A stretch of DNA of 64,000 nt. Source: Jiangella mangrovi. Its GTDB lineage: Bacteria; Actinomycetota; Actinomycetes; Jiangellales; Jiangellaceae. Both the position numbers and the translations under genes were made by a program. The notes under the pieces were generated by a model. That model did no database searches, was not told the DNA's origin, and saw only the letters and a list, made by a program, of their open reading frames with translations. Location of the stretch: assembly GCF_014204975.1 (NCBI RefSeq), contig NZ_JACHMM010000001.1:4154001-4218000 (forward strand). The letters run 5' to 3'. Positions 1-64,000 of the stretch are shown piece after piece; positions within the stretch are counted from its first letter, which is position 1; every line of letters begins with the position of its first letter.

Positions 1-1710
1 CGGCTTCTCGTCGCGGATCGAGTCACGGTTGAGCGGGTCGGCCCAGCCGCGGGTGATGATGCTGGTCGTCGTGCCGCGGGTCGAGCCGGTGCAGGTACTG
101 GAACTCGTCCACGGCAGCTTCACCAGCGCGACGGACAGGTTCGCCCGCGCCTTCGAGGCCGCCATGCGCACCGTCACCTCCGTCGTGCCGGAGAGGTGCA
201 CGTTCTCGGTCAGCGTCGGCGTCGTGTAGAGCAGCCGCTCGGCCGACGGCACCGTCGCCAGCAGGCCCGCGTTGCAGGCGTTGGCGCCGCCGTCGATCAG
301 CGTCTCGGTGGCGTCGTCGCCCAGTGCCAGCGAGGAGAATCCGCCCGCCGTCGCGCCGCCGGACTGCAGGTTCAGCGTCACCGGCGCCGCGTCCGCGTTC
401 GGGTACTCGGTGTACGCGGTCAGCGTGCTGCCGCCGAGCTCGTTGCGGACGATGTGCGCGGTGTTCGTGTCGTCCTCGATGCCGTTGTCCTGGCCGTAGA
501 GGTACTGCGAGAACCAGCGGTTCATCATGTCGGTGGGCGGGTTGCCGCCGTGCCCGCCCTGGTGGAAGTACTCCTGGACGGTGAGGCCCTTCGCCTCCAG
601 CGCCTCGGAGATGCGGACGCTGTGCTCGGGCACGACGTTCCAGTCGTTGAACGCGTGCGCCATCAGCGTGGCGGCGTGCATGTCGTCGAGCTGGTTGAGG
701 TAGTCGCGGCCGGCCCAGAAGTCGTTGTAGTCGCCGGTGACGCGGTCGTGCTCGGCCTGCATCATGGCGCGGACGGTGTCGCGGCAGTACTGCCGCTTCT
801 CCAGGTCGCCGCTGTTGATGTAGTCGAAGAGGAAGTCGATGTCCTCGCCGACCCAGCCGCCCGGGTTCCGCACCAGGCCGTTGGACCGGTAGTAGTGGTA
901 GTACGACGTGTTCGGCGCGACCGGGATGATCACCTCGAGGCCCTCGACGCCGGTGGTCGCGGCGGCGAGCGGGAGCGTGCCGTTGTAGGACGTGCCGGTC
1001 ATGCCGACCTTGCCCGTCGACCAGTCCGCCAGCACCTCCTCGTCACCGTCGACACTCGTGAAGCCGCGCGCGCGGCCGTTCAGCCAGTCCACGACCGCCT
1101 TCGGCGCCAGCGACTCGTTCGGCGCGCCCACCGTCGGGCAGCCCTCGGAGAGGCCGCTGCCGGGCGACTCGGAGTGCACGACGGCGAAGCCGCGCGGCAC
1201 CCACGTGTTGACCTGGCTGGTGGAGATCCGCGGGCTCGTGCTGCCCGGTGCCCGAGGGCCCTCGTTGGTCGGGACCTCCGGCGGCAGCTTCTCCGGCGAG
1301 AGCCGCTGCGGCGGCACTGCGCCCAGCTCGTGGAACACGTTCCAGAGGAACCGGGAGTTCGTGTTCGCCGTGCCCGAGTAGTACGGGCTGGACTCGTAGA
1401 CCACCGGGACGTCGAGACCCTCGGACTCGGTCTCGGCCGGCCGGGTGACGTCGACGTGCATGCGGTCGAGCTTGCCGTCGCCGTCGGTGTCGAACTCCGT
1501 CTCGACCCAGAGCTCCTGCTGGATGAACGGTCCGGTGAAGACCGGCTGGGCGAGCCCGTCCACGAATGTCGGCTCGGCGGGCGCGGGGGCGGGTGCCGGC
1601 GCAGGGGCGGCGTTGGCCGCCGCCCCGTGGGCTGTGAGCAGTGCGGCGGTACAGACGCCGGCGGCGGCGAGTGCCGCGCCGGCTCTGGTCCGGGTTCCGC
1701 GCAGGGCCAT
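1..1710 (-). CDS. Secreted Xaa-Pro dipeptidyl-peptidase (peptidase S15), C-terminus outside the window
   Basis: An exported serine peptidase that removes X-Pro dipeptides from peptide N-termini. About 570 codons are visible. The ATG at 1710 begins a signal peptide (Arg-rich start, Ala/Leu core) followed by an Ala-Pro linker near residues 35-44. The S15/CocE alpha/beta-hydrolase core shows the nucleophile motif GTSYNG near residue 238, the acid region AFNDWN near 353 and the His region HQGGHGG near 383. The beta-sandwich C-terminal domain follows and is cut by the window edge. The signal peptide and all three catalytic regions make the family call firm. Substrate preference is inferred from the family. 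Confidence 0.9.
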   Translation of the reverse strand, partial: MALRGTRTRAGAALAAAGVCTAALLTAHGAAANAAPAPAPAPAPAEPTFVDGLAQPVFTGPFIQQELWVETEFDTDGDGKLDRMHVDVTRPAETESEGLDVPVVYESSPYYSGTANTNSRFLWNVFHELGAVPPQRLSPEKLPPEVPTNEGPRAPGSTSPRISTSQVNTWVPRGFAVVHSESPGSGLSEGCPTVGAPNESLAPKAVVDWLNGRARGFTSVDGDEEVLADWSTGKVGMTGTSYNGTLPLAAATTGVEGLEVIIPVAPNTSYYHYYRSNGLVRNPGGWVGEDIDFLFDYINSGDLEKRQYCRDTVRAMMQAEHDRVTGDYNDFWAGRDYLNQLDDMHAATLMAHAFNDWNVVPEHSVRISEALEAKGLTVQEYFHQGGHGGNPPTDMMNRWFSQYLYGQDNGIEDDTNTAHIVRNELGGSTLTAYTEYPNADAAPVTLNLQSGGATAGGFSSLALGDDATETLIDGGANACNAGLLATVPSAERLLYTTPTLTENVHLSGTTEVTVRMAASKARANLSVALVKLPWTSSSTCTGSTRGTTTSIITRGWADPLNRDSIRDEKP

Positions 1711-1831
1711 GAGCGGTCCTTCCTCGAAGAGCGGGAATCCTCGGAACCTAGTGGGGCGCCAGTGCAATGTCATCCGACACCTGTCGCATGACAAGCGAGG
1801 TCAACGCGACAGAAGGTGGACGCCGTCAGCG

Positions 1832-3451
1832 TCAGTGAGCGCGGAACCAGCGGTGCCCGTACGGCTCCAGCTCGAGGTCCTCGCCGGGGACGGCGTCGTC
1901 GGCGCCGAACAGGTCGGTCAGCCGTTCCCAGCCGTCGTCGCCGGGGAGCTTCACGGACGCCGTCCTGCCAGAGAGGTTGTGTACGGCGACGATGGTGCGG
2001 TCCTGCCAGTCGCAGCGGTGCGCCAGCACCGGGCCGGAGGCCTCGATCAGCGTCAGCCGGCCCCAGCCGAACTCGGGGCACTCCTTGCGCCGCCGGATCA
2101 GCCGCTCCATCCAGTTCAGCAGCGAGTCCGGGTCGCGCCGCTGCGCCTCGACGGTGACGGTGACCTCGGCGGGCAGCGGCCGGGCCAGCCGGGCGCCGTC
2201 GGGGGCGGTGGAGAAGCCGGCGTGCCGCTCCCCCGACCACTGCATGGGCGAGCGCACGCTGAGCCGGCCCGGGATGTCGAGGTTCTCGGACATGCCGATC
2301 TCCTCGCCGTAGAACAGCGCCGGCGTGCCGGGCAGCGAGAACGCCAGCGAGTAGACCAGGCGGATCCGCCGCTCGTCGCCGTCGAGCATGCTCGGGAGCC
2401 GCCGCCGGATCCCCCGTCCGTACAGCTGCAGGTCCGGCTCCGGCCCGAACGCGGCGAACACCTCGGCCCGCTCCTTGTCGGAGAGCTGGTCCAGCGACAG
2501 CTCGTCGTGGTTGCGGACGAAGTTCACCCGCTGGCAGTCGTCGGGGAGGTCCGGCTGCGCCTTCAGCGCCTTGCCGAGCGGCCCGGCGTCTTCGCGGACC
2601 AGCGACAGGTACAGCGCCTGGTTGACGGTGAAGTCGAACGCCATGGTCAGCTCGTCGCCGGTCTCGCCGTAGAACTCCAGCGCCTGCTTCGGCGGCAGGT
2701 TGACCTCGCCCAGCAGGATCGCGTCGCCGCGCCGGCGGGTCAGGTAGGCGCGCAGGTCGCGGATCAGCTCGTGCGGCTCCTGCCGTCCGGCCGTCGCGCC
2801 GTCGGCCTCCTCGACCATGAACGGGACCGCGTCGACGCGGAAGCCGGAGAGCCCGAGCGCCAGCCAGAAGCCCGCGACCTGCGCGATCTCGTCGCGGACC
2901 TCGGGGTTGGCCGTGTTCAGGTCCGGCTGCTCGGTGTAGAAGCGGTGGTAGTACCACTGCTGCGCCTGGTCGTCCCACGCCCAGGTCGACCGCTCCTCGC
3001 CGGGGAAGACGAGGTCCTTCGGCTTCTCCTCCGGCTTGTCGTCGCTCCAGACGTAGAAGTCGTGGAACGGCGCGTCGCGGCCCTTGCGTGCGGAGACGAA
3101 CCACGGGTGGCGGTGCGACGTGTGGTTGAGGACGAGGTCGACGATGACCCGGATGCCGCGGTCCTGCGCCGTCCGCACCATCTCGACGAACGCGCCCAGC
3201 GTGCCGAGCCGTTCGTCGACGCCGTAGAAGTCGACGATGTCGTAGCCGTCGTCGCGCTCCGGCGACGGGTAGAACGGCATCAGCCACAGGCAGGTCACGC
3301 CGAGGCCCTCGAGGTAGTCGATCCGCTCGGTCAGGCCCGCGAGGTCGCCGCAGCCGTCGCCGTCGCCGTCCATGAAGGTCTGGACGTCCAGGCAGTAGAC
3401 GACGGCGTTCTTCCACCACAGGTCGCCGGCCGCGCGGCGCCGGCGGCTCAC
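1832..3451 (-). CDS. GH13 alpha-amylase/trehalose-synthase-like enzyme
   Basis: A 539-residue cytoplasmic glycoside hydrolase family 13 enzyme with no signal peptide. All four GH13 signature regions are present: DLVLNH near residue 103, GFRVDAVPF near 204 (nucleophile Asp), LGEVN near 246 (acid/base Glu) and RNHDE near 313. The length and the start of the fold (WWKNAVVYCLDVQTFMDGDG) resemble the TreS/GH13_16-like group, but the exact reaction (alpha-glucan hydrolysis or maltose-trehalose transfer) cannot be fixed. The GTG start at 3451 overlaps the upstream flavoprotein stop (GTGA), so the two are translationally coupled. Longer in-frame extensions lie inside the upstream gene and were rejected. 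Confidence 0.88.
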   Translation of the reverse strand: MSRRRRAAGDLWWKNAVVYCLDVQTFMDGDGDGCGDLAGLTERIDYLEGLGVTCLWLMPFYPSPERDDGYDIVDFYGVDERLGTLGAFVEMVRTAQDRGIRVIVDLVLNHTSHRHPWFVSARKGRDAPFHDFYVWSDDKPEEKPKDLVFPGEERSTWAWDDQAQQWYYHRFYTEQPDLNTANPEVRDEIAQVAGFWLALGLSGFRVDAVPFMVEEADGATAGRQEPHELIRDLRAYLTRRRGDAILLGEVNLPPKQALEFYGETGDELTMAFDFTVNQALYLSLVREDAGPLGKALKAQPDLPDDCQRVNFVRNHDELSLDQLSDKERAEVFAAFGPEPDLQLYGRGIRRRLPSMLDGDERRIRLVYSLAFSLPGTPALFYGEEIGMSENLDIPGRLSVRSPMQWSGERHAGFSTAPDGARLARPLPAEVTVTVEAQRRDPDSLLNWMERLIRRRKECPEFGWGRLTLIEASGPVLAHRCDWQDRTIVAVHNLSGRTASVKLPGDDGWERLTDLFGADDAVPGEDLELEPYGHRWFRAH

Positions 3452-4431
3452 GCCGTCACCGCCGTCGTCGCCGTCGTCGTCGTTGAGAGGACGCGTTCGC
3501 CGAACGCGTCGATGAATCGGGCCTGCTCCTGTCCGACGTGGTGGACGTAGACGGTGCCGAAGCCGAGCTCGCCGAGGCGTTCGATGTGGTCGGCGAGCCG
3601 GGCGAGGTCGGCGGTGACGAGGACGCTGCCGCGGACGTCGTCGGGACGGACGTGCTTGGCGGCCTCGTCGAACTCCTCGACCGTCGCGAGGTCCCAGCAC
3701 AGCGGCGGCGAGAACACGTTCGTCCGCCACTGGTCGTGGGCTATCGAGAGCGCCTCGTCCTCGTCGGGCGCCCAGCTGACGTGGATCTGGACGGCGAGCG
3801 GCTTGCCGACGCCGCCGTTGGCCCTGAAGTCGTGGACGACGCGTTCGAGCGTGGCGGTGGGCTGGCCGACGGTGACGAGGCCGTCGGCCCACTCGGCGGC
3901 CCAGCCGGCGGTCTCGGGGCTGACGGCGGTGGCATAGAGCGGCGGCGGTGTGGGTGGTCTGGTCCAGAGCCTGGCCCGGTCGACGGTGACCAGCCCGCGG
4001 TGGGTGACCTCGTCGCCGTCGAGCAGGGCTCTCATGATGTCCACGCACTCGCGCAGGCGGGCGTTGCGGGTGGGCTTGTCCGGCCAGGGCTCGCCGGTGA
4101 CGTGCTCGTTGAGGTTCTCACCGCTCCCCAGCGCGACGGCGAACCGGCCCGGGAACATCTCCTCCAGCGTGGCGACGGCCTGCGCGGCGACGACGGGGTG
4201 GTAGCGCTGGCCGGGCGCGCAGACCACGCCGAACGGCAGGTTGGTGGTTGCCATCGCGGCACCGAGCCAGGCGAAGGAGAAGCCGGACTCCCCTTGCCGC
4301 GCGCTCCACGGCGCCAGGTGGTCCGACGACCACACCGCCTGGAAACCGGCCTGCTCCGCCTGCCGGACGTCGGCCAGCAGGCGGCTCGGCGGGATCTGCT
4401 CGTGCGACGCGTGCCAGCCGACGACGGGCAT
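3448..4431 (-). CDS. LLM class flavin-dependent oxidoreductase (TIGR03885-like)
   Basis: A 327-residue luciferase-like monooxygenase-fold (TIM barrel) protein. It begins GWHASHEQIPPSRLL and has the typical LLM features: WSSDHLAPW, GVVCAPGQRYHP and FAVALGSGENLNEHV. It resembles the subfamily modelled as probable non-F420 flavin oxidoreductase, members of which are often found beside GH13 enzymes; that is from memory of the family and was not searched. It overlaps the GH13 gene by four bases and is probably the first gene of the pair. Its substrate is unknown. Confidence 0.85.
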   Translation of the reverse strand: MPVVGWHASHEQIPPSRLLADVRQAEQAGFQAVWSSDHLAPWSARQGESGFSFAWLGAAMATTNLPFGVVCAPGQRYHPVVAAQAVATLEEMFPGRFAVALGSGENLNEHVTGEPWPDKPTRNARLRECVDIMRALLDGDEVTHRGLVTVDRARLWTRPPTPPPLYATAVSPETAGWAAEWADGLVTVGQPTATLERVVHDFRANGGVGKPLAVQIHVSWAPDEDEALSIAHDQWRTNVFSPPLCWDLATVEEFDEAAKHVRPDDVRGSVLVTADLARLADHIERLGELGFGTVYVHHVGQEQARFIDAFGERVLSTTTTATTAVTA

Positions 4432-4490
4432 GCTGGGTTCCCCTTCCGGGCTGCGATGGTGTCCCGTCGCTTACCCGGCCGGGCCGCGTT

Positions 4491-5948
4491 CTACGCCAGT
4501 TCGAAGCGGATGGTCCGGGTCTGCGGGTCGGCGGCGGTGAGCCGGGCGCGGACGTCGGTGCCGAGCGGCAGGTTCTGGTCGTCGCGGATGGACGCCTCGA
4601 CGGCGGGCTCGCGGATGGTGACGTCGCCCTTGCGCTGGTCGCGGTCGTCGACCTCGACGACGACGCCGTCGAAGCTCTCGCCGACGTGCGCGCGCAGCAC
4701 GGCCGCCTCGACGAGGTCGAGCACCGCCCGCTCGTACTGGTTCGCCCGCCGCGTCGACCCCTGCATGGTCTTCGGCAGCTCGCCGAGCCGCTCGACGACC
4801 CAGCCGGGGACCTCGTCGCCGTTGCTGAGGGCGACGCTGATCTCGAGCGCGTACCGGTCGACCAGGCGGCGCAGCGGCGCCGTCACGTGCGCGTAGTCGG
4901 CGGCGATGGCCGAGTGGCCGGTGTGCTCGGGCAGCTCGCCGGCGAACCCGACGTAGCCGGAACCGCGCAGCAGCCGCGTGCACGCGACCAGCATGGCGGC
5001 GTGGCTGGACGTGGCGGGGTCGAGCGAACGGACGAACTCCGGGTAGCTCTGGTTCTCGGGCCAGTCGATGCGCAGCGCCCTGGCGGTGCGGCGGAGCCGC
5101 TTCACGTCGCGGGGGTCGGCGGGGGCGAGGGTGCGGAGCAGGCCGGTCCTGTTGCCGACCATCAGCTTCGCCGCCGTCATGCCCGTCAGCAGCGAGATCT
5201 GGGCGTTCCACTGCTCGACCGGGTGCTGCTGACGGAATGCCAGCGACCAGTGGTCGCCGTCGACGCGCACCTCCTGCTCGGGCAGTGGGAGCGAGACCCC
5301 GCCGCGCTCGGCCTCTTTCTGGAGGCGTCGCTCGCCGACCTCTTTCAGCAGGGTGAAGACCGGGTCGGCGGTGCCTTGGTCGAGCTGCTGCTGCACGGCC
5401 TCGTAGGAGAGCTTGGCCCGGCTGCGCACGAGCGCCCGTTCGACGCGGCCCGCCACGGTGTCGCCGTCGCCGTCGAGCTCGATGGTCCAGAGCAGCGCCG
5501 GGCGGACCTGGTCGGCCAGCAGCGAGGCGGCGTCCTCGGAGAGCGCCTTCGGGTAGAGCGGGACCTTCGAGTCGGCGCCGTAGAGCGTCTCGCCCCGCTT
5601 GTGCGCCTCGTCGTCGACCGGGTCGCCCGGCGCGACGAACGCCCCGACGTCGGCGATGGCGTAGAAGACGGTGTACCCGTCCTGGTTGCCGCCGCTGCCC
5701 CGCTCGATGTGCAGCGCCTGGTCGAGATCCTGCGCCGACGCCGGGTCGATGGTGACGAACGGCAGATCGGTGCGGTCTCGCTCTGGTAGCCGGGGATTCT
5801 TGGCCGCCGTCTGGGCGACCTGCTCGACCTCGGGTGGGAAAGTGGGGGTGACCTGGAGCTCCTCCTGGATCGCCCCGATGCCCGCCCGCAGCGTCTCGCC
5901 GTCGGCGGACAACACCTCGTCGCGCAGGCGCACCACACGTCTGGGCAC
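4491..5948 (-). CDS. RNB-domain ribonuclease (RNase II/R family, short form)
   Basis: A 485-residue exoribonuclease-type protein with a central RNB domain and an S1/OB-like C-terminus (about residues 420-485). It lacks the long N-terminal cold-shock domains of RNase R. The metal-binding stretch reads DPASAQDLDQAL near residue 68. Aligned with E. coli RNase II, three of the four Asp residues are kept and the fourth is Gln, a variant I associate with actinobacterial members. It stands alone, divergent from the tandem genes at 6.0 kb. The likely role is 3'-5' RNA degradation in the cytoplasm. Confidence 0.88.
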   Translation of the reverse strand: MPRRVVRLRDEVLSADGETLRAGIGAIQEELQVTPTFPPEVEQVAQTAAKNPRLPERDRTDLPFVTIDPASAQDLDQALHIERGSGGNQDGYTVFYAIADVGAFVAPGDPVDDEAHKRGETLYGADSKVPLYPKALSEDAASLLADQVRPALLWTIELDGDGDTVAGRVERALVRSRAKLSYEAVQQQLDQGTADPVFTLLKEVGERRLQKEAERGGVSLPLPEQEVRVDGDHWSLAFRQQHPVEQWNAQISLLTGMTAAKLMVGNRTGLLRTLAPADPRDVKRLRRTARALRIDWPENQSYPEFVRSLDPATSSHAAMLVACTRLLRGSGYVGFAGELPEHTGHSAIAADYAHVTAPLRRLVDRYALEISVALSNGDEVPGWVVERLGELPKTMQGSTRRANQYERAVLDLVEAAVLRAHVGESFDGVVVEVDDRDQRKGDVTIREPAVEASIRDDQNLPLGTDVRARLTAADPQTRTIRFELA

Positions 5949-6037
5949 TGCCGGTCCTCCCCCGTCGTTCCGTTCGGCCGTGGACAGCCTCTCATGGGGG
6001 TGTCACGAACCGCCCGCGGAATCCACCCACAGGAGGT

Positions 6038-6601
6038 GTGAGCTGGCTGGCCTACGTCGACGAGTCGATCCGCACCGACGACGGCGTCTACGTCCTCGCC
6101 GCGGTGGCGCTCGACGCCGCCGACGGCGAGTCCGTCCGCGACGCCGTGCGCTCGTTGGAGCCCCGGCCCGGACGACGCTTCCACTGGCGCGACAAGGAGC
6201 ACTTCGAGCGTGTCCAGGCTGCCGAGCTCCTCGCGCAGCTTCCCGTCATCCCGATCGTGGTCATCGGCGCGCCGGTCGACCCCCGCCGCCAGGAGCGCGC
6301 GCGACGGCATTGCCTGGCCGCGCTGCTGTTCGAACTGGCGACCGCCGGGGTGGACGAGGTGTGCCTGGAGACACGTAACCCCGTGGCGGACCGGCGCGAT
6401 CTCGACGTCATCGGTGGATTCCGTGTCCGCGGGATGATCCCTGCGACCGTGCGCATCGGCCACGCCCGCCCCGGCGAGGAGCCCCTGCTGTGGGCCGCGG
6501 ATGTGATCGCACGCGCCATCAGCGCCGCGGAAGGGCGTGAGTCGGCTTACCGCAAGTTGATCAGCGCGGCCCTGACCGAGCTCCGGATCCGGCTCGATTG
6601 A
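6038..6601 (+). CDS. DUF3800-like protein, tandem copy 1
   Basis: A 187-residue protein opening SWLAYVDESIRTDDGVYVLA, the Asp-Glu-Ser start seen in DUF3800 (RNase H-like fold) proteins. It also has an FHWRD motif near residue 48 and a C-terminal LLWAADVIARAISAAEG helix. It is the first of three paralogues. The leader and first ~110 coding bases are nearly identical to copies 2 and 3, while residues 50-80 differ. The GTG start sits one base after AGGAGG, unusually close, so a start at the CTG of codon 4 is possible. Function is unknown; nuclease-like activity is an inference from the fold. Confidence 0.75.
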   Translation: MSWLAYVDESIRTDDGVYVLAAVALDAADGESVRDAVRSLEPRPGRRFHWRDKEHFERVQAAELLAQLPVIPIVVIGAPVDPRRQERARRHCLAALLFELATAGVDEVCLETRNPVADRRDLDVIGGFRVRGMIPATVRIGHARPGEEPLLWAADVIARAISAAEGRESAYRKLISAALTELRIRLD

Positions 6602-6606
6602 CCCCG

Positions 6607-6727
6607 GAAAGCGCGGAACCGAGGTCCGGGTATGCCCCCGGGGTCCTCGGCCCACTTCCGATCCCACCGCAGAAGGATCAGCTTCGCGTTCCAGCCTATC
6701 AGCGTCGACCCGCGGCAGAAAGCGAAG
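6607..6727 (+). repeat. Intergenic hairpin repeat, copy 1
   Basis: The stretch after DUF3800-like copy 1 carries a conserved unit beginning GAAAGCGCGGAACCGAGG. It contains a hairpin at 6619-6650 with arms CCGAGG/CCTCGG plus further GC pairs around a TATG loop. The rest of the unit (GATCAGCTTCGCGTTCC and onward) recurs in copy 2. No poly-T follows. It could act as a GC-rich terminator or as a recombination arm. Confidence 0.8.
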
Positions 6728-6784
6728 CCGACATCCTCTCGTGGTGCCGTCACGAACCGTCCGCGAAATCCACCCACAGGAGAT

Positions 6785-7348
6785 GTGAGCTGGCTGGCGT
6801 ACGTCGACGAGTCGATCCGCACCGACGACGGCGTCTACGTGCTCGCCGCGGTGGCGCTCGACGCCGCCGACGACGAGTCCGTCCGCGACGCCATGCGGAC
6901 ACTGGAGCCGCGTCCCGGACGACGCTTCCACTGGCGCGACCGGCTACCGGACGCGCGCAGTGCGGCCGCTGGCGTCATCGCCGGGCTACCGGTGCTGGCC
7001 GTCGCCGTCATCGGCTCCCCCGTCGATCCACGCCGGCAGGAGCGGGCTCGGCGGCAATGCCTGGAGGTGTTGCTGTTCGAGCTGGGCTCGGCCGGTGTGC
7101 AGGCAGTCCGGCTGGAGTCTCGCAACTCCGTGGCCGACCGCCGCGACTCGGAGGTCATCGCACGCTTCCGATCACGCGGCTTGGTCCCAGCCGCCCTCCC
7201 GGTCCATCACGTCCGGGCCGGCGAGGAGCCGCTGCTGTGGGCGGCCGACATCGTCGCCGGCGCGATCAGCGCCGCGGAGGGGCGTGAGCCGGCTTACCGC
7301 GAGCTGATCAGCGGCGCACTGACCGAACTCCCGATCCGGCTCGATTGA
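6785..7348 (+). CDS. DUF3800-like protein, tandem copy 2
   Basis: A 187-residue paralogue of the preceding gene. The GTG at 6785 is chosen by alignment with copies 1 and 3; a longer in-frame extension starting at 6632 only translates the intergenic repeat. It keeps YVDES, FHWRD and LLWAADIVAGAISAAEG. It is the most divergent copy in the middle (GSAGVQAVRLESRNSVADRRDSEV). The SD reads AGGAGA and again lies almost against the start codon. Function unknown. Confidence 0.73.
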   Translation: MSWLAYVDESIRTDDGVYVLAAVALDAADDESVRDAMRTLEPRPGRRFHWRDRLPDARSAAAGVIAGLPVLAVAVIGSPVDPRRQERARRQCLEVLLFELGSAGVQAVRLESRNSVADRRDSEVIARFRSRGLVPAALPVHHVRAGEEPLLWAADIVAGAISAAEGREPAYRELISGALTELPIRLD

Positions 7349-7352
7349 CCCC

Positions 7353-7463
7353 AGAAAGCGCGGAACCGAGGTCCGGGTATACCCCCGGGGTCCTCGGCCC
7401 ACTTCCGATCCAACCGCAGAAGGATCAGCTTCGCGTTCCAGCCTATCAGCGTCGACCGGCGGC
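7353..7463 (+). repeat. Intergenic hairpin repeat, copy 2
   Basis: This 111-bp unit is nearly identical to copy 1. Its hairpin at 7366-7397 again has CCGAGG/CCTCGG arms, here with a TATAC loop. It is followed directly by another unit starting at about 7464, making a tandem pair with a 111-bp period. Confidence 0.82.
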
Positions 7464-7545
7464 AGAAAGCGCGGAACCGAGGTCCGGGTATACCCCCGGG
7501 GTCCTCGGCCCACTTCCGATCCCACCGCAGAGGGACCGGCTCAGT
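7464..7545 (+). repeat. Intergenic hairpin repeat, copy 3
   Basis: The second unit of the tandem pair, with its hairpin at 7477-7508. It then changes into a different tail (AGAGGGACCGGCTC, then a TAGCAAGATCGCGCTC stretch near 7555) that is shared with the repeat after the third gene. From the end of copy 2 to the next start, 283 bases hold only these repeats and the shared leader. Confidence 0.8.
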
Positions 7546-7631
7546 CACGAACGTAGCAAGATCGCGCTCGGCCGCGCACAGCCTCTCGTGGTGCTGTCAC
7601 GAACCGCCCGCGAAATCCACCCACAGGAGGT

Positions 7632-8198
7632 GTGAGCTGGCTGGCCTACGTCGACGAGTCGATCCGCACCGACGACGGCGTCTACGTGCTCGCCGCGGTG
7701 GCGCTCGACGCCGCCGACGGCGAGTCCGTCCGCGACGCCGTGTGCACGCTGCTGCCCACCCGCGGCGGCCCTCGCTTCCACTGGCGCGACGAACGACGCG
7801 CGAGCCGGCTCGCAGCCGCTGCGCTCGTCGCCGCGCAACCGGCCCTCCTCGTGGTGGTGATCGGCACACCAGTCCAGCCGGACCGGCAGGAGCGGGCTCG
7901 ACGACACTGCCTGGGCGCGTTGCTGTTCGAGCTGGCGACCGCCGGGGTGGACGAGGTCTGGCTGGAGTCCCGCAACCAGGTCTCGGACCGGCGCGATCTC
8001 GATGTGATCGGTGGATTCCGGGTCCGTGGCATGCTCCCGCCAGAGCTCCGCATCGGGCACGCGCGCCCTGGCGAGGAACCGTTGCTGTGGGCAGCGGACA
8101 TAGTGGCGGGTGCCATCAGCGCAGCGGAAGGCCACGAAGGGGCCTACCGCGAACTCGTGGAGGGAACCCTGGCCGAGATCCGAATCAGGCTGGGATGA
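7632..8198 (+). CDS. DUF3800-like protein, tandem copy 3
   Basis: A 188-residue third paralogue with the same opening SWLAYVDESIRTDDGVYVLA, FHWRDE near residue 50 and LLWAADIVAGAISAAEG near the end. It is closer to copy 1 than to copy 2 in the C-terminal half (FELATAGVDEVWLESRN). The middle (residues 52-75) is again distinct. Leader and SD match copy 1. Function unknown; see copy 1. Confidence 0.75.
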   Translation: MSWLAYVDESIRTDDGVYVLAAVALDAADGESVRDAVCTLLPTRGGPRFHWRDERRASRLAAAALVAAQPALLVVVIGTPVQPDRQERARRHCLGALLFELATAGVDEVWLESRNQVSDRRDLDVIGGFRVRGMLPPELRIGHARPGEEPLLWAADIVAGAISAAEGHEGAYRELVEGTLAEIRIRLG

Positions 8199-8206
8199 CC
8201 GTCCTG

Positions 8207-8320
8207 AGAAAGCGCGAAGCCGAGGTCCGGGTATCCCCCCGGGGTCCTCGGCTCACTTCCGATCCCACCGCAGAGGGACCAGCTCGTTCACGAGTATAGC
8301 AAGATCGCGCTCAGCTCGCG
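8207..8320 (+). repeat. Intergenic hairpin repeat, copy 4
   Basis: A fourth unit, with its hairpin at 8220-8251. Its tail TAGCAAGATCGCGCTC matches the tail downstream of copy 3. It ends the array and lies between convergent genes, where a bidirectional terminator would be expected. Confidence 0.78.
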
Positions 8321-9564
8321 GTGACGGTGACGCGCTCGAGCTCCCAGCCGGTGTCGTCGAGGACGATGACGTCGTAGTCGCCGGGCAGGCCACGTACCGT
8401 GCGGACGATCGCCTGCTCCTCGCCACCGGCGGGGGTGACCACGCGCGGGCTGACGCGGACGCCGTCGGGCCGCTCGACGACCACCTGCGTGCCGGAGACC
8501 GCGCCCGGCAGCGAAGCCGCAGTGGAGAACCTGACCGGGACGGTGCTCCCCGCCCGCACCTCGGAACGCCCCGGCGCGAACGTGATCGACGGGACCTGCG
8601 GGACGTCCTCGATGGAGTTCACCGTGCCGGCGATCCCGGGGCATCCATGCGCCAACTCGGACGGGTTGCCGCGCTCGGAGGCGGGCACGCCGGTGCCACG
8701 CGCGTCGACCCGCTCGCGCAGCACGTCCGGCTTGTTCGTGAAGATGCCGTCGACGCCGAGGTCGAGCAGCTGGTCCATGATCGCGGGGTCGTCGACGGTG
8801 TAGGTGTGGACGAACTTGCCCTGTGCGTGCATGGCGTCGACGAAGCCGGGGTTGCTGCGGATGTAGCCGTTCGACGGCGACAGCGCGTCGTACGCGTCGG
8901 GGATCTGCCAGTTCGCCGGCGGCGTGCTGAGGTACGCCGTCGGGAGCGTCGGCGCCACGGCCTTGAGCCGCTCCAGGCTGGCGCCGGAGAACGACTGGAT
9001 GATGATCGGGCTGGTCGCGGGCGACGCCGGCGAATCGGGCACGTAGCCGACGCGGTCCAGCAGCTCGACGACCAGCTCCTCCATCGAGGCGTCGTAGCCC
9101 TCGGGGTCCTTGGTCTCGATGTGGAAGCGCATCCGTGGGTTGATGGTGCGGTAGCAGAGCAGCTGCTCGGCCAGCGGCACGATCTCCTGCCCGGCGAACT
9201 GCGCGCCCTTCCAGCGACCGAAGTCCATCTCGCGCAGCTGCGCCAGCGTGTACGTCTCGACCCGGCCGGTGATCTGCGCCCCGGTGTCGGGGTCGCGGGC
9301 GGTCCGGTTCAGCGTGGTGTCGTGCAGGCAGACGAGCTGCTCGTCGGCGGTGATCTGCACGTCGCACTCGATCATGTCCGCGTCCATCTCGATCGCCAGA
9401 TCGTAGGCCGCGAACGTGTGCTCGGGCTGGTAGGACGACGCACCGCGGTGCGCGATCACCAGCACAGGGGCGGCGGGCTCCCCGGCGGGGGCCGGCGTGC
9501 CGAGCGCGACGACGCCCAGCACCGCACAGCCCAGGGCCGCGGAGATCCTGCGAAGAAGGGTCAT
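8311..9564 (-). CDS. Secreted glycerophosphodiester phosphodiesterase with C-terminal Ig-like tail
   Basis: A protein of about 417 residues that hydrolyses glycerophosphodiesters outside the membrane. A signal peptide (LLRRISAALGCAVLGVVALG, then APAGEPAAP) is followed by the GDPD TIM barrel: AHRGASSYQPEHT, ECDVQITADEQ, HDTTLNRT and HIETKD, carrying the catalytic His and metal-binding Glu/Asp residues. The last ~100 residues (after about 310) form a separate beta-rich domain. ATG 9564 is preferred over a GTG three codons upstream; neither has a clear SD. Confidence 0.88.
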   Translation of the reverse strand: MTLLRRISAALGCAVLGVVALGTPAPAGEPAAPVLVIAHRGASSYQPEHTFAAYDLAIEMDADMIECDVQITADEQLVCLHDTTLNRTARDPDTGAQITGRVETYTLAQLREMDFGRWKGAQFAGQEIVPLAEQLLCYRTINPRMRFHIETKDPEGYDASMEELVVELLDRVGYVPDSPASPATSPIIIQSFSGASLERLKAVAPTLPTAYLSTPPANWQIPDAYDALSPSNGYIRSNPGFVDAMHAQGKFVHTYTVDDPAIMDQLLDLGVDGIFTNKPDVLRERVDARGTGVPASERGNPSELAHGCPGIAGTVNSIEDVPQVPSITFAPGRSEVRAGSTVPVRFSTAASLPGAVSGTQVVVERPDGVRVSPRVVTPAGGEEQAIVRTVRGLPGDYDVIVLDDTGWELERVTVTAS

Positions 9565-9627
9565 GCGCGCCACTGTCGATCACCCACATGGCGCCCGCTC
9601 GTGCACCGCCCCAACAGCGAGCGACGC

Positions 9628-10032
9628 TCAGGTGCCCGTGAGGAGCCGGAGGTCTTCGTGCTCGGCGAAGTCCGCGAAGTCCTTGCGGTTGAGCGTCGCC
9701 AACGGGATGCCCTCGCGGATGCAGCACGCGGCGATCCAGGTGTCATTCGCTGGACGCGGTCGCCCTCGTCCGGCCGCTCTGGCCGAAAGCCTGCCCCAGA
9801 GCCGAGCCACCTCGTCGGTGGCCTCCACGATGGCGCGCCCGTCGACCCAGGCATCCACCTGGTTGCGGCGTTGGGAAGCCCACGAACGGAGTTCGGCCCA
9901 TTGGGTCAACTCGCCCACGGTCACGAAGGTGAGGACCGGGAGCCGTCCGGCGAGCTCGTGCCGCCAGCCGGACGGCAGCCGGCCCTTCAGGATGAGCGAG
10001 GCGATGTCGGTATCGAGAACGACGAGAGTCAC
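9628..10032 (-). CDS. vapC: PIN-domain toxin, VapC-like
   Basis: A 134-residue PIN-domain ribonuclease toxin. Acidic residues expected in the metal site are visible: LDTDIAS at the N-terminus, VGELTQW near residue 44, NDTWIAA near 98 and LNRKDF near 118. The GTG at 10032 is chosen because it sits five bases after the stop of the small upstream gene and follows an AGGAAG SD; longer upstream versions run into that gene. Its target RNA cannot be predicted. Confidence 0.87.
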   Translation of the reverse strand: MTLVVLDTDIASLILKGRLPSGWRHELAGRLPVLTFVTVGELTQWAELRSWASQRRNQVDAWVDGRAIVEATDEVARLWGRLSARAAGRGRPRPANDTWIAACCIREGIPLATLNRKDFADFAEHEDLRLLTGT

Positions 10033-10037
10033 ACTTC

Positions 10038-10235
10038 CTATGGGTGCGACAGATCGGCGTTTCGTGACAGTCGGAAGAAACTCAGGAAGGCATCGAGTTC
10101 GTGGTCCGAGTCCCACACGTCGGCGCGGAGCTCGTCGACCGAGGTGATCGGCGTCAAGCCCTTGCGACGGATCTGCTCGGCCAGAGACTCGCCGGAACGC
10201 GACCGGGCGATCGACCGCGCGTCATCGATGCTCAT
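10038..10235 (-). CDS. vapB: VapB-like antitoxin
   Basis: A 65-residue protein (MSIDDARSIARSRSGESLAE...) immediately upstream of the PIN toxin. Its size, position and short spacing fit a type II antitoxin. ATG 10235 is preceded by a strong GGGAGGTGAG SD. No clear DNA-binding motif can be assigned by eye, so the call rests mainly on context. The 224 bases upstream (10236-10459) hold no gene I can support. Confidence 0.72.
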   Translation of the reverse strand: MSIDDARSIARSRSGESLAEQIRRKGLTPITSVDELRADVWDSDHELDAFLSFFRLSRNADLSHP

Positions 10236-10459
10236 GCGACTCACCTCCCGTCCTCTAGTCTCGCATCTGCGCGCTCCCAGCGCACCCGGCGTGATGCCGC
10301 CTGTGGACAACGCGTGATGAGGGCGCCGACCGCGGTCGAGACGTGGACGTTCCTCTCGGCAAATCCAGGAACGGCAGATGACGCGCCCGCCGAAGATCAG
10401 ATGGCGACTCGGAGGTGCCGCGGCGGACTACGGGTGAACCGCCGATGAGAAGGTCTTCA

Positions 10460-11437
10460 TCATCCCGGAATCGAGCCGGGAATCGCCTTCCGATAGCGCT
10501 CGCCGAGGACCCGCAGATGCTCCACCAGCCCGGGCGGCTCGGTGACGCGGAAGTCCAGGCCGAGCATGCCGATGTAGACGGCGATGATCTCGAGGCTGTC
10601 GGCGCCGGTGACCAGCACGCAGGTGGACTCGTCGACCGACTCGACCACGCCGACCGTCGGGTTGATGCGCGCCAGCACCTCCTCGGCCGGCGCGAGCACC
10701 GTGATGCGGGCGTGCACCGACCAGCCGGCGGAGGCGACCTCGCGCAGCACGAACGCCGTGTAGTCCTCGCCCGGCAGGGTGACCGGCGCGAACCGCCGTC
10801 CGGTCGCCATCCGCAGCTCGATCCAGTCGACCCGGTACGGGTGCCACTCGCCCGACACCGGGTCGCGGCCGACGAGGTACCAGTGCCGCTGCCAGCTCAC
10901 CAGCCGGTACGGCTCGACGACCGCCGGCGGCCCGTCCTCGGTTCCGGGGTAGTCGAAGCGGACCCACTCGTGGTCGCGGATGGCCGCCGCGAGCCCCGTC
11001 AGCACCGCGGCGTCGACGACCGGGTCCTCGACGTTGCTGCCGGTGTTCTCGGGGCCGCGCGACATGGCGTCGTGGATGGCGGCGACCTGCCGGCGCAGGC
11101 GGTGCGGCAGCACCTGCTCGAGCTTGGCCAGGGCCCGCGCGCTGCTCTCCTCGATGCCGGCGACGCCGCTGCCGGCCCGCAGCCCGATGGCGACGGCGAC
11201 CGCCTCCTCGTCGTCGAGCAGCAGCGGGGGCAGCCGGGCGCCGGCGCCGAGCCGGTAGTGCCCGGCGGGTCCGCGGGCGGCGTCGACCGGATAGCCGAGC
11301 TCGCGGAGGCGGTCGACGTCGTTGCGGATGGTGCGCTGGCTGACGCCGAGGCGTTCGGCCAGCTCAGCGCCGGTCCAGGCGGGTCGCGACTGCATCAGCG
11401 AGAGCAGCGCGAGCATGCGAGCGGAGGTTTCTCTCAT
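10460..11437 (-). CDS. WYL-domain helix-turn-helix transcriptional regulator (YafY type)
   Basis: A 325-residue regulator with an N-terminal HTH_11/DeoR-like winged helix (AELAERLGVSQRTIRNDVDRL, residues 22-42), a middle WYL domain containing the ligand motif YRLVSWQRHWYLVGRD, and a WCX C-terminal part. It is divergent from the epoxide hydrolase at 11501, separated by 63 bases, and is the likely local regulator of that gene. The effector is unknown. Confidence 0.88.
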   Translation of the reverse strand: MRETSARMLALLSLMQSRPAWTGAELAERLGVSQRTIRNDVDRLRELGYPVDAARGPAGHYRLGAGARLPPLLLDDEEAVAVAIGLRAGSGVAGIEESSARALAKLEQVLPHRLRRQVAAIHDAMSRGPENTGSNVEDPVVDAAVLTGLAAAIRDHEWVRFDYPGTEDGPPAVVEPYRLVSWQRHWYLVGRDPVSGEWHPYRVDWIELRMATGRRFAPVTLPGEDYTAFVLREVASAGWSVHARITVLAPAEEVLARINPTVGVVESVDESTCVLVTGADSLEIIAVYIGMLGLDFRVTEPPGLVEHLRVLGERYRKAIPGSIPG

Positions 11438-11500
11438 GTTTCTGATTCTGCCGATTGTTTAGGAACGTACCGTGCCTATTAGGCCCCTAGCGTAGCTGTC

Positions 11501-12640
11501 ATGACGAACACCACCGCGAACCTCCGTCCCTTCCGCGTCGAGATCAGCCAGGCCGACATCGAGGACCTCCAGGAGCGCCTGTCGCGCACCCGGCTGCCGC
11601 AGCCGGCGCCCGGCGACGACTGGGACTACGGCACGCCGAACCACTACCTGCGCGAGACGGTCGACCACTGGCGCGACGGGTTCGACTGGCGCGCGCAGGA
11701 GGCCCGGATGAACGCCTTCCCGCACTACCTCACCGAGATCGACGGCCAGGCGATCCACTTCGTCCACGTGCCGTCGGCCGAGCCCGGCGCCACGCCGCTG
11801 CTGCTCCTGCACTCCTACCCCGGCTCGTTCGCCGAGTTCCTCGACATGATCGGCCCGCTCACGGACCCCGTCGCCCACGGCGGCAAGGCCGAGGACGCGT
11901 TCTCCGTCGTCGTCCCGTCCATGCCCGGCTTCGGCTTCAGCACTCCGGTCCACGACCGCGGCTGGACGATGGCCCGGGTCGCCCGCACCTACGACACGCT
12001 GATGCGCAGCCTCGGGTACGAGTCCTACGGCGCGCACGGCAGTGACGGCGGCGCCATGGTCTCGCGCGAGCTCGGCCTGCTGAACCCGCCCGGATTCCTC
12101 GGGCTGCACGTCCTGCAGCTGTTCTCGTTCCCGTCGGGCGACCCGGCCGAGTTCGAGAAGCTCACGCCCGCCGACTACGCCGGGCTCGAGCACCTGAAGT
12201 GGTTCCAGGCCGTGGGCGGCTACAACGCGATCAACGGGTCGCGCCCCCAGACGGTGGCCGTCGGCGTGTCCGACTCCCCCGTCGGCCAGCTGGCCTGGAA
12301 CGAGCTGTTCAACTCCTTCGGCAACGGGACCAGCCTCGTCACCCGCGACCAGATCCTGACCCAGGTGTCGCTGTACTGGTTCACCAACACCTCGGCGTCG
12401 GCAGGCCGGTACCACTACGAGGAGGCGCACTCCGGCGCCGAGCCGGCCGTGAACCACGCGCCGACCGGTGTCGCCGTCTTCGCCGACGACTTCCGCACCA
12501 TCAGGGCGTTCGCCGACCGCGACAACGACAACATCGTCCACTACAACGAGTTCCCCGAGGGCGGGCACTACGCGATGCTCGAGCGGCCGGACGTGCTGGT
12601 CGGGGACCTGCGGACGTTCTTCGCCGGGTTGAAGGGCTGA
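11501..12640 (+). CDS. Epoxide hydrolase, microsomal/JHEH-type alpha/beta hydrolase
   Basis: A 379-residue cytoplasmic enzyme. The N-terminal EHN region (FRVEISQADIEDLQERL, residues 10-110) is followed by an alpha/beta-hydrolase fold. The oxyanion motif is HSYPGS near residue 107, the nucleophile elbow is GSDGGAM near 183 with Asp as nucleophile, and the His lies in the C-terminal EGGHYAMLERP. Loss of the usual Trp after the nucleophile (GSDGG rather than GGDWG) is a variation. The end is one base from the convergent LysR stop. Confidence 0.88.
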   Translation: MTNTTANLRPFRVEISQADIEDLQERLSRTRLPQPAPGDDWDYGTPNHYLRETVDHWRDGFDWRAQEARMNAFPHYLTEIDGQAIHFVHVPSAEPGATPLLLLHSYPGSFAEFLDMIGPLTDPVAHGGKAEDAFSVVVPSMPGFGFSTPVHDRGWTMARVARTYDTLMRSLGYESYGAHGSDGGAMVSRELGLLNPPGFLGLHVLQLFSFPSGDPAEFEKLTPADYAGLEHLKWFQAVGGYNAINGSRPQTVAVGVSDSPVGQLAWNELFNSFGNGTSLVTRDQILTQVSLYWFTNTSASAGRYHYEEAHSGAEPAVNHAPTGVAVFADDFRTIRAFADRDNDNIVHYNEFPEGGHYAMLERPDVLVGDLRTFFAGLKG

Positions 12641-12641
12641 C

Positions 12642-13538
12642 TCAGCCGCGCCGCGCGCCGTCGACCACCTCACGGAGGAGGTCGACGGCGCGCAGTGCTG
12701 CCGGGTGCTGCGCGGCGGACTTGCGGACGGCGACGAAGATGCGCCGCACGGGCGCGGGGCCGACGATGCGCACCGTCATGACCCCCGGCGGGAGGTCGCG
12801 GATGCCCAGCTCGGGGACGACGGTGAGCCCGATGCCGGTCGCGACGAACGGGATGGCCGTGTGGTAGTCGTGCGTCTCGACGGCGAACTCCGGCGAGAAG
12901 CCGGCCTCGGCGCAGGCCTGCAGCAGCACCCGCCGGCACGCGCCGTCGTTGAGGTCGTTGTCGATCCAGCGCCGCCCGGCCAGCTCGGCGAGCGCCACCT
13001 CACCTCGTCGGGCGAGCGGGTCGTCGGTGCGGACGACGGCGAGGTACGGGTCGTCGACGAGGTGGTGCACCTCGGCCCCCGGCGGCGGCGTCCACTCGGG
13101 GCGCTGCACGAAGATGTCGACGTCGGGCTCGTAGCTGTCCGGGACCTTGACCTCCGTCATGCGCAGGTCGAGCCGCAGCTCCGGGAACTGCGCGTGCAGC
13201 GCCGCGATGACGGGCGGCAGCCAGGCGGCGCCCGCGGAGGCGAAGTAGCCGATGGACAGGCTGCCGACCCGGCCCGCCCGCAGGTCGCCGACCAGGCCCT
13301 CGAGGCGACTGATCGCCTCGAACAACGGCTCGGCCTCGGCCGCCAGCGTGCGGCCGGCGGCGGTCGGCTCGATACCCCGGCCGACGCGGTCGAACAGCCG
13401 TAAGCCGGTCTCGCGCTGCAGCGCGGCCAGCTGCTGGCTGACGGCGGACGGCGTGTAGCCGAGCGCCTCGGCGCCGGCCCGGACGGAGCCGGTGGCGACG
13501 ACGGCGCGGAGCAGGCGGAGGCGCGGCACGTCGAGCAT
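12642..13538 (-). CDS. LysR-family transcriptional regulator
   Basis: A 298-residue regulator with an N-terminal winged helix (residues 1-60; GYTPSAVSQQLAALQRETG) and a LysR substrate-binding domain. It is divergent from the EamA exporter, with an imperfect palindrome between them, so it probably controls the exporter and itself. The start ATG is at 13538. Confidence 0.92.
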   Translation of the reverse strand: MLDVPRLRLLRAVVATGSVRAGAEALGYTPSAVSQQLAALQRETGLRLFDRVGRGIEPTAAGRTLAAEAEPLFEAISRLEGLVGDLRAGRVGSLSIGYFASAGAAWLPPVIAALHAQFPELRLDLRMTEVKVPDSYEPDVDIFVQRPEWTPPPGAEVHHLVDDPYLAVVRTDDPLARRGEVALAELAGRRWIDNDLNDGACRRVLLQACAEAGFSPEFAVETHDYHTAIPFVATGIGLTVVPELGIRDLPPGVMTVRIVGPAPVRRIFVAVRKSAAQHPAALRAVDLLREVVDGARRG

Positions 13539-13545
13539 GGACCTA

Positions 13546-13566
13546 TCGTAAAGGCTGACTTAACGA
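13546..13566. promoter_or_regulatory. Candidate LysR operator
   Basis: An inverted repeat of seven-base arms, TCGTAAA and TTAACGA (six of seven pairs), around a seven-base centre. It sits between the divergent lysR and EamA genes, just upstream of a TAATAT -10-like hexamer at 13575-13580. Size and position fit a LysR-type site. Confidence 0.55.
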
Positions 13567-13620
13567 AGCGACAGTAATATGTGCTTGTGCTGTCGAATCG
13601 CTGGACGGCACCATGGCAGA

Positions 13621-14559
13621 GTGACGCAGACCCTCCCGGCCTCGCCGCCGCCCCCGTCGTCCCGCATCGCCGCTCCTCGCCTCACCGAGAGCCGCAAGGC
13701 CGCCGTCGCCGCCGGCATCACCGTCCTCCTCTGGGCCTCGGCGTTCGTCGCCATCCGCGACGTCGGGCACACGCTCTCTGCCGCCCCGCTCGCGCTGATC
13801 CGCCTCGCGGTCGCGTCCGTGGCGCTGACGGTGATCGTGGTCGCCCGGCGGGGGCGGCGGGTCATTCCGGTGCCGCTGTCGCGGCGGACGTACGGGCTGA
13901 TCGCGGCCTGCGGGGTGCTCTGGCTGGCCGGCTACACCGTCGCGCTGAACGCCGGCGAACAGCACGTCGACGCCGGGACCGCGGCGCTGCTGGTCAACGT
14001 CGCGCCGCTGCTCATCGCGTTCGGGGCGGGCCTGTTCCTCGGCGAGGGCTTCCCGCGGGCGCTGATCGCCGGCTCGCTGGTGGCGCTGGGTGGGGTCGCG
14101 GTCATCTCGCTCGGCTCCACCGGCGACCGCGACTGGGTCGGGGTCGCGTTGTGCCTGGTGGCGGCCCTGCTCTACACGGCCGGCGTGCTGATCCAGAAGG
14201 TCGTGCTGCGCGTGGCGGACGGCCTGACCACGACCTGGCTGGCCTGCCTGGTCGGCACCGCGGTGCTGCTGCCGTGGACGCCGCAGCTGGTGTCGGAGCT
14301 GTCGACCGCTTCAGTCGGGGCGATCCTGGCGGCGGTGTACCTCGGCCTGTTCCCGACGGCGATCGGCTTCAGCACGTGGGCCTACGCACTGCAGCGCATG
14401 GACGCCGGCCGGCTGAGCGCCTCGACGTACGTGGTCCCGACGGTGTCGGTCCTGATGTCGTGGGCGCTGCTCAGCGAGGTCCCGACGGTGTTCGGCCTCA
14501 TCGGCGGCGCCATCAGCCTCGTCGGTGTCGCGATCTCCCGCCGCCGCTCGCGGAGATGA
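13621..14559 (+). CDS. EamA/DMT-superfamily transporter
   Basis: An inner-membrane exporter of about 312 residues with roughly ten hydrophobic segments in two EamA halves. A representative segment is AAGITVLLWASAFVAIRD near the start. The GTG at 13621 is preferred because an upstream ATG at 13579 adds an unlikely Cys/His-rich peptide (CLCCRIAGRHHG). The substrate (amino acids or metabolites in this superfamily) is not predictable. Confidence 0.87.
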   Translation: MTQTLPASPPPPSSRIAAPRLTESRKAAVAAGITVLLWASAFVAIRDVGHTLSAAPLALIRLAVASVALTVIVVARRGRRVIPVPLSRRTYGLIAACGVLWLAGYTVALNAGEQHVDAGTAALLVNVAPLLIAFGAGLFLGEGFPRALIAGSLVALGGVAVISLGSTGDRDWVGVALCLVAALLYTAGVLIQKVVLRVADGLTTTWLACLVGTAVLLPWTPQLVSELSTASVGAILAAVYLGLFPTAIGFSTWAYALQRMDAGRLSASTYVVPTVSVLMSWALLSEVPTVFGLIGGAISLVGVAISRRRSRR

Positions 14560-14747
14560 TCACGTTCACCACGAGATCTCGTGCCGCACCACGATCGCAA
14601 GCGTGTTGGGGCGCAGGTCACCGTAGTGGGCGGCCCACGCACTCCACGCGTCATCAGTTCGGGGCGGGCATTCCTTGAACAAGAGGGAGTTTCCCTCGCT
14701 CCAGCGGGGACAACTTCCTCCTCGCGCACGTCACGCGCGGAATGGAT

Positions 14748-14783
14748 GAGGGATCGGTGTAGCCCCAGCGACACCGAGCCCTC
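14748..14783. repeat. Palindromic repeat A, degenerate copy
   Basis: Arms GAGGGATCGGTGTAGC and its near-complement around a CCCA loop, with two mismatched pairs. It is preceded by GGAATGG and followed by AACCAT, as in the perfect copy at 14921. Confidence 0.85.
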
Positions 14784-14792
14784 AACCATCGT

Positions 14793-14842
14793 GATGAGTG
14801 AGCACGTACTGGTGCCAGGACACCAGCAGACGCTCACCCATC
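14793..14842. repeat. Nested palindromic repeat B, copy 1
   Basis: The outer arms ATGAGTGAGC / GCTCACCCAT enclose an inner hairpin CTGGTG-CCAGGA-CACCAG. The same arrangement recurs at about 22998-23045, over 8 kb away. Confidence 0.8.
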
Positions 14843-14920
14843 CGGCCGCCGCCTCCCGGATCCCGCCAAAGCCTCCCGCCGATTCGGGGAAGACCCCCGC
14901 GCGTCACGCCCGGAATGGGT

Positions 14921-14956
14921 GAGGGATCGGTGTCGCCCCAGCGACACCGATCCCTC
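14921..14956. repeat. Palindromic repeat A, perfect copy
   Basis: A perfect 16-bp stem, GAGGGATCGGTGTCGC with its complement, around a CCCA loop. It lies just downstream of the minus-strand gene ending at 14983, so it may also serve as that gene's terminator. Confidence 0.88.
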
Positions 14957-14982
14957 AACCATCAGGCCGCCGTCGCGTGCGC

Positions 14983-15288
14983 TCAGTCCGGGGAGGCGCC
15001 GAGGGCGTCGAGGAGCTTGCCGACCTGGCGGCGACCCCGGCCCCAGTCGGTGATGGCCCAGAGCTCGTGGGTCTTGAACTCCAGCCGCGTGTCGGACGGT
15101 GCCACCTCGAGCAGGCGCACGGTGATCTCCGATCCCCACGACAGGGCGCTGACCCCTCGGCGGAACACCAGGACGCCGTTGCCGCTCTTGCCCTCGGCGA
15201 GCGACCAGTTCTGCTCGGCGGCGACCAGCCGCAGCGTCGCCGTCGCCTCGCTCAGTGGTTCGTCCAGATGCGCGTGGACCGTGGCCAT
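14983..15288 (-). CDS. Conserved hypothetical protein, 101 residues
   Basis: A small soluble protein (MATVHAHLDEPLSEATATLR...). The alternating pattern around SWGSEITVRLLEVAPSDTRLEFKT suggests a short alpha/beta domain, but I do not recognise the family. ATG 15288 follows a GGGGG-rich SD region. It is divergent from the SDR at 15374 and has no functional context. Confidence 0.7.
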   Translation of the reverse strand: MATVHAHLDEPLSEATATLRLVAAEQNWSLAEGKSGNGVLVFRRGVSALSWGSEITVRLLEVAPSDTRLEFKTHELWAITDWGRGRRQVGKLLDALGASPD

Positions 15289-15373
15289 CGCCGCCCCCTT
15301 GACCGTGACTCAGCTCACACCCTCACTCTCCACCAGCGCGCCAGGCGCTGTCCACGGTTGAGAGGATCGAGGG

Positions 15374-16168
15374 ATGCAGCTGGATCTCAGCGGGAAGACC
15401 GCCCTCGTCACCGGATCGACACAAGGCATCGGGTGGGCCATCGCGGCCGGGCTCGCGCGGTCGGGCGCGCGGGTGGGCGTCAACGGGCGCAGCGCGGACA
15501 CCGTCGCCGACGCCGTCGAACGGCTCCGCACCGAGGTCGACGAGGCCGACCTCGTCGCCGTCCCCGCCGATGTCGCCACCGACGACGGCGCCGCCGCGGT
15601 CCTCGACGTGCTGCCGGACGTCGACATCCTGGTCAACAATCTCGGCATCTTCGGCGCGACGCCGGCGCTGGAGATCACCGACGCGGAATGGCGGCGCTAC
15701 TTCGAGGTCAACGTACTGGCGGCCGTGCGGCTGACCCGTGCGTACCTGCCGGCCATGCGCACCCGCGGCTGGGGTCGCGTCCAGTACATCGCCAGCGACT
15801 CCGCCGTCGTCATCCCCGAAGAGATGATCCACTACGGCATGACGAAGACGGCGCTGCTGGCGGTGTCGCGCGGCTTCGCCAAGGAGGCGGCCGGCAGCGG
15901 CGTCACCGTCAACAGCGTCATCGCCGGCCCGACCCACACCGGCGGCGTCGAGGACTTCGTCTACCAGCTGGTCGACCAGAGCCTTCCGTGGGACGAGGCG
16001 CAGCGCGAGTTCATGCGCCTGCACCGCCCCCAGTCGCTGCTGCAGCGGCTGATCGAGCCCGAAGAGATCGCCAACCTCGTCGTCTACCTCGCCTCGGCGC
16101 AGGCATCGGCGACGACGGGCGCCGCTGTCCGGGTCGACGGCGGCTACGTCGACTCGATCCTCCCCTAG
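15374..16168 (+). CDS. SDR-family oxidoreductase
   Basis: A 264-residue Rossmann-fold dehydrogenase/reductase. It has the nucleotide-binding TGSTQGIGWAIA (residues 14-25), NNLG near 91, a catalytic Ser in ASDSA near 140, and the active-site YGMTK near 155. The C-terminus ends GGYVDSILP. NAD(P) preference and substrate are not determinable. Its stop codon lies inside a 16-bp tandem repeat shared with the convergent gene's stop. Confidence 0.88.
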   Translation: MQLDLSGKTALVTGSTQGIGWAIAAGLARSGARVGVNGRSADTVADAVERLRTEVDEADLVAVPADVATDDGAAAVLDVLPDVDILVNNLGIFGATPALEITDAEWRRYFEVNVLAAVRLTRAYLPAMRTRGWGRVQYIASDSAVVIPEEMIHYGMTKTALLAVSRGFAKEAAGSGVTVNSVIAGPTHTGGVEDFVYQLVDQSLPWDEAQREFMRLHRPQSLLQRLIEPEEIANLVVYLASAQASATTGAAVRVDGGYVDSILP

Positions 16169-16206
16169 ACCGCAGCCTCCCTGGACCGCAGCCTCGCTAG
16201 ACCGCC
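16165..16206. repeat. 16-bp tandem microrepeat over two stop codons
   Basis: About 2.6 units of CT(A/G)GACCGCAGCCTC(C/G). The first unit contains the SDR stop (TAG), and the last contains the TAG stop of the convergent gene on the other strand. Confidence 0.8.
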
Positions 16207-16898
16207 GGCGAGGGCGCACGAGCGACCCGTTGCCCGGTCCAGTCCTCCCACTGGGCCAGGAGGCCGGCGGCGAACCGGGCGCGCACGTCCTCGCCGCCGG
16301 CCGCGGAGCCGGCCTCGTGGAAACCGAGCAGCGCGAACGCGTGCAGGACGGCGTCGGCGGGGGCGACGGCGGGCCGGCCGCGACGGGCCGCACGCGACCC
16401 GGCGATGTCGCGGACCAGCGCGTCCAGCTCGCGGGCGGCGGCGACGAGAGGCCGCCGCTCCTCCTCGGTGAGGAAGGACCGGTACCAGACCCGGTGCTCC
16501 GACGGCGTGCCGCGCATCGCCAGCGTCGCCAGTAGCTCGCGCACCCGCGGCAGCCGCGCCGGCGCGACCTCGGCGGCGAACCGCTCCAGCTCGTCGTACT
16601 GCAGCGACCGCAGCTCGAGCACGTCGGCGCCCAGGAACCGCACCTGGTCCCAGTCCGGCCGGCCGCGGTTGAACTCGCGCATCCACCGGACGAGGTCGAG
16701 CATCGCCTGGGTGCGCAGCTCGGCCCGCGCCTGGCCGACGGCGGTCCGGGCGCTGGTCCCGTCGCCGCGCACATAGCGGTCGAGGACGACGCCGCTCCCC
16801 CAGCTCTCCGCCCAGGCGATGGCGCGGAAGTCCATCTCCTCGACGAGGGAGCGGGCCCGGCGCTTCGGCGGGGCGTAGTCGATGCTCATGCCGAGCAT
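16197..16898 (-). CDS. Hypothetical protein, 233 residues
   Basis: A soluble, Arg- and Glu-rich, mostly helical protein (RSLVEEMDFRAIAWAESWG...). No family is recognised. A second ATG three codons in (16889) is an equally good start and neither has a convincing SD. It is convergent with the SDR. Confidence 0.65.
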   Translation of the reverse strand: MLGMSIDYAPPKRRARSLVEEMDFRAIAWAESWGSGVVLDRYVRGDGTSARTAVGQARAELRTQAMLDLVRWMREFNRGRPDWDQVRFLGADVLELRSLQYDELERFAAEVAPARLPRVRELLATLAMRGTPSEHRVWYRSFLTEEERRPLVAAARELDALVRDIAGSRAARRGRPAVAPADAVLHAFALLGFHEAGSAAGGEDVRARFAAGLLAQWEDWTGQRVARAPSPAV

Positions 16899-16986
16899 CG
16901 TGGCCGCGGCCCGGGGTCGCGCTCGTCCGCTCAGCCGCTGATCCGCCGTGTACGACGCGTGACGTACGGCGCCGACGGCGACGGCG

Positions 16987-17955
16987 TCAGCCGCAGACCC
17001 GCCCGGCCAGCCGCACCAGCTCGACCATGGTGGGCCCGTCCAGCGGGTTCGACTCCGGGCGCTGGTGGGTGCCGGACTGGACGGTGAACTCGATCCGCCC
17101 GCCGTCGCCCGGAATGGACATCGCCGCGGCGCAGTCCGCGACCGTCCAGGTCAGCTCGACCTGCGCGGCGTTGTGGCCGGTGAGGGCGATCGGCAACGGC
17201 GGCACCGTCGCCGTGAAGCCCGACGCCATGGGGACCAGGTTCGTCACCTGGACCGGCCGGCCGGAGTAGTTGAGCAGCGGGGTCGTCACCGTGAGGGCGT
17301 CGTCGGCGACCTGCACCGACGTCGGCGGGGTGAGGAACTGCACGTAGCCGGCGCTGAACTCGCACTGGTCGACCCAGTACATGTCGATGCTGCCGTAGGA
17401 GTCGTTCTGGTCGGCGCGGACCGTCCGCTCGTCGCCGTCGCCGTTGCGGATCAACACGTCGACGCCCGTGGGCGGCTCGGCCTCGCAGTCGGCGACCAGG
17501 CCCGGCTGCTCGACGACGACCCAGTCGCCGACCGGCGCCTCGACCGGCTCGAGCGGCTCCGTGCCGGGAGCGATCTCGAACCCGGGGGTCGCGATGCCGA
17601 CGATCTCGACCGGCTGGGCGCCGATGTTCACGATCTGGAGGTCGACGGTGGCCGCTCCGGTGCCGTCGTCGGCCGGGATCCAGTTCACCGGGCCGCTGAT
17701 GAGGCCGACGCGAGCCAGCTCGGCGGCGTCGTGCCGGGCGTCGGTCACCACCGCGCCGAGCAGACCGCCCACCAGCAGCGTCGCCGCCACGAGCGCCCAC
17801 CGCCGCCAGGCGCGTGCCCGCCGGCTGGGTTCGACGGCCTCGGGGCCGACGGCGTCGGGGCCGACGGCGTCCGGGTCGCCTCCCGGGCCGACGACGCCGA
17901 GATCGAGGACGCCGTCGTCGCGGCCGCCGTCGTCGGCGCCGTCCCGCATGGTCAT
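16987..17955 (-). CDS. Single-pass membrane protein, tandem paralogue 4 of 4
   Basis: A protein of about 322 residues. A short cytoplasmic tail (DLGVVGPGGDPD) and basic stretch precede one transmembrane helix (WALVAATLLVGGLLGAVVTD), then an extracytoplasmic beta-rich part starting ARHDAAEL. Four Cys recur across the set: VADC, DQC, VADC and the final GRVCG. ATG 17955 overlaps the upstream stop (ATGA). The region after the helix looks like two Ig-like domains. Function unknown; the four-gene array must act outside the membrane. Confidence 0.72.
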   Translation of the reverse strand: MTMRDGADDGGRDDGVLDLGVVGPGGDPDAVGPDAVGPEAVEPSRRARAWRRWALVAATLLVGGLLGAVVTDARHDAAELARVGLISGPVNWIPADDGTGAATVDLQIVNIGAQPVEIVGIATPGFEIAPGTEPLEPVEAPVGDWVVVEQPGLVADCEAEPPTGVDVLIRNGDGDERTVRADQNDSYGSIDMYWVDQCEFSAGYVQFLTPPTSVQVADDALTVTTPLLNYSGRPVQVTNLVPMASGFTATVPPLPIALTGHNAAQVELTWTVADCAAAMSIPGDGGRIEFTVQSGTHQRPESNPLDGPTMVELVRLAGRVCG

Positions 17956-18887
17956 GGCTGGATTGTCGCCGGACAGGCCAGTCCGGACAAGCGGGCCAGC
18001 GAGGTGAACGCGTGGTCCGGGAGGACGACGATCTGCTCGGTCTCGCTCGTCCCGGTGAGGATGCGGACGGCCAGCGACCCGCCGGTCGCCCGCAGCGCCG
18101 GGTCGCAGTCGCGCACGGTCCACGTGGTCACGACGGTGATGCTCTGGCCGGCCGGGACGGACCGGTCCGCGGCGTCCGTCGTGAGCGCGAAGCCCGGCGC
18201 CCGGGACGCGATGTCGCCGAGGCGGAGGTCGTCGAGCCCGTCGTTGACCAGCTCGATCCCGAGAACGACGCCGTCGGTCCCGGTCTCGATGAGGCCCGTC
18301 GAGCCCACGCGCAGCCCGGACGGGCCGATCTGGCACTCGGTGTACCAGAAGCCGCGCAGGCTCTCGTGGTCGTCGGGCGGCTCGACGTCGACCAGCCGCT
18401 CGTCACCGGACTCCGTGCGGGCGCGCAGGCGCATGGCCTCGGGCAGCGGTCCGGAGCAGTCGACCACGAGGTCGCGCTGGACGTAGGTCACCCAGCTGCC
18501 GGGCTCGACCGCGACGGGCTCGGGCGGCTCGGCACCGTCGGCCAGCGTCACGCCGTCGATGTCGATGCCGAGGATCTCGACCGCGCGCTCGCCGGCGTTG
18601 AGCACCGTGACGGTCAGCTGCCCCTTCGGCCGTCCGGCGTAGAGGAACGCCGGCTCCGGTCCGCCGAACAGTTCGATGTGCGCGTACCCGGCCGCGTCGT
18701 CGCGCGCCTCGGCGACGACCAGTCCCCCGGCCACGCCGACGAGAACCGCCGCGGCCAGGACACCCCACCGCCGCCACCCCGGGCGCCCACGTCTGCCGGT
18801 CGCAACCGCGCCCTCGTCACTCGGTTCCGGCGTCGGGCCGACCACACCCAGGTCGAACGGCTCGTCGGAGTCGTCACGCGAGGTCAT
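17952..18887 (-). CDS. Single-pass membrane protein, tandem paralogue 3 of 4
   Basis: A 311-residue paralogue with tail FDLGVVGPTPEPSD, helix WGVLAAAVLVGVAGGLVVAE and then ARDDAAGY. Its Cys occur in VVDC, TEC, VRDC and SGLAC, matching its neighbours. It is joined by four-base overlaps on both sides, so the four proteins are probably made together. Confidence 0.72.
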   Translation of the reverse strand: MTSRDDSDEPFDLGVVGPTPEPSDEGAVATGRRGRPGWRRWGVLAAAVLVGVAGGLVVAEARDDAAGYAHIELFGGPEPAFLYAGRPKGQLTVTVLNAGERAVEILGIDIDGVTLADGAEPPEPVAVEPGSWVTYVQRDLVVDCSGPLPEAMRLRARTESGDERLVDVEPPDDHESLRGFWYTECQIGPSGLRVGSTGLIETGTDGVVLGIELVNDGLDDLRLGDIASRAPGFALTTDAADRSVPAGQSITVVTTWTVRDCDPALRATGGSLAVRILTGTSETEQIVVLPDHAFTSLARLSGLACPATIQP

Positions 18888-19798
18888 TCCTCACTCTCGC
18901 ACACGCGGTCGACGAGGAGCACCAGCTCGGCGCGGGCGCGACCCGACACCGGCACGTAGCTGAACGGGTTGTCCCGGCGATCGGCACTCTCTCCGAAGGT
19001 GTAGGTCAGGTTGACGTCCGAGAACTGCCGGGCCTCGGCACAGCTGCTGACCGTCCACGTCAGCCCAACCGTGACGCCTTCGCCCGGCGGCACGGTGACG
19101 GGAAGGCCGGCCGCCTCCACCCGGAGCCCGGGGCTCTCGACGCCGACCACCTGGAGCTCCGCCTCGTCCGCGCCGTAGTTGTCCATTGGGAAGTCCGTGA
19201 GCAGGCTCGTCGGGCCGGCCGTGACCACCTCGGGCTCCATGAGCGTGACCTGCGGCCCGTAGGTGCACGTGGCCCAGAGCTGACTGGCCGGGCCGTAGCC
19301 AGGCAGCTCCGCGGCCTCGACGACGCGTTGCTCGCCGCCGGCGTCGCGGATCCGCACCTGCAGCCGCGCCGGCGGGTCGGCCGCACAGTCAGGGACCAGG
19401 CCGTCCTGCTGAATCGTGACCCACTCGCCCGGCGGTGCGGTCACGGGCTCCGGATCGGCCGAGTCCGGCACGATGGTCAGGCCGTCGGCGCCGAACCCGA
19501 GGATCTCGATCTCGCGCTCACCCGCGTTGAGCAGGTGGACACCGATCGACACCGGTTCGTCCGGCGTGGACATGGTGAACGCGTCCAGTCCGCCGGCGAC
19601 CACCCGGATCTCGGTGAGCTCGGCCGCGTCGTGCCGCGCATCGGAGACGACCAGGCCCAGGACGGCGCCGACGGCGACCGCGGCGGCCAGCGCGACCCAG
19701 CGCCAATGGCCGCCGCCGCCCGGCGCCGGGGGCGGCTCCGACGAGGGCGACTCGCCGACCACGCCCAGGTGGAACGGCTCGTCGTGGGCGGCGGTCAT
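18884..19798 (-). CDS. Single-pass membrane protein, tandem paralogue 2 of 4
   Basis: A 304-residue paralogue with tail FHLGVVGESPSS, helix WVALAAAVAVGAVLGLVVSD and then ARHDAAELTEIRVV. The four shared Cys are in VPDC, ATC, VSSC and RVC. Both ends overlap neighbours by ATGA. The N-terminal half carries the recurrent V(E/D)ILG and PGEWVT(I/A/Y) motifs found in the whole set. Confidence 0.72.
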   Translation of the reverse strand: MTAAHDEPFHLGVVGESPSSEPPPAPGGGGHWRWVALAAAVAVGAVLGLVVSDARHDAAELTEIRVVAGGLDAFTMSTPDEPVSIGVHLLNAGEREIEILGFGADGLTIVPDSADPEPVTAPPGEWVTIQQDGLVPDCAADPPARLQVRIRDAGGEQRVVEAAELPGYGPASQLWATCTYGPQVTLMEPEVVTAGPTSLLTDFPMDNYGADEAELQVVGVESPGLRVEAAGLPVTVPPGEGVTVGLTWTVSSCAEARQFSDVNLTYTFGESADRRDNPFSYVPVSGRARAELVLLVDRVCESEE

Positions 19799-20661
19799 CG
19801 GGCATCACCGCAGACCCGCTGGACGAGCAGCACCAATTCGGCCCGGGCCGGTCCGACCAGGACGTAGGAGCCACTGCTCTGGTCGCCGTCGCGTTCCAGG
19901 GAGTAGTCGATCACCACGTCGGGCCAGCCCAGGGCGATCTGGCAGTCGGTGACACCCCAGGTGAGCGGAATCCGGGTGGCGTCGTTCGCCGGCATCTCAA
20001 TGGGCAGCTCCGGCGCCGTCAGGGCCAGGCCTGGGCTCTCGGACCCGAACCGAATCACCCGCAGCGGCCGGCCCGAGTCGTTGGCCACCGGCAGCTCGGT
20101 GGTCAGGGTCGCGGCCTCGTGCACGGCGGCGGACGCCACCCCGATCCGCGGGAACACCAGCGCGGGCGGCGCGCAGGCGGTCTGCCACATGCCGAGGGTG
20201 CCCAGAGAGTCGGGCAGCCCGCTCGCCTCGACCACGCGCTCGGTGCCGGCGGCGTCGCGGACCCGAACCCGGATCACCTGGCCCGGATCGCCGAGCGAAC
20301 AGTCGGCGATCAGCCCGGTCTGCGTCGCCGTCACCCACTCGCCGGGCGGCGCGGGCAGCGGGTCGGCGGGCCGGTCGCCCGGCTGGACCGTCATGCCGGC
20401 CGGTTCGAGCCCCAGGATCTCGACCTCGTGCTCGCCGAGGTTGAGCAGGCTCAGCCTGATGTTGCCCGGTGCCGACTCGTCCGCCGTCATGGAGGAGCCC
20501 TCGACGAGGCCGCTCACCAGCCGGACGTCGGAGAGGCCGGCGGCGTCGTCGCGGGTGTCGGCGACCACGAGGCCCAAGGCACCGCCGACGACCAGCGCCA
20601 TGACCACGACCGCCCACAACCACCGCGGCGCGGACGCCGGCGCCTCGTCACCCTGGCTCAT
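19795..20661 (-). CDS. Single-pass membrane protein, tandem paralogue 1 of 4
   Basis: A 288-residue paralogue and first gene of the coupled array. It has a shorter cytoplasmic part lacking the LGVVG motif, a helix WLWAVVVMALVVGGALGLVV and then ADTRDDAAGLSDVRLV. Cys occur in IADC, TAC, VTDC and RVC. It starts 30 bases after the end of the SRPBCC gene and may belong to the same transcript. Confidence 0.72.
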   Translation of the reverse strand: MSQGDEAPASAPRWLWAVVVMALVVGGALGLVVADTRDDAAGLSDVRLVSGLVEGSSMTADESAPGNIRLSLLNLGEHEVEILGLEPAGMTVQPGDRPADPLPAPPGEWVTATQTGLIADCSLGDPGQVIRVRVRDAAGTERVVEASGLPDSLGTLGMWQTACAPPALVFPRIGVASAAVHEAATLTTELPVANDSGRPLRVIRFGSESPGLALTAPELPIEMPANDATRIPLTWGVTDCQIALGWPDVVIDYSLERDGDQSSGSYVLVGPARAELVLLVQRVCGDAR

Positions 20662-20691
20662 CGATGGATTGTCGCTGAGTAGCGGTCTCCG

Positions 20692-21153
20692 TCACAAGAC
20701 GGCGGCGAGCTTCTCCAGCGTCTGCTCCAGCCCGAGCCGCGACAGCGCCACGGTGTCCGCGGACCCGTACCCGCGCTCGGTGACCGTCAGCTCCGTCCCG
20801 TGGCCCGACGGCGTCAGCGTCACCTCGTGCGGGACCCCGGCCTCGGGGATGTCGGCGGGCAGTCCGAGCGACGACGGCGCCAGCGTGCGGCCGCCGTCGT
20901 CGCTGAAGCGCAGGACGTACTCGAGCCGGTGCGGCGGGTCGACGACGGTGTAGGTCCAGGTGTTGTGCAGCTCGAAACCGTCGGGCGAGCGCATGGTCAC
21001 CAGCGACGCGCCGCCGGGGCGGACGTCCATGCGGGCGCGGGGCGAGCTGAAGCCGTCGGGCCCCCACCAGCGCATGACCAGCTCGGACTCCGTCAACGCC
21101 GCCCACACCCGCTCGGGCGGGGCGGCGTAGGTGCGGGTCACGGTGAGGTCCAT
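20692..21153 (-). CDS. SRPBCC (AHSA1/START-like) domain protein
   Basis: A 153-residue Bet v1-like fold protein (RTYAAPPERVWAALTESELVMRWWGP...). Members bind hydrophobic ligands and often follow ArsR regulators. The start overlaps the preceding stop (TGATG). It is the third gene of an ArsR-SRPBCC-SRPBCC set. Confidence 0.87.
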   Translation of the reverse strand: MDLTVTRTYAAPPERVWAALTESELVMRWWGPDGFSSPRARMDVRPGGASLVTMRSPDGFELHNTWTYTVVDPPHRLEYVLRFSDDGGRTLAPSSLGLPADIPEAGVPHEVTLTPSGHGTELTVTERGYGSADTVALSRLGLEQTLEKLAAVL

Positions 21154-21647
21154 CAGCGCGTCACCCCGATCAGCTCGTCGAGCAGGTCGTGGGAGTCGCG
21201 GATGCCGGACTCCATGCCGGTGGGGATCCAGCCGTCGCGGTCCTCGGCGGACTGGAAGAGCGAGACGTTGGTGTAGAGGGTGCCGCCGTCGCCGGCCGGC
21301 TCGAACGTGTCGGTGACCAGCTGCAGGTGTCCCGGCCCACCCATCTCGAACTGCAGCGTCGACACGACCAGCGCGCCCGGGACGACATCGTGGTAGACGC
21401 CCCAGAAAGCGTACGGCGACGACGGCGTCGACGGCGGCTCGCGGTGTCGGGCGACGAAGCGCCAGAGCCCGCCACGGCGGACGTCCATCTGCTCCACCGT
21501 CGTCTCGAAGCGGCGTGAGCCCCACCACCGCGGGATCAGCGCGGGGTCCGTCATGGCCGCGAACACCACGTCGGGTGGAGCGGCGTACTCGCGGGTGACG
21601 ACGATGTCCTGCCGTCCCGGCTCGAAGAGCACCTCAGTCGTGGGCAT
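21153..21647 (-). CDS. SRPBCC (AHSA1/START-like) domain protein
   Basis: A 164-residue relative of the next gene (TREYAAPPDVVFAAMTDPALIPRWWGSRRF...). Two different SRPBCC proteins in a row suggest related ligands or a heteromer. It overlaps the end of the ArsR gene by 14 bases. Confidence 0.87.
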   Translation of the reverse strand: MPTTEVLFEPGRQDIVVTREYAAPPDVVFAAMTDPALIPRWWGSRRFETTVEQMDVRRGGLWRFVARHREPPSTPSSPYAFWGVYHDVVPGALVVSTLQFEMGGPGHLQLVTDTFEPAGDGGTLYTNVSLFQSAEDRDGWIPTGMESGIRDSHDLLDELIGVTR

Positions 21648-21975
21648 GGTCCTGCCTCCCCTGGATCCGGACGATCTCCTGCTCGAGGCGGCCCAGGGAG
21701 TCCTCCCAGACCGCGCGGTACTGCTCGATCCAGCCGGTCGCGCGCTCGAGCGGCGCGACCTCGAGCCGGCACGGGCGCCACTGGCCCTGCCGGCTGCGGC
21801 TGATCAGCCCGGCGCGCTCGAGCACCTTGAGGTGCTTCGAGATCGCCTGAGCGCTCATGTCGAAGGGCCGGCCCAGCTCGGTGACGGGCGCCGGGCCCTC
21901 GGCTAGCCGGGCGAGGATGGCGCGGCGGGTCGGGTCGGCGAGCGCGCCGAACACCAGGCTCAAGCCGTCGTCCAC
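21634..21975 (-). CDS. ArsR-family transcriptional regulator
   Basis: A 113-residue winged-helix repressor (LADPTRRAILARLAEGPAPVTELGRPFDMSAQAISKHLKVLERAGLI). No metal-binding Cys motif is seen, so it is more like the non-metal, SRPBCC-linked group. GTG 21975 is chosen because GGGAGG lies six bases upstream; a TTG at 21996 falls inside the operator. Confidence 0.9.
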   Translation of the reverse strand: MDDGLSLVFGALADPTRRAILARLAEGPAPVTELGRPFDMSAQAISKHLKVLERAGLISRSRQGQWRPCRLEVAPLERATGWIEQYRAVWEDSLGRLEQEIVRIQGRQDHAHD

Positions 21976-21993
21976 TCGAGTCCTCCCGTTGCA

Positions 21994-22007
21994 CAACCAG
22001 ATGGTTG
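21994..22007. promoter_or_regulatory. Candidate ArsR operator
   Basis: A perfect 6-2-6 inverted repeat CAACCA-GA-TGGTTG just upstream of arsR, with a second similar stretch (AACCGATGGGTT) 10 bases away. Position fits autorepression. Confidence 0.55.
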
Positions 22008-22058
22008 ATAAACCGATGGGTTGATTCTCTCACCGAGTTCTCATGTCAACCGGGCAGA

Positions 22059-22955
22059 ATGCGGGCTGTGACGAGGCTGCTGGTCATCGCCAACGCCCTT
22101 GCCGGCAGCGCGCGCGAAGAGGCGGTCGAGCAGGCGCTCGACGTGCTGCGCTCCGGTTCCGACGACGTCGAGGTCGCCGAGCTCGACCCCGAGACCATCC
22201 CCGACGTGCTGAAGACGCACCCCGACCACCGTCCCGTCGTCATGGGCGGCGACGGGTCCGTGCACCTGCTGGTCGCGACGGCGCAGACCCTCGGCCTGCT
22301 CGACGGCCCGGCGTTCGAGTTCGGGCTGGTCCCGCTCGGCACCGGCAACGACCTTGCCCGCACGCTCGGCCTGCCGCTCGACCCGGCCCGTGCCGCCTCG
22401 GTGGTGCTGAACGGACGGCCGCGCGACCTCGACGTCCTGGTCGACGACGCCGGCGGGGTCGTCGTCAACGCCGTCCACCTCGGGGTCGGCGCCGAGGCCG
22501 GCCGGCGCGCCCTGCCGCTGAAGCCGCGGCTGGGCAAGCTCGCCTACCCGGTGGGCAGCGCGGTCGCCGGCGCCTCCGCGGGCTGGAAGCTGCGCGTCAC
22601 CGTCGACGGCGCCGTGCTGGCCGGCGGCGACCGGCGCTCGCTCATGGTCGCGCTGGGCAACGGCGTGACCATCGGCGGCGGCGCGCCCGTCGCCCCTTCC
22701 GCCAGCCCCGACGACGGCCATGTCGACGTCGTCGTCTCCTTCTCGACCGGCTGGCAGGCGCGCCTCGCCTTCGCTGTCGCGCTCGTCCGCGGCCGGCACC
22801 CCGAACGCCACGACGTGCTCTCGGCGCGCGGCCATGCGGTGACGGTGTCCGGCGGCCCGGTCCCCCTCAACGCCGACGGCGAGCTCTCCGAACTCGCCGG
22901 GACGCGGACGTGGACGGTGCTCCCCCACGCCCTGCGCATCGCCGTCCCCGACTGA
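22059..22955 (+). CDS. Diacylglycerol kinase-family lipid kinase
   Basis: A protein of about 298 residues with the catalytic-domain motifs MGGDGSV near residue 62 and PLGTGNDLART near 97. The C-terminal NADGE is typical of the DagK/YegS/sphingosine kinase family. It phosphorylates a lipid using ATP at the membrane. ATG 22059 and GTG 22068 are both possible starts; neither has a strong SD. Confidence 0.88.
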   Translation: MRAVTRLLVIANALAGSAREEAVEQALDVLRSGSDDVEVAELDPETIPDVLKTHPDHRPVVMGGDGSVHLLVATAQTLGLLDGPAFEFGLVPLGTGNDLARTLGLPLDPARAASVVLNGRPRDLDVLVDDAGGVVVNAVHLGVGAEAGRRALPLKPRLGKLAYPVGSAVAGASAGWKLRVTVDGAVLAGGDRRSLMVALGNGVTIGGGAPVAPSASPDDGHVDVVVSFSTGWQARLAFAVALVRGRHPERHDVLSARGHAVTVSGGPVPLNADGELSELAGTRTWTVLPHALRIAVPD

Positions 22956-22997
22956 GGCGCGTGGTCGAGGATCCCTCCCCGCGGAAGCCGCGGCGAA

Positions 22998-23045
22998 TGG
23001 GTGAGCACCAGCTGGTGCCAGAGCACCAGCAGACGCGCACCCATC
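22998..23045. repeat. Nested palindromic repeat B, copy 2
   Basis: The outer arms ATGGGTGAGC / GCGCACCCAT enclose an inner hairpin CTGGTGC-CAGA-GCACCAG. It matches the element at 14793 and lies between convergent genes (lipid kinase and PhoD-like). Confidence 0.82.
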
Positions 23046-23060
23046 ACCTCCCCGTCACCT

Positions 23061-24704
23061 TTACAGGTCGGCGGACAGGACCTCGGACATGGTCGCGGTG
23101 TCGCCGTCGACCCGGCCGGTCTCCCAGCGGACCCGGGCGGCACCGTCGGTCAGTTCCAGGGTGGCCAGCGCGTTGTCGAACCGCGGGCCGGCGGCGATCC
23201 GCCAGTCGATCGCCGGCCTGGGGATGCGCGCGAGCCGGGCCAGGCCGGAGCCGATCACCCGGGCGACCCCGAAGGCGGCGGCGCCCTGGACGTAGCGCAT
23301 CGTCCGGCTCAGCGGGTTGCGCACGGGCGAGCAGACCAGCTGGTGCACGCGGCTGGTCCGCGACGTCTGGCCCGGGTATCGCACGCGCGCCGCGTAGGAG
23401 TGGTGCACGTCGCCGGAGAGGAAGCTGATGGTCTGCGGCCGCCGCCCGTCGGGGCCGGTCGCGACGTCGGTGACCAGCCGGGCCATCGCGTCGAAGGACC
23501 GCCCGAAGGCGGCCCAGTGCTCGAGGTCGACGGCCTGGCGCAGCTTCTCCGCCGTCCCCGCGAACCGCCGCCCCCACGCACCGGCCGCCGTCGCCTCGTT
23601 CCAGGCCTCGAGGTCGTGCACGCCGCGCGGCAGCAGGTACGGCAGCGACGTGCCGAGGAACAGGTGCTCGACGTGCTCGGTGTCGCGGACCTGCTCGACG
23701 ATCCAGTCCCACTCGTCGTCGTCGACGATGGTCCGCCGTTCCGGGTCGAGTACGCGACCGCAGCGCGAGTCGATCATCACCAGCCGGGCCGGGCCGATGT
23801 CGCGGGTGAAGCTCCACCGGTAGGACGCCGGCTCCTGGTCGGCCTGCCAGGCGAACTCGTCGAGCACCTCGCCGGCGTCGCCGCCGCCGGACCCGGACCC
23901 GGCGGCAGCGAGCACCGCCTTCAGCACCGGGTCCGACGCGCGCTCCGACGGCGACAGGTTGCCGACGTGCTGGTAGATCCAGTACGCCGCGATGCCGCCG
24001 GTGATCCGCTTGCGCCACCACGGCTCCCCCGACATCTGCGACCGCCACGCCTGCGAGGTATTCCAGTCGTCGCGGATGTCGTGGTCGTCGAAGATCATGG
24101 CGGCCGGGACGGTGGACAGCAGCCAGCGCACGGCCGGATCGCTCCACGCCAGCAGGTAGAGGTGCGCGTACTCCTCGAAGTCCGCGACCTCCCACCCGGG
24201 CGCCACGGCCGGGTCGCGTCGCTCAGCGATGAACTCGTGCATCGCCTCCGACGTCTCGTCGGCGTACACCTGGTCGCCCAGCAGCATCAGCCCGTCGGGC
24301 CGCTCGGACTCGTCCGCCGCGGCCAGCCGCAGCGCCAGGGCGCGCAGCGCGTCGGTGCCGTAGATGCGGTCGTGCCGGTCGTCGTGCGGCACGCTCATGC
24401 GGCACGACCCGAACGTCAGCCGCACCCGGCCGTCGCCGCGGGTGCGGATCACCGGCTGCGGGAACGGCCCGTCCGGCTCCGGCCACACCTGCTCGCCGTC
24501 GATCTCGACCGTGTACGGGGTCGAGGTGGCGGGCTCCAGTCCTTCGATCGCGACCAGCGCGTAGTGGTGGCCGTGGACGGTGAACGTCTCGGCGGTGGCG
24601 TCGAGCACGCGGACGGTGGCCGGGCGGGCCGTCTCGACCCAGACCAGGGCCGACGTGCGGTCGACGTGTCGCAGCAGTGGTCCCAGGACGAGGGTGTCCG
24701 GCAC
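23061..24704 (-). CDS. PhoD-like alkaline phosphatase/metallophosphoesterase
   Basis: A 547-residue metallophosphatase with no signal peptide. An N-terminal fibronectin-like part (VPDTLVLGPLLRHVDRTSAL...) precedes the metal site: FGSCRM, LLGDQVYAD, FDDHDIRDDWN and SGDVHHSY near the end. GTG 24704 follows GGGAGG. Such cytoplasmic PhoD-like proteins are common in actinobacteria; the substrate is unknown. Confidence 0.87.
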   Translation of the reverse strand: MPDTLVLGPLLRHVDRTSALVWVETARPATVRVLDATAETFTVHGHHYALVAIEGLEPATSTPYTVEIDGEQVWPEPDGPFPQPVIRTRGDGRVRLTFGSCRMSVPHDDRHDRIYGTDALRALALRLAAADESERPDGLMLLGDQVYADETSEAMHEFIAERRDPAVAPGWEVADFEEYAHLYLLAWSDPAVRWLLSTVPAAMIFDDHDIRDDWNTSQAWRSQMSGEPWWRKRITGGIAAYWIYQHVGNLSPSERASDPVLKAVLAAAGSGSGGGDAGEVLDEFAWQADQEPASYRWSFTRDIGPARLVMIDSRCGRVLDPERRTIVDDDEWDWIVEQVRDTEHVEHLFLGTSLPYLLPRGVHDLEAWNEATAAGAWGRRFAGTAEKLRQAVDLEHWAAFGRSFDAMARLVTDVATGPDGRRPQTISFLSGDVHHSYAARVRYPGQTSRTSRVHQLVCSPVRNPLSRTMRYVQGAAAFGVARVIGSGLARLARIPRPAIDWRIAAGPRFDNALATLELTDGAARVRWETGRVDGDTATMSEVLSADL

Positions 24705-24749
24705 CTGACCTCCCAGGGGGTAGTGAGTGGCAACGTAGGGTGGGACCTC

Positions 24750-25904
24750 GTGCAGTCCGTTTCGTCCGCGTCTGGTCGTACCCTCATCGCCGTCGTCCTC
24801 ACCCTCGTCCTCGCCGCCTGCGGTTCCCGGACCGCGTCGACGGAGGACGACCAGAAGGGCTGGCCCGCCCAGGACGTGATCGCCGCCGACGCCCGCGCGC
24901 TCCCGGGCGTCGACGACGTCACTGTCAAGTATCTGGACCCGGACGGCGAAGAGCACGCCGAACTGCCGGACACGCTCGCCGAGCGAGACGGCTGGACGCT
25001 CCGCCTCGACGTCGTGCACGGCGCCGAGTACGGCGCGGGCTGGGCCGTCGAGGCGATCGACGACCTGCGCGAGGGCCTCCTCGACGGCCGGCCGGAGCCG
25101 ACGGCGCCGCGGCTGGAGGTCTGGCTGCACCCGGTCACGCCGACGGCGTCGGAGATCAGCGTCCGTGCCTACCCGATGGACGACGACGGCGCCCAGCTCC
25201 GTGCCGCGTTCGTCCTCGCCGCGACGCCGGGGGTCGTGCAGGCGGTGTTCGACGGCGAGACGGCGGACGTGCGGGTGGCCGACGCGTCGGACCTCGCGAA
25301 GGTCGCCGACGTCGCGGCCGTCCAGGACACGGGCGTCGACGTCGTCCGGGTCCTCGACGACGACGACGCGGCGCTCGCCATCGCCGACGTGCCGCCCCGG
25401 CCGCCGTACGTCCCGAGCCCGGACCGGCCCGCGAACTGGCCCGCGGACCCGTCGGCGCCGGACTGCGACCCCGCCGACCTGCGGCTCGAGATCACCGGTG
25501 GCGACGCCGCGGCGGGCTCGCGGTACCTCTTCCTCGGCGCGACGAACACCGGCGCCGCCCCGTGCGCGTTGCAGGGCCGCCCGGCGCTGACCTTCCGCAC
25601 GCTCGCCGAGGAGCCGCTGGCGGTCGCCGTCACGCCGTCGACGCTGACACCGGACGTGCCGCGGCTGGTCGTCCCGCCGGGCGCCCGGGCCGCGGCCATG
25701 GTCGACTGGAACGCGATGCCCACCGCCGGCAACCCCGACCTCACCTACGAGGTCGTCCTGGCCCCCTGGGACGGCGCGCCGGCCACCGAGCTGCCGCTGA
25801 CGTCGGGGATCATCGAGGGCCGCGGCCCGCAGACGTACCTCGACATCGTCGACGGCGGCGAGGTCGCGTCCACCGCCTGGCAGCCTGACGGCACACAGTT
25901 CTGA
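24750..25904 (+). CDS. Lipoprotein with DUF4232-like C-terminal domain
   Basis: A secreted lipoprotein of about 384 residues. GTG 24750 gives an N-terminus with Arg, a hydrophobic run and the lipobox LAAC near residue 22. The C-terminal part (CDPADLRLEITGGDA... NTGAAPCALQGRPALTF) is typical of DUF4232 and holds two Cys. The middle is acidic and unassigned. It is divergent from the PhoD-like gene with 45 bases between. Confidence 0.82.
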   Translation: MQSVSSASGRTLIAVVLTLVLAACGSRTASTEDDQKGWPAQDVIAADARALPGVDDVTVKYLDPDGEEHAELPDTLAERDGWTLRLDVVHGAEYGAGWAVEAIDDLREGLLDGRPEPTAPRLEVWLHPVTPTASEISVRAYPMDDDGAQLRAAFVLAATPGVVQAVFDGETADVRVADASDLAKVADVAAVQDTGVDVVRVLDDDDAALAIADVPPRPPYVPSPDRPANWPADPSAPDCDPADLRLEITGGDAAAGSRYLFLGATNTGAAPCALQGRPALTFRTLAEEPLAVAVTPSTLTPDVPRLVVPPGARAAAMVDWNAMPTAGNPDLTYEVVLAPWDGAPATELPLTSGIIEGRGPQTYLDIVDGGEVASTAWQPDGTQF

Positions 25905-25982
25905 TCCTGTTCCGGCCGAGGAAACCTCGGCGATACGCAAACCTCACGCGAGGATCGATCGGGCTCAATAGGCTCGTCCGAC

Positions 25983-26822
25983 GTGACCACCGTCGAGCTC
26001 CCCCCGACCGATCTGCTCTCCACCGACGACGTCGCCCGCTTCGCCGAGTCCTTCGCCTGTCTGGCCGATCCCACCCGTGTCCGCCTGCTGCACGCCGTCG
26101 CGACGGCGCCGGGCGGCCGGACCGTGGGCGAGCTGACCGAGCGGCTCGGCATCAGCCAGTCGACCTGTTCCCACCACGTCCGCAAGCTCTCCGACGTCGG
26201 CTTCGTCCACGTCGACAAGCAGGGCCCGTTCAGCCGCATCACCGTCAACGAGGCTTGCATCATCGGGCTGCCGCACATGGCCGACGTCGTCATGGGCGCG
26301 CTGGCCACCCGCCCCCGCCACCCCGAGGACGTCCCCGGCGGCGTCACCGTCCGCGAGCTGCGCCTCGACGACTGGCCGGCCGTACGCCGCATCTACCAGG
26401 AGGGCCTCGACACCGGCATCGCGACGTTCGACACCACCGTCCCGCCGAGCACCCGGCTGGCCGCCCGCTGGCTGCCCGGGCACCGCTGGGTCGCCGAGGC
26501 CGACGGCGCCGTCGTCGGCTGGACGGCGGTCGCCCAGGCGTCGTCGCGCGACTGCTACCGCGGTGTCGGCGAGACGTCGGTGTACGTCGACCGCGCGCAC
26601 CGCGGCCGCGGCGTCGGCAAGGCACTGCTGTTCACGCAGGTCACGGCCGCCGACCGGGCCGGGCTCTGGACCCTGCAGACGTCGGTGTTCAGCGTGAACC
26701 GGGCCGGGCTGTCGCTGCACCACCAGGCCGGCTACCGCACGGTCGGGGTGCGCGAGAAGTTCGCCCAGCGCGACGGCGTCTGGCACGACTGCATCCTCCT
26801 GGAGCGCCGCCGCTCCGGCTGA
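25983..26822 (+). CDS. ArsR HTH-GNAT acetyltransferase fusion
   Basis: A 279-residue two-domain protein. Residues 1-105 form an ArsR winged helix (LADPTRVRLLHAVA... ISQSTCSHHVRKLSDVGFV). Residues 115-279 form a GNAT acetyltransferase of the phosphinothricin/ArsN type (ETSVYVDRAHRGRGVGKALL, the acetyl-CoA loop). Fused ArsR-ArsN-like proteins have been linked to arsinothricin-type or herbicide detoxification; that role is inferred. The GTG at 25983 has no SD. Confidence 0.85.
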   Translation: MTTVELPPTDLLSTDDVARFAESFACLADPTRVRLLHAVATAPGGRTVGELTERLGISQSTCSHHVRKLSDVGFVHVDKQGPFSRITVNEACIIGLPHMADVVMGALATRPRHPEDVPGGVTVRELRLDDWPAVRRIYQEGLDTGIATFDTTVPPSTRLAARWLPGHRWVAEADGAVVGWTAVAQASSRDCYRGVGETSVYVDRAHRGRGVGKALLFTQVTAADRAGLWTLQTSVFSVNRAGLSLHHQAGYRTVGVREKFAQRDGVWHDCILLERRRSG

Positions 26823-26856
26823 GCGTCGCGACGCCCCTTCGCGCCCGGACCGGCTC

Positions 26857-26885
26857 TTGACGGCATCGTTCAACGATCCTTCAAT
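26857..26885 (+). promoter_or_regulatory. pxpBA promoter with GntR/FCD operator (site 1)
   Basis: A -35 TTGACG (26857-26862), a 17-bp spacer and a -10 TTCAAT (26880-26885). The spacer contains TCGTTCAACGA (26866-26876), which fits the FadR/FCD consensus TNGTNNNACNA. The surrounding TCCTTCAAT matches the other two sites when read in the opposite orientation. Repressor binding here would block RNA polymerase. Confidence 0.72.
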
Positions 26886-26921
26886 AGAGGGACGACCCGG
26901 CGAATGGCGCGAAGGGCCACG

Positions 26922-27563
26922 ATGCCAGCGAACGACCTGCGAGTCCTGCCCTGCGGCGATGCCGCGATCCTGGTCGACCTGGACGACCTCGAGCGCGTGC
27001 TGGCCCTGCACGCCACCCTCACCCAGGAGCCGCCCGCCGGTGTCGTCGACCTCGTCCCGGCCGCCAGCACGCTGCTCGTCGTCTTCGACCCCGCCAGCAC
27101 CACCCGGGCCCGGCTCACCGATGACATCGTCCGCCGCCCGCCGCACACCGCGGCCGCCCGCCCGCGCCCGCTGGTCGAGATCGGTGTGCGCTACGACGGC
27201 GCCGACCTCGACGACGTCGCGGCGCACACCGGGCTGACCCGGGCGGAGGTGGTCCGGCGGCACACGGCGCCGGAGTACACCGTCGCCTTCAACGGCTTCG
27301 CGCCCGGCTTCGCCTACCTCACCGGCATGGACCCGGCGCTGACGGTACCGCGGCGCACCTCGCCGCGCACCCGGGTGCCGGCCGGCTCGGTGGCCGTCGC
27401 CGACCGCTACTCCGGCATCTACCCGCGCCAGGCACCGGGCGGCTGGCAGCTCGTCGGCCACACCGACATCGTTCTCTGGGACCTCGACCGCACACCGCCG
27501 GCACTGCTGCTGCCGGGCACGCGGGTCCGGTTCCTCGACCTCACGGAAGGCGGACCCGAGTGA
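26922..27563 (+). CDS. pxpB: 5-oxoprolinase subunit PxpB (KipI family)
   Basis: A 213-residue subunit of the ATP-dependent 5-oxoprolinase PxpABC, which converts pyroglutamate to glutamate. Family features are the start DLRVLPCGDAAILVDL, the FNGFAPGFAYLTGMD motif near residue 125 and RQAPGGWQLVGHTD near 165. ATG 26922 is preferred over ATG 26904 because GAAGGG lies five bases before it. It is coupled to pxpA by a GTGA overlap and lies downstream of operator site 1. Confidence 0.9.
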   Translation: MPANDLRVLPCGDAAILVDLDDLERVLALHATLTQEPPAGVVDLVPAASTLLVVFDPASTTRARLTDDIVRRPPHTAAARPRPLVEIGVRYDGADLDDVAAHTGLTRAEVVRRHTAPEYTVAFNGFAPGFAYLTGMDPALTVPRRTSPRTRVPAGSVAVADRYSGIYPRQAPGGWQLVGHTDIVLWDLDRTPPALLLPGTRVRFLDLTEGGPE

Positions 27564-28321
27564 CCGACGCCCTCGACCTCAACTGCGACCTCGGCGAGGG
27601 TTTCGGCGCCTGGACGATGGGCGACGACGATGCCCTCCTCGACCTCGTGAGCAGTGCCAACGTCGCCTGCGGCTTCCACGCCGGCGATCCGACGATCATG
27701 CGGACCGTGTGCGAGCGGGCCGGCGCCCGCGGCGTGACGGTGGGGGCGCACGTGGGCTACCAGGACCTCGCCGGGTTCGGCCGCCGGCCCATCGGCATCA
27801 GCGCCGCCGAGCTGACCGACCACGTCCTCTACCAGCTGGCCGCGCTCGACGGCATCGCGCGCAGCACCGGAACCCAGGTCCGCTACGTCAAGCCGCACGG
27901 CGCGCTCTACAACGCCATCGTCCGCGACGCCGACCAGGCCGGCGCCGTCGTCGACGCCGTCCGCAGCTACGACCCGCGGCTGACGATCCTGGGGCTGCCG
28001 GGATCGGAGGTGCTCCGGATCGCCTCGGTCCACGGGGTGCCGACGGCGGCCGAGGCGTTCGGCGACCGCGCCTACCACGCCGACGGCCGGCTCGTGTCGC
28101 GGCAGCGCCCGGGCTCGGTCGTCACGGACCCCGACGAGGTGGCCGAGCGCTGCCTGCGCCTCGCCACGACCGGCGAGGTGGTGAGCATCGAGGGCGACCC
28201 GGTGAAGGTGCGCGCCCGGTCCCTGTGCATCCACGGCGACACCCCGGGCGCCGTCGAGCTGGTGCGCCGGGTCCGCGAGGTGCTGACCGCCCACGGCGTC
28301 GCGATCGCCGCCTTCGCTTGA
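27560..28321 (+). CDS. pxpA: 5-oxoprolinase subunit PxpA (LamB/YcsF family)
   Basis: A 253-residue subunit carrying the LamB/YcsF signature LNCDLGEGFGAWTMGDD at its start, then ACGFHAGDP and VKPHGALYN. It works with PxpB and PxpC. The GTG start overlaps the pxpB stop. A strong hairpin follows before the convergent gene. Confidence 0.93.
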   Translation: MTDALDLNCDLGEGFGAWTMGDDDALLDLVSSANVACGFHAGDPTIMRTVCERAGARGVTVGAHVGYQDLAGFGRRPIGISAAELTDHVLYQLAALDGIARSTGTQVRYVKPHGALYNAIVRDADQAGAVVDAVRSYDPRLTILGLPGSEVLRIASVHGVPTAAEAFGDRAYHADGRLVSRQRPGSVVTDPDEVAERCLRLATTGEVVSIEGDPVKVRARSLCIHGDTPGAVELVRRVREVLTAHGVAIAAFA

Positions 28322-28339
28322 TTCAGTGACGGCGTGACA

Positions 28340-28372
28340 CCGGGTGGCCGCGGGGTCTCCGCGGCCACCCGG
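28340..28372. terminator. Bidirectional hairpin terminator
   Basis: A perfect 14-bp GC-rich stem, CCGGGTGGCCGCGG and its complement, around GGTCT. It lies between the convergent pxpA and pyroglutamyl-peptidase-like genes. No U-tract is seen, as is usual in actinobacteria. Confidence 0.8.
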
Positions 28373-28395
28373 GGGCTTGACGGCGATCAGCCCAC

Positions 28396-30699
28396 TCAGC
28401 GCGGCGGGTCGCCGATGTCGCGGAACGTCTGCATGATCGCCCGGATGCCGAACTGCGCGACCCAGTGCGAGACGTCGTAGCCCAGCTCGGAGTCCTCCAG
28501 CGTCCAGAGATCCGGCCGGCTGACCTGGTAGCGGATCAGGTCGGTGAAGTTGGACCGGTGCTGGACGTTGCCGGTCGCCTCGTAGATGTGCCACAGCGCG
28601 TACGCCCGGCTGAAGTTCAGCGCGTGCGAGTGGTTGCGCACCGGGGCGATCACCGGGTCGATCCAGAGGTCCGACGGGACCCGCTCCTCCACCCAGGCCT
28701 TCAGGGTGGCGGCCGGAACGTCCCAGGTCTGCGCCACCGCGGCGATCCGCATGAGGCACGGCGGGAAGAACTCACGGTGGTCCTGGGTGGTGTCCGCCGA
28801 GACCGGGCAGCGGGTGTCCAGCACGGGGTTGAGCAGGATCCGCTCGGTCTGCTGGTGCACGAACGCCGCCAGCTCCTCGTCGCCGGTGTACTCCGCCCAC
28901 AGCTTCAGGTGGATCAGCGCCCAGGACACGTTCGGGTAGTTGGGCACGAGCACCCGGTCGATCATCTGCTGCGGGGTCAGCCCGGTCACCAGCGTCCGGA
29001 TGCGGGCGACGGCCTCGTCGGCCAGCGGGCGCATGTCGTAGTTCCCCGTGGTCTCCTCGCGCTCCTTCTGGAAGGCCAGGTACCAGGAGAAGCCGTACGG
29101 GTTCTCGCTGTTGGTGATCCGCCCGCGCATGTACGCCAGCTCGGCCGTGATCGACTCCGGGGTGATCTTCGACTGGACGACGTCCAGGTAGCGCTGGTCG
29201 TCGGTGAGGCCGTAGAGCGCCTGCAGCGAGTAGGCGCCGTGGACCGCCGAGTGCCAGTCGTAACAGCCGTCGAAGATCTGGCTGTTGGTGTCGTAGGCGT
29301 CGTTCTGGACGAAGCAGTGCTCGACCGGCTCGATCAGCTGCTCGATCATCTCGACCCGGTCGGCCTGGAAGCCCGCCCAGGAGTTGCGCTCCTGGGTGGC
29401 CTCGGCGGCGGCCTTCACGAGCGCGACGCCCTGGTCGGCGATGTCGTGTCGACGCTGCTGGGTGGCGGGGTCGATGAGCAGGGACCGGTCGCTCGGGTAC
29501 GTCTGCGCCGGCGTGTGCAGGTGCCCGCCCGGCACGTCGGTGGCCCTGAGCCCCAGGCGGACGCGGTTGGACCGGTACATGCTCTCGTTGGACAGGTAGT
29601 TCCCGCCGCCGCCGGAGCGCGCCGCCGACCCCTCCGTCGGGCCGTTGTTGTGGCAGGTCTGGGCGGTCTGCCCGGCCAGCACCTCGCAGATGCGCGGGTT
29701 GAGCTGGACGGCGAACGGCGTCGTCCCGGCCGCCACCATCGCCTCGTGCGGAAGCGTGGTCTCGATGAACTCCGCCGGCTCCGGCATCGGCCAGGTGGCG
29801 ACCTCAGGGACCACCTCCGGCTCACCCTCGTTGTTGTTGTCGTCCGAGCCGCCGCGCCAGCGCCCGGCCCACTGCTCGATGTTGAAGCTGCCGCCCTGGC
29901 TGATCGTCATGATCATGTCGGCGCGCTGCGGGCTGTCCGAGCGCAGGTGCGGGCCGAACGCGTCCTCGACGATGCCCGCGTCGAAGCCGCTCCACGTCAC
30001 CGGCAGGGTCACCGCCTCGATCGCGATGAGTCCCTCGTCGGTCTCGTAGCGCAGCCCGTCGAGCTGCAGCGCCGTCACGCCGGACGGGTTGGACCGCCGC
30101 GGCTCGGTCTGCAGCGTGTACGGGTCGAAACCGCTCACCAGCACCCGGGTGACGTCGGCACCCTCGGGGAAGTCGGTGCTGTCGATGCCGCGGGCGTTGT
30201 AGACGAACGCCTTGATCAGCTCGGCCCGCTCCTCGTCGGAGATCGGGAAGCCGGGGTCCCACTGGCGCAGCGCCCGGGTCGCCGAGAGGTGCGCCCAGTA
30301 GAGCGGGCGGTCGTCGTAGCTGTCGATCCAGCCGAGGCTGGGGCGGCTCGGGCCCTGGGCCCGCTGGATGGCGCTGCGCCACAGCGTCGCGCCGTGCTGC
30401 TCGGCCAGCATGGTGGCCGAGCGCAGGTTGGGCGCGGCGCACAGCTGGGTCGCGAACCGATCGACGTTGCGCTGGAAGCCGCCGGCCGCGAGCAACTGCT
30501 CCGAGGCCGGCGCGGCGCCGGGCACCGTCGGAACGGTCAGCCGCGACTCCTCCACCGTCGCCGGCAGGTCCGTGTCGTAACAGTCAGCCGAGCGTGGTGC
30601 CGCCGTCGCGCCGGGCGCGGCGAGGAGCGCCAGAGCTAGGGCCGAGATCCCGATGACCGAAGCCGCGCTCCGGTATCGCCGTGTCTTGTTCACGGGCAT
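28396..30699 (-). CDS. Secreted pyroglutamyl-peptidase-I-like / DUF2891 fusion
   Basis: An exported protein of about 767 residues. The signal peptide is ASVIGISALALALLAAPGATAAP. About residues 165-430 resemble pyroglutamyl peptidase I: VLVSGFDPY, LPVTWSG, ISQGGSFNIEQ (equivalent of the catalytic Glu region), GNYLSNESMY and PGGHLHTP (His region). In bacterial PCP-I the GxxxCN position holds the catalytic Cys; here it is Ser (YLSN). The C-terminal half is DUF2891, with the hallmark FDGCYDWHSAVHGAYSL. An operator lies upstream. Starts are uncertain: ATG 30699 touches its SD, GTG 30693 has ideal spacing, and GTG 30828 has a strong SD but would bury the signal peptide. Confidence 0.8.
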   Translation of the reverse strand: MPVNKTRRYRSAASVIGISALALALLAAPGATAAPRSADCYDTDLPATVEESRLTVPTVPGAAPASEQLLAAGGFQRNVDRFATQLCAAPNLRSATMLAEQHGATLWRSAIQRAQGPSRPSLGWIDSYDDRPLYWAHLSATRALRQWDPGFPISDEERAELIKAFVYNARGIDSTDFPEGADVTRVLVSGFDPYTLQTEPRRSNPSGVTALQLDGLRYETDEGLIAIEAVTLPVTWSGFDAGIVEDAFGPHLRSDSPQRADMIMTISQGGSFNIEQWAGRWRGGSDDNNNEGEPEVVPEVATWPMPEPAEFIETTLPHEAMVAAGTTPFAVQLNPRICEVLAGQTAQTCHNNGPTEGSAARSGGGGNYLSNESMYRSNRVRLGLRATDVPGGHLHTPAQTYPSDRSLLIDPATQQRRHDIADQGVALVKAAAEATQERNSWAGFQADRVEMIEQLIEPVEHCFVQNDAYDTNSQIFDGCYDWHSAVHGAYSLQALYGLTDDQRYLDVVQSKITPESITAELAYMRGRITNSENPYGFSWYLAFQKEREETTGNYDMRPLADEAVARIRTLVTGLTPQQMIDRVLVPNYPNVSWALIHLKLWAEYTGDEELAAFVHQQTERILLNPVLDTRCPVSADTTQDHREFFPPCLMRIAAVAQTWDVPAATLKAWVEERVPSDLWIDPVIAPVRNHSHALNFSRAYALWHIYEATGNVQHRSNFTDLIRYQVSRPDLWTLEDSELGYDVSHWVAQFGIRAIMQTFRDIGDPPR

Positions 30700-30868
30700 C
30701 CCTTCTCGAGTGGCAGCGGCGGCGCGCACTCCGGCGCCGCCGCGGGACGGCTGCCGGCCGCCGCTGGCCGTCCGGCCTTGATCCGAGTCCGGCGAGCCGG
30801 AAGAGGGGGTGCCGAGCTGATCCGCCACAGCTCCTCCTCAGAGGCGCGCGAACGACCCGATGGCCGGA

Positions 30869-30898
30869 ACTGTAGGGGTTGTTGAACAATCCTTCAAT
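30869..30898 (-). promoter_or_regulatory. Promoter with GntR/FCD operator (site 2)
   Basis: Read on the minus strand: -35 TTGAAG, 17-bp spacer, -10 TACAGT. The spacer holds the perfect 11-base element TTGTTCAACAA (30879-30889), which fits TNGTNNNACNA. This drives the secreted pyroglutamyl-peptidase-like gene. Confidence 0.75.
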
Positions 30899-30972
30899 AC
30901 CTTCGCCCGCATGTGGGCCAAAAGTGCAGTCTCACATCACAGTGGGCGGGCCGGCGGCGGCGCACATGCGAC

Positions 30973-31008
30973 GAGGCCCGCCGCGACCACCTGGTCGCCG
31001 CGGGCCTC
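30973..31008. terminator. Hairpin terminator downstream of gntR
   Basis: Arms GAGGCCCGC and GCGGGCCTC, one C-C mismatch, then GCGACC and GGTCGC around an ACCT loop. It lies 30 bases after the minus-strand regulator stop. Confidence 0.75.
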
Positions 31009-31038
31009 GCCCGGGCCTCGCTCGCGTCGGAGCCGCGT

Positions 31039-31803
31039 TCAGCGGCCGGCCTGCACCGCCTCCAGCTGCGCGAACGCCTCGATGAGCTGCCGCTCGGCGT
31101 CGTTGAGATACTCGTCCAGCGCCCGCTCGGCCAGCTCGATCTGCCCGGCGCGGAGCAGGTCGGCGATCTGGCCGTGCCGCTTCTGGTACGGCGCGTGGAA
31201 CGTCTTCGGCGCGTCCATGATGTGGAAGGCCAGCCGCAGCTCGGCAAGCAGCTGGCGCATGATGTCGTCGATGCGCGGGCTGCCGGCCAGACCGGCGATG
31301 GCCTGGTGGACGTGCATGTTCGCGGTGCCGACGTCGCGCCAGCGCTCCTCGGCCGCGGCGGCCGCACCTTCGGCCAGCGCCGCCTCGAGTCTGGCCATAG
31401 CGCCTGGTGGGGCGTGCGGCGCGTTGCGCAGTGCCGCGGACTCGAGCAGCCGGCGCACCCGGTAGAGGTCGGCGACGTCGGTCGCGTCGAGCACCCGGAC
31501 GAACACCCCCCGGCCCAGCTCGTGCGTGGCCAGCCGCTCGTGCAGGAGCAGCCGGAACGCCTCTCGCAGGGTGTTGCGCGACACCCCGAGCGCCGTGCCG
31601 ATGGCGTCCTCGGACAGCCGCGTCCCCGGTGGCAGCAGCCCTTCGGTGATCCGGGCGCGCAGGATCTCCGCCACCCGCTGGGCAGTACTGGACCGGCCGA
31701 GAGCCGCCCGGTCGACCGCGAGCTCGCCCATCCAGTCCGCTGGCGCGGTCAGCGCCGCCGATGCATCCATGGTCCCCATTTCACCAAGGTTACGCATTCT
31801 CAC
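31039..31803 (-). CDS. GntR-family regulator, FCD subfamily; predicted 5-oxoproline regulon repressor
   Basis: A protein of about 254 residues with an N-terminal GntR winged helix (RITEGLLPPGTRLSEDAIGTALGVSRNTLREAFRLL) and a C-terminal all-helical FCD effector domain with His/Asp metal-site candidates (HVHQAIAG, KRHGQI). Operators fitting the FCD consensus occur at its own divergent promoter, before pxpB and before the secreted peptidase. The effector is probably 5-oxoproline or a related compound (inference). GTG 31803, ATG 31797 and ATG 31779 are alternative starts. Confidence 0.88.
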   Translation of the reverse strand: MRMRNLGEMGTMDASAALTAPADWMGELAVDRAALGRSSTAQRVAEILRARITEGLLPPGTRLSEDAIGTALGVSRNTLREAFRLLLHERLATHELGRGVFVRVLDATDVADLYRVRRLLESAALRNAPHAPPGAMARLEAALAEGAAAAAEERWRDVGTANMHVHQAIAGLAGSPRIDDIMRQLLAELRLAFHIMDAPKTFHAPYQKRHGQIADLLRAGQIELAERALDEYLNDAERQLIEAFAQLEAVQAGR

Positions 31804-31817
31804 AAGCGGATCCAGCT

Positions 31818-31847
31818 ATTGAAGGATCGTTGAACAATCCCTAGAGT
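31818..31847 (+). promoter_or_regulatory. ABC operon promoter with GntR/FCD operator (site 3)
   Basis: -35 TTGAAG (31819-31824), 17-bp spacer, -10 TAGAGT (31842-31847). TCGTTGAACAA (31827-31837) is centred in the spacer. The complement of the left end gives TTCAAT, a possible -10 for gntR on the other strand, so one site may control both directions. Confidence 0.75.
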
Positions 31848-31921
31848 AACGGGCACTTTCGGGTCTCGACGAGATCCGCGCTCGACGCACCTCTCCCCTA
31901 GAACGGCTGGAGGCACAGACG

Positions 31922-33208
31922 ATGCGCAAGTTCACGGTCCTCGTCGCGGCGGTGACGGCGGCGGCCATCCTGTCGAGCTGCGGCGAGGACTCCTCGTCCG
32001 GCGGCGCGGGCGGCTCCGCCGAGGGCGGCGCCGCGGAAGACGTCCGGATCGCCGGGCTGTGGCCGCTCAGCGGCGCCAACGCCACCCAGGGCACCGACGT
32101 CCTGCACGGCGCCGAGCTGGCGGTCGAGATCATCAACGGCGAGTATCCCGACCTGGAACTCCCCCTGGCGGCAGAGGCGGGCCTGCCGGGCCTCGACGGC
32201 GCCCAGCTCGAACTGATCACCGGCGACACCCAGGGCGACCCCGAAGTGGGCGCCAGCGAGGTCGACCGTCTGGTCACCAGCGAGGGCGTGGTCAGCATCC
32301 TCGGCTCGTACCAGTCCGGCGTCACGCTCACCGCGAGCCAGCGGGCCGAGCGCCTGGGCATCCCGTTCGTCAACGGCGCGTCGTCGTCGGTGGCGCTCAC
32401 CGACCGCGGCTTCGAGTGGTTCTTCCGCACCGGCCCGAACGACGAGACGTTCGCCCGCACGATGTTCGAGTACCTGCAGTCGATGCGCGACGCCGGCCAG
32501 GAGGTCGAGACGATCAGCGTCTTCCACAGCAACGACCAGTTCGGCAACGACGGCGCCGCCGTCACCGCCGAGGTGGCCGAGGAGCTGGGCTTCGAGGTCG
32601 TCGGCGACGTCCCGTTCGACCCCGCCGCGGCGGACCTCACCTCGCAGGTCACGCAGGTCCGCTCGCAGGACCCGGACGTGATGTTCGTGCTGGCCTACAC
32701 CGACGGCGCGATCAAGCTCATGCAGACGCTGGACCAGCTCGACTACTACCCGGCGGCGCTGCTCGCCTACGGCAGCGGCTTCGCCGACCCGGCGTTCGTC
32801 ACCGGCCTGGGCGACCTCGCCAACGGGGCGTCGTCGCGGGCGGCGTGGTCGGCCGAGATCGCCCAGCAGCGGCCGGCGGCGGCCACCGTCGCGGAGATGT
32901 TCGAGGCGGAGTACGACGCGCCGATGACGGAGAACTCGGCCCGCTCGTTCACCGCGGTGCTGGCGCTGGCGCAGGCCATCGACGCCGCCGGGTCGACGGA
33001 GCCGGGGGCCATCCGCGACGCCCTGCGCGAACTCGACGTCCCGGCCGAGGAGACGATCATGCCGTGGACCGGGATCAGCTTCGACGACACCGGCCAGAAC
33101 ACCGGCGCGCGCGGGGTCGTCGAGCAGCTGGTCGACGGCGAGTACCGGGTCATCTTCCCGGAGGAGTTCGCGACCGTGGAGCCGACCTGGCCGATGAACG
33201 GGCAGTGA
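31922..33208 (+). CDS. LIV-type ABC transporter substrate-binding lipoprotein
   Basis: A 428-residue lipoprotein with lipobox LSSC near residue 20 and a Ser/Gly linker, then a type I periplasmic-binding fold (IAGLWPLSGANATQGTD..., GAELAVEIING). It captures the substrate, predicted from context to be 5-oxoproline or a pyroglutamyl compound, although the family usually binds branched-chain amino acids or urea. GGAGG lies nine bases upstream of the ATG. First gene of the importer operon. Confidence 0.9.
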   Translation: MRKFTVLVAAVTAAAILSSCGEDSSSGGAGGSAEGGAAEDVRIAGLWPLSGANATQGTDVLHGAELAVEIINGEYPDLELPLAAEAGLPGLDGAQLELITGDTQGDPEVGASEVDRLVTSEGVVSILGSYQSGVTLTASQRAERLGIPFVNGASSSVALTDRGFEWFFRTGPNDETFARTMFEYLQSMRDAGQEVETISVFHSNDQFGNDGAAVTAEVAEELGFEVVGDVPFDPAAADLTSQVTQVRSQDPDVMFVLAYTDGAIKLMQTLDQLDYYPAALLAYGSGFADPAFVTGLGDLANGASSRAAWSAEIAQQRPAAATVAEMFEAEYDAPMTENSARSFTAVLALAQAIDAAGSTEPGAIRDALRELDVPAEETIMPWTGISFDDTGQNTGARGVVEQLVDGEYRVIFPEEFATVEPTWPMNGQ

Positions 33209-33209
33209 C

Positions 33210-34070
33210 GTGACGGACCTGATCCAGGCCGTCGTCAACGGGCTGCTCATCGGTGCGGTGTTCGCCCTGGTCGCGGTCGGCCTGACGCTGATCTACGGCG
33301 TCATGGACGTCATCAACTTCGCCCACGGCGAGATGCTGATGCTCGGCATGTACACGTCGTTCTTCGCGTGGTCGCTGCTCGGGCTGGACCCGTTGCTGTC
33401 GATCCCGATCACCGGCGTGGCGATCGCCCTGACCGGCGCGTTCATGTACTTCACCGCCGTCGGGCGGGTGCTCGGGAAGTCGCCGCTCGCGCAGGTCATG
33501 GTGACGTTCGGGCTGCAGGTGTTCCTGCGCGGCCTGGCCCAGTTCCTGTGGAAGCCCGACACCCGGACGGTCACCGACCCGCTGCTGGGCTCGGTGCGCT
33601 GGGAGATCGGCGGGGTGGTGATCGGCGGGCCGCAGCTGGCGATGGCCATCGGCGCGCTGATCACCACCGGGGCGATCGCCTGGTTCATGAGCCGCACCCG
33701 GCTCGGCGGCGCGATCCGGGCGGCCGGCGAGGACGCCCCGGCGGCCTCGCTCATGGGGATCGACCCGCGCAAGATGTACGCGCTGTGCTGGGTGATCGCC
33801 GGGCTGGTCACCGGGGTGGCCGGCGCGCTGCTGATGAACCGGTACTCCGCCTCGCCCACGGCCGGCGTCATGTTCGTGCTGATGGCGTTCGTCGTCGTGG
33901 CGTTCGGCGGCTTCGGCAGCATCTACGGCGCCGCCATCGCCGGCCTGCTGGTGGGCGTCGCCCAGGGCGTCGTCGGCCTCTACGCCCCGAGCTACACGCT
34001 GGCCGCCGCGCTCGCGCTGTACCTGCTCGTCGTCACCGTCCGGCCACAGGGACTGTTGGGGACCAGATGA
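33210..34070 (+). CDS. LIV-type ABC permease (LivH family)
   Basis: A 286-residue inner-membrane permease with about eight hydrophobic segments and the LivH-type motifs GLTLIYGVMDVINFAHGEML near the start and GIDPRKMYALCWVIAGL in the cytoplasmic loop. The GTG start is one base after the binding-protein stop, and its own stop overlaps the next start. Confidence 0.92.
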   Translation: MTDLIQAVVNGLLIGAVFALVAVGLTLIYGVMDVINFAHGEMLMLGMYTSFFAWSLLGLDPLLSIPITGVAIALTGAFMYFTAVGRVLGKSPLAQVMVTFGLQVFLRGLAQFLWKPDTRTVTDPLLGSVRWEIGGVVIGGPQLAMAIGALITTGAIAWFMSRTRLGGAIRAAGEDAPAASLMGIDPRKMYALCWVIAGLVTGVAGALLMNRYSASPTAGVMFVLMAFVVVAFGGFGSIYGAAIAGLLVGVAQGVVGLYAPSYTLAAALALYLLVVTVRPQGLLGTR

Positions 34071-35125
34071 CCGCACAGACGACTCTCCCGCCGTCCCTCG
34101 CGACGGCCGCACCGCGGCGGCGCCCGCCGGCCGGATGGTGGTCCGCAGCGGCCATCCTCGCCGCGCTGGTGCTGTACCCGCTGGTGTTCACCAGCCCGGC
34201 CGCGCAGAACATCGGCGTGCTCGCCCTGACGTACGCGATCGCGGCGTCGGGGTGGAACGTGCTCGGCGGCTACGCCGGGCAGGTGTCGTTCGGCCACGCG
34301 CTGTTCTTCGGCACCGGCGCCTACACGACGGCGGTGCTGGTCCGGGCCGGGTGGTCGCCCTGGGTGGCGATCGCGGTCTCGATCCCGCTGGCCGGCCTGA
34401 TGGCGGCGTTGGTCGGTCTGCCGTGCTTCCGGCTGCGCCACCACTACTTCTCCATCGCCACCATCGCGTTCGCCGAGATCGCGTTCGTGCTCGTCACCAA
34501 CCTCGACGGCCTCGGCCGGGCCAACGGGCTGGAGCTGCCGATCACCGAGCAGTCGCTGGCCAACCTGCAGTTCTCGCTGCAGGACAAGCGGCCGTACTAC
34601 TACGTGGTGCTCGGGCTCTATCTCCTGGCGGCGCTGGCGATCTGGCTGTTCCTGCGCGGCCGGGCGGGCAGCTACGTCCGGGCGATCCGCGACGACCAGG
34701 TGGCGGCCGCGGCCGTCGGCGTGCCGGTGCAGAGCTTCAAGCTGGCCGCGGCGGCGCTGTCCGGCGCCGTCACGGGGCTGGCCGGCTCGTTCTACGTCCT
34801 GTACGTGCTGTTCGTCGATCCACCGTCGGGTCTGGGCCTGGATCTGTCGGTGTCGTTCGCGCTGATGGCGGTGCTCGGCGGCATCGGCCGGTTCTGGGGG
34901 CCGCTGATCGGCGCCTGGGTCCTGGTGATGGTGCAGGACTACACCCGGGCGGAGTTCTCCGGCACCGGGCGCACCGTCGACCTGCTCATCTACGGCGCGC
35001 TGATCGTCATCATCTCCGTCACCGAGCCGGGCGGCCTGCTCGCGATCGTCCAGCGGGTGCGCGACGCGGTGGGCCGCCGGCTCGCCCGCCGCCGGACCGG
35101 CGACACCGGGGAGGCCACGGCATGA
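34067..35125 (+). CDS. LIV-type ABC permease (LivM family)
   Basis: A 352-residue partner permease. The family motif LGGYAGQVSFGHALFFGTGAYT lies near residue 65 and RAIRDDQVAAAAVGVPV near 205. ATG 34067 overlaps the LivH stop. A longer in-frame reading begins inside LivH and is rejected. Confidence 0.92.
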   Translation: MTAQTTLPPSLATAAPRRRPPAGWWSAAAILAALVLYPLVFTSPAAQNIGVLALTYAIAASGWNVLGGYAGQVSFGHALFFGTGAYTTAVLVRAGWSPWVAIAVSIPLAGLMAALVGLPCFRLRHHYFSIATIAFAEIAFVLVTNLDGLGRANGLELPITEQSLANLQFSLQDKRPYYYVVLGLYLLAALAIWLFLRGRAGSYVRAIRDDQVAAAAVGVPVQSFKLAAAALSGAVTGLAGSFYVLYVLFVDPPSGLGLDLSVSFALMAVLGGIGRFWGPLIGAWVLVMVQDYTRAEFSGTGRTVDLLIYGALIVIISVTEPGGLLAIVQRVRDAVGRRLARRRTGDTGEATA

Positions 35126-35838
35126 GCATTCTCGAGATCCACGAGCTGTCCTGCCGGTTCGGCGGGCTGTGGGCCAACCGCGACATCTCGTTCGAGGTGC
35201 CCGACCACAGCATCGTCGGCCTGATCGGCCCCAACGGCGCCGGTAAGAGCACGCTGTTCTCCATGATCGCCGGGGCGCAGCAGCCGACGTCGGGGAAGCT
35301 GGTCTTCGCCGGCCGCGACGTCACCGGCTGGAGCCCGCACCAGGCCGCGCGGGCCGGGGTCGGGCGCACGTTCCAGCTGATGCGGGTGTTCTCGTCGATG
35401 ACCGTCGCCGAGAACGTCGCGACCGCGGCGCTGGTGCGGCACCGGTCGACGCGCGAGGCCCGCCGGGCGGCGGACGAGGTGCTGGAGCGGCTCGGCCTCG
35501 GCCCGGTCGCCCACACCCAGGCGTCGTCGCTGACCGCGGCCGGGAAGAAACGGCTCGAGATGGCCCGCGCGCTGGCGATCCGGCCCAAGCTGCTGCTGCT
35601 CGACGAGGTGCTCTCGGGCCTCACGCCGACCGAGGCCAACGAAGCTGTGGAGATCGTCCGTTCACTCCGCCGTGACGACGTTACGGTAGTCATGGTGGAA
35701 CACGTCATGGAGATCATCATGCCCCTGTGCGATCGCGTGGTCGTCCTGCATCACGGCCAGAAGCTGTTCGAGGGTGCCCCGCACGACGTGGTCCGCGATG
35801 CCGCGGTGGTCGACGCCTACCTGGGCGAGGCGGTCTGA
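35122..35838 (+). CDS. LIV-type ABC ATP-binding protein (LivG family)
   Basis: A 238-residue ATPase. Walker A is GPNGAGKST near residue 37 and Walker B is LLLLDE near 158. The ABC signature is unusual: LTAAGKKRLE instead of LSxGxxxRLE. ATG 35122 overlaps the previous stop. Confidence 0.92.
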   Translation: MSILEIHELSCRFGGLWANRDISFEVPDHSIVGLIGPNGAGKSTLFSMIAGAQQPTSGKLVFAGRDVTGWSPHQAARAGVGRTFQLMRVFSSMTVAENVATAALVRHRSTREARRAADEVLERLGLGPVAHTQASSLTAAGKKRLEMARALAIRPKLLLLDEVLSGLTPTEANEAVEIVRSLRRDDVTVVMVEHVMEIIMPLCDRVVVLHHGQKLFEGAPHDVVRDAAVVDAYLGEAV

Positions 35839-36542
35839 TGCTGAGCGTCAGCGGGCTCGACCTCGACTACGGCGGCGCGGTCGCCCTGCGCGGCGTCGAC
35901 CTCACGGTCGGCGAGGGCGAGATGGTCGCCCTGGTGGGTGCCAACGGCGCCGGCAAGACGTCGCTGCTCGCGGCGGTCAGCGGCCTGCACCGACCGGTGC
36001 GCGGGCGCATAGACTTCCTGGGCACCGACCTCGCCGCCATGCCCCCGCACCAGGTGTCCCGGCGCGGCATCTCGCTGGTCCCCGAGGGCCGGCGGCTCTT
36101 CGCCCACCAGACGGTGCTGCAGAACCTCATGCTCGGCGCGTACCTCGAGCGCGACGCCGCCGCCAGGGCCGGCGCGCTCGACCGCGTCTACGAGCTCTTC
36201 CCCGTGCTGGCCGAGCGCTCGGGCCAGCGGGCCGGCACGCTCTCCGGCGGCGAGCAGCAGATGGTCGCGCTGGGCCGGGCGCTGATGATGCGGCCGCGGC
36301 TGCTCATGCTCGACGAGCCCTCGCTCGGCATCTCGCCCAAGTACACCCAACTGATCTTCGGCGTGCTGGGCGAGATCCGCCGTCAGGGCACGACGATCCT
36401 GCTGGTCGAGCAGAACCTGCGGGCGGCGCTGAACCTGGCCGACCGCGCCTACGTGCTGCAGACCGGCTCGATCGTGATGTCCGGCCCGGCCGCCGAGCTA
36501 GCGGGGTCGGCCGAGGTCAAGAAGTCGTACCTGGGTCTCTAG
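35838..36542 (+). CDS. LIV-type ABC ATP-binding protein (LivF family)
   Basis: A 234-residue ATPase with Walker A GANGAGKTS, a canonical LSGGEQQ signature, Walker B LLMLDEPS and the LivF-typical SLVPEGRRLF. Its start shares a base with the previous stop (TGATG). pxpC follows 10 bases later. Confidence 0.93.
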   Translation: MLSVSGLDLDYGGAVALRGVDLTVGEGEMVALVGANGAGKTSLLAAVSGLHRPVRGRIDFLGTDLAAMPPHQVSRRGISLVPEGRRLFAHQTVLQNLMLGAYLERDAAARAGALDRVYELFPVLAERSGQRAGTLSGGEQQMVALGRALMMRPRLLMLDEPSLGISPKYTQLIFGVLGEIRRQGTTILLVEQNLRAALNLADRAYVLQTGSIVMSGPAAELAGSAEVKKSYLGL

Positions 36543-36552
36543 AGCCGCTGCG

Positions 36553-37500
36553 TTGATCCTGCCATCCGAACCGCGTCCGGTCGTCGAGGTCCTCCAGCCG
36601 GGCATCCTCGCCCTCGTCGAGGACCTCGGCCGGCCGGGGCTGGCGGCCATGGGCGTCGGGTCATCGGGGGCGGCCGACGGCGACAGCTTGCGGCTGGCGA
36701 ACCGGCTGGTCGGCAACGTCGAGGGCGCGGCGGCCGTCGAGTTCGTGCTGGGCGGGCTGGTGCTGCTGTTCCGGCGGGCGGCGACGGTGGCGCTGACGGG
36801 GGCGCCGGCGGACGTGGGCGTCGGCAGCCGCGGCGCGGCCTTCAACGCGCCGTTCTCGGTCCGGGCCGGCGAGGTGCTGCGGGTCGGCCGGCCGGCGCGC
36901 GGGCTGCGGTCGTACCTGGCGGTGCGCGGCGGGATCGACGTGCCGCCGGTGCTGGGCTCGCGGTCGTGGGACTCGCTGGCCCGCATCGGCCCGCCGCCGC
37001 TGCGTGCGGGGGACCTGCTGCCCGTCGGCGCCGACCACGACGGCGAGCCGTGCGTCGACGTCGCCCCCGTCGCGGCACCCGGCGACGGGGCGACGCTGCG
37101 GGTGGTGCCGGGGCCGCGATCGGACCGGTTCGCCCCGGACGCGCTGGACACGTTGTTCGGGACGGCGTACGAGGTGACGGCCGAGAGCGACCGGGTCGGG
37201 CTCCGGCTGGCCGGGGCGCCGCTGGAGCCGGCCGCGCCGGGGCTGGGCGAGCTGCCACCCGAGGGCATGGTCACCGGGGCGCTGCAGGTCCCGCCGAGCG
37301 GGCGCCCGGTGCTGTTCCTGGCCGACCACCCGGTGACCGGCGGCTACCCCGTCGTCGGCGTGGTGGTGACGGCGGACCTGCCGCTCGCCGCCCAGCTGCG
37401 GCCCGGCGACGAGGTGCGGTTCAGGCCGACTTCTCGCCCCGCTGCCGGCGCCCGGCCTGGCGACCCCGCGGCAGCAGCGTCGGCAGGACGTTCTCGTTGA
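36553..37500 (+). CDS. pxpC: 5-oxoprolinase subunit PxpC (KipA, biotin-dependent carboxyltransferase family)
   Basis: A 315-residue third subunit of 5-oxoprolinase. Family features are [19 protein letters not shown] near residue 11, a conserved G(S/A)[15 protein letters not shown] stretch and [16 protein letters not shown] near 255. It starts with TTG; no better codon lies before the conserved region. The last ~23 residues extend past the usual GDEVRF end and overlap the 3' end of clpX by 80 bases on the other strand. It is separated from pxpBA by the peptidase, regulator and importer genes but shares their control through the importer operon. Confidence 0.9.
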
Positions 37501-38668
37501 CCACGTCACGCGTGATGACCACCCGGGCGACATCGTCGCGCGAGGGCACCTCGTACATCACGTGCAGCAGCACCTCTTCGAGAATGGCCCGCAACCCGCG
37601 CGCGCCCGTGCCGCGCAGCAGCGCCAGGTCCGCGACCGCCTCGATCGCGTCGTCGGTGAACTCCAACTCCACATGGTCCAGCTCGAACAACCGCATGTAC
37701 TGCTTCACCAGCGCGTTGCGCGGCTCGGACAGGATCCGGATCAGCGCCGCCCGGTCCAGCGGCGACACCGTCGTGATGACCGCCAACCGGCCGATGAACT
37801 CCGGGATCAGCCCGAACTTCAGCAGATCCTCCGGCATGACGTCGCGGAACGGGTCCGCGGCCGCGGCCGTGTCCACCGCGACGGGTGCGTCGGCGGCGAA
37901 GCCGAGGCCGCGGCGGCCGGTGCGCGAGCGGATGACGTCCTCGAGCCCGGCGAACGCCCCGGCGACGATGAACAGGACGTTCGACGTGTCGATCTGGATG
38001 AACTCCTGGCCGGGGTGCTTGCGCCCGCCCTGCGGCGGGACGCTGGCGACGGTGCCCTCGAGGATCTTCAGCAGCGCCTGCTGCACACCCTCGCCGGACA
38101 CGTCCCGCGTGATCGACGGGTTCTCGCTCTTACGGGCGATCTTGTCGACCTCGTCGATGTAGATGATGCCGGTCTCGGCCTTCTTCACGTCGTAGTCCGC
38201 GGCCTGGATCAGCTTCAGCAGGATGTTCTCGACATCCTCACCCACATACCCGGCCTCGGTCAGCGCGGTGGCGTCGGCGATGGCGAACGGCACGTTCAGC
38301 ATCTTCGCCAGCGTCTGCGCCAGGTAGGTCTTGCCGCACCCCGTCGGGCCGATGAGCAAGATGTTCGACTTCGACACGGCGACGTCGGACGCGGGAGCGC
38401 GGACCCGCTTGTAGTGGTTGTAGACCGCGACCGCGAGCGACTTCTTCGCGGCATCCTGGCCGACCACGTAGCGGTCGAGGAACTCGTGGATCTCGCGGGG
38501 CTTCGGCGGGTCGACCAGGCCGGCGACGGCGTCGTCCTCGAACTCCTCGGCCATCAGCTCGTTGCAGAGCCCGACGCACTCGTCGCAGATGCAGATCCGC
38601 CCAGGCCCGGCGATCAGCCTCGTCACCTGCTTCTGGGTCTTGCCGCAGAAGGCGCACGTCATCAACAT
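37421..38668 (-). CDS. clpX: ClpX-type ATP-dependent Clp protease ATP-binding subunit
   Basis: A 415-residue AAA+ unfoldase. The N-terminal zinc finger is two CxxC pairs (CAFC, CICDEC) but starts about ten residues shorter than usual. The Walker A GPTGCGKT, Walker [10 protein letters not shown], sensor motifs and C-terminal REVV-like region are intact. The GLGF loop near residue 265, used to dock ClpP, is present. No clpP or tig is nearby, so this may be a second ClpX. It is divergent from a TetR gene. Confidence 0.92.
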
Positions 38669-38681
38669 TCAGCCCACATTT

Positions 38682-38700
38682 CAGATGTTCTGACCATCTG
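38682..38700. promoter_or_regulatory. Candidate TetR operator between clpX and tetR
   Basis: A perfect inverted repeat CAGATG-N7-CATCTG. It overlaps a plausible -35 (CTGACC) of a promoter with -10 TATCTT at 38712-38717 for the TetR gene. Confidence 0.5.
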
Positions 38701-38747
38701 GATGGTGACGGTATCTTGGTTCCCGAACCGGGGCAACGGGAGGGTTG

Positions 38748-39779
38748 ATGGTACGGCTCACGCGGGCGCAGACCCAGGAGCGGACCCGGTCCGGCGTGTT
38801 GGCGGCGGCCCGTGCCGAGTTCGCCGCTCACGGCTACCGCGACGCGCGGATCGACGGCATCGCCGAGCGCGCCGGAGCGAGCCGCGGCGCCGTGTACTCG
38901 AACTTCCCCGGCAAGCGCGCCCTGTACCTGTCGGTGCTGGCGGCGGACGCCGAGGCGGCGGAGGCGGGCGAGCCGGCGACGGCGGCCGCCGCGGACGTGT
39001 CATCGGCACGGGAGGCGCTCGCGGCGATCGCCCGGGTGCGGCTCGGGACCGACCTCGCGGCCGAGGTGCTGGACGACGACGCGTCGCGCGAGGCGTACGC
39101 CCAGCTGCTGACGCTGGAGTCGCTGGTACTGGGCCTCGCGCTGGAGCGGCTCGGCCGGCCGGGCCGCGGCGTGCGGGCGGCGGCGACGGCGCTCACGCTG
39201 CTGGCCGGGGCGCACCGCCTCGGGGCGACGGCGCCGGGCTTCCCCGACCCGTTCGACGTGGTCGCGGCCTGCGAACTGCTCGCCGACCTGCCGCCCGACC
39301 ACGGCTGGCCACCCCCGTACCTCGGGCACGTCTCCCCCGCCGCCGTCGTGGACGAGCCGTGGCCGCCCGGCCTGCCCCCGGCCGCCGGCGACGGCGTCGT
39401 CCACGTGCTCGGACTGCACCGGCTCGAGGCCGCCGAGGAATCCGTCCGCACCGCCCCCGCCGGCGCGGACGTCACGATCGGGATCGTCACCGGCGACCCG
39501 GACGACCTGCTGCCGCTGGCCCGGCTCGTCCTCGCCCGGCTGCGTGGCACGCTGGCCCGCACGGTCCCTGCCCCGGCCCGGCCGCCGCTCCGGCTGCTCC
39601 TCGGCCCCACCGCCGACGAGCTGGCCGCTGCCGCCGGCCTCACCGTCGTCGACGACGACACCGAGGCGGCCGTCCGGATCACCGGCGGCCGGATCGTCGC
39701 CCGCGCGTCGGGCCGCGGCGCCGGCCACGCCGCAGCCGCCGCTGACGTGACTCCGCGAGTGTCCGACATCGGCATGTAG
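38748..39779 (+). CDS. TetR-family regulator with long C-terminal extension
   Basis: A 343-residue protein, much longer than the usual ~200. Residues 5-60 are a TetR HTH (TRSGVLAAARAEFAAHGYRDARIDGIAERAGASRGAVYSNF). The ligand domain is followed by about 140 residues with no recognised fold but a regular alpha/beta pattern. ATG 38748 follows GGGAGGG. The stop lies inside overlapping inverted repeats. Confidence 0.85.
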   Translation: MVRLTRAQTQERTRSGVLAAARAEFAAHGYRDARIDGIAERAGASRGAVYSNFPGKRALYLSVLAADAEAAEAGEPATAAAADVSSAREALAAIARVRLGTDLAAEVLDDDASREAYAQLLTLESLVLGLALERLGRPGRGVRAAATALTLLAGAHRLGATAPGFPDPFDVVAACELLADLPPDHGWPPPYLGHVSPAAVVDEPWPPGLPPAAGDGVVHVLGLHRLEAAEESVRTAPAGADVTIGIVTGDPDDLLPLARLVLARLRGTLARTVPAPARPPLRLLLGPTADELAAAAGLTVVDDDTEAAVRITGGRIVARASGRGAGHAAAAADVTPRVSDIGM

Positions 39780-39815
39780 ACACTCGCGCCAACTGTTGGC
39801 ATCAGCGTCTACATG
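39755..39815. terminator. Overlapping inverted repeats, probable terminator
   Basis: GCGAGTGTC (39755-39763) pairs with GACACTCGC (39779-39787). CATGTAGAC (39773-39781) pairs with GTCTACATG (39807-39815) and encloses a smaller GCCAA-CTG-TTGGC hairpin. The two large stems share bases and cannot form together. They lie between convergent genes. Confidence 0.65.
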
Positions 39816-39864
39816 CGCGATCGGTTCATCCCGGCCCGGCGCCGACACGCCGGCCGGGCGCGCC

Positions 39865-40530
39865 TCAGGAGGCCTGGCGCTGCGCCCTCTTGGCGTAGAC
39901 GCCCAACCCGCGCTCGGCCGCGACGCCGAAGGCGTCGCCACCCTTGGCGCGGCGGTCGTCGGTGCCCCACTCGCGGTTCCGCGGCACCGGCATCAGCCGC
40001 GGGACGTGCTTGGAGCAGTGGATGTAGGCCTCGTCGACGTGGACGGCGACCCAGCGCTCGGGGCGCCGGCCCGGCACGTCGCCGTCGAGCGGCTCCTCGG
40101 GGTGGCGCTCGGCGAACTCCGACGGCGACAGCAGTGCGGCGGCGCCGTTGACGTGCAGGCCGACGAGGTCGCGCACGAAGTCCATGAACAGCAGCCCGAC
40201 GTGGGCGTTCTCGAGGATGTTGCCGGCGCTGGCCATGACGCCGTTGCCGCGGTACTCGGGCCAGGCGATGGTGCGCGGGTCGAGCACCCGCACGAACCCG
40301 GGCGGCCCCGCCCGGAAGGTGACGTCGCACTCGCCGCCGCCGTCGGCCGAGCCGACGAACATCATCTCCATGCGTCCGACGAACTCGCGCATGTGCCCGT
40401 TGAGGTGGTCTGACATCTGCTCGCGGTAGAACCGGTCAGCCCTTTCGCGGCTGCCGTTGGCCTCCTGCAGTGCGTGCTCACCGGCCGATCCCGGACGTCC
40501 CTGCCCAGCATGATCCGCGGCATGATCCAT
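39865..40530 (-). CDS. Pyridoxamine 5'-phosphate oxidase-like flavoprotein
   Basis: A 221-residue PPOX split-barrel protein with FVGSADGGGECDVTFRAGPPGFVRVLD, NILENAHVGLLFMDF and an HCSKH segment in the C-terminal half. Such proteins bind FMN or F420. ATG 40530 has GGAGGT eight bases upstream; a longer reading to 40605 lacks an SD. Substrate unknown. Confidence 0.82.
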   Translation of the reverse strand: MDHAADHAGQGRPGSAGEHALQEANGSRERADRFYREQMSDHLNGHMREFVGRMEMMFVGSADGGGECDVTFRAGPPGFVRVLDPRTIAWPEYRGNGVMASAGNILENAHVGLLFMDFVRDLVGLHVNGAAALLSPSEFAERHPEEPLDGDVPGRRPERWVAVHVDEAYIHCSKHVPRLMPVPRNREWGTDDRRAKGGDAFGVAAERGLGVYAKRAQRQAS

Positions 40531-40643
40531 CGGTGTGTACCTCCACGTCCCCCGCCCCCGGGTGCGTATGACCCACCATGATCGCGTAAACATCACGATC
40601 TTCACTACAGGAATGCCACAATTCGGTCACGGCGTGAGTGAGG

Positions 40644-40991
40644 TCACGCCGGCGGGGCGCTCCGCTGCCGCTCGATCGCCTCGGCGATGCGCTTGATCCG
40701 CCGCAGCCGGGCGTCCCAGGTGGCGCCGACGGCGGACAGCTGCGCGACCGCACGGGCGAGCTGCGCTTCGTCGACCCGGTAGACGCGCTCGCGGCCCGAC
40801 GGCGTCGCATGGACCAGGCCGACGCGGTCGAGGACGCCCAGGTGCTTGGCGACCGCCTGCCGCGTGACCGGCAGGTGTGCGCTCAGGCTCGTCGCCGTGC
40901 CGGAGCCCTCGGAGAGCAGCAGGTCGAGCATGCGCCGGCGGGTGGGGTCGCCGACCGCCGACCACAGCTCGTCGTCGACCGCGGTGCTCAT
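40644..40991 (-). CDS. ArsR-family transcriptional regulator
   Basis: A 115-residue winged helix (VGDPTRRRMLDLLLSEGSGTATSLSAHLPVTRQAVAKHLGVLDRVGLV) without a visible metal site. It is coupled by ATGA to the upstream SRPBCC gene, reversing the gene order of the cassette at 21 kb. Confidence 0.9.
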   Translation of the reverse strand: MSTAVDDELWSAVGDPTRRRMLDLLLSEGSGTATSLSAHLPVTRQAVAKHLGVLDRVGLVHATPSGRERVYRVDEAQLARAVAQLSAVGATWDARLRRIKRIAEAIERQRSAPPA

Positions 40992-41440
40992 CGAGCGACC
41001 AGCGTGGGCGCGTACGCGGCCAGCCGCGGCAGGAAGGTGTCCCAGCCGACCTCGTGCTCGCGGTAGGCCTCTTCGAGGACCGCGACCTCCCAGCCCTTCT
41101 CGCGGAAGCCGGTCTCGGTGAGCCGCAGCAGGGTCCCGCCGCGCGACGGCGAGAGGTCGAACGTCACCAGCAGCGAGTTGCCCGCCGCGGCCGGCTCGCC
41201 CTCGGGCGCCACCCAGCGGAAGGAGAAGCGGTGCGGCGGGTCGGCCTCGACGACGGTCACGGTGGCGACGTGCTCACGGTCGCCCCAGACCAGCTCGCCG
41301 ACCACGCCGGGCGCGGCCTCGCCGAGGGAGGCGTCGTCGGACCACCATTCCTTGAGGTGCTCCGGCCGGCTCACGACCTCGAAGACCACCTCGGGCGATG
41401 CCTCGATGTGGATCTGCCGCTCCAGCGTCCCGTACTCCAT
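40988..41440 (-). CDS. SRPBCC (AHSA1/START-like) domain protein
   Basis: A 150-residue Bet v1-like protein (ERQIHIEASPEVVFEVVSRPEHLKEWWSDDA...). ATG 41440 has AAGGA eight bases upstream. It forms a two-gene operon with the ArsR repressor and probably binds the signalling ligand. Confidence 0.87.
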   Translation of the reverse strand: MEYGTLERQIHIEASPEVVFEVVSRPEHLKEWWSDDASLGEAAPGVVGELVWGDREHVATVTVVEADPPHRFSFRWVAPEGEPAAAGNSLLVTFDLSPSRGGTLLRLTETGFREKGWEVAVLEEAYREHEVGWDTFLPRLAAYAPTLVAR

Positions 41441-41453
41441 GCCCGAGTCCTTC

Positions 41454-41470
41454 CGCAACATTTGGTTGCG
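41454..41470. promoter_or_regulatory. Candidate ArsR operator
   Basis: A perfect inverted repeat CGCAAC-ATTTG-GTTGCG just upstream of the SRPBCC-ArsR operon. It shares the CAAC...GTTG pattern with the operator at 21994. Confidence 0.55.
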
Positions 41471-41480
41471 ATTCAGGCTA

Positions 41481-41978
41481 TCAGAACGAGGACACGTCGC
41501 GCTCGACCACCTTGCGGCCGTGACGGCGGCAGCCGGCGGCGATCAGCCGGCCCACCTCATGGGTCCGCCGCCCCCACAGGCTCAGGTCGCGCCGGGACCC
41601 GTCGGCGAACCGGATCCGGATGACGCAGCGCAGCACGAAGGTGTCGGTGTGGTGGCCCACGCGGACCGACGCGAACGCGTCCCACCTCCACGACACGGCT
41701 CCGGCCGCCGTCGCGTGCACCAGGCCGTGCTCGCGCACCTCGACGTACTCGCCGGTCCCGGCCCGCAGCGCCCGCAGCAGCAGCCGCCCGCCGGACCACG
41801 CCAGCAACGCCGCGACCACCCAGTAGACGGCGCGCGCGATGCCGCCGTCGGAGCTCGTCATGGCCTCGACGGCGGACAGCACGCCTCCCCCGGCCACGAC
41901 GGCGCCCAGCAGCAGCCGCCAGCCGTTGCGCTCCTCGTGCCGCACGAGCACGCGTCCCAGCCCCGCGTCGTGGGTCAT
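41481..41978 (-). CDS. Small membrane protein with two TM helices
   Basis: A protein of about 165 residues. Two hydrophobic segments (LLLGAVVAGGGVLSAVEAM; AVYWVVAALLAWSGGRLLL) are followed by a cytoplasmic beta-rich part (YVEVREHGLVH... VSWRWDAFASVRV) resembling PH-like domains of small actinobacterial membrane proteins. ATG 41978 is chosen over a longer reading without SD. Role unknown. Confidence 0.68.
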   Translation of the reverse strand: MTHDAGLGRVLVRHEERNGWRLLLGAVVAGGGVLSAVEAMTSSDGGIARAVYWVVAALLAWSGGRLLLRALRAGTGEYVEVREHGLVHATAAGAVSWRWDAFASVRVGHHTDTFVLRCVIRIRFADGSRRDLSLWGRRTHEVGRLIAAGCRRHGRKVVERDVSSF

Positions 41979-42044
41979 GGCACGACTCCACCACCGCCGG
42001 ATGAAGCCCCGGGTGACCTGCGGACGAGCAATCGGAGAACACCG

Positions 42045-42074
42045 TGTCCGGTTCCGGTGCCCGGCGCCGACGTC
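42045..42074 (+). promoter_or_regulatory. Possible ECF sigma-type promoter
   Basis: TGTCCG and CGACGTC are separated by 17 bases upstream of the DUF998 gene. This resembles the TGTCGA/CGTC-like promoters attributed to ECF42 sigma factors (from memory). It would make the operon autoregulated. Confidence 0.3.
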
Positions 42075-42097
42075 CCGGTCGGAGAGAGGAGAACACC

Positions 42098-42778
42098 ATG
42101 AAGATCCCGGCACCGGTCACCACGAAGGCCCTGCTGACCGCCGGCCTCGTCGCCGGCCCGCTGTTCCTCACGACCTGGCTGGTCCAGGTCCTGGTGCGCG
42201 ACGGGTTCGACCCGCGCAAGCACACCCTCAGCCTGCTGTCGCTCGGCGAGGGCGGCTGGGTGCAGATCTCGAACTTCGTCGTCACCGGCGTCCTGTTCGC
42301 CGCCTGTGCCGCCGGCCTGCACCGCGCGGAGGTGCCGGGGACCCGCTGGGGCCCGCGGCTGGTCGCTCTGCTGGGGCTCGGGCTGATCCTGGGCGGCGTC
42401 TTCGTCACCGACCCCGGCGCCGGTTTCCCGGCCGGCGCGCCGCCAGGAGCGCCGGAGGAGATCACCGTCACCGGCATGCTGCACAGCGCCGGCGCCGGGA
42501 TCGCGATGGTCAGCGGCATCGCCGCCACGATCGTCTACGCGCGCGCCTTCCGCCGGGCCGGCGACCGGCACGACACGCGCGCCGCCCGCGCGTGCGTCCT
42601 CGCCGCCGTCGCGGCCGGGGCCGTCCTGATCTACCCGTCGCCCGACGGGTTGAGCCTGCGGCTGGTCGCCGCATCGGCCATCCTGTACGCGTTCGTCGCC
42701 GCCGTGGCGGCGCACGCGCGGGCCCGGGTCGCGTCGCCGGAGACGCCGGTGACGCCGTCCGAGAGGAGTGCACGATGA
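42098..42778 (+). CDS. DUF998-family membrane protein
   Basis: A 226-residue membrane protein with six hydrophobic segments, starting LLTAGLVAGPLFLTTWLVQV. It carries the DUF998-like RDGFDPRKHTLSLLSLGEGGWVQISNF stretch in the first loop. ATG 42098 follows GAGAGGAGA. Its stop overlaps the next start (ATGA), making it the first gene of the ECF42-trehalose chain. Confidence 0.83.
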   Translation: MKIPAPVTTKALLTAGLVAGPLFLTTWLVQVLVRDGFDPRKHTLSLLSLGEGGWVQISNFVVTGVLFAACAAGLHRAEVPGTRWGPRLVALLGLGLILGGVFVTDPGAGFPAGAPPGAPEEITVTGMLHSAGAGIAMVSGIAATIVYARAFRRAGDRHDTRAARACVLAAVAAGAVLIYPSPDGLSLRLVAASAILYAFVAAVAAHARARVASPETPVTPSERSAR

Positions 42779-43194
42779 AGTACCTGATCCTGACCTACGG
42801 CACGCAGCGCGACTACGACCTGATGACAGGGGCGGGGGACGGCGCGGGCCCGACGCTGACGCCCGAGGACTTCGCGCCCATGCACCAGTTCATGCAGGAG
42901 TTCACCACCGAGCTGGCGGAGTCCGGCGAGCTGGTCGACACCAAGGGGCTGGCCGCACCCGTGCACACGCGCCGGGTCCAGCTGCAGGCCGGCGTCCCCG
43001 TCGTCACCGAGGGCCCGTACGCCGAGACGCAGGAGGTGCTGGCGGGTTACTGGCTGGTCGAGGTCGCGAGCTTCGACCGCGCCACCGAGATCGCGGCCCG
43101 GCTGGCGGCCTGCCCCAGCCCGGGCGGCATCTGGGCCGACGCCGTCGCCGACATCCGGCCGATCGACGAGTACAGCGGCGGACCGGAGCTCTGA
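42775..43194 (+). CDS. YciI/DGPF-family protein
   Basis: A 139-residue ferredoxin-like-fold protein with the DGPF-type motif TEGPYAETQEVLAGYWLVEV. In many actinobacteria such proteins sit next to ECF42 sigma genes, as here. The biochemical role is unresolved. Confidence 0.87.
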   Translation: MKYLILTYGTQRDYDLMTGAGDGAGPTLTPEDFAPMHQFMQEFTTELAESGELVDTKGLAAPVHTRRVQLQAGVPVVTEGPYAETQEVLAGYWLVEVASFDRATEIAARLAACPSPGGIWADAVADIRPIDEYSGGPEL

Positions 43195-43195
43195 C

Positions 43196-44485
43196 ATGAC
43201 CACCGTCGAGGACCTGCTGCGCGCCCTGGCGCCGCAGGTCCTCGGCGCGCTGGTGCGCCGGTACGGCCACTTCGACACCGCCGAGGACGCCGTCCAGGAG
43301 GCGCTGCTCGCCGCCGCCACGCAATGGCCGGCCCGGGGAACGCCCGAGAACCCGCGGGCCTGGCTCATCACCGTCGCGTCGCGGCGCCTCACCGACCTGC
43401 TCCGCAGCGACCAGGCGCGGCGCCGGCGCGAGGACACCGTCGCGCAGTGGACACTCCGCGAGGCCCCGCCCGCGTCCGATGCCGACGACTCGCTGGTGCT
43501 GCTGTTCCTGTGCTGCCACCCGTCGCTCACCACGGCCGGGCAGATCGCGCTGACACTGCGCGCGGTGGGCGGCCTGACGACGGCGGAGGTGGCGCGGGCG
43601 TTCCTCGTCCCCGAGGACACCATGGCCCGGCGGATCAGCCGGGCCAAGAAGACCATCAAGGAGAGCGGGCTGCCGTTCGCCGCACCCGCCCCGGCCGACC
43701 GCGACGCCCGGCTGGGCGCCGTCCTGCACGTGCTCTACCTGATCTTCACCGAGGGCTACGCGGCCACGTCCGGCCCGCGCCTGGCCCGCACCGACCTGTC
43801 CGGCGAGGCGATCCGGCTGGCGCGGCTGCTGCACGGTCTGATCCCCCTGGACGACGACGGCGACACCGGCGGCGGCGAGGTGGCCGGGCTGCTCGCGCTG
43901 ATGCTGCTCACCGACGCCCGCCGGCCGGCCCGCACCGGGCCGCACGGCGAGCTGGTGCCCATGGAGGAGCAGGACCGCTCGCTCTGGGACCGCGATCTGA
44001 TCGCCGAGGGGACGGCGCTGATCACCGCCGCGCTCCCCCGCGGCGCCACCGGCCCCTACCAGCTGCAGGCCGCCGTCGCCGCCGTCCACGACGAGGCGCC
44101 GACGGCCGACGCGACGGACTGGGCGCAGATCGAGGCGCTGTACGAGCTGCTGACGCGCATCGACGACGGCCCGGTCGTCGCGCTCAACCACGTGGTCGCC
44201 GTCGCCATGGCGCGTGGCCCGCTGGCCGGGCTGGCGATGCTCGCCGAGCTGGAGGCGGCCGGGCGGGTCGTGGCCGGTCAGCGGCTGCACGCCGTGCGGG
44301 CGCACCTGCTGGAACGGGCCGGCGACACGGCGGGCGCCCGCGAGCACTATCTCGAAGCCGCCCGGCTGGCCACCAGCCTGCCACTTCAGCGTTACCTGGT
44401 GGACCGCGCGGACCGGGTGGATTCGCCCGCCCCGAATCGGGAACATGGAGACCCACCGAACACCGCGACGGAAGGTCCTGCATGA
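43196..44485 (+). CDS. ECF42-type RNA polymerase sigma factor with C-terminal extension
   Basis: A 429-residue sigma factor. Region 2 (HFDTAEDAVQEALLAAATQWP) and region 4 (TLRAVGGLTTAEVARAFLVPEDTMARRISRAKK) are followed by a ~230-residue DUF6596/TPR-like extension (residues 180-429) instead of an anti-sigma partner. The adjacent YciI protein supports ECF42. Its stop overlaps the glgX start (ATGA), so sigma and enzyme genes are coupled. Confidence 0.88.
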   Translation: MTTVEDLLRALAPQVLGALVRRYGHFDTAEDAVQEALLAAATQWPARGTPENPRAWLITVASRRLTDLLRSDQARRRREDTVAQWTLREAPPASDADDSLVLLFLCCHPSLTTAGQIALTLRAVGGLTTAEVARAFLVPEDTMARRISRAKKTIKESGLPFAAPAPADRDARLGAVLHVLYLIFTEGYAATSGPRLARTDLSGEAIRLARLLHGLIPLDDDGDTGGGEVAGLLALMLLTDARRPARTGPHGELVPMEEQDRSLWDRDLIAEGTALITAALPRGATGPYQLQAAVAAVHDEAPTADATDWAQIEALYELLTRIDDGPVVALNHVVAVAMARGPLAGLAMLAELEAAGRVVAGQRLHAVRAHLLERAGDTAGAREHYLEAARLATSLPLQRYLVDRADRVDSPAPNREHGDPPNTATEGPA

Positions 44486-46623
44486 CGTCTGCCGAGTCGA
44501 TGCCGCAGTGGCCCGGGGCGGCCTACCCCCTCGGCGCCACCTTCGACGGCTCCGGCACCAACTTCGCGCTGTTCAGCGAGGTCGCCGACGGTGTCGAGCT
44601 GTGCCTGTTCGACCCCGACGGCACCGAGACGAGGCTGGCGCTGACCGAGGTCGACGGCTTCGTCTGGCACACGTTCCTGCCCGGCGTCGAGCCGGGCCAG
44701 CGCTACGGCTTCCGGGTGCACGGCCCCCACGACCCCAAGCTCGGGCACCGCTGCAACCCGTCGAAGCTGCTGCTCGACCCGTACGCCAAGGCCATCGACG
44801 GCGCGTTCGAGTGGCACCAGGCGCTGTTCGGCTACGACTTCGGCGACCCCGACAGTCGCAACGACGACGACTCCGCCCCGCACATGCCGAAGTCGGTGGT
44901 CATCAACCCGTTCTTCGACTGGGGCACCGACCGCCCGCCGCGCCGCGAGTACGCCGAGTCCGTCATCTACGAGGCGCACGTCAAGGGCCTGACGCGGACC
45001 CACCCGGACATCCCCGAGGACATCCGGGGCACGTACGCCGCCATCGCGCACCCCGTCGTCATCGACCACCTGACGTCACTCGGGGTGACCGCACTCGAGC
45101 TGATGCCGGTGCACCACTTCGCCAACGACTCCACGCTCATGGAGAAGGGGCTGTCGAACTACTGGGGCTACAACTCCATCGGGTTCTTCGCGCCCGACCC
45201 CAAGTACAGCACGGCCGCCACGCCCGGCTCGCAGGTCGGCGAGTTCAAGTCCATGGTCCGGGCGCTGCACGAGGCCGGCATCGAGGTGATCCTCGACGTC
45301 GTCTACAACCACACCGCCGAGGGCAACCACCTGGGTCCGACGCTCTCGTTCCGCGGCATCGACAACGCCGCCTACTACCGGCTGGTCGACGACGACAAGC
45401 GCTACTACCTCGACTACACCGGCACCGGCAACTCCCTGAACGTCGGCCACCCGCACACACTGCAGCTGATCATGGACTCGCTGCGGTACTGGATCACCGA
45501 GATGCACGTCGACGGGTTCCGCTTCGACCTCGCGTCCGCGCTGGCCCGCGAGTTCTACGACGTCGACAGGCTGTCGGCGTTCTTCGAGCTCGTGCAGCAG
45601 GACCCCACCGTCAGCCAGGTCAAGCTCATCGCCGAGCCGTGGGACCTCGGCCCCGGCGGCTACCAGGTGGGCAACTTCCCGCCGCAGTGGTCGGAGTGGA
45701 ACGGCAAGTACCGCGACACCGTCCGCGACTTCTGGCGCGGCGAGCCGGCCACGCTGGGCGAGTTCGCCTCGCGCATCACCGGCTCGGCCGACCTCTACGA
45801 GCAGTCGACCCGGCGGCCGGTCGCCTCGATCAACTTCGTCACCGCGCACGACGGCTTCACCCTGCGCGACCTGGTGTCGTACAACGAGAAGCACAACGAG
45901 GCCAACCTCGAGGACAACAAGGACGGCGAGAACCACAACCGGTCCTGGAACTGCGGCGCCGAGGGCGTCACCGACGACCCCGAGGTCAACGCCGTCCGGG
46001 CCCGCCAGCAGCGCAACTTCCTCGCCACGCTGCTGCTGTCGCAGGGCGTCCCGATGATCGGCCACGGCGACGAGCTCGGCCGCACCCAGGACGGCAACAA
46101 CAACGCGTTCTGCCAGGACAACGACCTCAGCTGGGTCGACTGGGAGGCCGCCGACCGGTCGCTGCAGGAGTTCACCCGGACGCTGACGGGGCTGCGCGCG
46201 GCCCACCCGGTGTTCCGCCGGCGGCGGTTCTTCGACGGCAAACCGGTCCGCCGGGCCGACGCCGAGGGCCTGCCCGACATCGACTGGCTGCGTCCCGACG
46301 CCAGCCCCATGACCGACGCCGACTGGGACGCCGGGTTCGGCCGGGCGGTCGCGGTGTTCCTCAACGGCAACGGCATCGCCGAGGTCGACGCGCGCGGCCA
46401 GCGGGTGGTCGACGACTCCTTCCTGCTCTGCTTCAACGCCCACCACGAGCCGCTCGAGTTCACCCTGCCGGGGCCCGAGTTCGGCGCCGCGTGGAACACC
46501 GTCGTCGACACCGCCGACGACGACGCCGGCGACCGCGGCGGGCCACGCACGGCGGGCGCCGTCGTCACCGTCCAGGCGCGGTCGCTGCTGGTGCTGCGCG
46601 CGCCGCGGGACGCCGGCACATGA
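44482..46623 (+). CDS. glgX: Glycogen debranching enzyme GlgX
   Basis: A 713-residue GH13 isoamylase-type enzyme. An N-terminal CBM48 domain (GATFDGSGTNFALFSEVADGVELCLFD) is followed by the catalytic barrel: VVYNHTAEG, FRFDLASAL, IAEPWDLG and VTAHDGFT. It hydrolyses alpha-1,6 branches to release linear maltooligosaccharides for TreY. It starts in the sigma gene's stop and ends in the treY start. Confidence 0.94.
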   Translation: MTSAESMPQWPGAAYPLGATFDGSGTNFALFSEVADGVELCLFDPDGTETRLALTEVDGFVWHTFLPGVEPGQRYGFRVHGPHDPKLGHRCNPSKLLLDPYAKAIDGAFEWHQALFGYDFGDPDSRNDDDSAPHMPKSVVINPFFDWGTDRPPRREYAESVIYEAHVKGLTRTHPDIPEDIRGTYAAIAHPVVIDHLTSLGVTALELMPVHHFANDSTLMEKGLSNYWGYNSIGFFAPDPKYSTAATPGSQVGEFKSMVRALHEAGIEVILDVVYNHTAEGNHLGPTLSFRGIDNAAYYRLVDDDKRYYLDYTGTGNSLNVGHPHTLQLIMDSLRYWITEMHVDGFRFDLASALAREFYDVDRLSAFFELVQQDPTVSQVKLIAEPWDLGPGGYQVGNFPPQWSEWNGKYRDTVRDFWRGEPATLGEFASRITGSADLYEQSTRRPVASINFVTAHDGFTLRDLVSYNEKHNEANLEDNKDGENHNRSWNCGAEGVTDDPEVNAVRARQQRNFLATLLLSQGVPMIGHGDELGRTQDGNNNAFCQDNDLSWVDWEAADRSLQEFTRTLTGLRAAHPVFRRRRFFDGKPVRRADAEGLPDIDWLRPDASPMTDADWDAGFGRAVAVFLNGNGIAEVDARGQRVVDDSFLLCFNAHHEPLEFTLPGPEFGAAWNTVVDTADDDAGDRGGPRTAGAVVTVQARSLLVLRAPRDAGT

Positions 46624-48899
46624 CGGCGCCGAGCTCGACGTACCGCGTGCAGGTGCGGCCGGGCTGGACGCTCGCCGACGCCGCCGCGCTGACCGGGTAC
46701 CTGCGCGACCTCGGCGCCGGCGCGGTGTACTGCTCGCCCCTGCTGCGGGCGGCGACGGGGTCCGATCACGGCTACGACGTGGTCGACCCGCGGGTCATGG
46801 ACGACGCGCGGGGCGGTGAGGACGGCTGGCGGGCGCTGCTCGCGGCGGCCCGCGAGCACGGGCTGGGCGTCGTCGTCGACATCGTGCCGAACCACCAGGG
46901 CGTCGGCGACCCGTCCCAGAACCCGGCCTGGCAGGACGTCCTGCGGCTGGGGCCGTCGTCGGCGTACGCGGGCTGGTTCGACGTCGACTGGGCGGCGGGC
47001 CGGCTGCTGCTGCCGGTGCTGGACAAGGAGGGCGGGTTCTCGCTGGCCGACGACGGCGACGCGCTGGTCGCGGGCGGGCTGCGGTTCCCGCTGGCGCCGG
47101 GCACCGGGCCGCGGCCGGGCGACTCCGCGGCCGACGTCCACGACCGGCAGTTCTACGACCTGGCCGACGCCCGCCGGGCCGACGACGACCTCACCTACCG
47201 GCGGTTCTTCGCGGTGACGTCGCTGGCAGGCGTGCGGGTCGAGGATCCGGAGGTCGCGGCGGCGACGCACGAGCGGATCCTGCGCTGGGTGCGCGACGAC
47301 GGCGTCGACGGCCTGCGGGTGGACCACCCGGACGGGCTGGCCGACCCCGGCGGCTACCTGCGCTGGCTGCGCGGTGCGACATCGCCGGAGACGTGGCTGC
47401 TCGTCGAGAAGATCCTCGAGCCGGCGACGGACGAGACGCTGCCGGACGACTGGCCGGTCGACGGCACGACGGGGTACGACGCGCTCGCCGAGGTGGGCCC
47501 GCTGTTCGTCGACCCCGCCGCGGAGCCGGCGCTCGACCGGCTGTACCGCGAGCTGACCGGCGACGAGCTGTCCTTCGCCGTCCACGTCCTGATCGGCAAA
47601 CGGGCGGTCGCGACGACGATCCTGCGCTCGGAGTTCCACCGCCTGGCCCGGCTGGCGCCGGACGTGCCGGAGGCGTTCGCCGCGCTGTCGGAACTGGCGT
47701 TCTCGTTCCCGGTCTACCGCTCCTACCTGCCGTCGTTCGGGACGGCCGACCTCGATACCGCGTTCGCCAAGGCCCGCGCGCGTCGGCGTAACCTCACCGC
47801 CGCGTTCGACGCGCTGGCGCCCCGGCTCGCCGACCCCGACGACGAGCTGTGCGTCCGGTTCCAGCAGGTCACCGGCGCCGTCACGGCCAAGGGCGTCGAG
47901 GACACCGCCTACTACCGGTACACCCGGTTCGTCGCCCTCAACGAGGTCGGCGGCGACCCCCGCGCCTTCGGCCTGGGCCTGGACGAGTTCCACGCCGCCC
48001 AGGAGCGGCGGCAGCAGCGGGCGCCGTCGTCGATGACCACGCTGTCCACCCACGACACCAAGCGCGGCGAGGACGTCCGGGCCTGGCTGGCGGTGTTGGC
48101 CGAGATCCCGGACGAGTGGGCCGAGCTGGTGCGGCGGCTGGCGGCCGAGGCGCCGATGCCCGACCGTCCCATGTCGTATCTGCTGTGGCAGACGGTGGTG
48201 GGCTTCGGCCTGGACCAGCCGGAACGCCTGCACGCGTATGCGACCAAAGCGATGCGCGAGGCCTGGACGTTCACCGGCTGGGCCGACCCGGACGAGGAGC
48301 TCGAGGCCGAGGTGCACGCCGCCCTCGACGCGCTGGCCGACCGGCCGGACCTGCGGGCGGCGGTCGACGGGTTCATCGAGCGGATCCGCCCGTTCGGCTG
48401 GTCCAACGCGCTGGGCCAGAAGCTCGTGCAGCTCACCATGCCCGGCGTGCCGGACGTCTACCAGGGCACCGAGGGCTGGGACGACTCCCTGGTCGATCCC
48501 GACAACCGGCGCCCGGTCGACTTCGCGCGGCTGCGAGCGCTGCTGGCGAACGAGACGCCGCCCGAGATCGACGCGTCCGGCGCGGCCAAGGTCTGGGTGG
48601 TCTCGCGGGCGCTGCGGCTGCGGCGCGACCGGCCGGAGCTGTTCACGTCGTACGAGCGGGTCCCGGTGCGCGGCCCGGCGGCCGACCACGCGATCGCCTT
48701 CGACCGCGGCGGCGCGATCACCGTGGCGACCCGGCTGCCCGTGGGGCTGGCGTCGAACGGGGGCTGGGCGGACACCGTCGTCGAGCTGCCGGACGGCCTG
48801 ACCGACGTGCTCACCGGGCGGCCCGTCGACGGCGGGCCGGTCCCGCTCGCCGGCCTGCTGGGGCGCTATCCCGCCGCGTTGCTCGTTCCCCCGGCATGA
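46620..48899 (+). CDS. treY: Maltooligosyl trehalose synthase TreY
   Basis: A 759-residue GH13_26 enzyme that turns the reducing end of a maltodextrin into a trehalose unit. Motifs: SDHGYDVVDP, VVVDIVPNH, DGLRVDHPDGL, LLVEKIL and TLSTHDTKR. The C-terminal MPGVPDVYQGTE matches the family. ATGA overlaps on both sides. Confidence 0.95.
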   Translation: MTAPSSTYRVQVRPGWTLADAAALTGYLRDLGAGAVYCSPLLRAATGSDHGYDVVDPRVMDDARGGEDGWRALLAAAREHGLGVVVDIVPNHQGVGDPSQNPAWQDVLRLGPSSAYAGWFDVDWAAGRLLLPVLDKEGGFSLADDGDALVAGGLRFPLAPGTGPRPGDSAADVHDRQFYDLADARRADDDLTYRRFFAVTSLAGVRVEDPEVAAATHERILRWVRDDGVDGLRVDHPDGLADPGGYLRWLRGATSPETWLLVEKILEPATDETLPDDWPVDGTTGYDALAEVGPLFVDPAAEPALDRLYRELTGDELSFAVHVLIGKRAVATTILRSEFHRLARLAPDVPEAFAALSELAFSFPVYRSYLPSFGTADLDTAFAKARARRRNLTAAFDALAPRLADPDDELCVRFQQVTGAVTAKGVEDTAYYRYTRFVALNEVGGDPRAFGLGLDEFHAAQERRQQRAPSSMTTLSTHDTKRGEDVRAWLAVLAEIPDEWAELVRRLAAEAPMPDRPMSYLLWQTVVGFGLDQPERLHAYATKAMREAWTFTGWADPDEELEAEVHAALDALADRPDLRAAVDGFIERIRPFGWSNALGQKLVQLTMPGVPDVYQGTEGWDDSLVDPDNRRPVDFARLRALLANETPPEIDASGAAKVWVVSRALRLRRDRPELFTSYERVPVRGPAADHAIAFDRGGAITVATRLPVGLASNGGWADTVVELPDGLTDVLTGRPVDGGPVPLAGLLGRYPAALLVPPA

Positions 48900-50659
48900 C
48901 GGACTTCGTAGTCTGGGCGCCGGCCGCGCGCCGGGTGCGGCTGCGCGCGGGCGGGCGCAACGCGACGGCGGTCCGCGCGTCCGGCGGCTGGTGGACGGCG
49001 CACGCCCCCGCGCCGCCGGGCACCGACTACGGCTGGCAGCTCGACGACTCCCCCGACGTCCTGCCGGACCCGCGCGCGGCCTGGCTCCCGCACGGCGTCG
49101 ACGGCCGTGCCCGCGTCTACGACCACGCGGCGTTTCCCTGGACCGACGGCGGCTGGACCGGGCGGGCGCTGGCCGGCGCCGTCCTCTACGAGCTGCACAT
49201 CGGCACGTTCACGCCGTCGGGCACCTTCGACGGCGCCGTCGAGCGGCTGGACCACCTGGTCGAGCTCGGCGTCACCCACGTCGAGGTGCTGCCGGTCAAC
49301 GCCGTCGACGGGGTCTGGAACTGGGGCTACGACGGCGTCGGCTGGTACGCCGTCCACGAGCCGCTCGGCGGGCCCGACGGGTTCAAGCGGTTCGTCGACG
49401 CCTGCCACGCCCGCGGCCTCGCCGTCGTGCTGGACGTCGTCTACAACCACCTCGGGCCCAGCGGCAACCACCTGCCGTCGTTCGGGCCGTACCTCACCGA
49501 CAGCGCCGGCGCGTGGGGCGACGTCGTCAACCTCGGCGAGCCGGCGGTGCGCCGGTTCATCGTCGAGAACGCGCTGATGTGGCTGCGCGACTACCACCTC
49601 GACGGGCTGCGGCTGGACGCCGTCCACGCGCTGTCCGACCCGCTGGCCGGCCACGGGCACCCGCACGTCCTGGCCGAGCTGTCCGCGGCCGTCGAGCGGC
49701 TCTCCGGCGAGCTGGGCCGGCCGCTGCCGCTGATCGCGGAGTCCGACCTCAACGACCCGGTGATGATCGAGCCGCGCGACACCGGCGGCCACGGCATGGA
49801 CGCGCAGTGGGACGACGACGTGCACCACGCCCTGCACGCGCTGCTCACCGGCGAGCGGCAGGGCTACTACGCCGACTTCGGCTCGCTCGCGGTGCTGTCG
49901 AAGGTGGTTCGCGACGCGTTCCTGCACGACGGCCGCTTCTCATCGTTCCGCGGCCGCCCGCACGGCCGCCCCGTCGACCGCGCCCGCACACCGGGACACC
50001 GGTTCGTCGTCTGCCTGCAGAACCACGACCAGGTCGGCAACCGCGCCGCGGGCGAGCGGCTGACGGCGCTGGTCTCGCCCGCTCGGCTGCGCGTCGGCGC
50101 CGTCCTGCTGCTGTCGCTGCCGTTCACGCCGATGCTCTGGATGGGCGAGGAGTGGGGTGCGACGACGCGGTGGCCGTTCTTCACCTCGCACCCGGACCCG
50201 GTGATCGCCGCCGCCATCGGGCCGGGCCGGCTCGAGGAGTTCCGCAAGCACGGCTGGGACACCTCTGCGATGATCGACCCCCAGGACCCGGCCGCCTACC
50301 ACGCCGCCCAGCTGGACTGGTCCGAGCCGGACCGTCCCGGCCCTGCCGAGCTGCTGGACCTCTACCGGCGCATGATCGCGCTGCGGGCGGCCGAGCCGGA
50401 CCTGCGCGACGGCGACCTCACCGCCGTCGCCTCCGGGTTCGACGAGGCCGCGGGCTGGCTCGTGCTGCACCGCGGGTCGCTGCGGGTGGTCGTCAACCTC
50501 GCCGAGCGCGCGCAGCCGGTGCCGCTGACGGGGGCCGGCGGCGGCGAGGTGCTGCTGGCGACTGGCCCGGCGATGGTGACGGCCGACGGCGCCGTCGTCG
50601 AGCTGGGTGCGGAGACCGCCGCAGTCGTCAGGATCCGCCCAGCCAGCTCCGCAGCGTGA
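48896..50659 (+). CDS. treZ: Maltooligosyl trehalose trehalohydrolase TreZ
   Basis: A 587-residue enzyme that releases trehalose from TreY products. It has a CBM48-like N-terminus (FVVWAPAARRVRLRAGG), then LDVVYNHLGPSGNHL, DGLRLDAVHAL, LIAESDLN and CLQNHDQVGNR. Its last 32 bases overlap the 3' end of the convergent isomerase gene. Confidence 0.95.
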   Translation: MTDFVVWAPAARRVRLRAGGRNATAVRASGGWWTAHAPAPPGTDYGWQLDDSPDVLPDPRAAWLPHGVDGRARVYDHAAFPWTDGGWTGRALAGAVLYELHIGTFTPSGTFDGAVERLDHLVELGVTHVEVLPVNAVDGVWNWGYDGVGWYAVHEPLGGPDGFKRFVDACHARGLAVVLDVVYNHLGPSGNHLPSFGPYLTDSAGAWGDVVNLGEPAVRRFIVENALMWLRDYHLDGLRLDAVHALSDPLAGHGHPHVLAELSAAVERLSGELGRPLPLIAESDLNDPVMIEPRDTGGHGMDAQWDDDVHHALHALLTGERQGYYADFGSLAVLSKVVRDAFLHDGRFSSFRGRPHGRPVDRARTPGHRFVVCLQNHDQVGNRAAGERLTALVSPARLRVGAVLLLSLPFTPMLWMGEEWGATTRWPFFTSHPDPVIAAAIGPGRLEEFRKHGWDTSAMIDPQDPAAYHAAQLDWSEPDRPGPAELLDLYRRMIALRAAEPDLRDGDLTAVASGFDEAAGWLVLHRGSLRVVVNLAERAQPVPLTGAGGGEVLLATGPAMVTADGAVVELGAETAAVVRIRPASSAA

Positions 50660-51398
50660 CGGCGTCGCGGACCAGCGCCTCGGGGTCGTCGTCCTGGACG
50701 AACTCGAGCAGCGCGTACCGCTCGGTGTCGGCGGTTGCGTCGACGACGGTGTCGAGCACCGGCCGCCACAGGGACGCGCCGTCGGCCAGCGCCAGCCGGT
50801 CGCCGTCGGCGGTCCAGCTGAAGACGTGCACGGTGACCAGGCGCCTGGGCAGCAACGCATCGACCTCAGCGAGCGCCTCCGCCGGGTCGAGGCCGGGCCG
50901 CGGCTGCCAGTACGGCCGCAGCCCCGGGTGGCCGACCTCGGCGTAGAGCGCCAGCGCGGAGTCGAGGGTGTCGGTGAGCGTGCCGGGGTGGTGCTCGGCG
51001 GCGATCTCGACGCCCTCGCCGGCGGCCAGCTCGGTGATGCGGCGCAGGTCGGCGACGACCTGGGCCCGCTGCTCCGCCGACGTCTCGGCCGAGCCGGCCG
51101 GCCCTGCCCAGATGCGGATCCGCGGCGCTCCCAGCGCGACGGCCGTGCGCAGGACGTCGTCGAAGTCGCCGGGATCGTGCTGGCCCGCCCGGTAGTACGA
51201 GCCGTACGCCACCACGGCGACCCCGTGGTCCGCCGTCGCCGCCGCCGTCCGCTTCGCCGCCGCGACGTCGCCCGCAGGGACGTGCACGTCGTCGCCCCAC
51301 TCGACCGCCGTCAGCTCCGTCCGCCGCAGCAGGGCCAGGATCTCGCCGACCCCCAGCTGCCGGAACGTGATCGACACCAGGCCCACCCGCACGCTCAT
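50628..51398 (-). CDS. Sugar phosphate isomerase/epimerase-like TIM barrel
   Basis: A 256-residue AP_endonuc_2-fold protein with metal-site candidates EWGDDVHVP near residue 33, IAAEHHPG near 130 and TVHVFSW near 185. It starts in the stop of the dehydrogenase gene (TGATG). Together they suggest catabolism of a sugar or sugar acid that cannot be named. Confidence 0.85.
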   Translation of the reverse strand: MSVRVGLVSITFRQLGVGEILALLRRTELTAVEWGDDVHVPAGDVAAAKRTAAATADHGVAVVAYGSYYRAGQHDPGDFDDVLRTAVALGAPRIRIWAGPAGSAETSAEQRAQVVADLRRITELAAGEGVEIAAEHHPGTLTDTLDSALALYAEVGHPGLRPYWQPRPGLDPAEALAEVDALLPRRLVTVHVFSWTADGDRLALADGASLWRPVLDTVVDATADTERYALLEFVQDDDPEALVRDAVTLRSWLGGS

Positions 51399-52423
51399 CA
51401 GGCCTGCACCGCCAGTTCGGCGGGGTGCACCTGGTGTTGGAGCGGTTCGCCCCGGACCAGCCTTTCGAGTTCGTCGAGCGCGAGCGTGGTGAGGCGGTGG
51501 CACTCGGTGCCCATGGCGCCGGCGATATGCGGGGTGAGCACGACGTTGGGCAGCCGGTAGAGCGGGGAGTCCGGCGGCAGCGGTTCGGGGTCGGTGACGT
51601 CGAGGACGGCGTGCAGCCGGCCGGTCTCGCACTCGGCGGACAGGGCGGCGTGGTCGACCAGCGCGCCGCGGGCGGTGTTGATCAGGGTGGCGCCGTCGTT
51701 CATCAGGGCACAGGAGCGGGCGTCGATGAGGTGGTGGGTCTCGGGCAGCGCCGGGGCGTGCAGGGTGACGGTGTGGCTGCGGGTGAGCAGGTCGTCGAGG
51801 CCGGCCGGTTCGGCGCCGGCGGCGGTGACGGCCGCCGGGTTGGCGTACGGGTCGGCGACCAGCACCGTCAGGTCGAACGGGCGGAGCAGGTCGACGACGC
51901 GGCGCCCGATGCGTGAGAACCCGACGACGCCGACGGTGCGCCGGTAGTTCGACACGCCCCCGCCGGTCGCGGCGACGTCGTCGCGCCAGCCCAGCTCGCC
52001 GGGGTGGGCCCGGAAGCCGGCGGCGAACGCGTGCGCCCGTTTGCCGGCGGCCAGGACCGCGGCGAGGGTGAACTCGGCGACCGGGACGGCGTTGGCGTCG
52101 GCCGCGGTGGTGACGGCCAGCCCGCGGTCCCAGCAGGCGTCGGTGACGTGGTGCTTCACGCTGCCGGCGGCGTGCAGGACCGCCCGCAGCCGGGGCGCGG
52201 CGGCGAGCACGACGGCGTCCAGCGGCGGGCAGCCCCACGAGGTCAGCAGCACGTCGGCGCTGCCCAGCGCGGCCCGCACCTCCGGCGGGTCGAAGCTCGC
52301 GACCGGCCCCGGCAGGACCAGGTCCGCGAGCGCCTCGAGCCGCGACCGCAGCTCGTCGTCGAACAGGTCACGGTAGGCGGTGTCGGTCATGGCGAGCACG
52401 ACCCGGACCCGTTCGTCGCCCAT
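51398..52423 (-). CDS. D-isomer-specific 2-hydroxyacid dehydrogenase
   Basis: A 341-residue NAD-dependent dehydrogenase. The Rossmann motif is VGVVGFSRIGRRV near residue 150, followed by NTARGALVD with the substrate Arg near 235, the catalytic Glu in DVTDPEPLP and HIAGAMG with the catalytic His near 300. ATG 52423 follows GGAGAGGGAG. It is coupled to the isomerase. Confidence 0.9.
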   Translation of the reverse strand: MGDERVRVVLAMTDTAYRDLFDDELRSRLEALADLVLPGPVASFDPPEVRAALGSADVLLTSWGCPPLDAVVLAAAPRLRAVLHAAGSVKHHVTDACWDRGLAVTTAADANAVPVAEFTLAAVLAAGKRAHAFAAGFRAHPGELGWRDDVAATGGGVSNYRRTVGVVGFSRIGRRVVDLLRPFDLTVLVADPYANPAAVTAAGAEPAGLDDLLTRSHTVTLHAPALPETHHLIDARSCALMNDGATLINTARGALVDHAALSAECETGRLHAVLDVTDPEPLPPDSPLYRLPNVVLTPHIAGAMGTECHRLTTLALDELERLVRGEPLQHQVHPAELAVQA

Positions 52424-52457
52424 CCCAGCTCCCTCTCCATACGGCTCGGCGTCCAGG

Positions 52458-52500
52458 GTAAGCGCTTGCTTGACACGACGGAAAGGTGGATGAATCATCC
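52458..52500. promoter_or_regulatory. Operator cluster between divergent sugar genes
   Basis: GTAAGCGCTTGC (52458-52469), with the central palindrome AAGCGCTT, resembles LacI-family sites. It is followed by TTGACA, and then the perfect palindrome GGATGA-A-TCATCC at 52488-52500. Either could control the dehydrogenase, the secreted protein, or both. No LacI regulator is present in the window. Confidence 0.5.
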
Positions 52501-52543
52501 AGAGTATAACGATTCAACCCGTAATACCGATCGTGGAGGCGTG

Positions 52544-53740
52544 ATGCGCAGACTCCTGGCCCTGCCCCTGCTCGCGATCCTGACCACCACCTGGGCCGCC
52601 GCCCCAGCAGGCGCCGAGGAGGCCGACGAGCTCGCCACCGTGAGCTTCGCCGTCACCGGCCCGATGGAGACGGCGTTCGACTACGGCACCGAACGCTGCA
52701 ACACGCTCGACCTGCCCGACGCGGCCGCCCGGGCGTTCCGCGACTCGTCCGGCGACGTGCACCTCATCGCGACCCACTACCTGCACTGGGCCTCGATCGG
52801 CAGCTCGCTGAACTCCGTCACCCGCGACTGCGCCCACATGATCTACGCGGCCGGCGCCAACTCGAACCCGGCGACCTACGACAACCGCGGCTGGCTCGAG
52901 ACGTTCTGGACCGAGGACGGCGACACCATCCACGGCCTGGTCGCCATGGACTACCACCCGGAGCACTACGGCCTGACCTGCGCGACATCGGGCGACTGCT
53001 GGTACGGCACCACCGTCCAGGCCACCTCGACCGACGGTGGCTACTCGTTCACGTCGCCGGCCCAGGGCACGCCGCGGTTCGTCGCCGGCGCGCCGTACCA
53101 GTTCGACTCGACCCTGCCGGAGACCCTCGGCACGTTCGTCCCGTCGAACATCGTCGACGGCGGCGACGGTTACCTCTACGCGACGCTCTCGTTCGAGCGC
53201 CGAGCGCCCGCCACCGACGGCACCTGCCTGATCCGGACCGACGACATCGCCGACCCGGCCGCCTGGCGGGCCTGGGGCTGGTCCGGGTTCACCGTCCAGT
53301 TCGCCAGCCCCTACCCCACCGCTCCGTCGATCCCGTCGGCCCACGAGTGCGTCTCGGTCGCCAACTCGCTGGGCCGGCCGATCCGCAGCCTCATCAAGGT
53401 GGAGGGCCAGGACCTCTACCTCGCCATCGCCCACGGCACGGCGATCGTCGGCGGCGTCACCAAGACCGTGGTCCGCGCCTCGACGTCGACGGACCTGGTC
53501 ACCTGGACGACGCCGCAGACGGTGATGGAGCTGCCGCGCTACGGCCAGTTCGGCGAGAACTGCTCGACGCACCCGAACCAGGAGCGCTACCAGTACCCGT
53601 CGCTGCTCGACCCCGAGAGCACCTCGATCAACTTCGAGACCACCGGCTCGACGGCGTACATCTACGCCACCGCGATCACGTACTGCAAGGGCCTGGACCG
53701 CGACCTCGTCCGCTGGCCGATCAGCATCACCGTGAGCTGA
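52544..53740 (+). CDS. Secreted protein, possible beta-propeller
   Basis: A 398-residue exported protein. Signal peptide MRRLLALPLLAILTTTWAAA, cleaved near APAGA. The mature part has eight or more Cys and repeated Tyr/Trp-rich strands (STDGGYSFTSPAQG, GGDGYLYATLSFER, RASTSTDLVTWTTPQ) reminiscent of sialidase-like propellers. No catalytic motif is firm. GGAGG lies four bases before the ATG. It is divergent from the sugar dehydrogenase operon. Confidence 0.72.
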   Translation: MRRLLALPLLAILTTTWAAAPAGAEEADELATVSFAVTGPMETAFDYGTERCNTLDLPDAAARAFRDSSGDVHLIATHYLHWASIGSSLNSVTRDCAHMIYAAGANSNPATYDNRGWLETFWTEDGDTIHGLVAMDYHPEHYGLTCATSGDCWYGTTVQATSTDGGYSFTSPAQGTPRFVAGAPYQFDSTLPETLGTFVPSNIVDGGDGYLYATLSFERRAPATDGTCLIRTDDIADPAAWRAWGWSGFTVQFASPYPTAPSIPSAHECVSVANSLGRPIRSLIKVEGQDLYLAIAHGTAIVGGVTKTVVRASTSTDLVTWTTPQTVMELPRYGQFGENCSTHPNQERYQYPSLLDPESTSINFETTGSTAYIYATAITYCKGLDRDLVRWPISITVS

Positions 53741-53746
53741 GCCCGG

Positions 53747-54337
53747 TCATCGAGGCACCCGGAAGGTCAGGTGGGTGACCCCGGGTGCCTGGACGACGCG
53801 CACCGGCTCGAGCTCCCGGGCCGCGGGCAGGGCGTGGAAGTACGGCGTGCCGCCGCCGAGCAGGATCGGCACCTGGTGCAGCGTGATCTCGTCGAGCAGC
53901 CCGGCCTCCAGGGCGGCCGCCGTCACGCCGGTGCCCATGACGGCGACGTCGAGGTCGCCGGCGATCTCCGTGGCGCGGGCGACGGCCTCCTCGATGCTGC
54001 CGACGACGGCCTGGGCGGCGGACGCCTCCGGGGCCGGGCGGTGGGTCAGGAGGAGCAGCGGCGCCGTCGGATGCGGGCTGCCGCCGCCGAAGCCGCCGGA
54101 GTGGTCGTAGGTGGTGCGCCCGACGATCACCGCGCCGTCGCGGCTCGCGAGCCGGTCGAACACCTCGGCGCTGGGGGCGGACAGCCGGAAGCCGTCGAAG
54201 ACGGTGCTGGGGACGTCGCCGTCGAAGTACCAGTCGAACAGCCGCTGCCCGCCGCGGCCGAGCGCCAGCTCCGGGCTCGGGTCCGGGCCGGTGACGTAGC
54301 CGTCGACGGAGACGGACAGGGCGCTGATGACGCTCAT
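53747..54337 (-). CDS. Dihydrofolate reductase-like (RibD C-terminal) protein
   Basis: A 196-residue DHFR-fold oxidoreductase with ISALSVSVDGYVTGP at the start, DGAVIVGRTTYDHSGGFGG near 70 and GLLDEITLHQVPILLGGGTPYF near the end. Widespread in actinobacteria as a DHFR-family NADPH enzyme of unknown substrate. ATGA overlap with the PPOX gene upstream. Confidence 0.87.
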   Translation of the reverse strand: MSVISALSVSVDGYVTGPDPSPELALGRGGQRLFDWYFDGDVPSTVFDGFRLSAPSAEVFDRLASRDGAVIVGRTTYDHSGGFGGGSPHPTAPLLLLTHRPAPEASAAQAVVGSIEEAVARATEIAGDLDVAVMGTGVTAAALEAGLLDEITLHQVPILLGGGTPYFHALPAARELEPVRVVQAPGVTHLTFRVPR

Positions 54338-54726
54338 CCGATCACCACCACCTGGACGTGCTCGGGCTCGATGGCGTAGACGACGCGGTCGGTGCGCGGC
54401 TCGTACGGCATCCCGACGTAGGAGTGGGACATCCGGTCGATGATCTCCCAGGCCCGGTCGCCCTCGATCTTCTCGACCATGCGGCCGCGGACGAGCACGG
54501 ACGTGAGCTCGTCGGCGCGGTCCGTCACCGAGATCGCCACCCGCGGGTCGCCCTCGACGTTGCGGGCCTTGCGGGTGTTCTCCGAGGTCAGGATGGTGAC
54601 GCGGTCGCCGTCGAGGCCGACCCACATGGGCACGGAGTGCGGCGATCCGTCGGGCAGCAACGTCGCGACATGGGCGGGGTGGCCGCCCGCGAGGAGGCGG
54701 CGGGCCTCGTCGGTGAGTTCGCTCAT
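54334..54726 (-). CDS. PPOX-class flavin/F420-dependent oxidoreductase
   Basis: A 130-residue split-barrel protein (GHPAHVATLLPDGSPHSVPMWVGLDGDRVTILTSENTRKARNV), typical of PPOX-class F420-dependent proteins. Middle gene of an AraC-PPOX-DHFR-like chain with four-base overlaps on both sides. Confidence 0.88.
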   Translation of the reverse strand: MSELTDEARRLLAGGHPAHVATLLPDGSPHSVPMWVGLDGDRVTILTSENTRKARNVEGDPRVAISVTDRADELTSVLVRGRMVEKIEGDRAWEIIDRMSHSYVGMPYEPRTDRVVYAIEPEHVQVVVIG

Positions 54727-55610
54727 GAGGCGAGGCTAGGAGCGCTCCTCGCGGCGTTCTTGAACGAACCGGCCAACCCCGCCGCCCGCAGCAGCGGCGT
54801 GTACGACGCGGAGTGGTCGTGCCCGCAGGCACAGGTCTCGGCGGCGCCGCGCAGGAACGCCCGCGGCGTCACCCCGGTCAGCCGCACGCACTCGCGGGTC
54901 AGGTGCGCCTGGTCGGCGTACCCGGTGTCGACGGCGAGCCGTGCCAGTCCGTCGCCGGCGGGGTCGTCCCCCGTCGCCAGCGCCACCTGTGACCGGGCCA
55001 GGAAGGCCTGGAAGCGCAGGATCCGCTGCAGCGCCTTCGGCGCGATGCCGACCCCGGCCAGGCAGTGCCGGCGGAAGCCCCGCTCGGACACGTACAGCTC
55101 GGTCCCGACGGCGCCGACCTCGGCCGCGTCCCAGGGCATCAGCCGCCGCGTCGCCTCGGCGATCAGCGGCTCGGGCGCCGTCGCGCCGGTCCTCGCGGCG
55201 GCGGTGACCACCAGGTCCTCCAGTGCGGCGACGGCGGCCCCGTCGCTCGTCGCGGCCGCCACCCGCTCGCCGGCCGCGGCTGCCACCGTCCCCCACAGGT
55301 CCGCGGCATCGACGACGACGTCGGTGAGGTCCGCGACCGGCCGGCCCAGGACCGCCGCGGCCGCGCCGGGGCGGAACCGCAGCCCGACGACGGCGGTGCC
55401 GGCCGGGAGCAGCTCGAGCCGCGGACCGGTCAGCACGCCGGCGACCCGGGGCTCGTACCCGGCGACGCAGCGCAGTTCGACACCGCCGGTGGGCAGGTGC
55501 CGCTGCGGGTAGGGCGGCGACCCCGGCGCGATGCGCTGCACCCAGGTCGTCGTGACGAGGGCGGCCAGCCGCCGGGCCGGCGGCCGCTCGGTGTACGTCT
55601 GGCCGGCCAC
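54723..55610 (-). CDS. AraC-family transcriptional regulator
   Basis: A protein of about 295 residues. The N-terminal DUF6597-like part (QTYTERPPARRLAALVTTTWVQR) is followed by an AraC HTH (SERGFRRHCLAGVGIAPKALQRILRFQAFL... AVDTGYADQAHLTRECVRLTGVTP). It ends with a CxCGHDHS tail. GTG 55610 starts the conserved region; a TTG at 55667 adds an unsupported extension. First gene of the three-gene chain. Confidence 0.86.
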   Translation of the reverse strand: MAGQTYTERPPARRLAALVTTTWVQRIAPGSPPYPQRHLPTGGVELRCVAGYEPRVAGVLTGPRLELLPAGTAVVGLRFRPGAAAAVLGRPVADLTDVVVDAADLWGTVAAAAGERVAAATSDGAAVAALEDLVVTAAARTGATAPEPLIAEATRRLMPWDAAEVGAVGTELYVSERGFRRHCLAGVGIAPKALQRILRFQAFLARSQVALATGDDPAGDGLARLAVDTGYADQAHLTRECVRLTGVTPRAFLRGAAETCACGHDHSASYTPLLRAAGLAGSFKNAARSAPSLAS

Positions 55611-55685
55611 GACTGCGAGTGTGACAGCTCCGCGGGCCGGACGGAAGACCGGCGCTCTGTGCAACAAGAGCTGTGGATCGTGGAA

Positions 55686-55700
55686 TGGAACGTGGTTCCA
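55686..55700. promoter_or_regulatory. Perfect palindrome upstream of sialidase-like gene
   Basis: TGGAAC-GTG-GTTCCA, 53 bases before the sialidase-like start and 76 bases before the divergent AraC start. Probable operator of an unlinked regulator. Confidence 0.55.
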
Positions 55701-55752
55701 TGACAGATAGTCTCAGGCCGCCCACGCCGTGGATCGCACCAGGAGGCGCCTC

Positions 55753-58026
55753 ATGAGCTGGTTCCGCCACACCCACCGATGGAGTCTCGGGGCCGTCGCC
55801 CTGGCCCTGCTCGCCGTCGGCATCGTCATCGGCTCGATCCTCACACCGGGCGCCGGCGGGCCGGCCACGGCAGCGCCGCCACAGCTCGTCGACGGCGCCC
55901 CCGGGGACGAGCCGTCGCTGTCGGCCGGCGCCATGTGGTATCCGTGGGCGCCGGGACCCGGCGAGCTCGGCGCCGGCCCGATGGCCTTCTCCATCGACCA
56001 CGTCGTCGACGGCCAGCGGGTCAAGAAGGTCGTGACGAGCTGGAACCGCAACGAGGACAGCCCGACCGCGCCGCTGCGCAACTCGCGCGCCGTCGCCGAC
56101 GACGACGGCCAGGTGTTCGTGCCCTACGACGCGCTGCCGTCGACGTTCACCATGGTCGGCACCACCCGGCTGCGCGACGGCTCGCTGCTGTCGGCGAGCT
56201 TCGTGCCGACGAGCGTGAACCCGCCCGCTCCCACGCACCGCATCACGTTCCCGATGGCGCGCTCGACCGACCTCGCGACGTCGTGGACCACCTGGGACGC
56301 CCCGCTCATCGAGAACAAGTGGCGGCTGAACTGGTACCGCGTGCACCGCGACCTCATCGAGCTGGCCGACGGCACCATCCTCATGGGCGGCTACGGCAAC
56401 GGCACGATCAACGGGGTCACCAAGGAGTACAGCCTCGTCTTCGAGTCCCACGACGGCGGGCAGACGTTCCAGCAGCGTTCCGCCGTCAACGCCGGCTCGC
56501 AGTACGGCACCAACGAGCTGGCCATGGCGCGCACCAGCGACGGCCGGCTGATCGCCGTCATGCGCGGGTCCGAGAACGTGGCCCGGCCGCCGTCGATGCC
56601 GCTGACCGTGTCGTTCTCCGACGACGACGGCCTGACCTGGGCGCCGCTGCAGCCGTACGTGCCGCCGGAGGGCATGCCGAACAACGGCATCCTGCCCAAG
56701 ATCATCCTGCAGGCGAACGGACAGCTGCTGATGACCTACGGCCGGCCGGACAACAACGTGGTGGTCTCGCTCGACGGCACCGGCCGCACCTGGGACACCG
56801 GCGAGGTCGTCTATTCGCGGCACCCGGGCGACGATCCGCTGCGCCGGTGGATGGGCAGCAGCGGCAACATGGACCTCGTCCCGCTGCACAACGGCGCCTC
56901 GCTGGCATTCGGCGACACCTGCCACAACATCTGGTGGTGCCGCGAGTACGGCCACGACAACAAGATCTGGACCCGCCGGGTCGACGCGCTCGCCCCCGGC
57001 GTCGGCAAGATCGACCTCGCCACCAAGGTGCGGGCCGGAACGGCGACGCTGACCGGCACCGTCGTCGCACCCGACGAGCGCTTCGCCGAGCAGCGCATCG
57101 AGGGCGCCGTCGACGGCAGCTCCGAATACCGGTCGGCGGCCCGCTTCGCCGACGGCGGCAGTCCGTCGCTGACGATCGAGCTGGACCAGGTGTACACGCT
57201 GGACCGGATCGGCCTCATGCTGGCGTCCGGCGAGGAGAACAGCGCCCGCGTGCAGGTCTCCGAGGACGGCCGGCGCTGGAGCCGCCCGGTCCTCGACACC
57301 GGCGCGCGCACCGACTACGCGATGACCTACACCGACATCGAGCCGGTGCGGGCGCGCTACGTGCGGATCAACCAGGGCTCCGGCGGCGCGCCCCTGACCG
57401 CCGTCACCGAACTGGAGCTGTACGCGGCCGACCTGCTGACCTTCGAGAACGACGCGCCCACCAGCGTGCCGCGAACGCTGAAGGACACCCGCTACGCGTT
57501 CGTCGTCAACACGATCATCCCGAGCTACGACCACTCCGCCACGCACATGGCACTGGTCGACGCGGACCAGGGCGCGCGGGCGAGTGCGACATTCCCGGCG
57601 GCGCGTCCGTCGTCGGCGCAGCACGTCTCGTTCGGGTTCGAGGGCTACGGGTACGGCAGCGGCGCGCTCTGGGACATCCTGGGCACGAACGCCGACGGCG
57701 AGGAGGTGACGGCGTTCCGGCTGCACTTCATGGCCGACTGGACGCCGAACAAGATGAAGGTCCGCGCCTGGGACGGCGACTCCTGGGTCGACGTCGGCTC
57801 CGTCGGACCCGTCCCGGCGAACAAGACCTGGATGACGGTGACGATCGACAGCACGGCATCGGAGACGACGGTGAGCCTCAACGGGACCGTCATGGGCACC
57901 ACGTCGCTCGCGCTGGCCGACGTCGAGGAGTTCACCGGGTTCCGCGCCGAGACCGGCCTGCTCCCCGAGGACGTCGGCAACATGGAGCACTCCTACGACG
58001 ACGTGCTGATCGCGCCGCTGGACTGA
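55753..58026 (+). CDS. Secreted BNR/sialidase-like protein with discoidin domain
   Basis: A 757-residue exported or N-anchored protein. The N-terminal hydrophobic segment is GAVALALLAVGIVIGSIL. A beta-propeller (about residues 60-410) carries Asp-box motifs SHDGGQTF, SDDDGLTW and SLDGTGRTW. An F5/8-type discoidin domain (about 440-555; LDRIGLMLASGEENSARVQVS) and a C-terminal lectin/LamG-like domain follow. AGGAGG lies six bases before ATG 55753. Probably a glycan-acting enzyme; catalytic residues cannot be confirmed. Confidence 0.84.
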   Translation: MSWFRHTHRWSLGAVALALLAVGIVIGSILTPGAGGPATAAPPQLVDGAPGDEPSLSAGAMWYPWAPGPGELGAGPMAFSIDHVVDGQRVKKVVTSWNRNEDSPTAPLRNSRAVADDDGQVFVPYDALPSTFTMVGTTRLRDGSLLSASFVPTSVNPPAPTHRITFPMARSTDLATSWTTWDAPLIENKWRLNWYRVHRDLIELADGTILMGGYGNGTINGVTKEYSLVFESHDGGQTFQQRSAVNAGSQYGTNELAMARTSDGRLIAVMRGSENVARPPSMPLTVSFSDDDGLTWAPLQPYVPPEGMPNNGILPKIILQANGQLLMTYGRPDNNVVVSLDGTGRTWDTGEVVYSRHPGDDPLRRWMGSSGNMDLVPLHNGASLAFGDTCHNIWWCREYGHDNKIWTRRVDALAPGVGKIDLATKVRAGTATLTGTVVAPDERFAEQRIEGAVDGSSEYRSAARFADGGSPSLTIELDQVYTLDRIGLMLASGEENSARVQVSEDGRRWSRPVLDTGARTDYAMTYTDIEPVRARYVRINQGSGGAPLTAVTELELYAADLLTFENDAPTSVPRTLKDTRYAFVVNTIIPSYDHSATHMALVDADQGARASATFPAARPSSAQHVSFGFEGYGYGSGALWDILGTNADGEEVTAFRLHFMADWTPNKMKVRAWDGDSWVDVGSVGPVPANKTWMTVTIDSTASETTVSLNGTVMGTTSLALADVEEFTGFRAETGLLPEDVGNMEHSYDDVLIAPLD

Positions 58027-58040
58027 GGTGTGCTGAACCG

Positions 58041-58071
58041 TTGACCTTGCCCGTGGGGAAAGGCCTAGCGT
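58041..58071 (+). promoter_or_regulatory. MerR-type promoter with 19-bp spacer and operator
   Basis: -35 TTGACC (58041-58046), a 19-bp spacer, -10 TAGCGT (58066-58071). The spacer carries the inverted repeat CCTTGCCC-GTG-GGGAAAGG (58045-58063, seven of eight pairs). The predicted transcript starts at about the GTG of the gene. Confidence 0.7.
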
Positions 58072-58078
58072 TCCTGAC

Positions 58079-58927
58079 GTGGAGGACGCGCGGCTGTCCA
58101 TCGGGCAGGTGGCCCGGCTGGCCGGAGTCACCCCGAAGACACTGCGGCACTACGACCGCATCGGGGTGCTCCGGCCGGCCGACGTCGACCCGGTCACGGG
58201 CTACCGCTGGTACCGCCCGGAGCAGGTCGAGCAGGTGCGGCTGGTACGCCGGCTGCGCGCGCTCGAGCTGCCGCTCGAGGAGGTCCGGCGGCTGCTGTCG
58301 CTGCTGGAGCCTCGCGAGTCCGGCGACGACGGCGCCGCCTTCCGGTCCGCGCTGGCCGAGCACCGCCGCCGCATCGATGCCCGGGTGACCCGGCTGCGCG
58401 GCATCCTCCACACCATCGACCACCTGCTGACCGATTCGGAGGGCTCGATCATGGCTGATGCTGTTGCGGTGGGGATGCTCGACGCCGAGACGCACCGCCG
58501 CCTGGGCGCCGAGCTGTTCAACGACACCTGGCGGCTCATGGAGCTGGAGGACCGCTCCCCCGCCGACGACGTGCTGATGATCCACCAGGCGCACGCGTCG
58601 GCCTACCACTGGCTGCAGGTGGGCACGGCGCAGAACGTGGCGCGCAGCCACTGGCTGTGCTCGCGGGTGTACTGCGTCGTCGGCCGGGGCGAGCCCGCGC
58701 TGTTCCACGCCCGGCTGGTGCTGTCGACCTGCCAGGACCACGGCATCGGCGACTGGGACCTGGCCTTCGCCCACGAGGCGCTGGCCCGCGCGTACGCCGT
58801 CGCCGGCGACCCGGACGAGGCGCGCCGCCACACCGAGCAGGCGCGCCTCGCCAGCGCCGACATCACCACCGACGAGGACCGTGAGCTGCTGCTCAGCGAC
58901 CTCGAGACGATCCCGCATGTCGGCTAG
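58079..58927 (+). CDS. MerR-family transcriptional regulator
   Basis: A 282-residue regulator. The MerR HTH (LSIGQVARLAGVTPKTLRHYDRIGVLRPADVDPVTGYRWY) and dimer helix are followed by a long C-terminal helical part (residues 120-282) with TPR-like repeats (HEALARAYAVAGDPDEARRHTEQAR). No metal-binding Cys motif. The GTG start has no SD and coincides with the predicted transcript start, so it is probably leaderless. Its stop shares CTAG with the convergent GTPase stop. Confidence 0.88.
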   Translation: MEDARLSIGQVARLAGVTPKTLRHYDRIGVLRPADVDPVTGYRWYRPEQVEQVRLVRRLRALELPLEEVRRLLSLLEPRESGDDGAAFRSALAEHRRRIDARVTRLRGILHTIDHLLTDSEGSIMADAVAVGMLDAETHRRLGAELFNDTWRLMELEDRSPADDVLMIHQAHASAYHWLQVGTAQNVARSHWLCSRVYCVVGRGEPALFHARLVLSTCQDHGIGDWDLAFAHEALARAYAVAGDPDEARRHTEQARLASADITTDEDRELLLSDLETIPHVG

Positions 58928-60933
58928 ACGCGGCGGGTGACACGCAGCAGGTACTCCTTCCGGTGCAGCGGGTCGTGGTCGGTGCGCGGCCGGTCCGGCG
59001 GCTCGCCCTGGACCGGCTGGTAGCGGTCGAACCGGGTCTCCAGGACACCATCGCCGCGGGTCAGCGACGGCAGCTGCTGCTGCAGCGCGTGCACGTGGGC
59101 GGCGGGGAGATCGCCGTCAAGGACGTACGCGGACCCCGTCGGCGACGGCGTCCCCGGCACGGCCCGCAGCCTGGCCAGCGCCGGCAGCACCTGGCCGAGG
59201 GTGTCGGCCGGGAGCTCCAGCTCGAAGCGGTGGATCGGCTCGTGCACCCGGGTGCCGGCCTCGCGCAGCGCCGTCATGAGGACCAGCGGGGTCAGCCCGC
59301 GGAAGTCGCCGGCCGTGCTCGACATGCTCTTGTCGAACGTCGCGTGCGCGTGGCTCTGCCGCGGCCAGTACTGCGACCGCGTCAGCACCACTCGGCAGTC
59401 CGGGACCTGCCAGCCGTGCAGGCCCTGGCGCAGGGTCTCGCGGGCGGTCTCGTCGATGGCCCGGATGAACGCCAGCGGCAGCGATCCCAGCTCGATCTCC
59501 AGCTCGAACGTGACGCCGTCGTGCGGGGCCGCCGGTTCCAGCCGCAGTCCGACGCCGGCGAGGAACGGGTTGCCGTCGTCCTTGATCAGCTCCGTCGCCG
59601 CGCCGGTCCCGGTGAGCCGCTCGACGTGGATGGTCGTCGACTCGCGGAACTCGACGTCGATGCCGTACTCCTCGGCGAGCGTCGCCTGGACGACCTCCTT
59701 CTGCACCTCGCCGTAGAGCGACACCGACACCTCCTGGCGGACGTCGTCCTGGCGCAGGTCGATGAGCGGGTCCTGCTCGGCCAGCTGCGCGAGGGCCGCG
59801 TGCAGGCGGCCCTTCTCGCGGGCCCGGCACGGGACGACGACCGTCTCGAGGGTGGGCGGGGAGAAGTGGTGGCCGGGCGCGTCGGCCCTGTCGCCGGCGG
59901 CCGCCTCGCCGAGGGCGTCGCCGATGCGGACCCCGGCGAGGCCCCACACCTTGGCGATCCGCCCGGCCACCACCTCCGCCCGCGGCACCGCGTCGCCGTC
60001 GTCGAACACGCTGATCGCGGTGACCTTGCCGGCCGAGAGCCGGTCGCGGGTGCGCAGCGTGCCGGCGACCATGCGGACGTAGGCGATCTTCTCTCCCGCC
60101 GGGCCGCGCTCGACCTTGAAGACGGTGGCGCGGGGCGGGCCGGCTGCCTGCTCCGTTGCCGCGGCTGCCGCCGTCGACGGGAGCAGCCGCGCGATCCCCG
60201 TCGTCAACTCGCCGACACCCGCCCCGGTGATGGCCGAGCCGGCGAAGACCGGGTGCACGCGCGCCTGCCGGGTCTGCCGGGCCAGCGCCCGGCGCAGCCG
60301 CCGGTACGGCACCGACGCCGGGTCCTCGACATAGTCGGCGAAGAGCGCGTCGTCGCCGTCGGCCAGCACGTCGAGCAGCCGGGCCCGGAACCCGTCGTCG
60401 CGCTCGCGGAACGGGCGGAACACCGCGTCCTTGGTGCCCTGGTGCTCCGCGGTGCCCATCGGGACGATCCGCGGGGTCAGCTTCGTCGCGAGCTGGTCGA
60501 CGACGGCGTCCAGGTCGGCGCCGCCGCGGTCGAGCTTGTTGACGAAGACCAGGGTCGGGATGCGCAGCCGCCGCAGCGTGCGCATGAGCACCCGCGTCTG
60601 CGCCTGCACGCCCTCGACCGCCGACACGACCAGCACGGCGCCGTCGAGCACGCTGAGGACCCGCTCCACCTCGGCGATGAAGTCGGGGTGGCCGGGCGTG
60701 TCGATGAGGTTGACGGTGGTCGCGTCGCCGCCCGTGCCGATGGTGAACGAGACGACGGCGGACTTGATGGTGATGCCGCGCCGGCGCTCCAGCGCCAGCG
60801 AGTCGGTCTGTGTGCTCCCGGCGTCGACGCTTCCGACCTCGTCGATGACCCCGGCCGCGTACAGCAGCCGCTCGGTCAGACTGGTCTTACCGGCGTCGAC
60901 ATGCGCGAGGATTCCCAGGTTGAGCGTTCGCAA
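58924..60933 (-). CDS. OtrA/TetM-family ribosomal protection GTPase
   Basis: A 669-residue EF-G-like GTPase that in this family removes tetracycline from the ribosome. G1 is HVDAGKTS near residue 10, then RRRGITIKSA, G3 DTPGHPDF and G4 NKLD. Domains II-V follow and the C-terminus (PLHRKEYLLRVTRRV) fits OtrA-like proteins. The start is taken at TTG 60933 (LRTLNLGILAHVDAG), where family members begin; a reading to 61110 adds an unlikely 59 residues. Resistance itself is inferred. Confidence 0.87.
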   Translation of the reverse strand: MRTLNLGILAHVDAGKTSLTERLLYAAGVIDEVGSVDAGSTQTDSLALERRRGITIKSAVVSFTIGTGGDATTVNLIDTPGHPDFIAEVERVLSVLDGAVLVVSAVEGVQAQTRVLMRTLRRLRIPTLVFVNKLDRGGADLDAVVDQLATKLTPRIVPMGTAEHQGTKDAVFRPFRERDDGFRARLLDVLADGDDALFADYVEDPASVPYRRLRRALARQTRQARVHPVFAGSAITGAGVGELTTGIARLLPSTAAAAATEQAAGPPRATVFKVERGPAGEKIAYVRMVAGTLRTRDRLSAGKVTAISVFDDGDAVPRAEVVAGRIAKVWGLAGVRIGDALGEAAAGDRADAPGHHFSPPTLETVVVPCRAREKGRLHAALAQLAEQDPLIDLRQDDVRQEVSVSLYGEVQKEVVQATLAEEYGIDVEFRESTTIHVERLTGTGAATELIKDDGNPFLAGVGLRLEPAAPHDGVTFELEIELGSLPLAFIRAIDETARETLRQGLHGWQVPDCRVVLTRSQYWPRQSHAHATFDKSMSSTAGDFRGLTPLVLMTALREAGTRVHEPIHRFELELPADTLGQVLPALARLRAVPGTPSPTGSAYVLDGDLPAAHVHALQQQLPSLTRGDGVLETRFDRYQPVQGEPPDRPRTDHDPLHRKEYLLRVTRRV

Positions 60934-61078
60934 TGAGCCACGAGTCCCTTGCTCGGACGACAGGTGTCGATGGGGTGGACCCGAAAGCTCGGCGCATGAC
61001 CGCTCTCCCTTCTCGCTCGGCTGTGAGCGCCCAGTCGAGCACGTCCGTTCGTGGGACGGCAACCGATTTATCGCGAAG

Positions 61079-61107
61079 TTGATCTTGTCGGCGAGAGCAG
61101 CTAAGAT
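61079..61107 (+). promoter_or_regulatory. Promoter of leaderless HNH gene
   Basis: -35 TTGATC (61079-61084), 17-bp spacer, -10 TAAGAT (61102-61107). The ATG at 61115 lies about where transcription should begin, and there is no SD. Confidence 0.65.
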
Positions 61108-61114
61108 CACTTAT

Positions 61115-62506
61115 ATGTTCGAATTCGCTGCTTCGCCTGAGGCTCCGCCGGACTTCGGTCCGCTGGAGGATGTGGGTTGGGTGGAGCCGTCCGACTCCGA
61201 CACGCGGGCCCTGCTGGACCGGCTGGCCGCGTCCTATGCGGCGGCTCCCGCTGCGGAGCTGGACATCGACGCGGCCGCGGTCGGGCCGGAGCTGGCGACG
61301 CTGCTGACCGAGCGCGACCCCGCTGCCGCCGGCGACTCCCACGACGTGGTCGAACTGGTCGCCGGGTGGGCGCGGCAGGTCGCCCACGCCGAGGCCGGGC
61401 TGGCCAGGGCGCTCGCGGCGTTGGCCGCCCGGGTCGAGCTGCGACCCGCCGAGACGGGCTACCGCTCGGTCAACCCGGTCACCAACACCGCCGTCGTGGT
61501 GGCCGGACGATGCCAGCTGACGACCAAGCAGGCCGAAGGCATGGTCGGACCCGCAGTGCAACTCTTACGTGACTTCCCAGACACGTGGGCGGCGTGGTGG
61601 GCCGGGCTGATCGACTGGCGGCGGGTCCGCGCCATCCTGGACGAGCTCGGCGGGCAGGACCCCGATGTGCGTTCCCGGGTGGAGGCGGCGGTGCTGCCGC
61701 AGGCGCCGCACCTGGACTCCGTCGCGCTGCGCAAGCTGATCAAGCGGCTGCTGCACGAACTCGCCCCCGTCACGGTCGCCGAGCGGCACCGCCGCGCCCG
61801 CGAAGCCCGTTACGTCGCCATCACCCCCGCCAGCGACGGGATGGCCCACCTCGAAGCCCTGCTCCCGGCCGAGGACGCCATCGCCCTCAACGCCCGACTG
61901 AACGCCGACGCCGCCGACCTGAAACGCGCCGACCTCGCCGCCCGCCGGCCGGTCAGGACGAAGGACCAACGCCGCGCCGACGCACTGTGCGCGTTCGCCT
62001 GGGCCAGCGCCACCACGGCCGGAGGCCCGCCGCGGCGACAGGTCAGCGTGCACGTGACGATCCCGTTCGGCACGCTGGCCGGGCTGAGCGAGGAGCCGGG
62101 CGAGCTCGAGGGCTACGGACCCATACCCGCCCACATCGCCCGCAAGCTCGCCGCCGAAGGGGTATGGCGATGGCTGGCCACCGATCCCGGCAGCGGGCGG
62201 GTCATGGATCTCGGCCGGACCACGTACCGGCCCACCAAGGCGCTCGCCGACTTCATCATCGCCCGCGACCGGACCTGCCGCATGCCCGGCTGCCACCGCC
62301 CCGCCCGCTACTGCCACATCGACCACCGCGACCCCTACCAGAACGGCGGGGCCACCTCAGCGGCCAACTGCCAGTGCCTCTGCGAGACCCACCACCTGCT
62401 CAAACACCACGGACACTGGCGCTGCGCCACCCTGCCCAACGGCACCACCGTCTGGACCAGCCCCACCGGCCACCGCTTCCTGAAACCACCCGCACGGGCA
62501 GGCTAG
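61115..62506 (+). CDS. DUF222/HNH endonuclease (13E12 repeat family)
   Basis: A 463-residue protein with an N-terminal DUF222 helical region and a C-terminal HNH nuclease: CRMPGCHRP, HIDHRDPYQNGG, ANCQCLCETHHLLKHH (Cys, His and Asn metal and catalytic residues). These proteins are multicopy and often mobile in actinobacteria. Divergent from the GTPase gene. Confidence 0.9.
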   Translation: MFEFAASPEAPPDFGPLEDVGWVEPSDSDTRALLDRLAASYAAAPAAELDIDAAAVGPELATLLTERDPAAAGDSHDVVELVAGWARQVAHAEAGLARALAALAARVELRPAETGYRSVNPVTNTAVVVAGRCQLTTKQAEGMVGPAVQLLRDFPDTWAAWWAGLIDWRRVRAILDELGGQDPDVRSRVEAAVLPQAPHLDSVALRKLIKRLLHELAPVTVAERHRRAREARYVAITPASDGMAHLEALLPAEDAIALNARLNADAADLKRADLAARRPVRTKDQRRADALCAFAWASATTAGGPPRRQVSVHVTIPFGTLAGLSEEPGELEGYGPIPAHIARKLAAEGVWRWLATDPGSGRVMDLGRTTYRPTKALADFIIARDRTCRMPGCHRPARYCHIDHRDPYQNGGATSAANCQCLCETHHLLKHHGHWRCATLPNGTTVWTSPTGHRFLKPPARAG

Positions 62507-62573
62507 TGTCACGGTTCGAGGTGGGACAGCATTGCGGACACTGGGTGACCGCAATCGGGCCTAGGTTGCTGAC

Positions 62574-63671
62574 ATGCACGAGCGACTCGACGGGCGCCGG
62601 CTGAGCCGGGCGACGCTCGCACGGCAGCATCTGCTCGTCCGCGTCGACCGGCGGCCGCTGGACGTCGCGCGCGACCTCGTGGGGCTGCAGGGACAGGAAC
62701 CGGCCCCGCCGTACGTCATGCTGTGGAACCGTATCGACGGGTTCACGGTCGACGGGCTGACGACGCTGCAGCTGGACCGCAGCGTCGTCCGGGCGACGCT
62801 GTTCCGCGGCACGCTGCACATGGTCGCCACCGACGACTACCTGTGGCTGCGGCCCATGCTGGCACCGATGCTCGAACGCCGGCAGCGCGGCGCGTGGGGC
62901 AAGGCCCTCGACGGCGTCGACCTCGACCAGCTGGCCAAGACGGCGGCCGGGCTGCTCGACGGCGGCACCCTCACCCGGCCGAGGCTCAGCCGGGCGCTCG
63001 CCGAGCAGTGGCCGGACCACAGCCCGATGGCGCTGGCCCGCTCGATCCAGGGCCTGCTGCCGGTGGTGCACCCGCCGCCCGACGGCCTGTGGGACCGGCG
63101 CGGCCCGGCGCACATCGCGCTCGCCCGCACCTGGCTCGGCCGCCCGCTCTCCCCAGGCGTCGCGCCGAGCACGCTCGTGCGCCGCTACCTCGCCGCGTTC
63201 GGCCCGGCCACCGTCAAGGACGTCCAGGCGTGGAGCGGGCTGACCCGGCTGCGCGAGGTGGTCGACGGTATGCGGCCGCAGCTGGTCACGTTCACCGGCG
63301 AGCACGGCGAGGAGCTGTTCGACGTCCCCGACGCGCCCCGGCCCGACCCGGACACCCCGGCGCCGCCGCGACTGCTCGCCCCGCTCGACAACCTCGTCCT
63401 CGGCTACGCCGACCGCGGCCGCCTGGTCGGCCCGGACGCGGCGGCGCGCGTCGGCTGGGAGGCCGCCGTCCTGGTCGACGGCAAGGTCCGCGGCTTCTGG
63501 ACGGTCGCCCGCGACGACGGCGCCGCCACCCTGACGGTCGAGCTGCTCGGGCCGGTCGGCGCGGCCGCGGAAGAGGCGCTCGAAACCGAGGCCGCAGGAC
63601 TGCTGGCGTTCATCGCTCCCGCGGCCGAGCGCCGCGACGTCCGGCTGCGGGTGCCGGCCGGACATGGCTGA
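62574..63671 (+). CDS. Winged-helix protein, AlkZ/HTH_42 superfamily
   Basis: A 365-residue protein of the HTH_42 (DUF1006-like) superfamily that includes the DNA glycosylases AlkZ and YcaQ. The LQGQEPAPPYVMLWNRI stretch near residue 38 places Gln-Gly-Gln at the position of the catalytic QxQ of AlkZ. TLHMVATDDYLWLRPML and LLAPLDNLVLGYADR fit the fold. Enzyme activity is inferred. It is convergent with a related gene nine bases away. Confidence 0.84.
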   Translation: MHERLDGRRLSRATLARQHLLVRVDRRPLDVARDLVGLQGQEPAPPYVMLWNRIDGFTVDGLTTLQLDRSVVRATLFRGTLHMVATDDYLWLRPMLAPMLERRQRGAWGKALDGVDLDQLAKTAAGLLDGGTLTRPRLSRALAEQWPDHSPMALARSIQGLLPVVHPPPDGLWDRRGPAHIALARTWLGRPLSPGVAPSTLVRRYLAAFGPATVKDVQAWSGLTRLREVVDGMRPQLVTFTGEHGEELFDVPDAPRPDPDTPAPPRLLAPLDNLVLGYADRGRLVGPDAAARVGWEAAVLVDGKVRGFWTVARDDGAATLTVELLGPVGAAAEEALETEAAGLLAFIAPAAERRDVRLRVPAGHG

Positions 63672-63680
63672 CAGACAGGG

Positions 63681-64000
63681 CTAGCCGAGCGCCCGCCTCA
63701 GCGGCGCCGCGAGGTCTCCGCGCGCCCCGACATCGACGCCGTCCAGCTCCAGCCAGCTCGCGAGCCGGCGCAGCTCACCGGCCAGCGCATCGACGACGGC
63801 GGCAGCATCGGCCCCGTCCACGCCGGCCTCGGCGAACGCCCCCGGCACCAGCAGCACGCCACGCGATCGGTCCGCCTTGACGTCCACCCGGGCCACCAGC
63901 GCGTCACCCAGCAGGAACGGCAGCACGAAGTAGCCGAACTCGCGCTTCTCCGGCTTCACGTACAGCTCGAAGCTGTGCCGGAAGCCGAACAGCCGCTCCA
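63681..64000 (-). CDS. YcaQ-like winged-helix DNA glycosylase family protein, N-terminus outside the window
   Basis: The C-terminal ~106 residues of a YcaQ/AlkX-type protein, with [27 protein letters not shown], a hallmark of the family's C-terminal part. The start and the catalytic QxD region lie beyond the window. YcaQ-type enzymes unhook interstrand crosslinks. Confidence 0.83.

Follow-up and report, generated by a model that had tools for sequence, protein, structure and literature searches.

Sequence and predicted structure point to an exported serine relative of pyroglutamyl peptidase I, fused to DUF2891, in a putative 5-oxoproline regulon of Jiangella mangrovi

What could be the role of a protein that carries a pyroglutamyl peptidase I (PCP-I)-like domain with Ser where the catalytic Cys is expected, continues into DUF2891 and apparently leaves the cell? 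Such a protein of 767 aa is encoded by an open frame on the reverse strand (28396..30699, ATG at 30699, stop codon included) of the window, i.e., the whole 64,000-nucleotide stretch of Jiangella mangrovi DNA analyzed here. In our view, it is probably a serine pyroglutamyl peptidase that is exported and supplies a regulon for the import and hydrolysis of 5-oxoproline. All of its parts lie on the reverse strand. A signal-peptide-like N-terminus (residues 1–34; 30598..30699), recognized from the sequence and its hydrophobic stretch, is followed by a helical N-terminal domain with a DDRPLYW motif (residues 40–180 or thereabouts; 30160..30582), which is seen in the AlphaFold2 model and in its conserved residues. 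The C15-like (PCP-I) core comes next (residues 184–440; 29380..30150; profile search, AlphaFold2 model and structure searches), and the DUF2891 domain closes the protein (residues 474–753; 28441..29280; Pfam and motif comparison). The DUF2891 match is well above the Pfam gathering cut-off (E 9.8e-27; 94.3 bits against 25), which bears out the statement of the first-pass annotation that a C15-like domain is fused to DUF2891. The helical N-terminal domain, which that annotation did not mention, is missing from the classical C15 proteins compared.

This fusion was seen in the J. mangrovi genome only. A genome search with the whole fusion protein returned its own gene as the sole match, no second copy was found in the 22 genomes of the taxonomic family (the order-level search covered the same 22 genomes), and a profile search found no match to the peptidase family in 20 of the 21 other genomes of that taxonomic family. 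Likewise, none of 80 contig loci, the best of at least 591 stretches, held another C15-like/DUF2891 fusion, and none of 51 plasmid records covered 80% of the fusion query. No fusion was found among the class-survey loci either, some of which end within a few hundred bases of the match and could miss one. Within the sensitivity of the tool used, neither domain had a relative on viral contigs, and PHROGs gave no match.

In Pfam, the C15 match of the fusion protein is sub-threshold (E 0.1; 13.1 bits against a gathering cut-off of 22.7), and NCBIfam gave no match to the protein, C15 included. A profile of 14 sequences that includes the fusion protein (A1) finds the solved Pyrococcus PCP-I at E 1.2e-6. 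In the alignments printed by that search, the partners are engineered P. furiosus chains, in which Ser already occupies the nucleophile position, and this second segment scores 4 bits; thus, the Ser-to-Cys correspondence rests on the alignments with classical C15 proteins, in which GNYLSN of the fusion protein aligns with the TYLCN-type segment and Ser370 falls on the nucleophile. In an alignment of 58 rows (A2), made up of the window protein and 57 of the 80 contig loci with near-duplicates omitted, 51 rows matched PF01470 at E ≤ 0.1 and 23 matched one NCBIfam pyroglutamyl-peptidase I model at E ≤ 0.01. Structure prediction, which the first-pass annotation had proposed as a check, was run with AlphaFold2 on residues 40–440 with 58 rows and gave a pLDDT of 96.4 and a pTM of 0.94, and PCP-I rows came first in the structure searches with this model. 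All 14 Foldseek matches at E ≤ 0.001 were PCP-I (identity 15–20%). The best VIA-align row was 5z48_B, a PCP-I with pyroglutamate (Z 20.4, rmsd 3.3, 203 residues, model residues 139–398); rows 1–23 were all PCP-I (Z 16.6–20.4) and the following row had a Z of 10.3. Nucleoside-phosphorylase-like rows at Z ~10 were taken as background. The part before about residue 180, helical and containing DDRPLYW, lies outside the span aligned by the PCP-I rows. The predicted core thus has the C15 fold, in agreement with the PCP-I-like domain first proposed, although an identity to PCP-I of 15–21% across the structure searches counts against our reading.

Comparison of 145 distinct full-length members, window included (160 before repeat removal), revealed that, by alignment, Ser at the nucleophile position is a trait of the family. 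Ser370 (29590..29592, reverse strand) aligns with the Cys of all six classical C15 proteins, each of which has Cys, Glu and His at the three catalytic positions, and the family has Ser in 144 members, Ala in one and Cys in none. An isolated mutation, the alternative against which the first-pass annotation had proposed a survey of homologues, is therefore rejected. Since the catalytic Cys is missing, we place the protein next to C15 as a Ser variant and do not count it as a member. The retention of the Glu and His regions noted earlier also stands, with Glu275 (29875..29877, reverse strand) being Glu in 141 members and Asp in one, and His395 (29515..29517, reverse strand) being His in 142 of 145. 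In addition to these positions, His393 (29521..29523, reverse strand) is family-specific, found in 145/145 members and replaced by Phe in 6/6 classical C15 proteins; Glu372 and, in the helical N-terminal domain, D129, D130, R131 and W135 are likewise found in all 145. The motifs GF[D/E]P[F/Y] and NP[S/A], which we take to have a role in pyroglutamate binding, are largely common to the family and the six classical C15 proteins, and the Gln268 column is kept in 131 of 145 members and in four of the six.

Three members (L163, L167, and L175) have lost both Glu275, with no acidic residue in its place, and His395, while His393 and Glu372 stay; the single Ala for Ser370 is found in one of them. As the three belong to a single taxonomic family, these losses were possibly one event. 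They are divergent and possibly pseudo-enzymes.

The one member with Asp for the triad Glu is from Tenacibaculum. In this member (L018:7197-8981, T. finnmarkense plasmid CP116296.1), the serine-family domain forms the C-terminal part of a 594-aa protein. The gene belongs to a type VI secretion locus, where it immediately follows a VgrG/phage-baseplate-V gene and is overlapped at its end by a small gene. Polymorphic toxins with pyroglutamyl-peptidase domains have been listed in the literature (PMC3482391).

The relatives were collected by a scan of genome contigs that gave at least 591 stretches encoding relatives, of which the best 80 were kept. Sampling bias from the DNA pattern was considered and rejected, as 13 of the 80 loci were reachable solely via DDR[PM]LYWA and all 13 have Ser. 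In a profile-based survey of the class, 52 of 393 genomes, counting that of the window, carried the family, and of the 59 genes surveyed 58 have Ser and one Ala. In the phylum of one Bacillota member, the family was found in that genome alone among 398, so the serine family is rare in that phylum; weak matches in five other genomes of the phylum were classical C15 proteins with TYLCN-type segments.

Export of the fusion protein is suggested by its sequence. The first-pass annotation had called it exported, and a hydrophobicity test found its N-terminus indeed signal-like, with the hydrophobic stretch VIGISALALALL. A crude hydrophobicity test on open frames found such a stretch in 121 of 142 members; the 21 members without it (L163 and L167 among them by the same crude test; three further members were too short) speak against our reading. 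Cysteines tend to occur in pairs. At positions 40 and 87, 76 of 104 rows have both, 27 neither and one a single Cys, and in the 335–353 segment 48 of the 145 members have two, 96 none and one a single Cys. This pairing suggests disulfides and fits an oxidizing compartment. The pairing would also give the family a reason to avoid a free catalytic Cys.

The genes around the fusion gene are tied together by an operator, TYGTTSAACRATCCTTCAAT, which the 7.16-Mb genome contains three times without a mismatch, each time at this locus. The three perfect copies were located by genome motif search upstream of pxpB (26866..26885, forward strand), upstream of the fusion gene (30879..30898, forward strand) and between gntR and the ABC transporter genes (31818..31837, reverse strand). 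No copy with one or two mismatches exists in the genome, and two sites elsewhere have three; the shared operator reported at first pass is thereby corroborated. Chance as its origin was rejected by the genome-wide copy count and by shuffles. Pfam, the neighborhood and the operator identify a GntR/FCD regulator, PxpR-like by context (31039..31803, reverse strand), and all of the following genes are on the forward strand. They encode the 5-oxoprolinase subunits PxpB (CT_C_D; 26904..27563), at 143.5 bits just below the NCBIfam PxpB cut-off of 145.55 and also a weak match to the urea carboxylase model (E 1e-5), and PxpA (LamB_YcsF; 27560..28321; Pfam and NCBIfam). Beyond the regulator lie genes for an ABC transporter substrate-binding protein of the branched-chain amino acid type (31922..33208; Pfam and NCBIfam), a LivH-like permease (33210..34070; Pfam), a LivM-like permease (34076..35125), a LivG-like ATPase (35122..35838) and a second, LivF-like ATPase (open frame 35727..36542, whose true start is probably further in). 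PxpC (CT_A_B; 36553..37500), the genome's only CT_A_B match and unmentioned in the first-pass annotation, closes the transporter run and makes PxpABC complete at the locus. The name PxpABC reportedly goes back to a paper of 2017. With a GntR regulator and complete PxpABC sharing one operator, the locus has, as judged from its sequence, the layout of a PxpR-type 5-oxoproline regulon, the operator being the predicted binding site. By phmmer, the 64-kb window has no match to DUF969, DUF979 or Pcp, and no classical C15 protein was matched in the genome itself or in the 11 other genus members searched; in the same search, one of 21 genomes had such a match.

Near these genes, the window also encodes an ArsR-type regulator fused to an ArsN1-like GNAT acetyltransferase (25983-26822, forward strand; 136.1 bits against an NCBIfam cut-off of 170), a PhoD-like phosphatase with DUF7800 (23061-25088, reverse strand) and a ClpX-like ATPase with a C4 zinc finger (37421-38668, reverse strand; 415-aa open frame), convergent with PxpC.

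Linkage to Pxp genes recurs among the relatives. Within the best 80 of at least 591 stretches, PxpA lies within 10 kb at 22 of the 80 loci and any Pxp gene at 25, some loci ending early at contig ends. One Plantactinospora locus (L020) unites GntR, PxpA, the serine peptidase, the substrate-binding protein, LivH, PxpB and PxpC in a single stretch and has no DUF2891. The operator core, allowing up to three mismatches, occurs within 400 bp of either end of the GntR homologue at 16 of 18 loci that have one and anywhere at one of the 62 loci that do not; at L088, the best site listed falls inside the regulator gene. Many of the 18 loci are from Lentzea and its close kin and are therefore not independent. 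In a tree of 66 rows, for which the method gave a warning on the long rows L015–L018, the Pxp-linked rows all group into a single clade with a support of 100/99, where they account for 19 of 38 rows, counting the window. None of the 28 rows outside the clade is Pxp-linked (in three of these, linkage would scarcely show, as less than 5 kb of sequence was available), and the members on Streptomyces, Kitasatospora and Tsukamurella plasmids have other neighbors. Both observations weigh against our reading, and the role of the family outside the Pxp-linked clade may differ.

The first-pass annotation regarded this locus as the first functional context for DUF2891. That claim does not hold, for in some genomes DUF2891 is already grouped with Pcp, DUF969, DUF979 and PxpABC, with the order DUF969-DUF979-Pcp-DUF2891 beside PxpABC. 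In regions from 20 of the 26 genomes of the class with a DUF2891 match, DUF979 adjoins DUF2891 in nine, Pcp lies directly upstream in six and a Pxp gene is near in eight, although 11 show no DUF979, Pcp or Pxp within up to ~6 kb, which is a point against our reading. Two of four plasmid DUF2891 regions have the DUF969-DUF979 neighborhood and two do not; this neighborhood, common and not defining, is absent around the fusion gene in the window. In one cluster of the class (L224), the window regulator has a homologue of the GntR/FCD type (E 6e-75), and two sites resembling the operator occur there, each with three mismatches. One publication mentions DUF2891 alongside DUF969 and DUF979 in C. jejuni and reports the suggestion that the latter two form a 5-oxoproline transporter (PMC12795558), and table rows of another show the DUF2891 grouping as well (PMC10040529). 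The DUF2891 protein CJ0554 has a solved structure (PDB 8ieu/8iev), for which our literature search found no paper; our own DUF2891 model, folded without relatives, was poor (pLDDT 48). A second, stand-alone DUF2891 protein, whose region counts among those 11, is encoded elsewhere in the same genome (G000:C1:2969540-2970511, L211) with no Pxp, DUF979 or Pcp gene within ~6 kb, and DUF2891 was matched in eight of 11 other genus genomes. What is new for DUF2891 here is the covalent link together with the apparent export.

How might these components work together? The protein would be an exported serine-nucleophile relative of PCP-I, and outside the cell its Ser370-His395-Glu275 triad would cut N-terminal pyroglutamate off peptides. 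The freed 5-oxoproline would enter via the branched-chain-type ABC transporter and be hydrolyzed to glutamate by PxpABC, and the PxpR-like GntR/FCD regulator would control all of these genes via the one operator until 5-oxoproline releases it. The exported peptidase may thus replace Pcp, and the ABC transporter may replace DUF969/979; the DUF2891 domain would stand in for the free DUF2891 protein that follows Pcp in certain ordinary clusters for 5-oxoproline. If DUF2891 lies outside the cell, it would have to work independently of ATP and NAD and is therefore most likely a binding or hydrolase/isomerase module, which would act on pyroglutamyl peptides or pyroglutamate. The generic type of the transporter is a point against this reading, as is the lack, to our knowledge, of any known activity for a member of the serine family.

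A further point against it is that cysteine peptidases usually lose their activity when the catalytic Cys is changed to Ser. Ser at the nucleophile could also mean that the C15 domain is catalytically dead and just binds pyroglutamyl peptides, e.g., capturing them on behalf of DUF2891 or the transporter. The retained pocket motifs and the C15 crystal structure that P. furiosus PCP-I still gives without cysteines (1ioi) would both suit a binding domain. The conservation of Glu (141/145) and His (142/145) argues against it, because their joint loss in the same three members is expected of a working triad and not of a binding pocket, and we hold a dead domain to be unlikely. A metal-dependent hydrolase that uses His393, His395 and Glu372 with no Ser triad accounts for the near-invariance of these residues (145, 142 and 145 of 145, respectively). 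However, His393 and Glu372 remain in the three members in which His395 and Glu275 are lost, which is inconsistent with one metal site, and we do not know of C15 as a metal fold, so that this explanation is highly improbable.

The enzyme could instead be an active serine hydrolase for another substrate with a lactam, N-acyl or amide bond, the product of which is handled by a PxpABC-type enzyme. The family-specific His393, Glu372, and Arg376 and the separate N-terminal domain are compatible with such a change, and carboxyltransferase-type subunits serve other enzymes too, the window's PxpB matching urea carboxylase weakly and falling short of the PxpB cut-off. The resemblance of GF[D/E]P[F/Y], NP[S/A] and the Gln268 column to C15 and the position of DUF2891 behind Pcp and beside PxpABC in six of 20 regions argue against another substrate, which we consider quite unlikely. 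We therefore retain the reading of an exported serine pyroglutamyl peptidase that supplies the 5-oxoproline regulon.

According to passages of PMC12445089, clan CF comprises one family with a Glu-Cys-His triad. Among open-licence papers, we found none that pairs a pyroglutamyl peptidase with a serine nucleophile. On balance, we lean toward a second branch of clan CF, a broad family of serine pyroglutamyl peptidases, mostly exported, with an additional N-terminal domain and cysteines paired in disulfides. On leaving the cytoplasm, this family would have exchanged a Cys prone to oxidation for Ser; in J. mangrovi it is joined to DUF2891, which would thereby become a partner in harvesting pyroglutamate that needs neither ATP nor NAD. 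If so, the whole Ser family, whose members are annotated as "pyroglutamyl peptidase" or hypothetical, would represent a natural Cys-to-Ser peptidase switch that can be tested with the standard substrate. The regulon would turn the harvesting of extracellular pyroglutamate into a concrete pathway, and the fusion would provide a covalent handle on DUF2891, whose function should operate extracellularly beside a pyroglutamyl peptidase.

Among the known systems, PMC13274462 describes PxpR of C. glutamicum as a 5-oxoproline-binding regulator of the GntR type that represses pxpTABC. Both loci combine a GntR-type regulator with PxpABC; in that description the transporter is the secondary transporter PxpT and no peptidase is mentioned (PMC13274462), whereas the window has an ABC transporter. 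"Pyroglutamyl peptidase" genes on Streptomyces and Kitasatospora plasmids belong to the same family as the fusion protein, with Ser and the same architecture in the first 440 residues. The gene beside blaOXA-436 on the Enterobacter plasmid pOXA436 (L017:7905-9062) is also of the serine family and shares this architecture. Judging from its position, it would be the "peptidase C15" gene reported beside OXA-48-like genes in Shewanella in parts of two publications (PMC3480492; PMC9604219). Unlike the fusion gene, the Streptomyces and Kitasatospora plasmid genes and the blaOXA-436 neighbor have no DUF2891 or Pxp gene in the stretches seen. With pyroglutamyl peptidase I (MEROPS C15, clan CF, PF01470), the fusion protein shares the predicted fold, the Glu and His positions and the motifs GF[D/E]P[F/Y] and NP[S/A], and Pcp too can adjoin PxpABC. 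It differs in having Ser for Cys, His393 for Phe, a signal-like peptide, an extra N-terminal domain, a sub-threshold Pfam match and ~400 aa before DUF2891, as compared to ~210 aa in solved PCP-I. With DUF2891 (PF11199; CJ0554), it has in common the domain profile and two motifs, DWHSxVH and HW; at the other DUF2891 loci seen, the domain stands alone, whereas here it follows a peptidase and a signal-like peptide.
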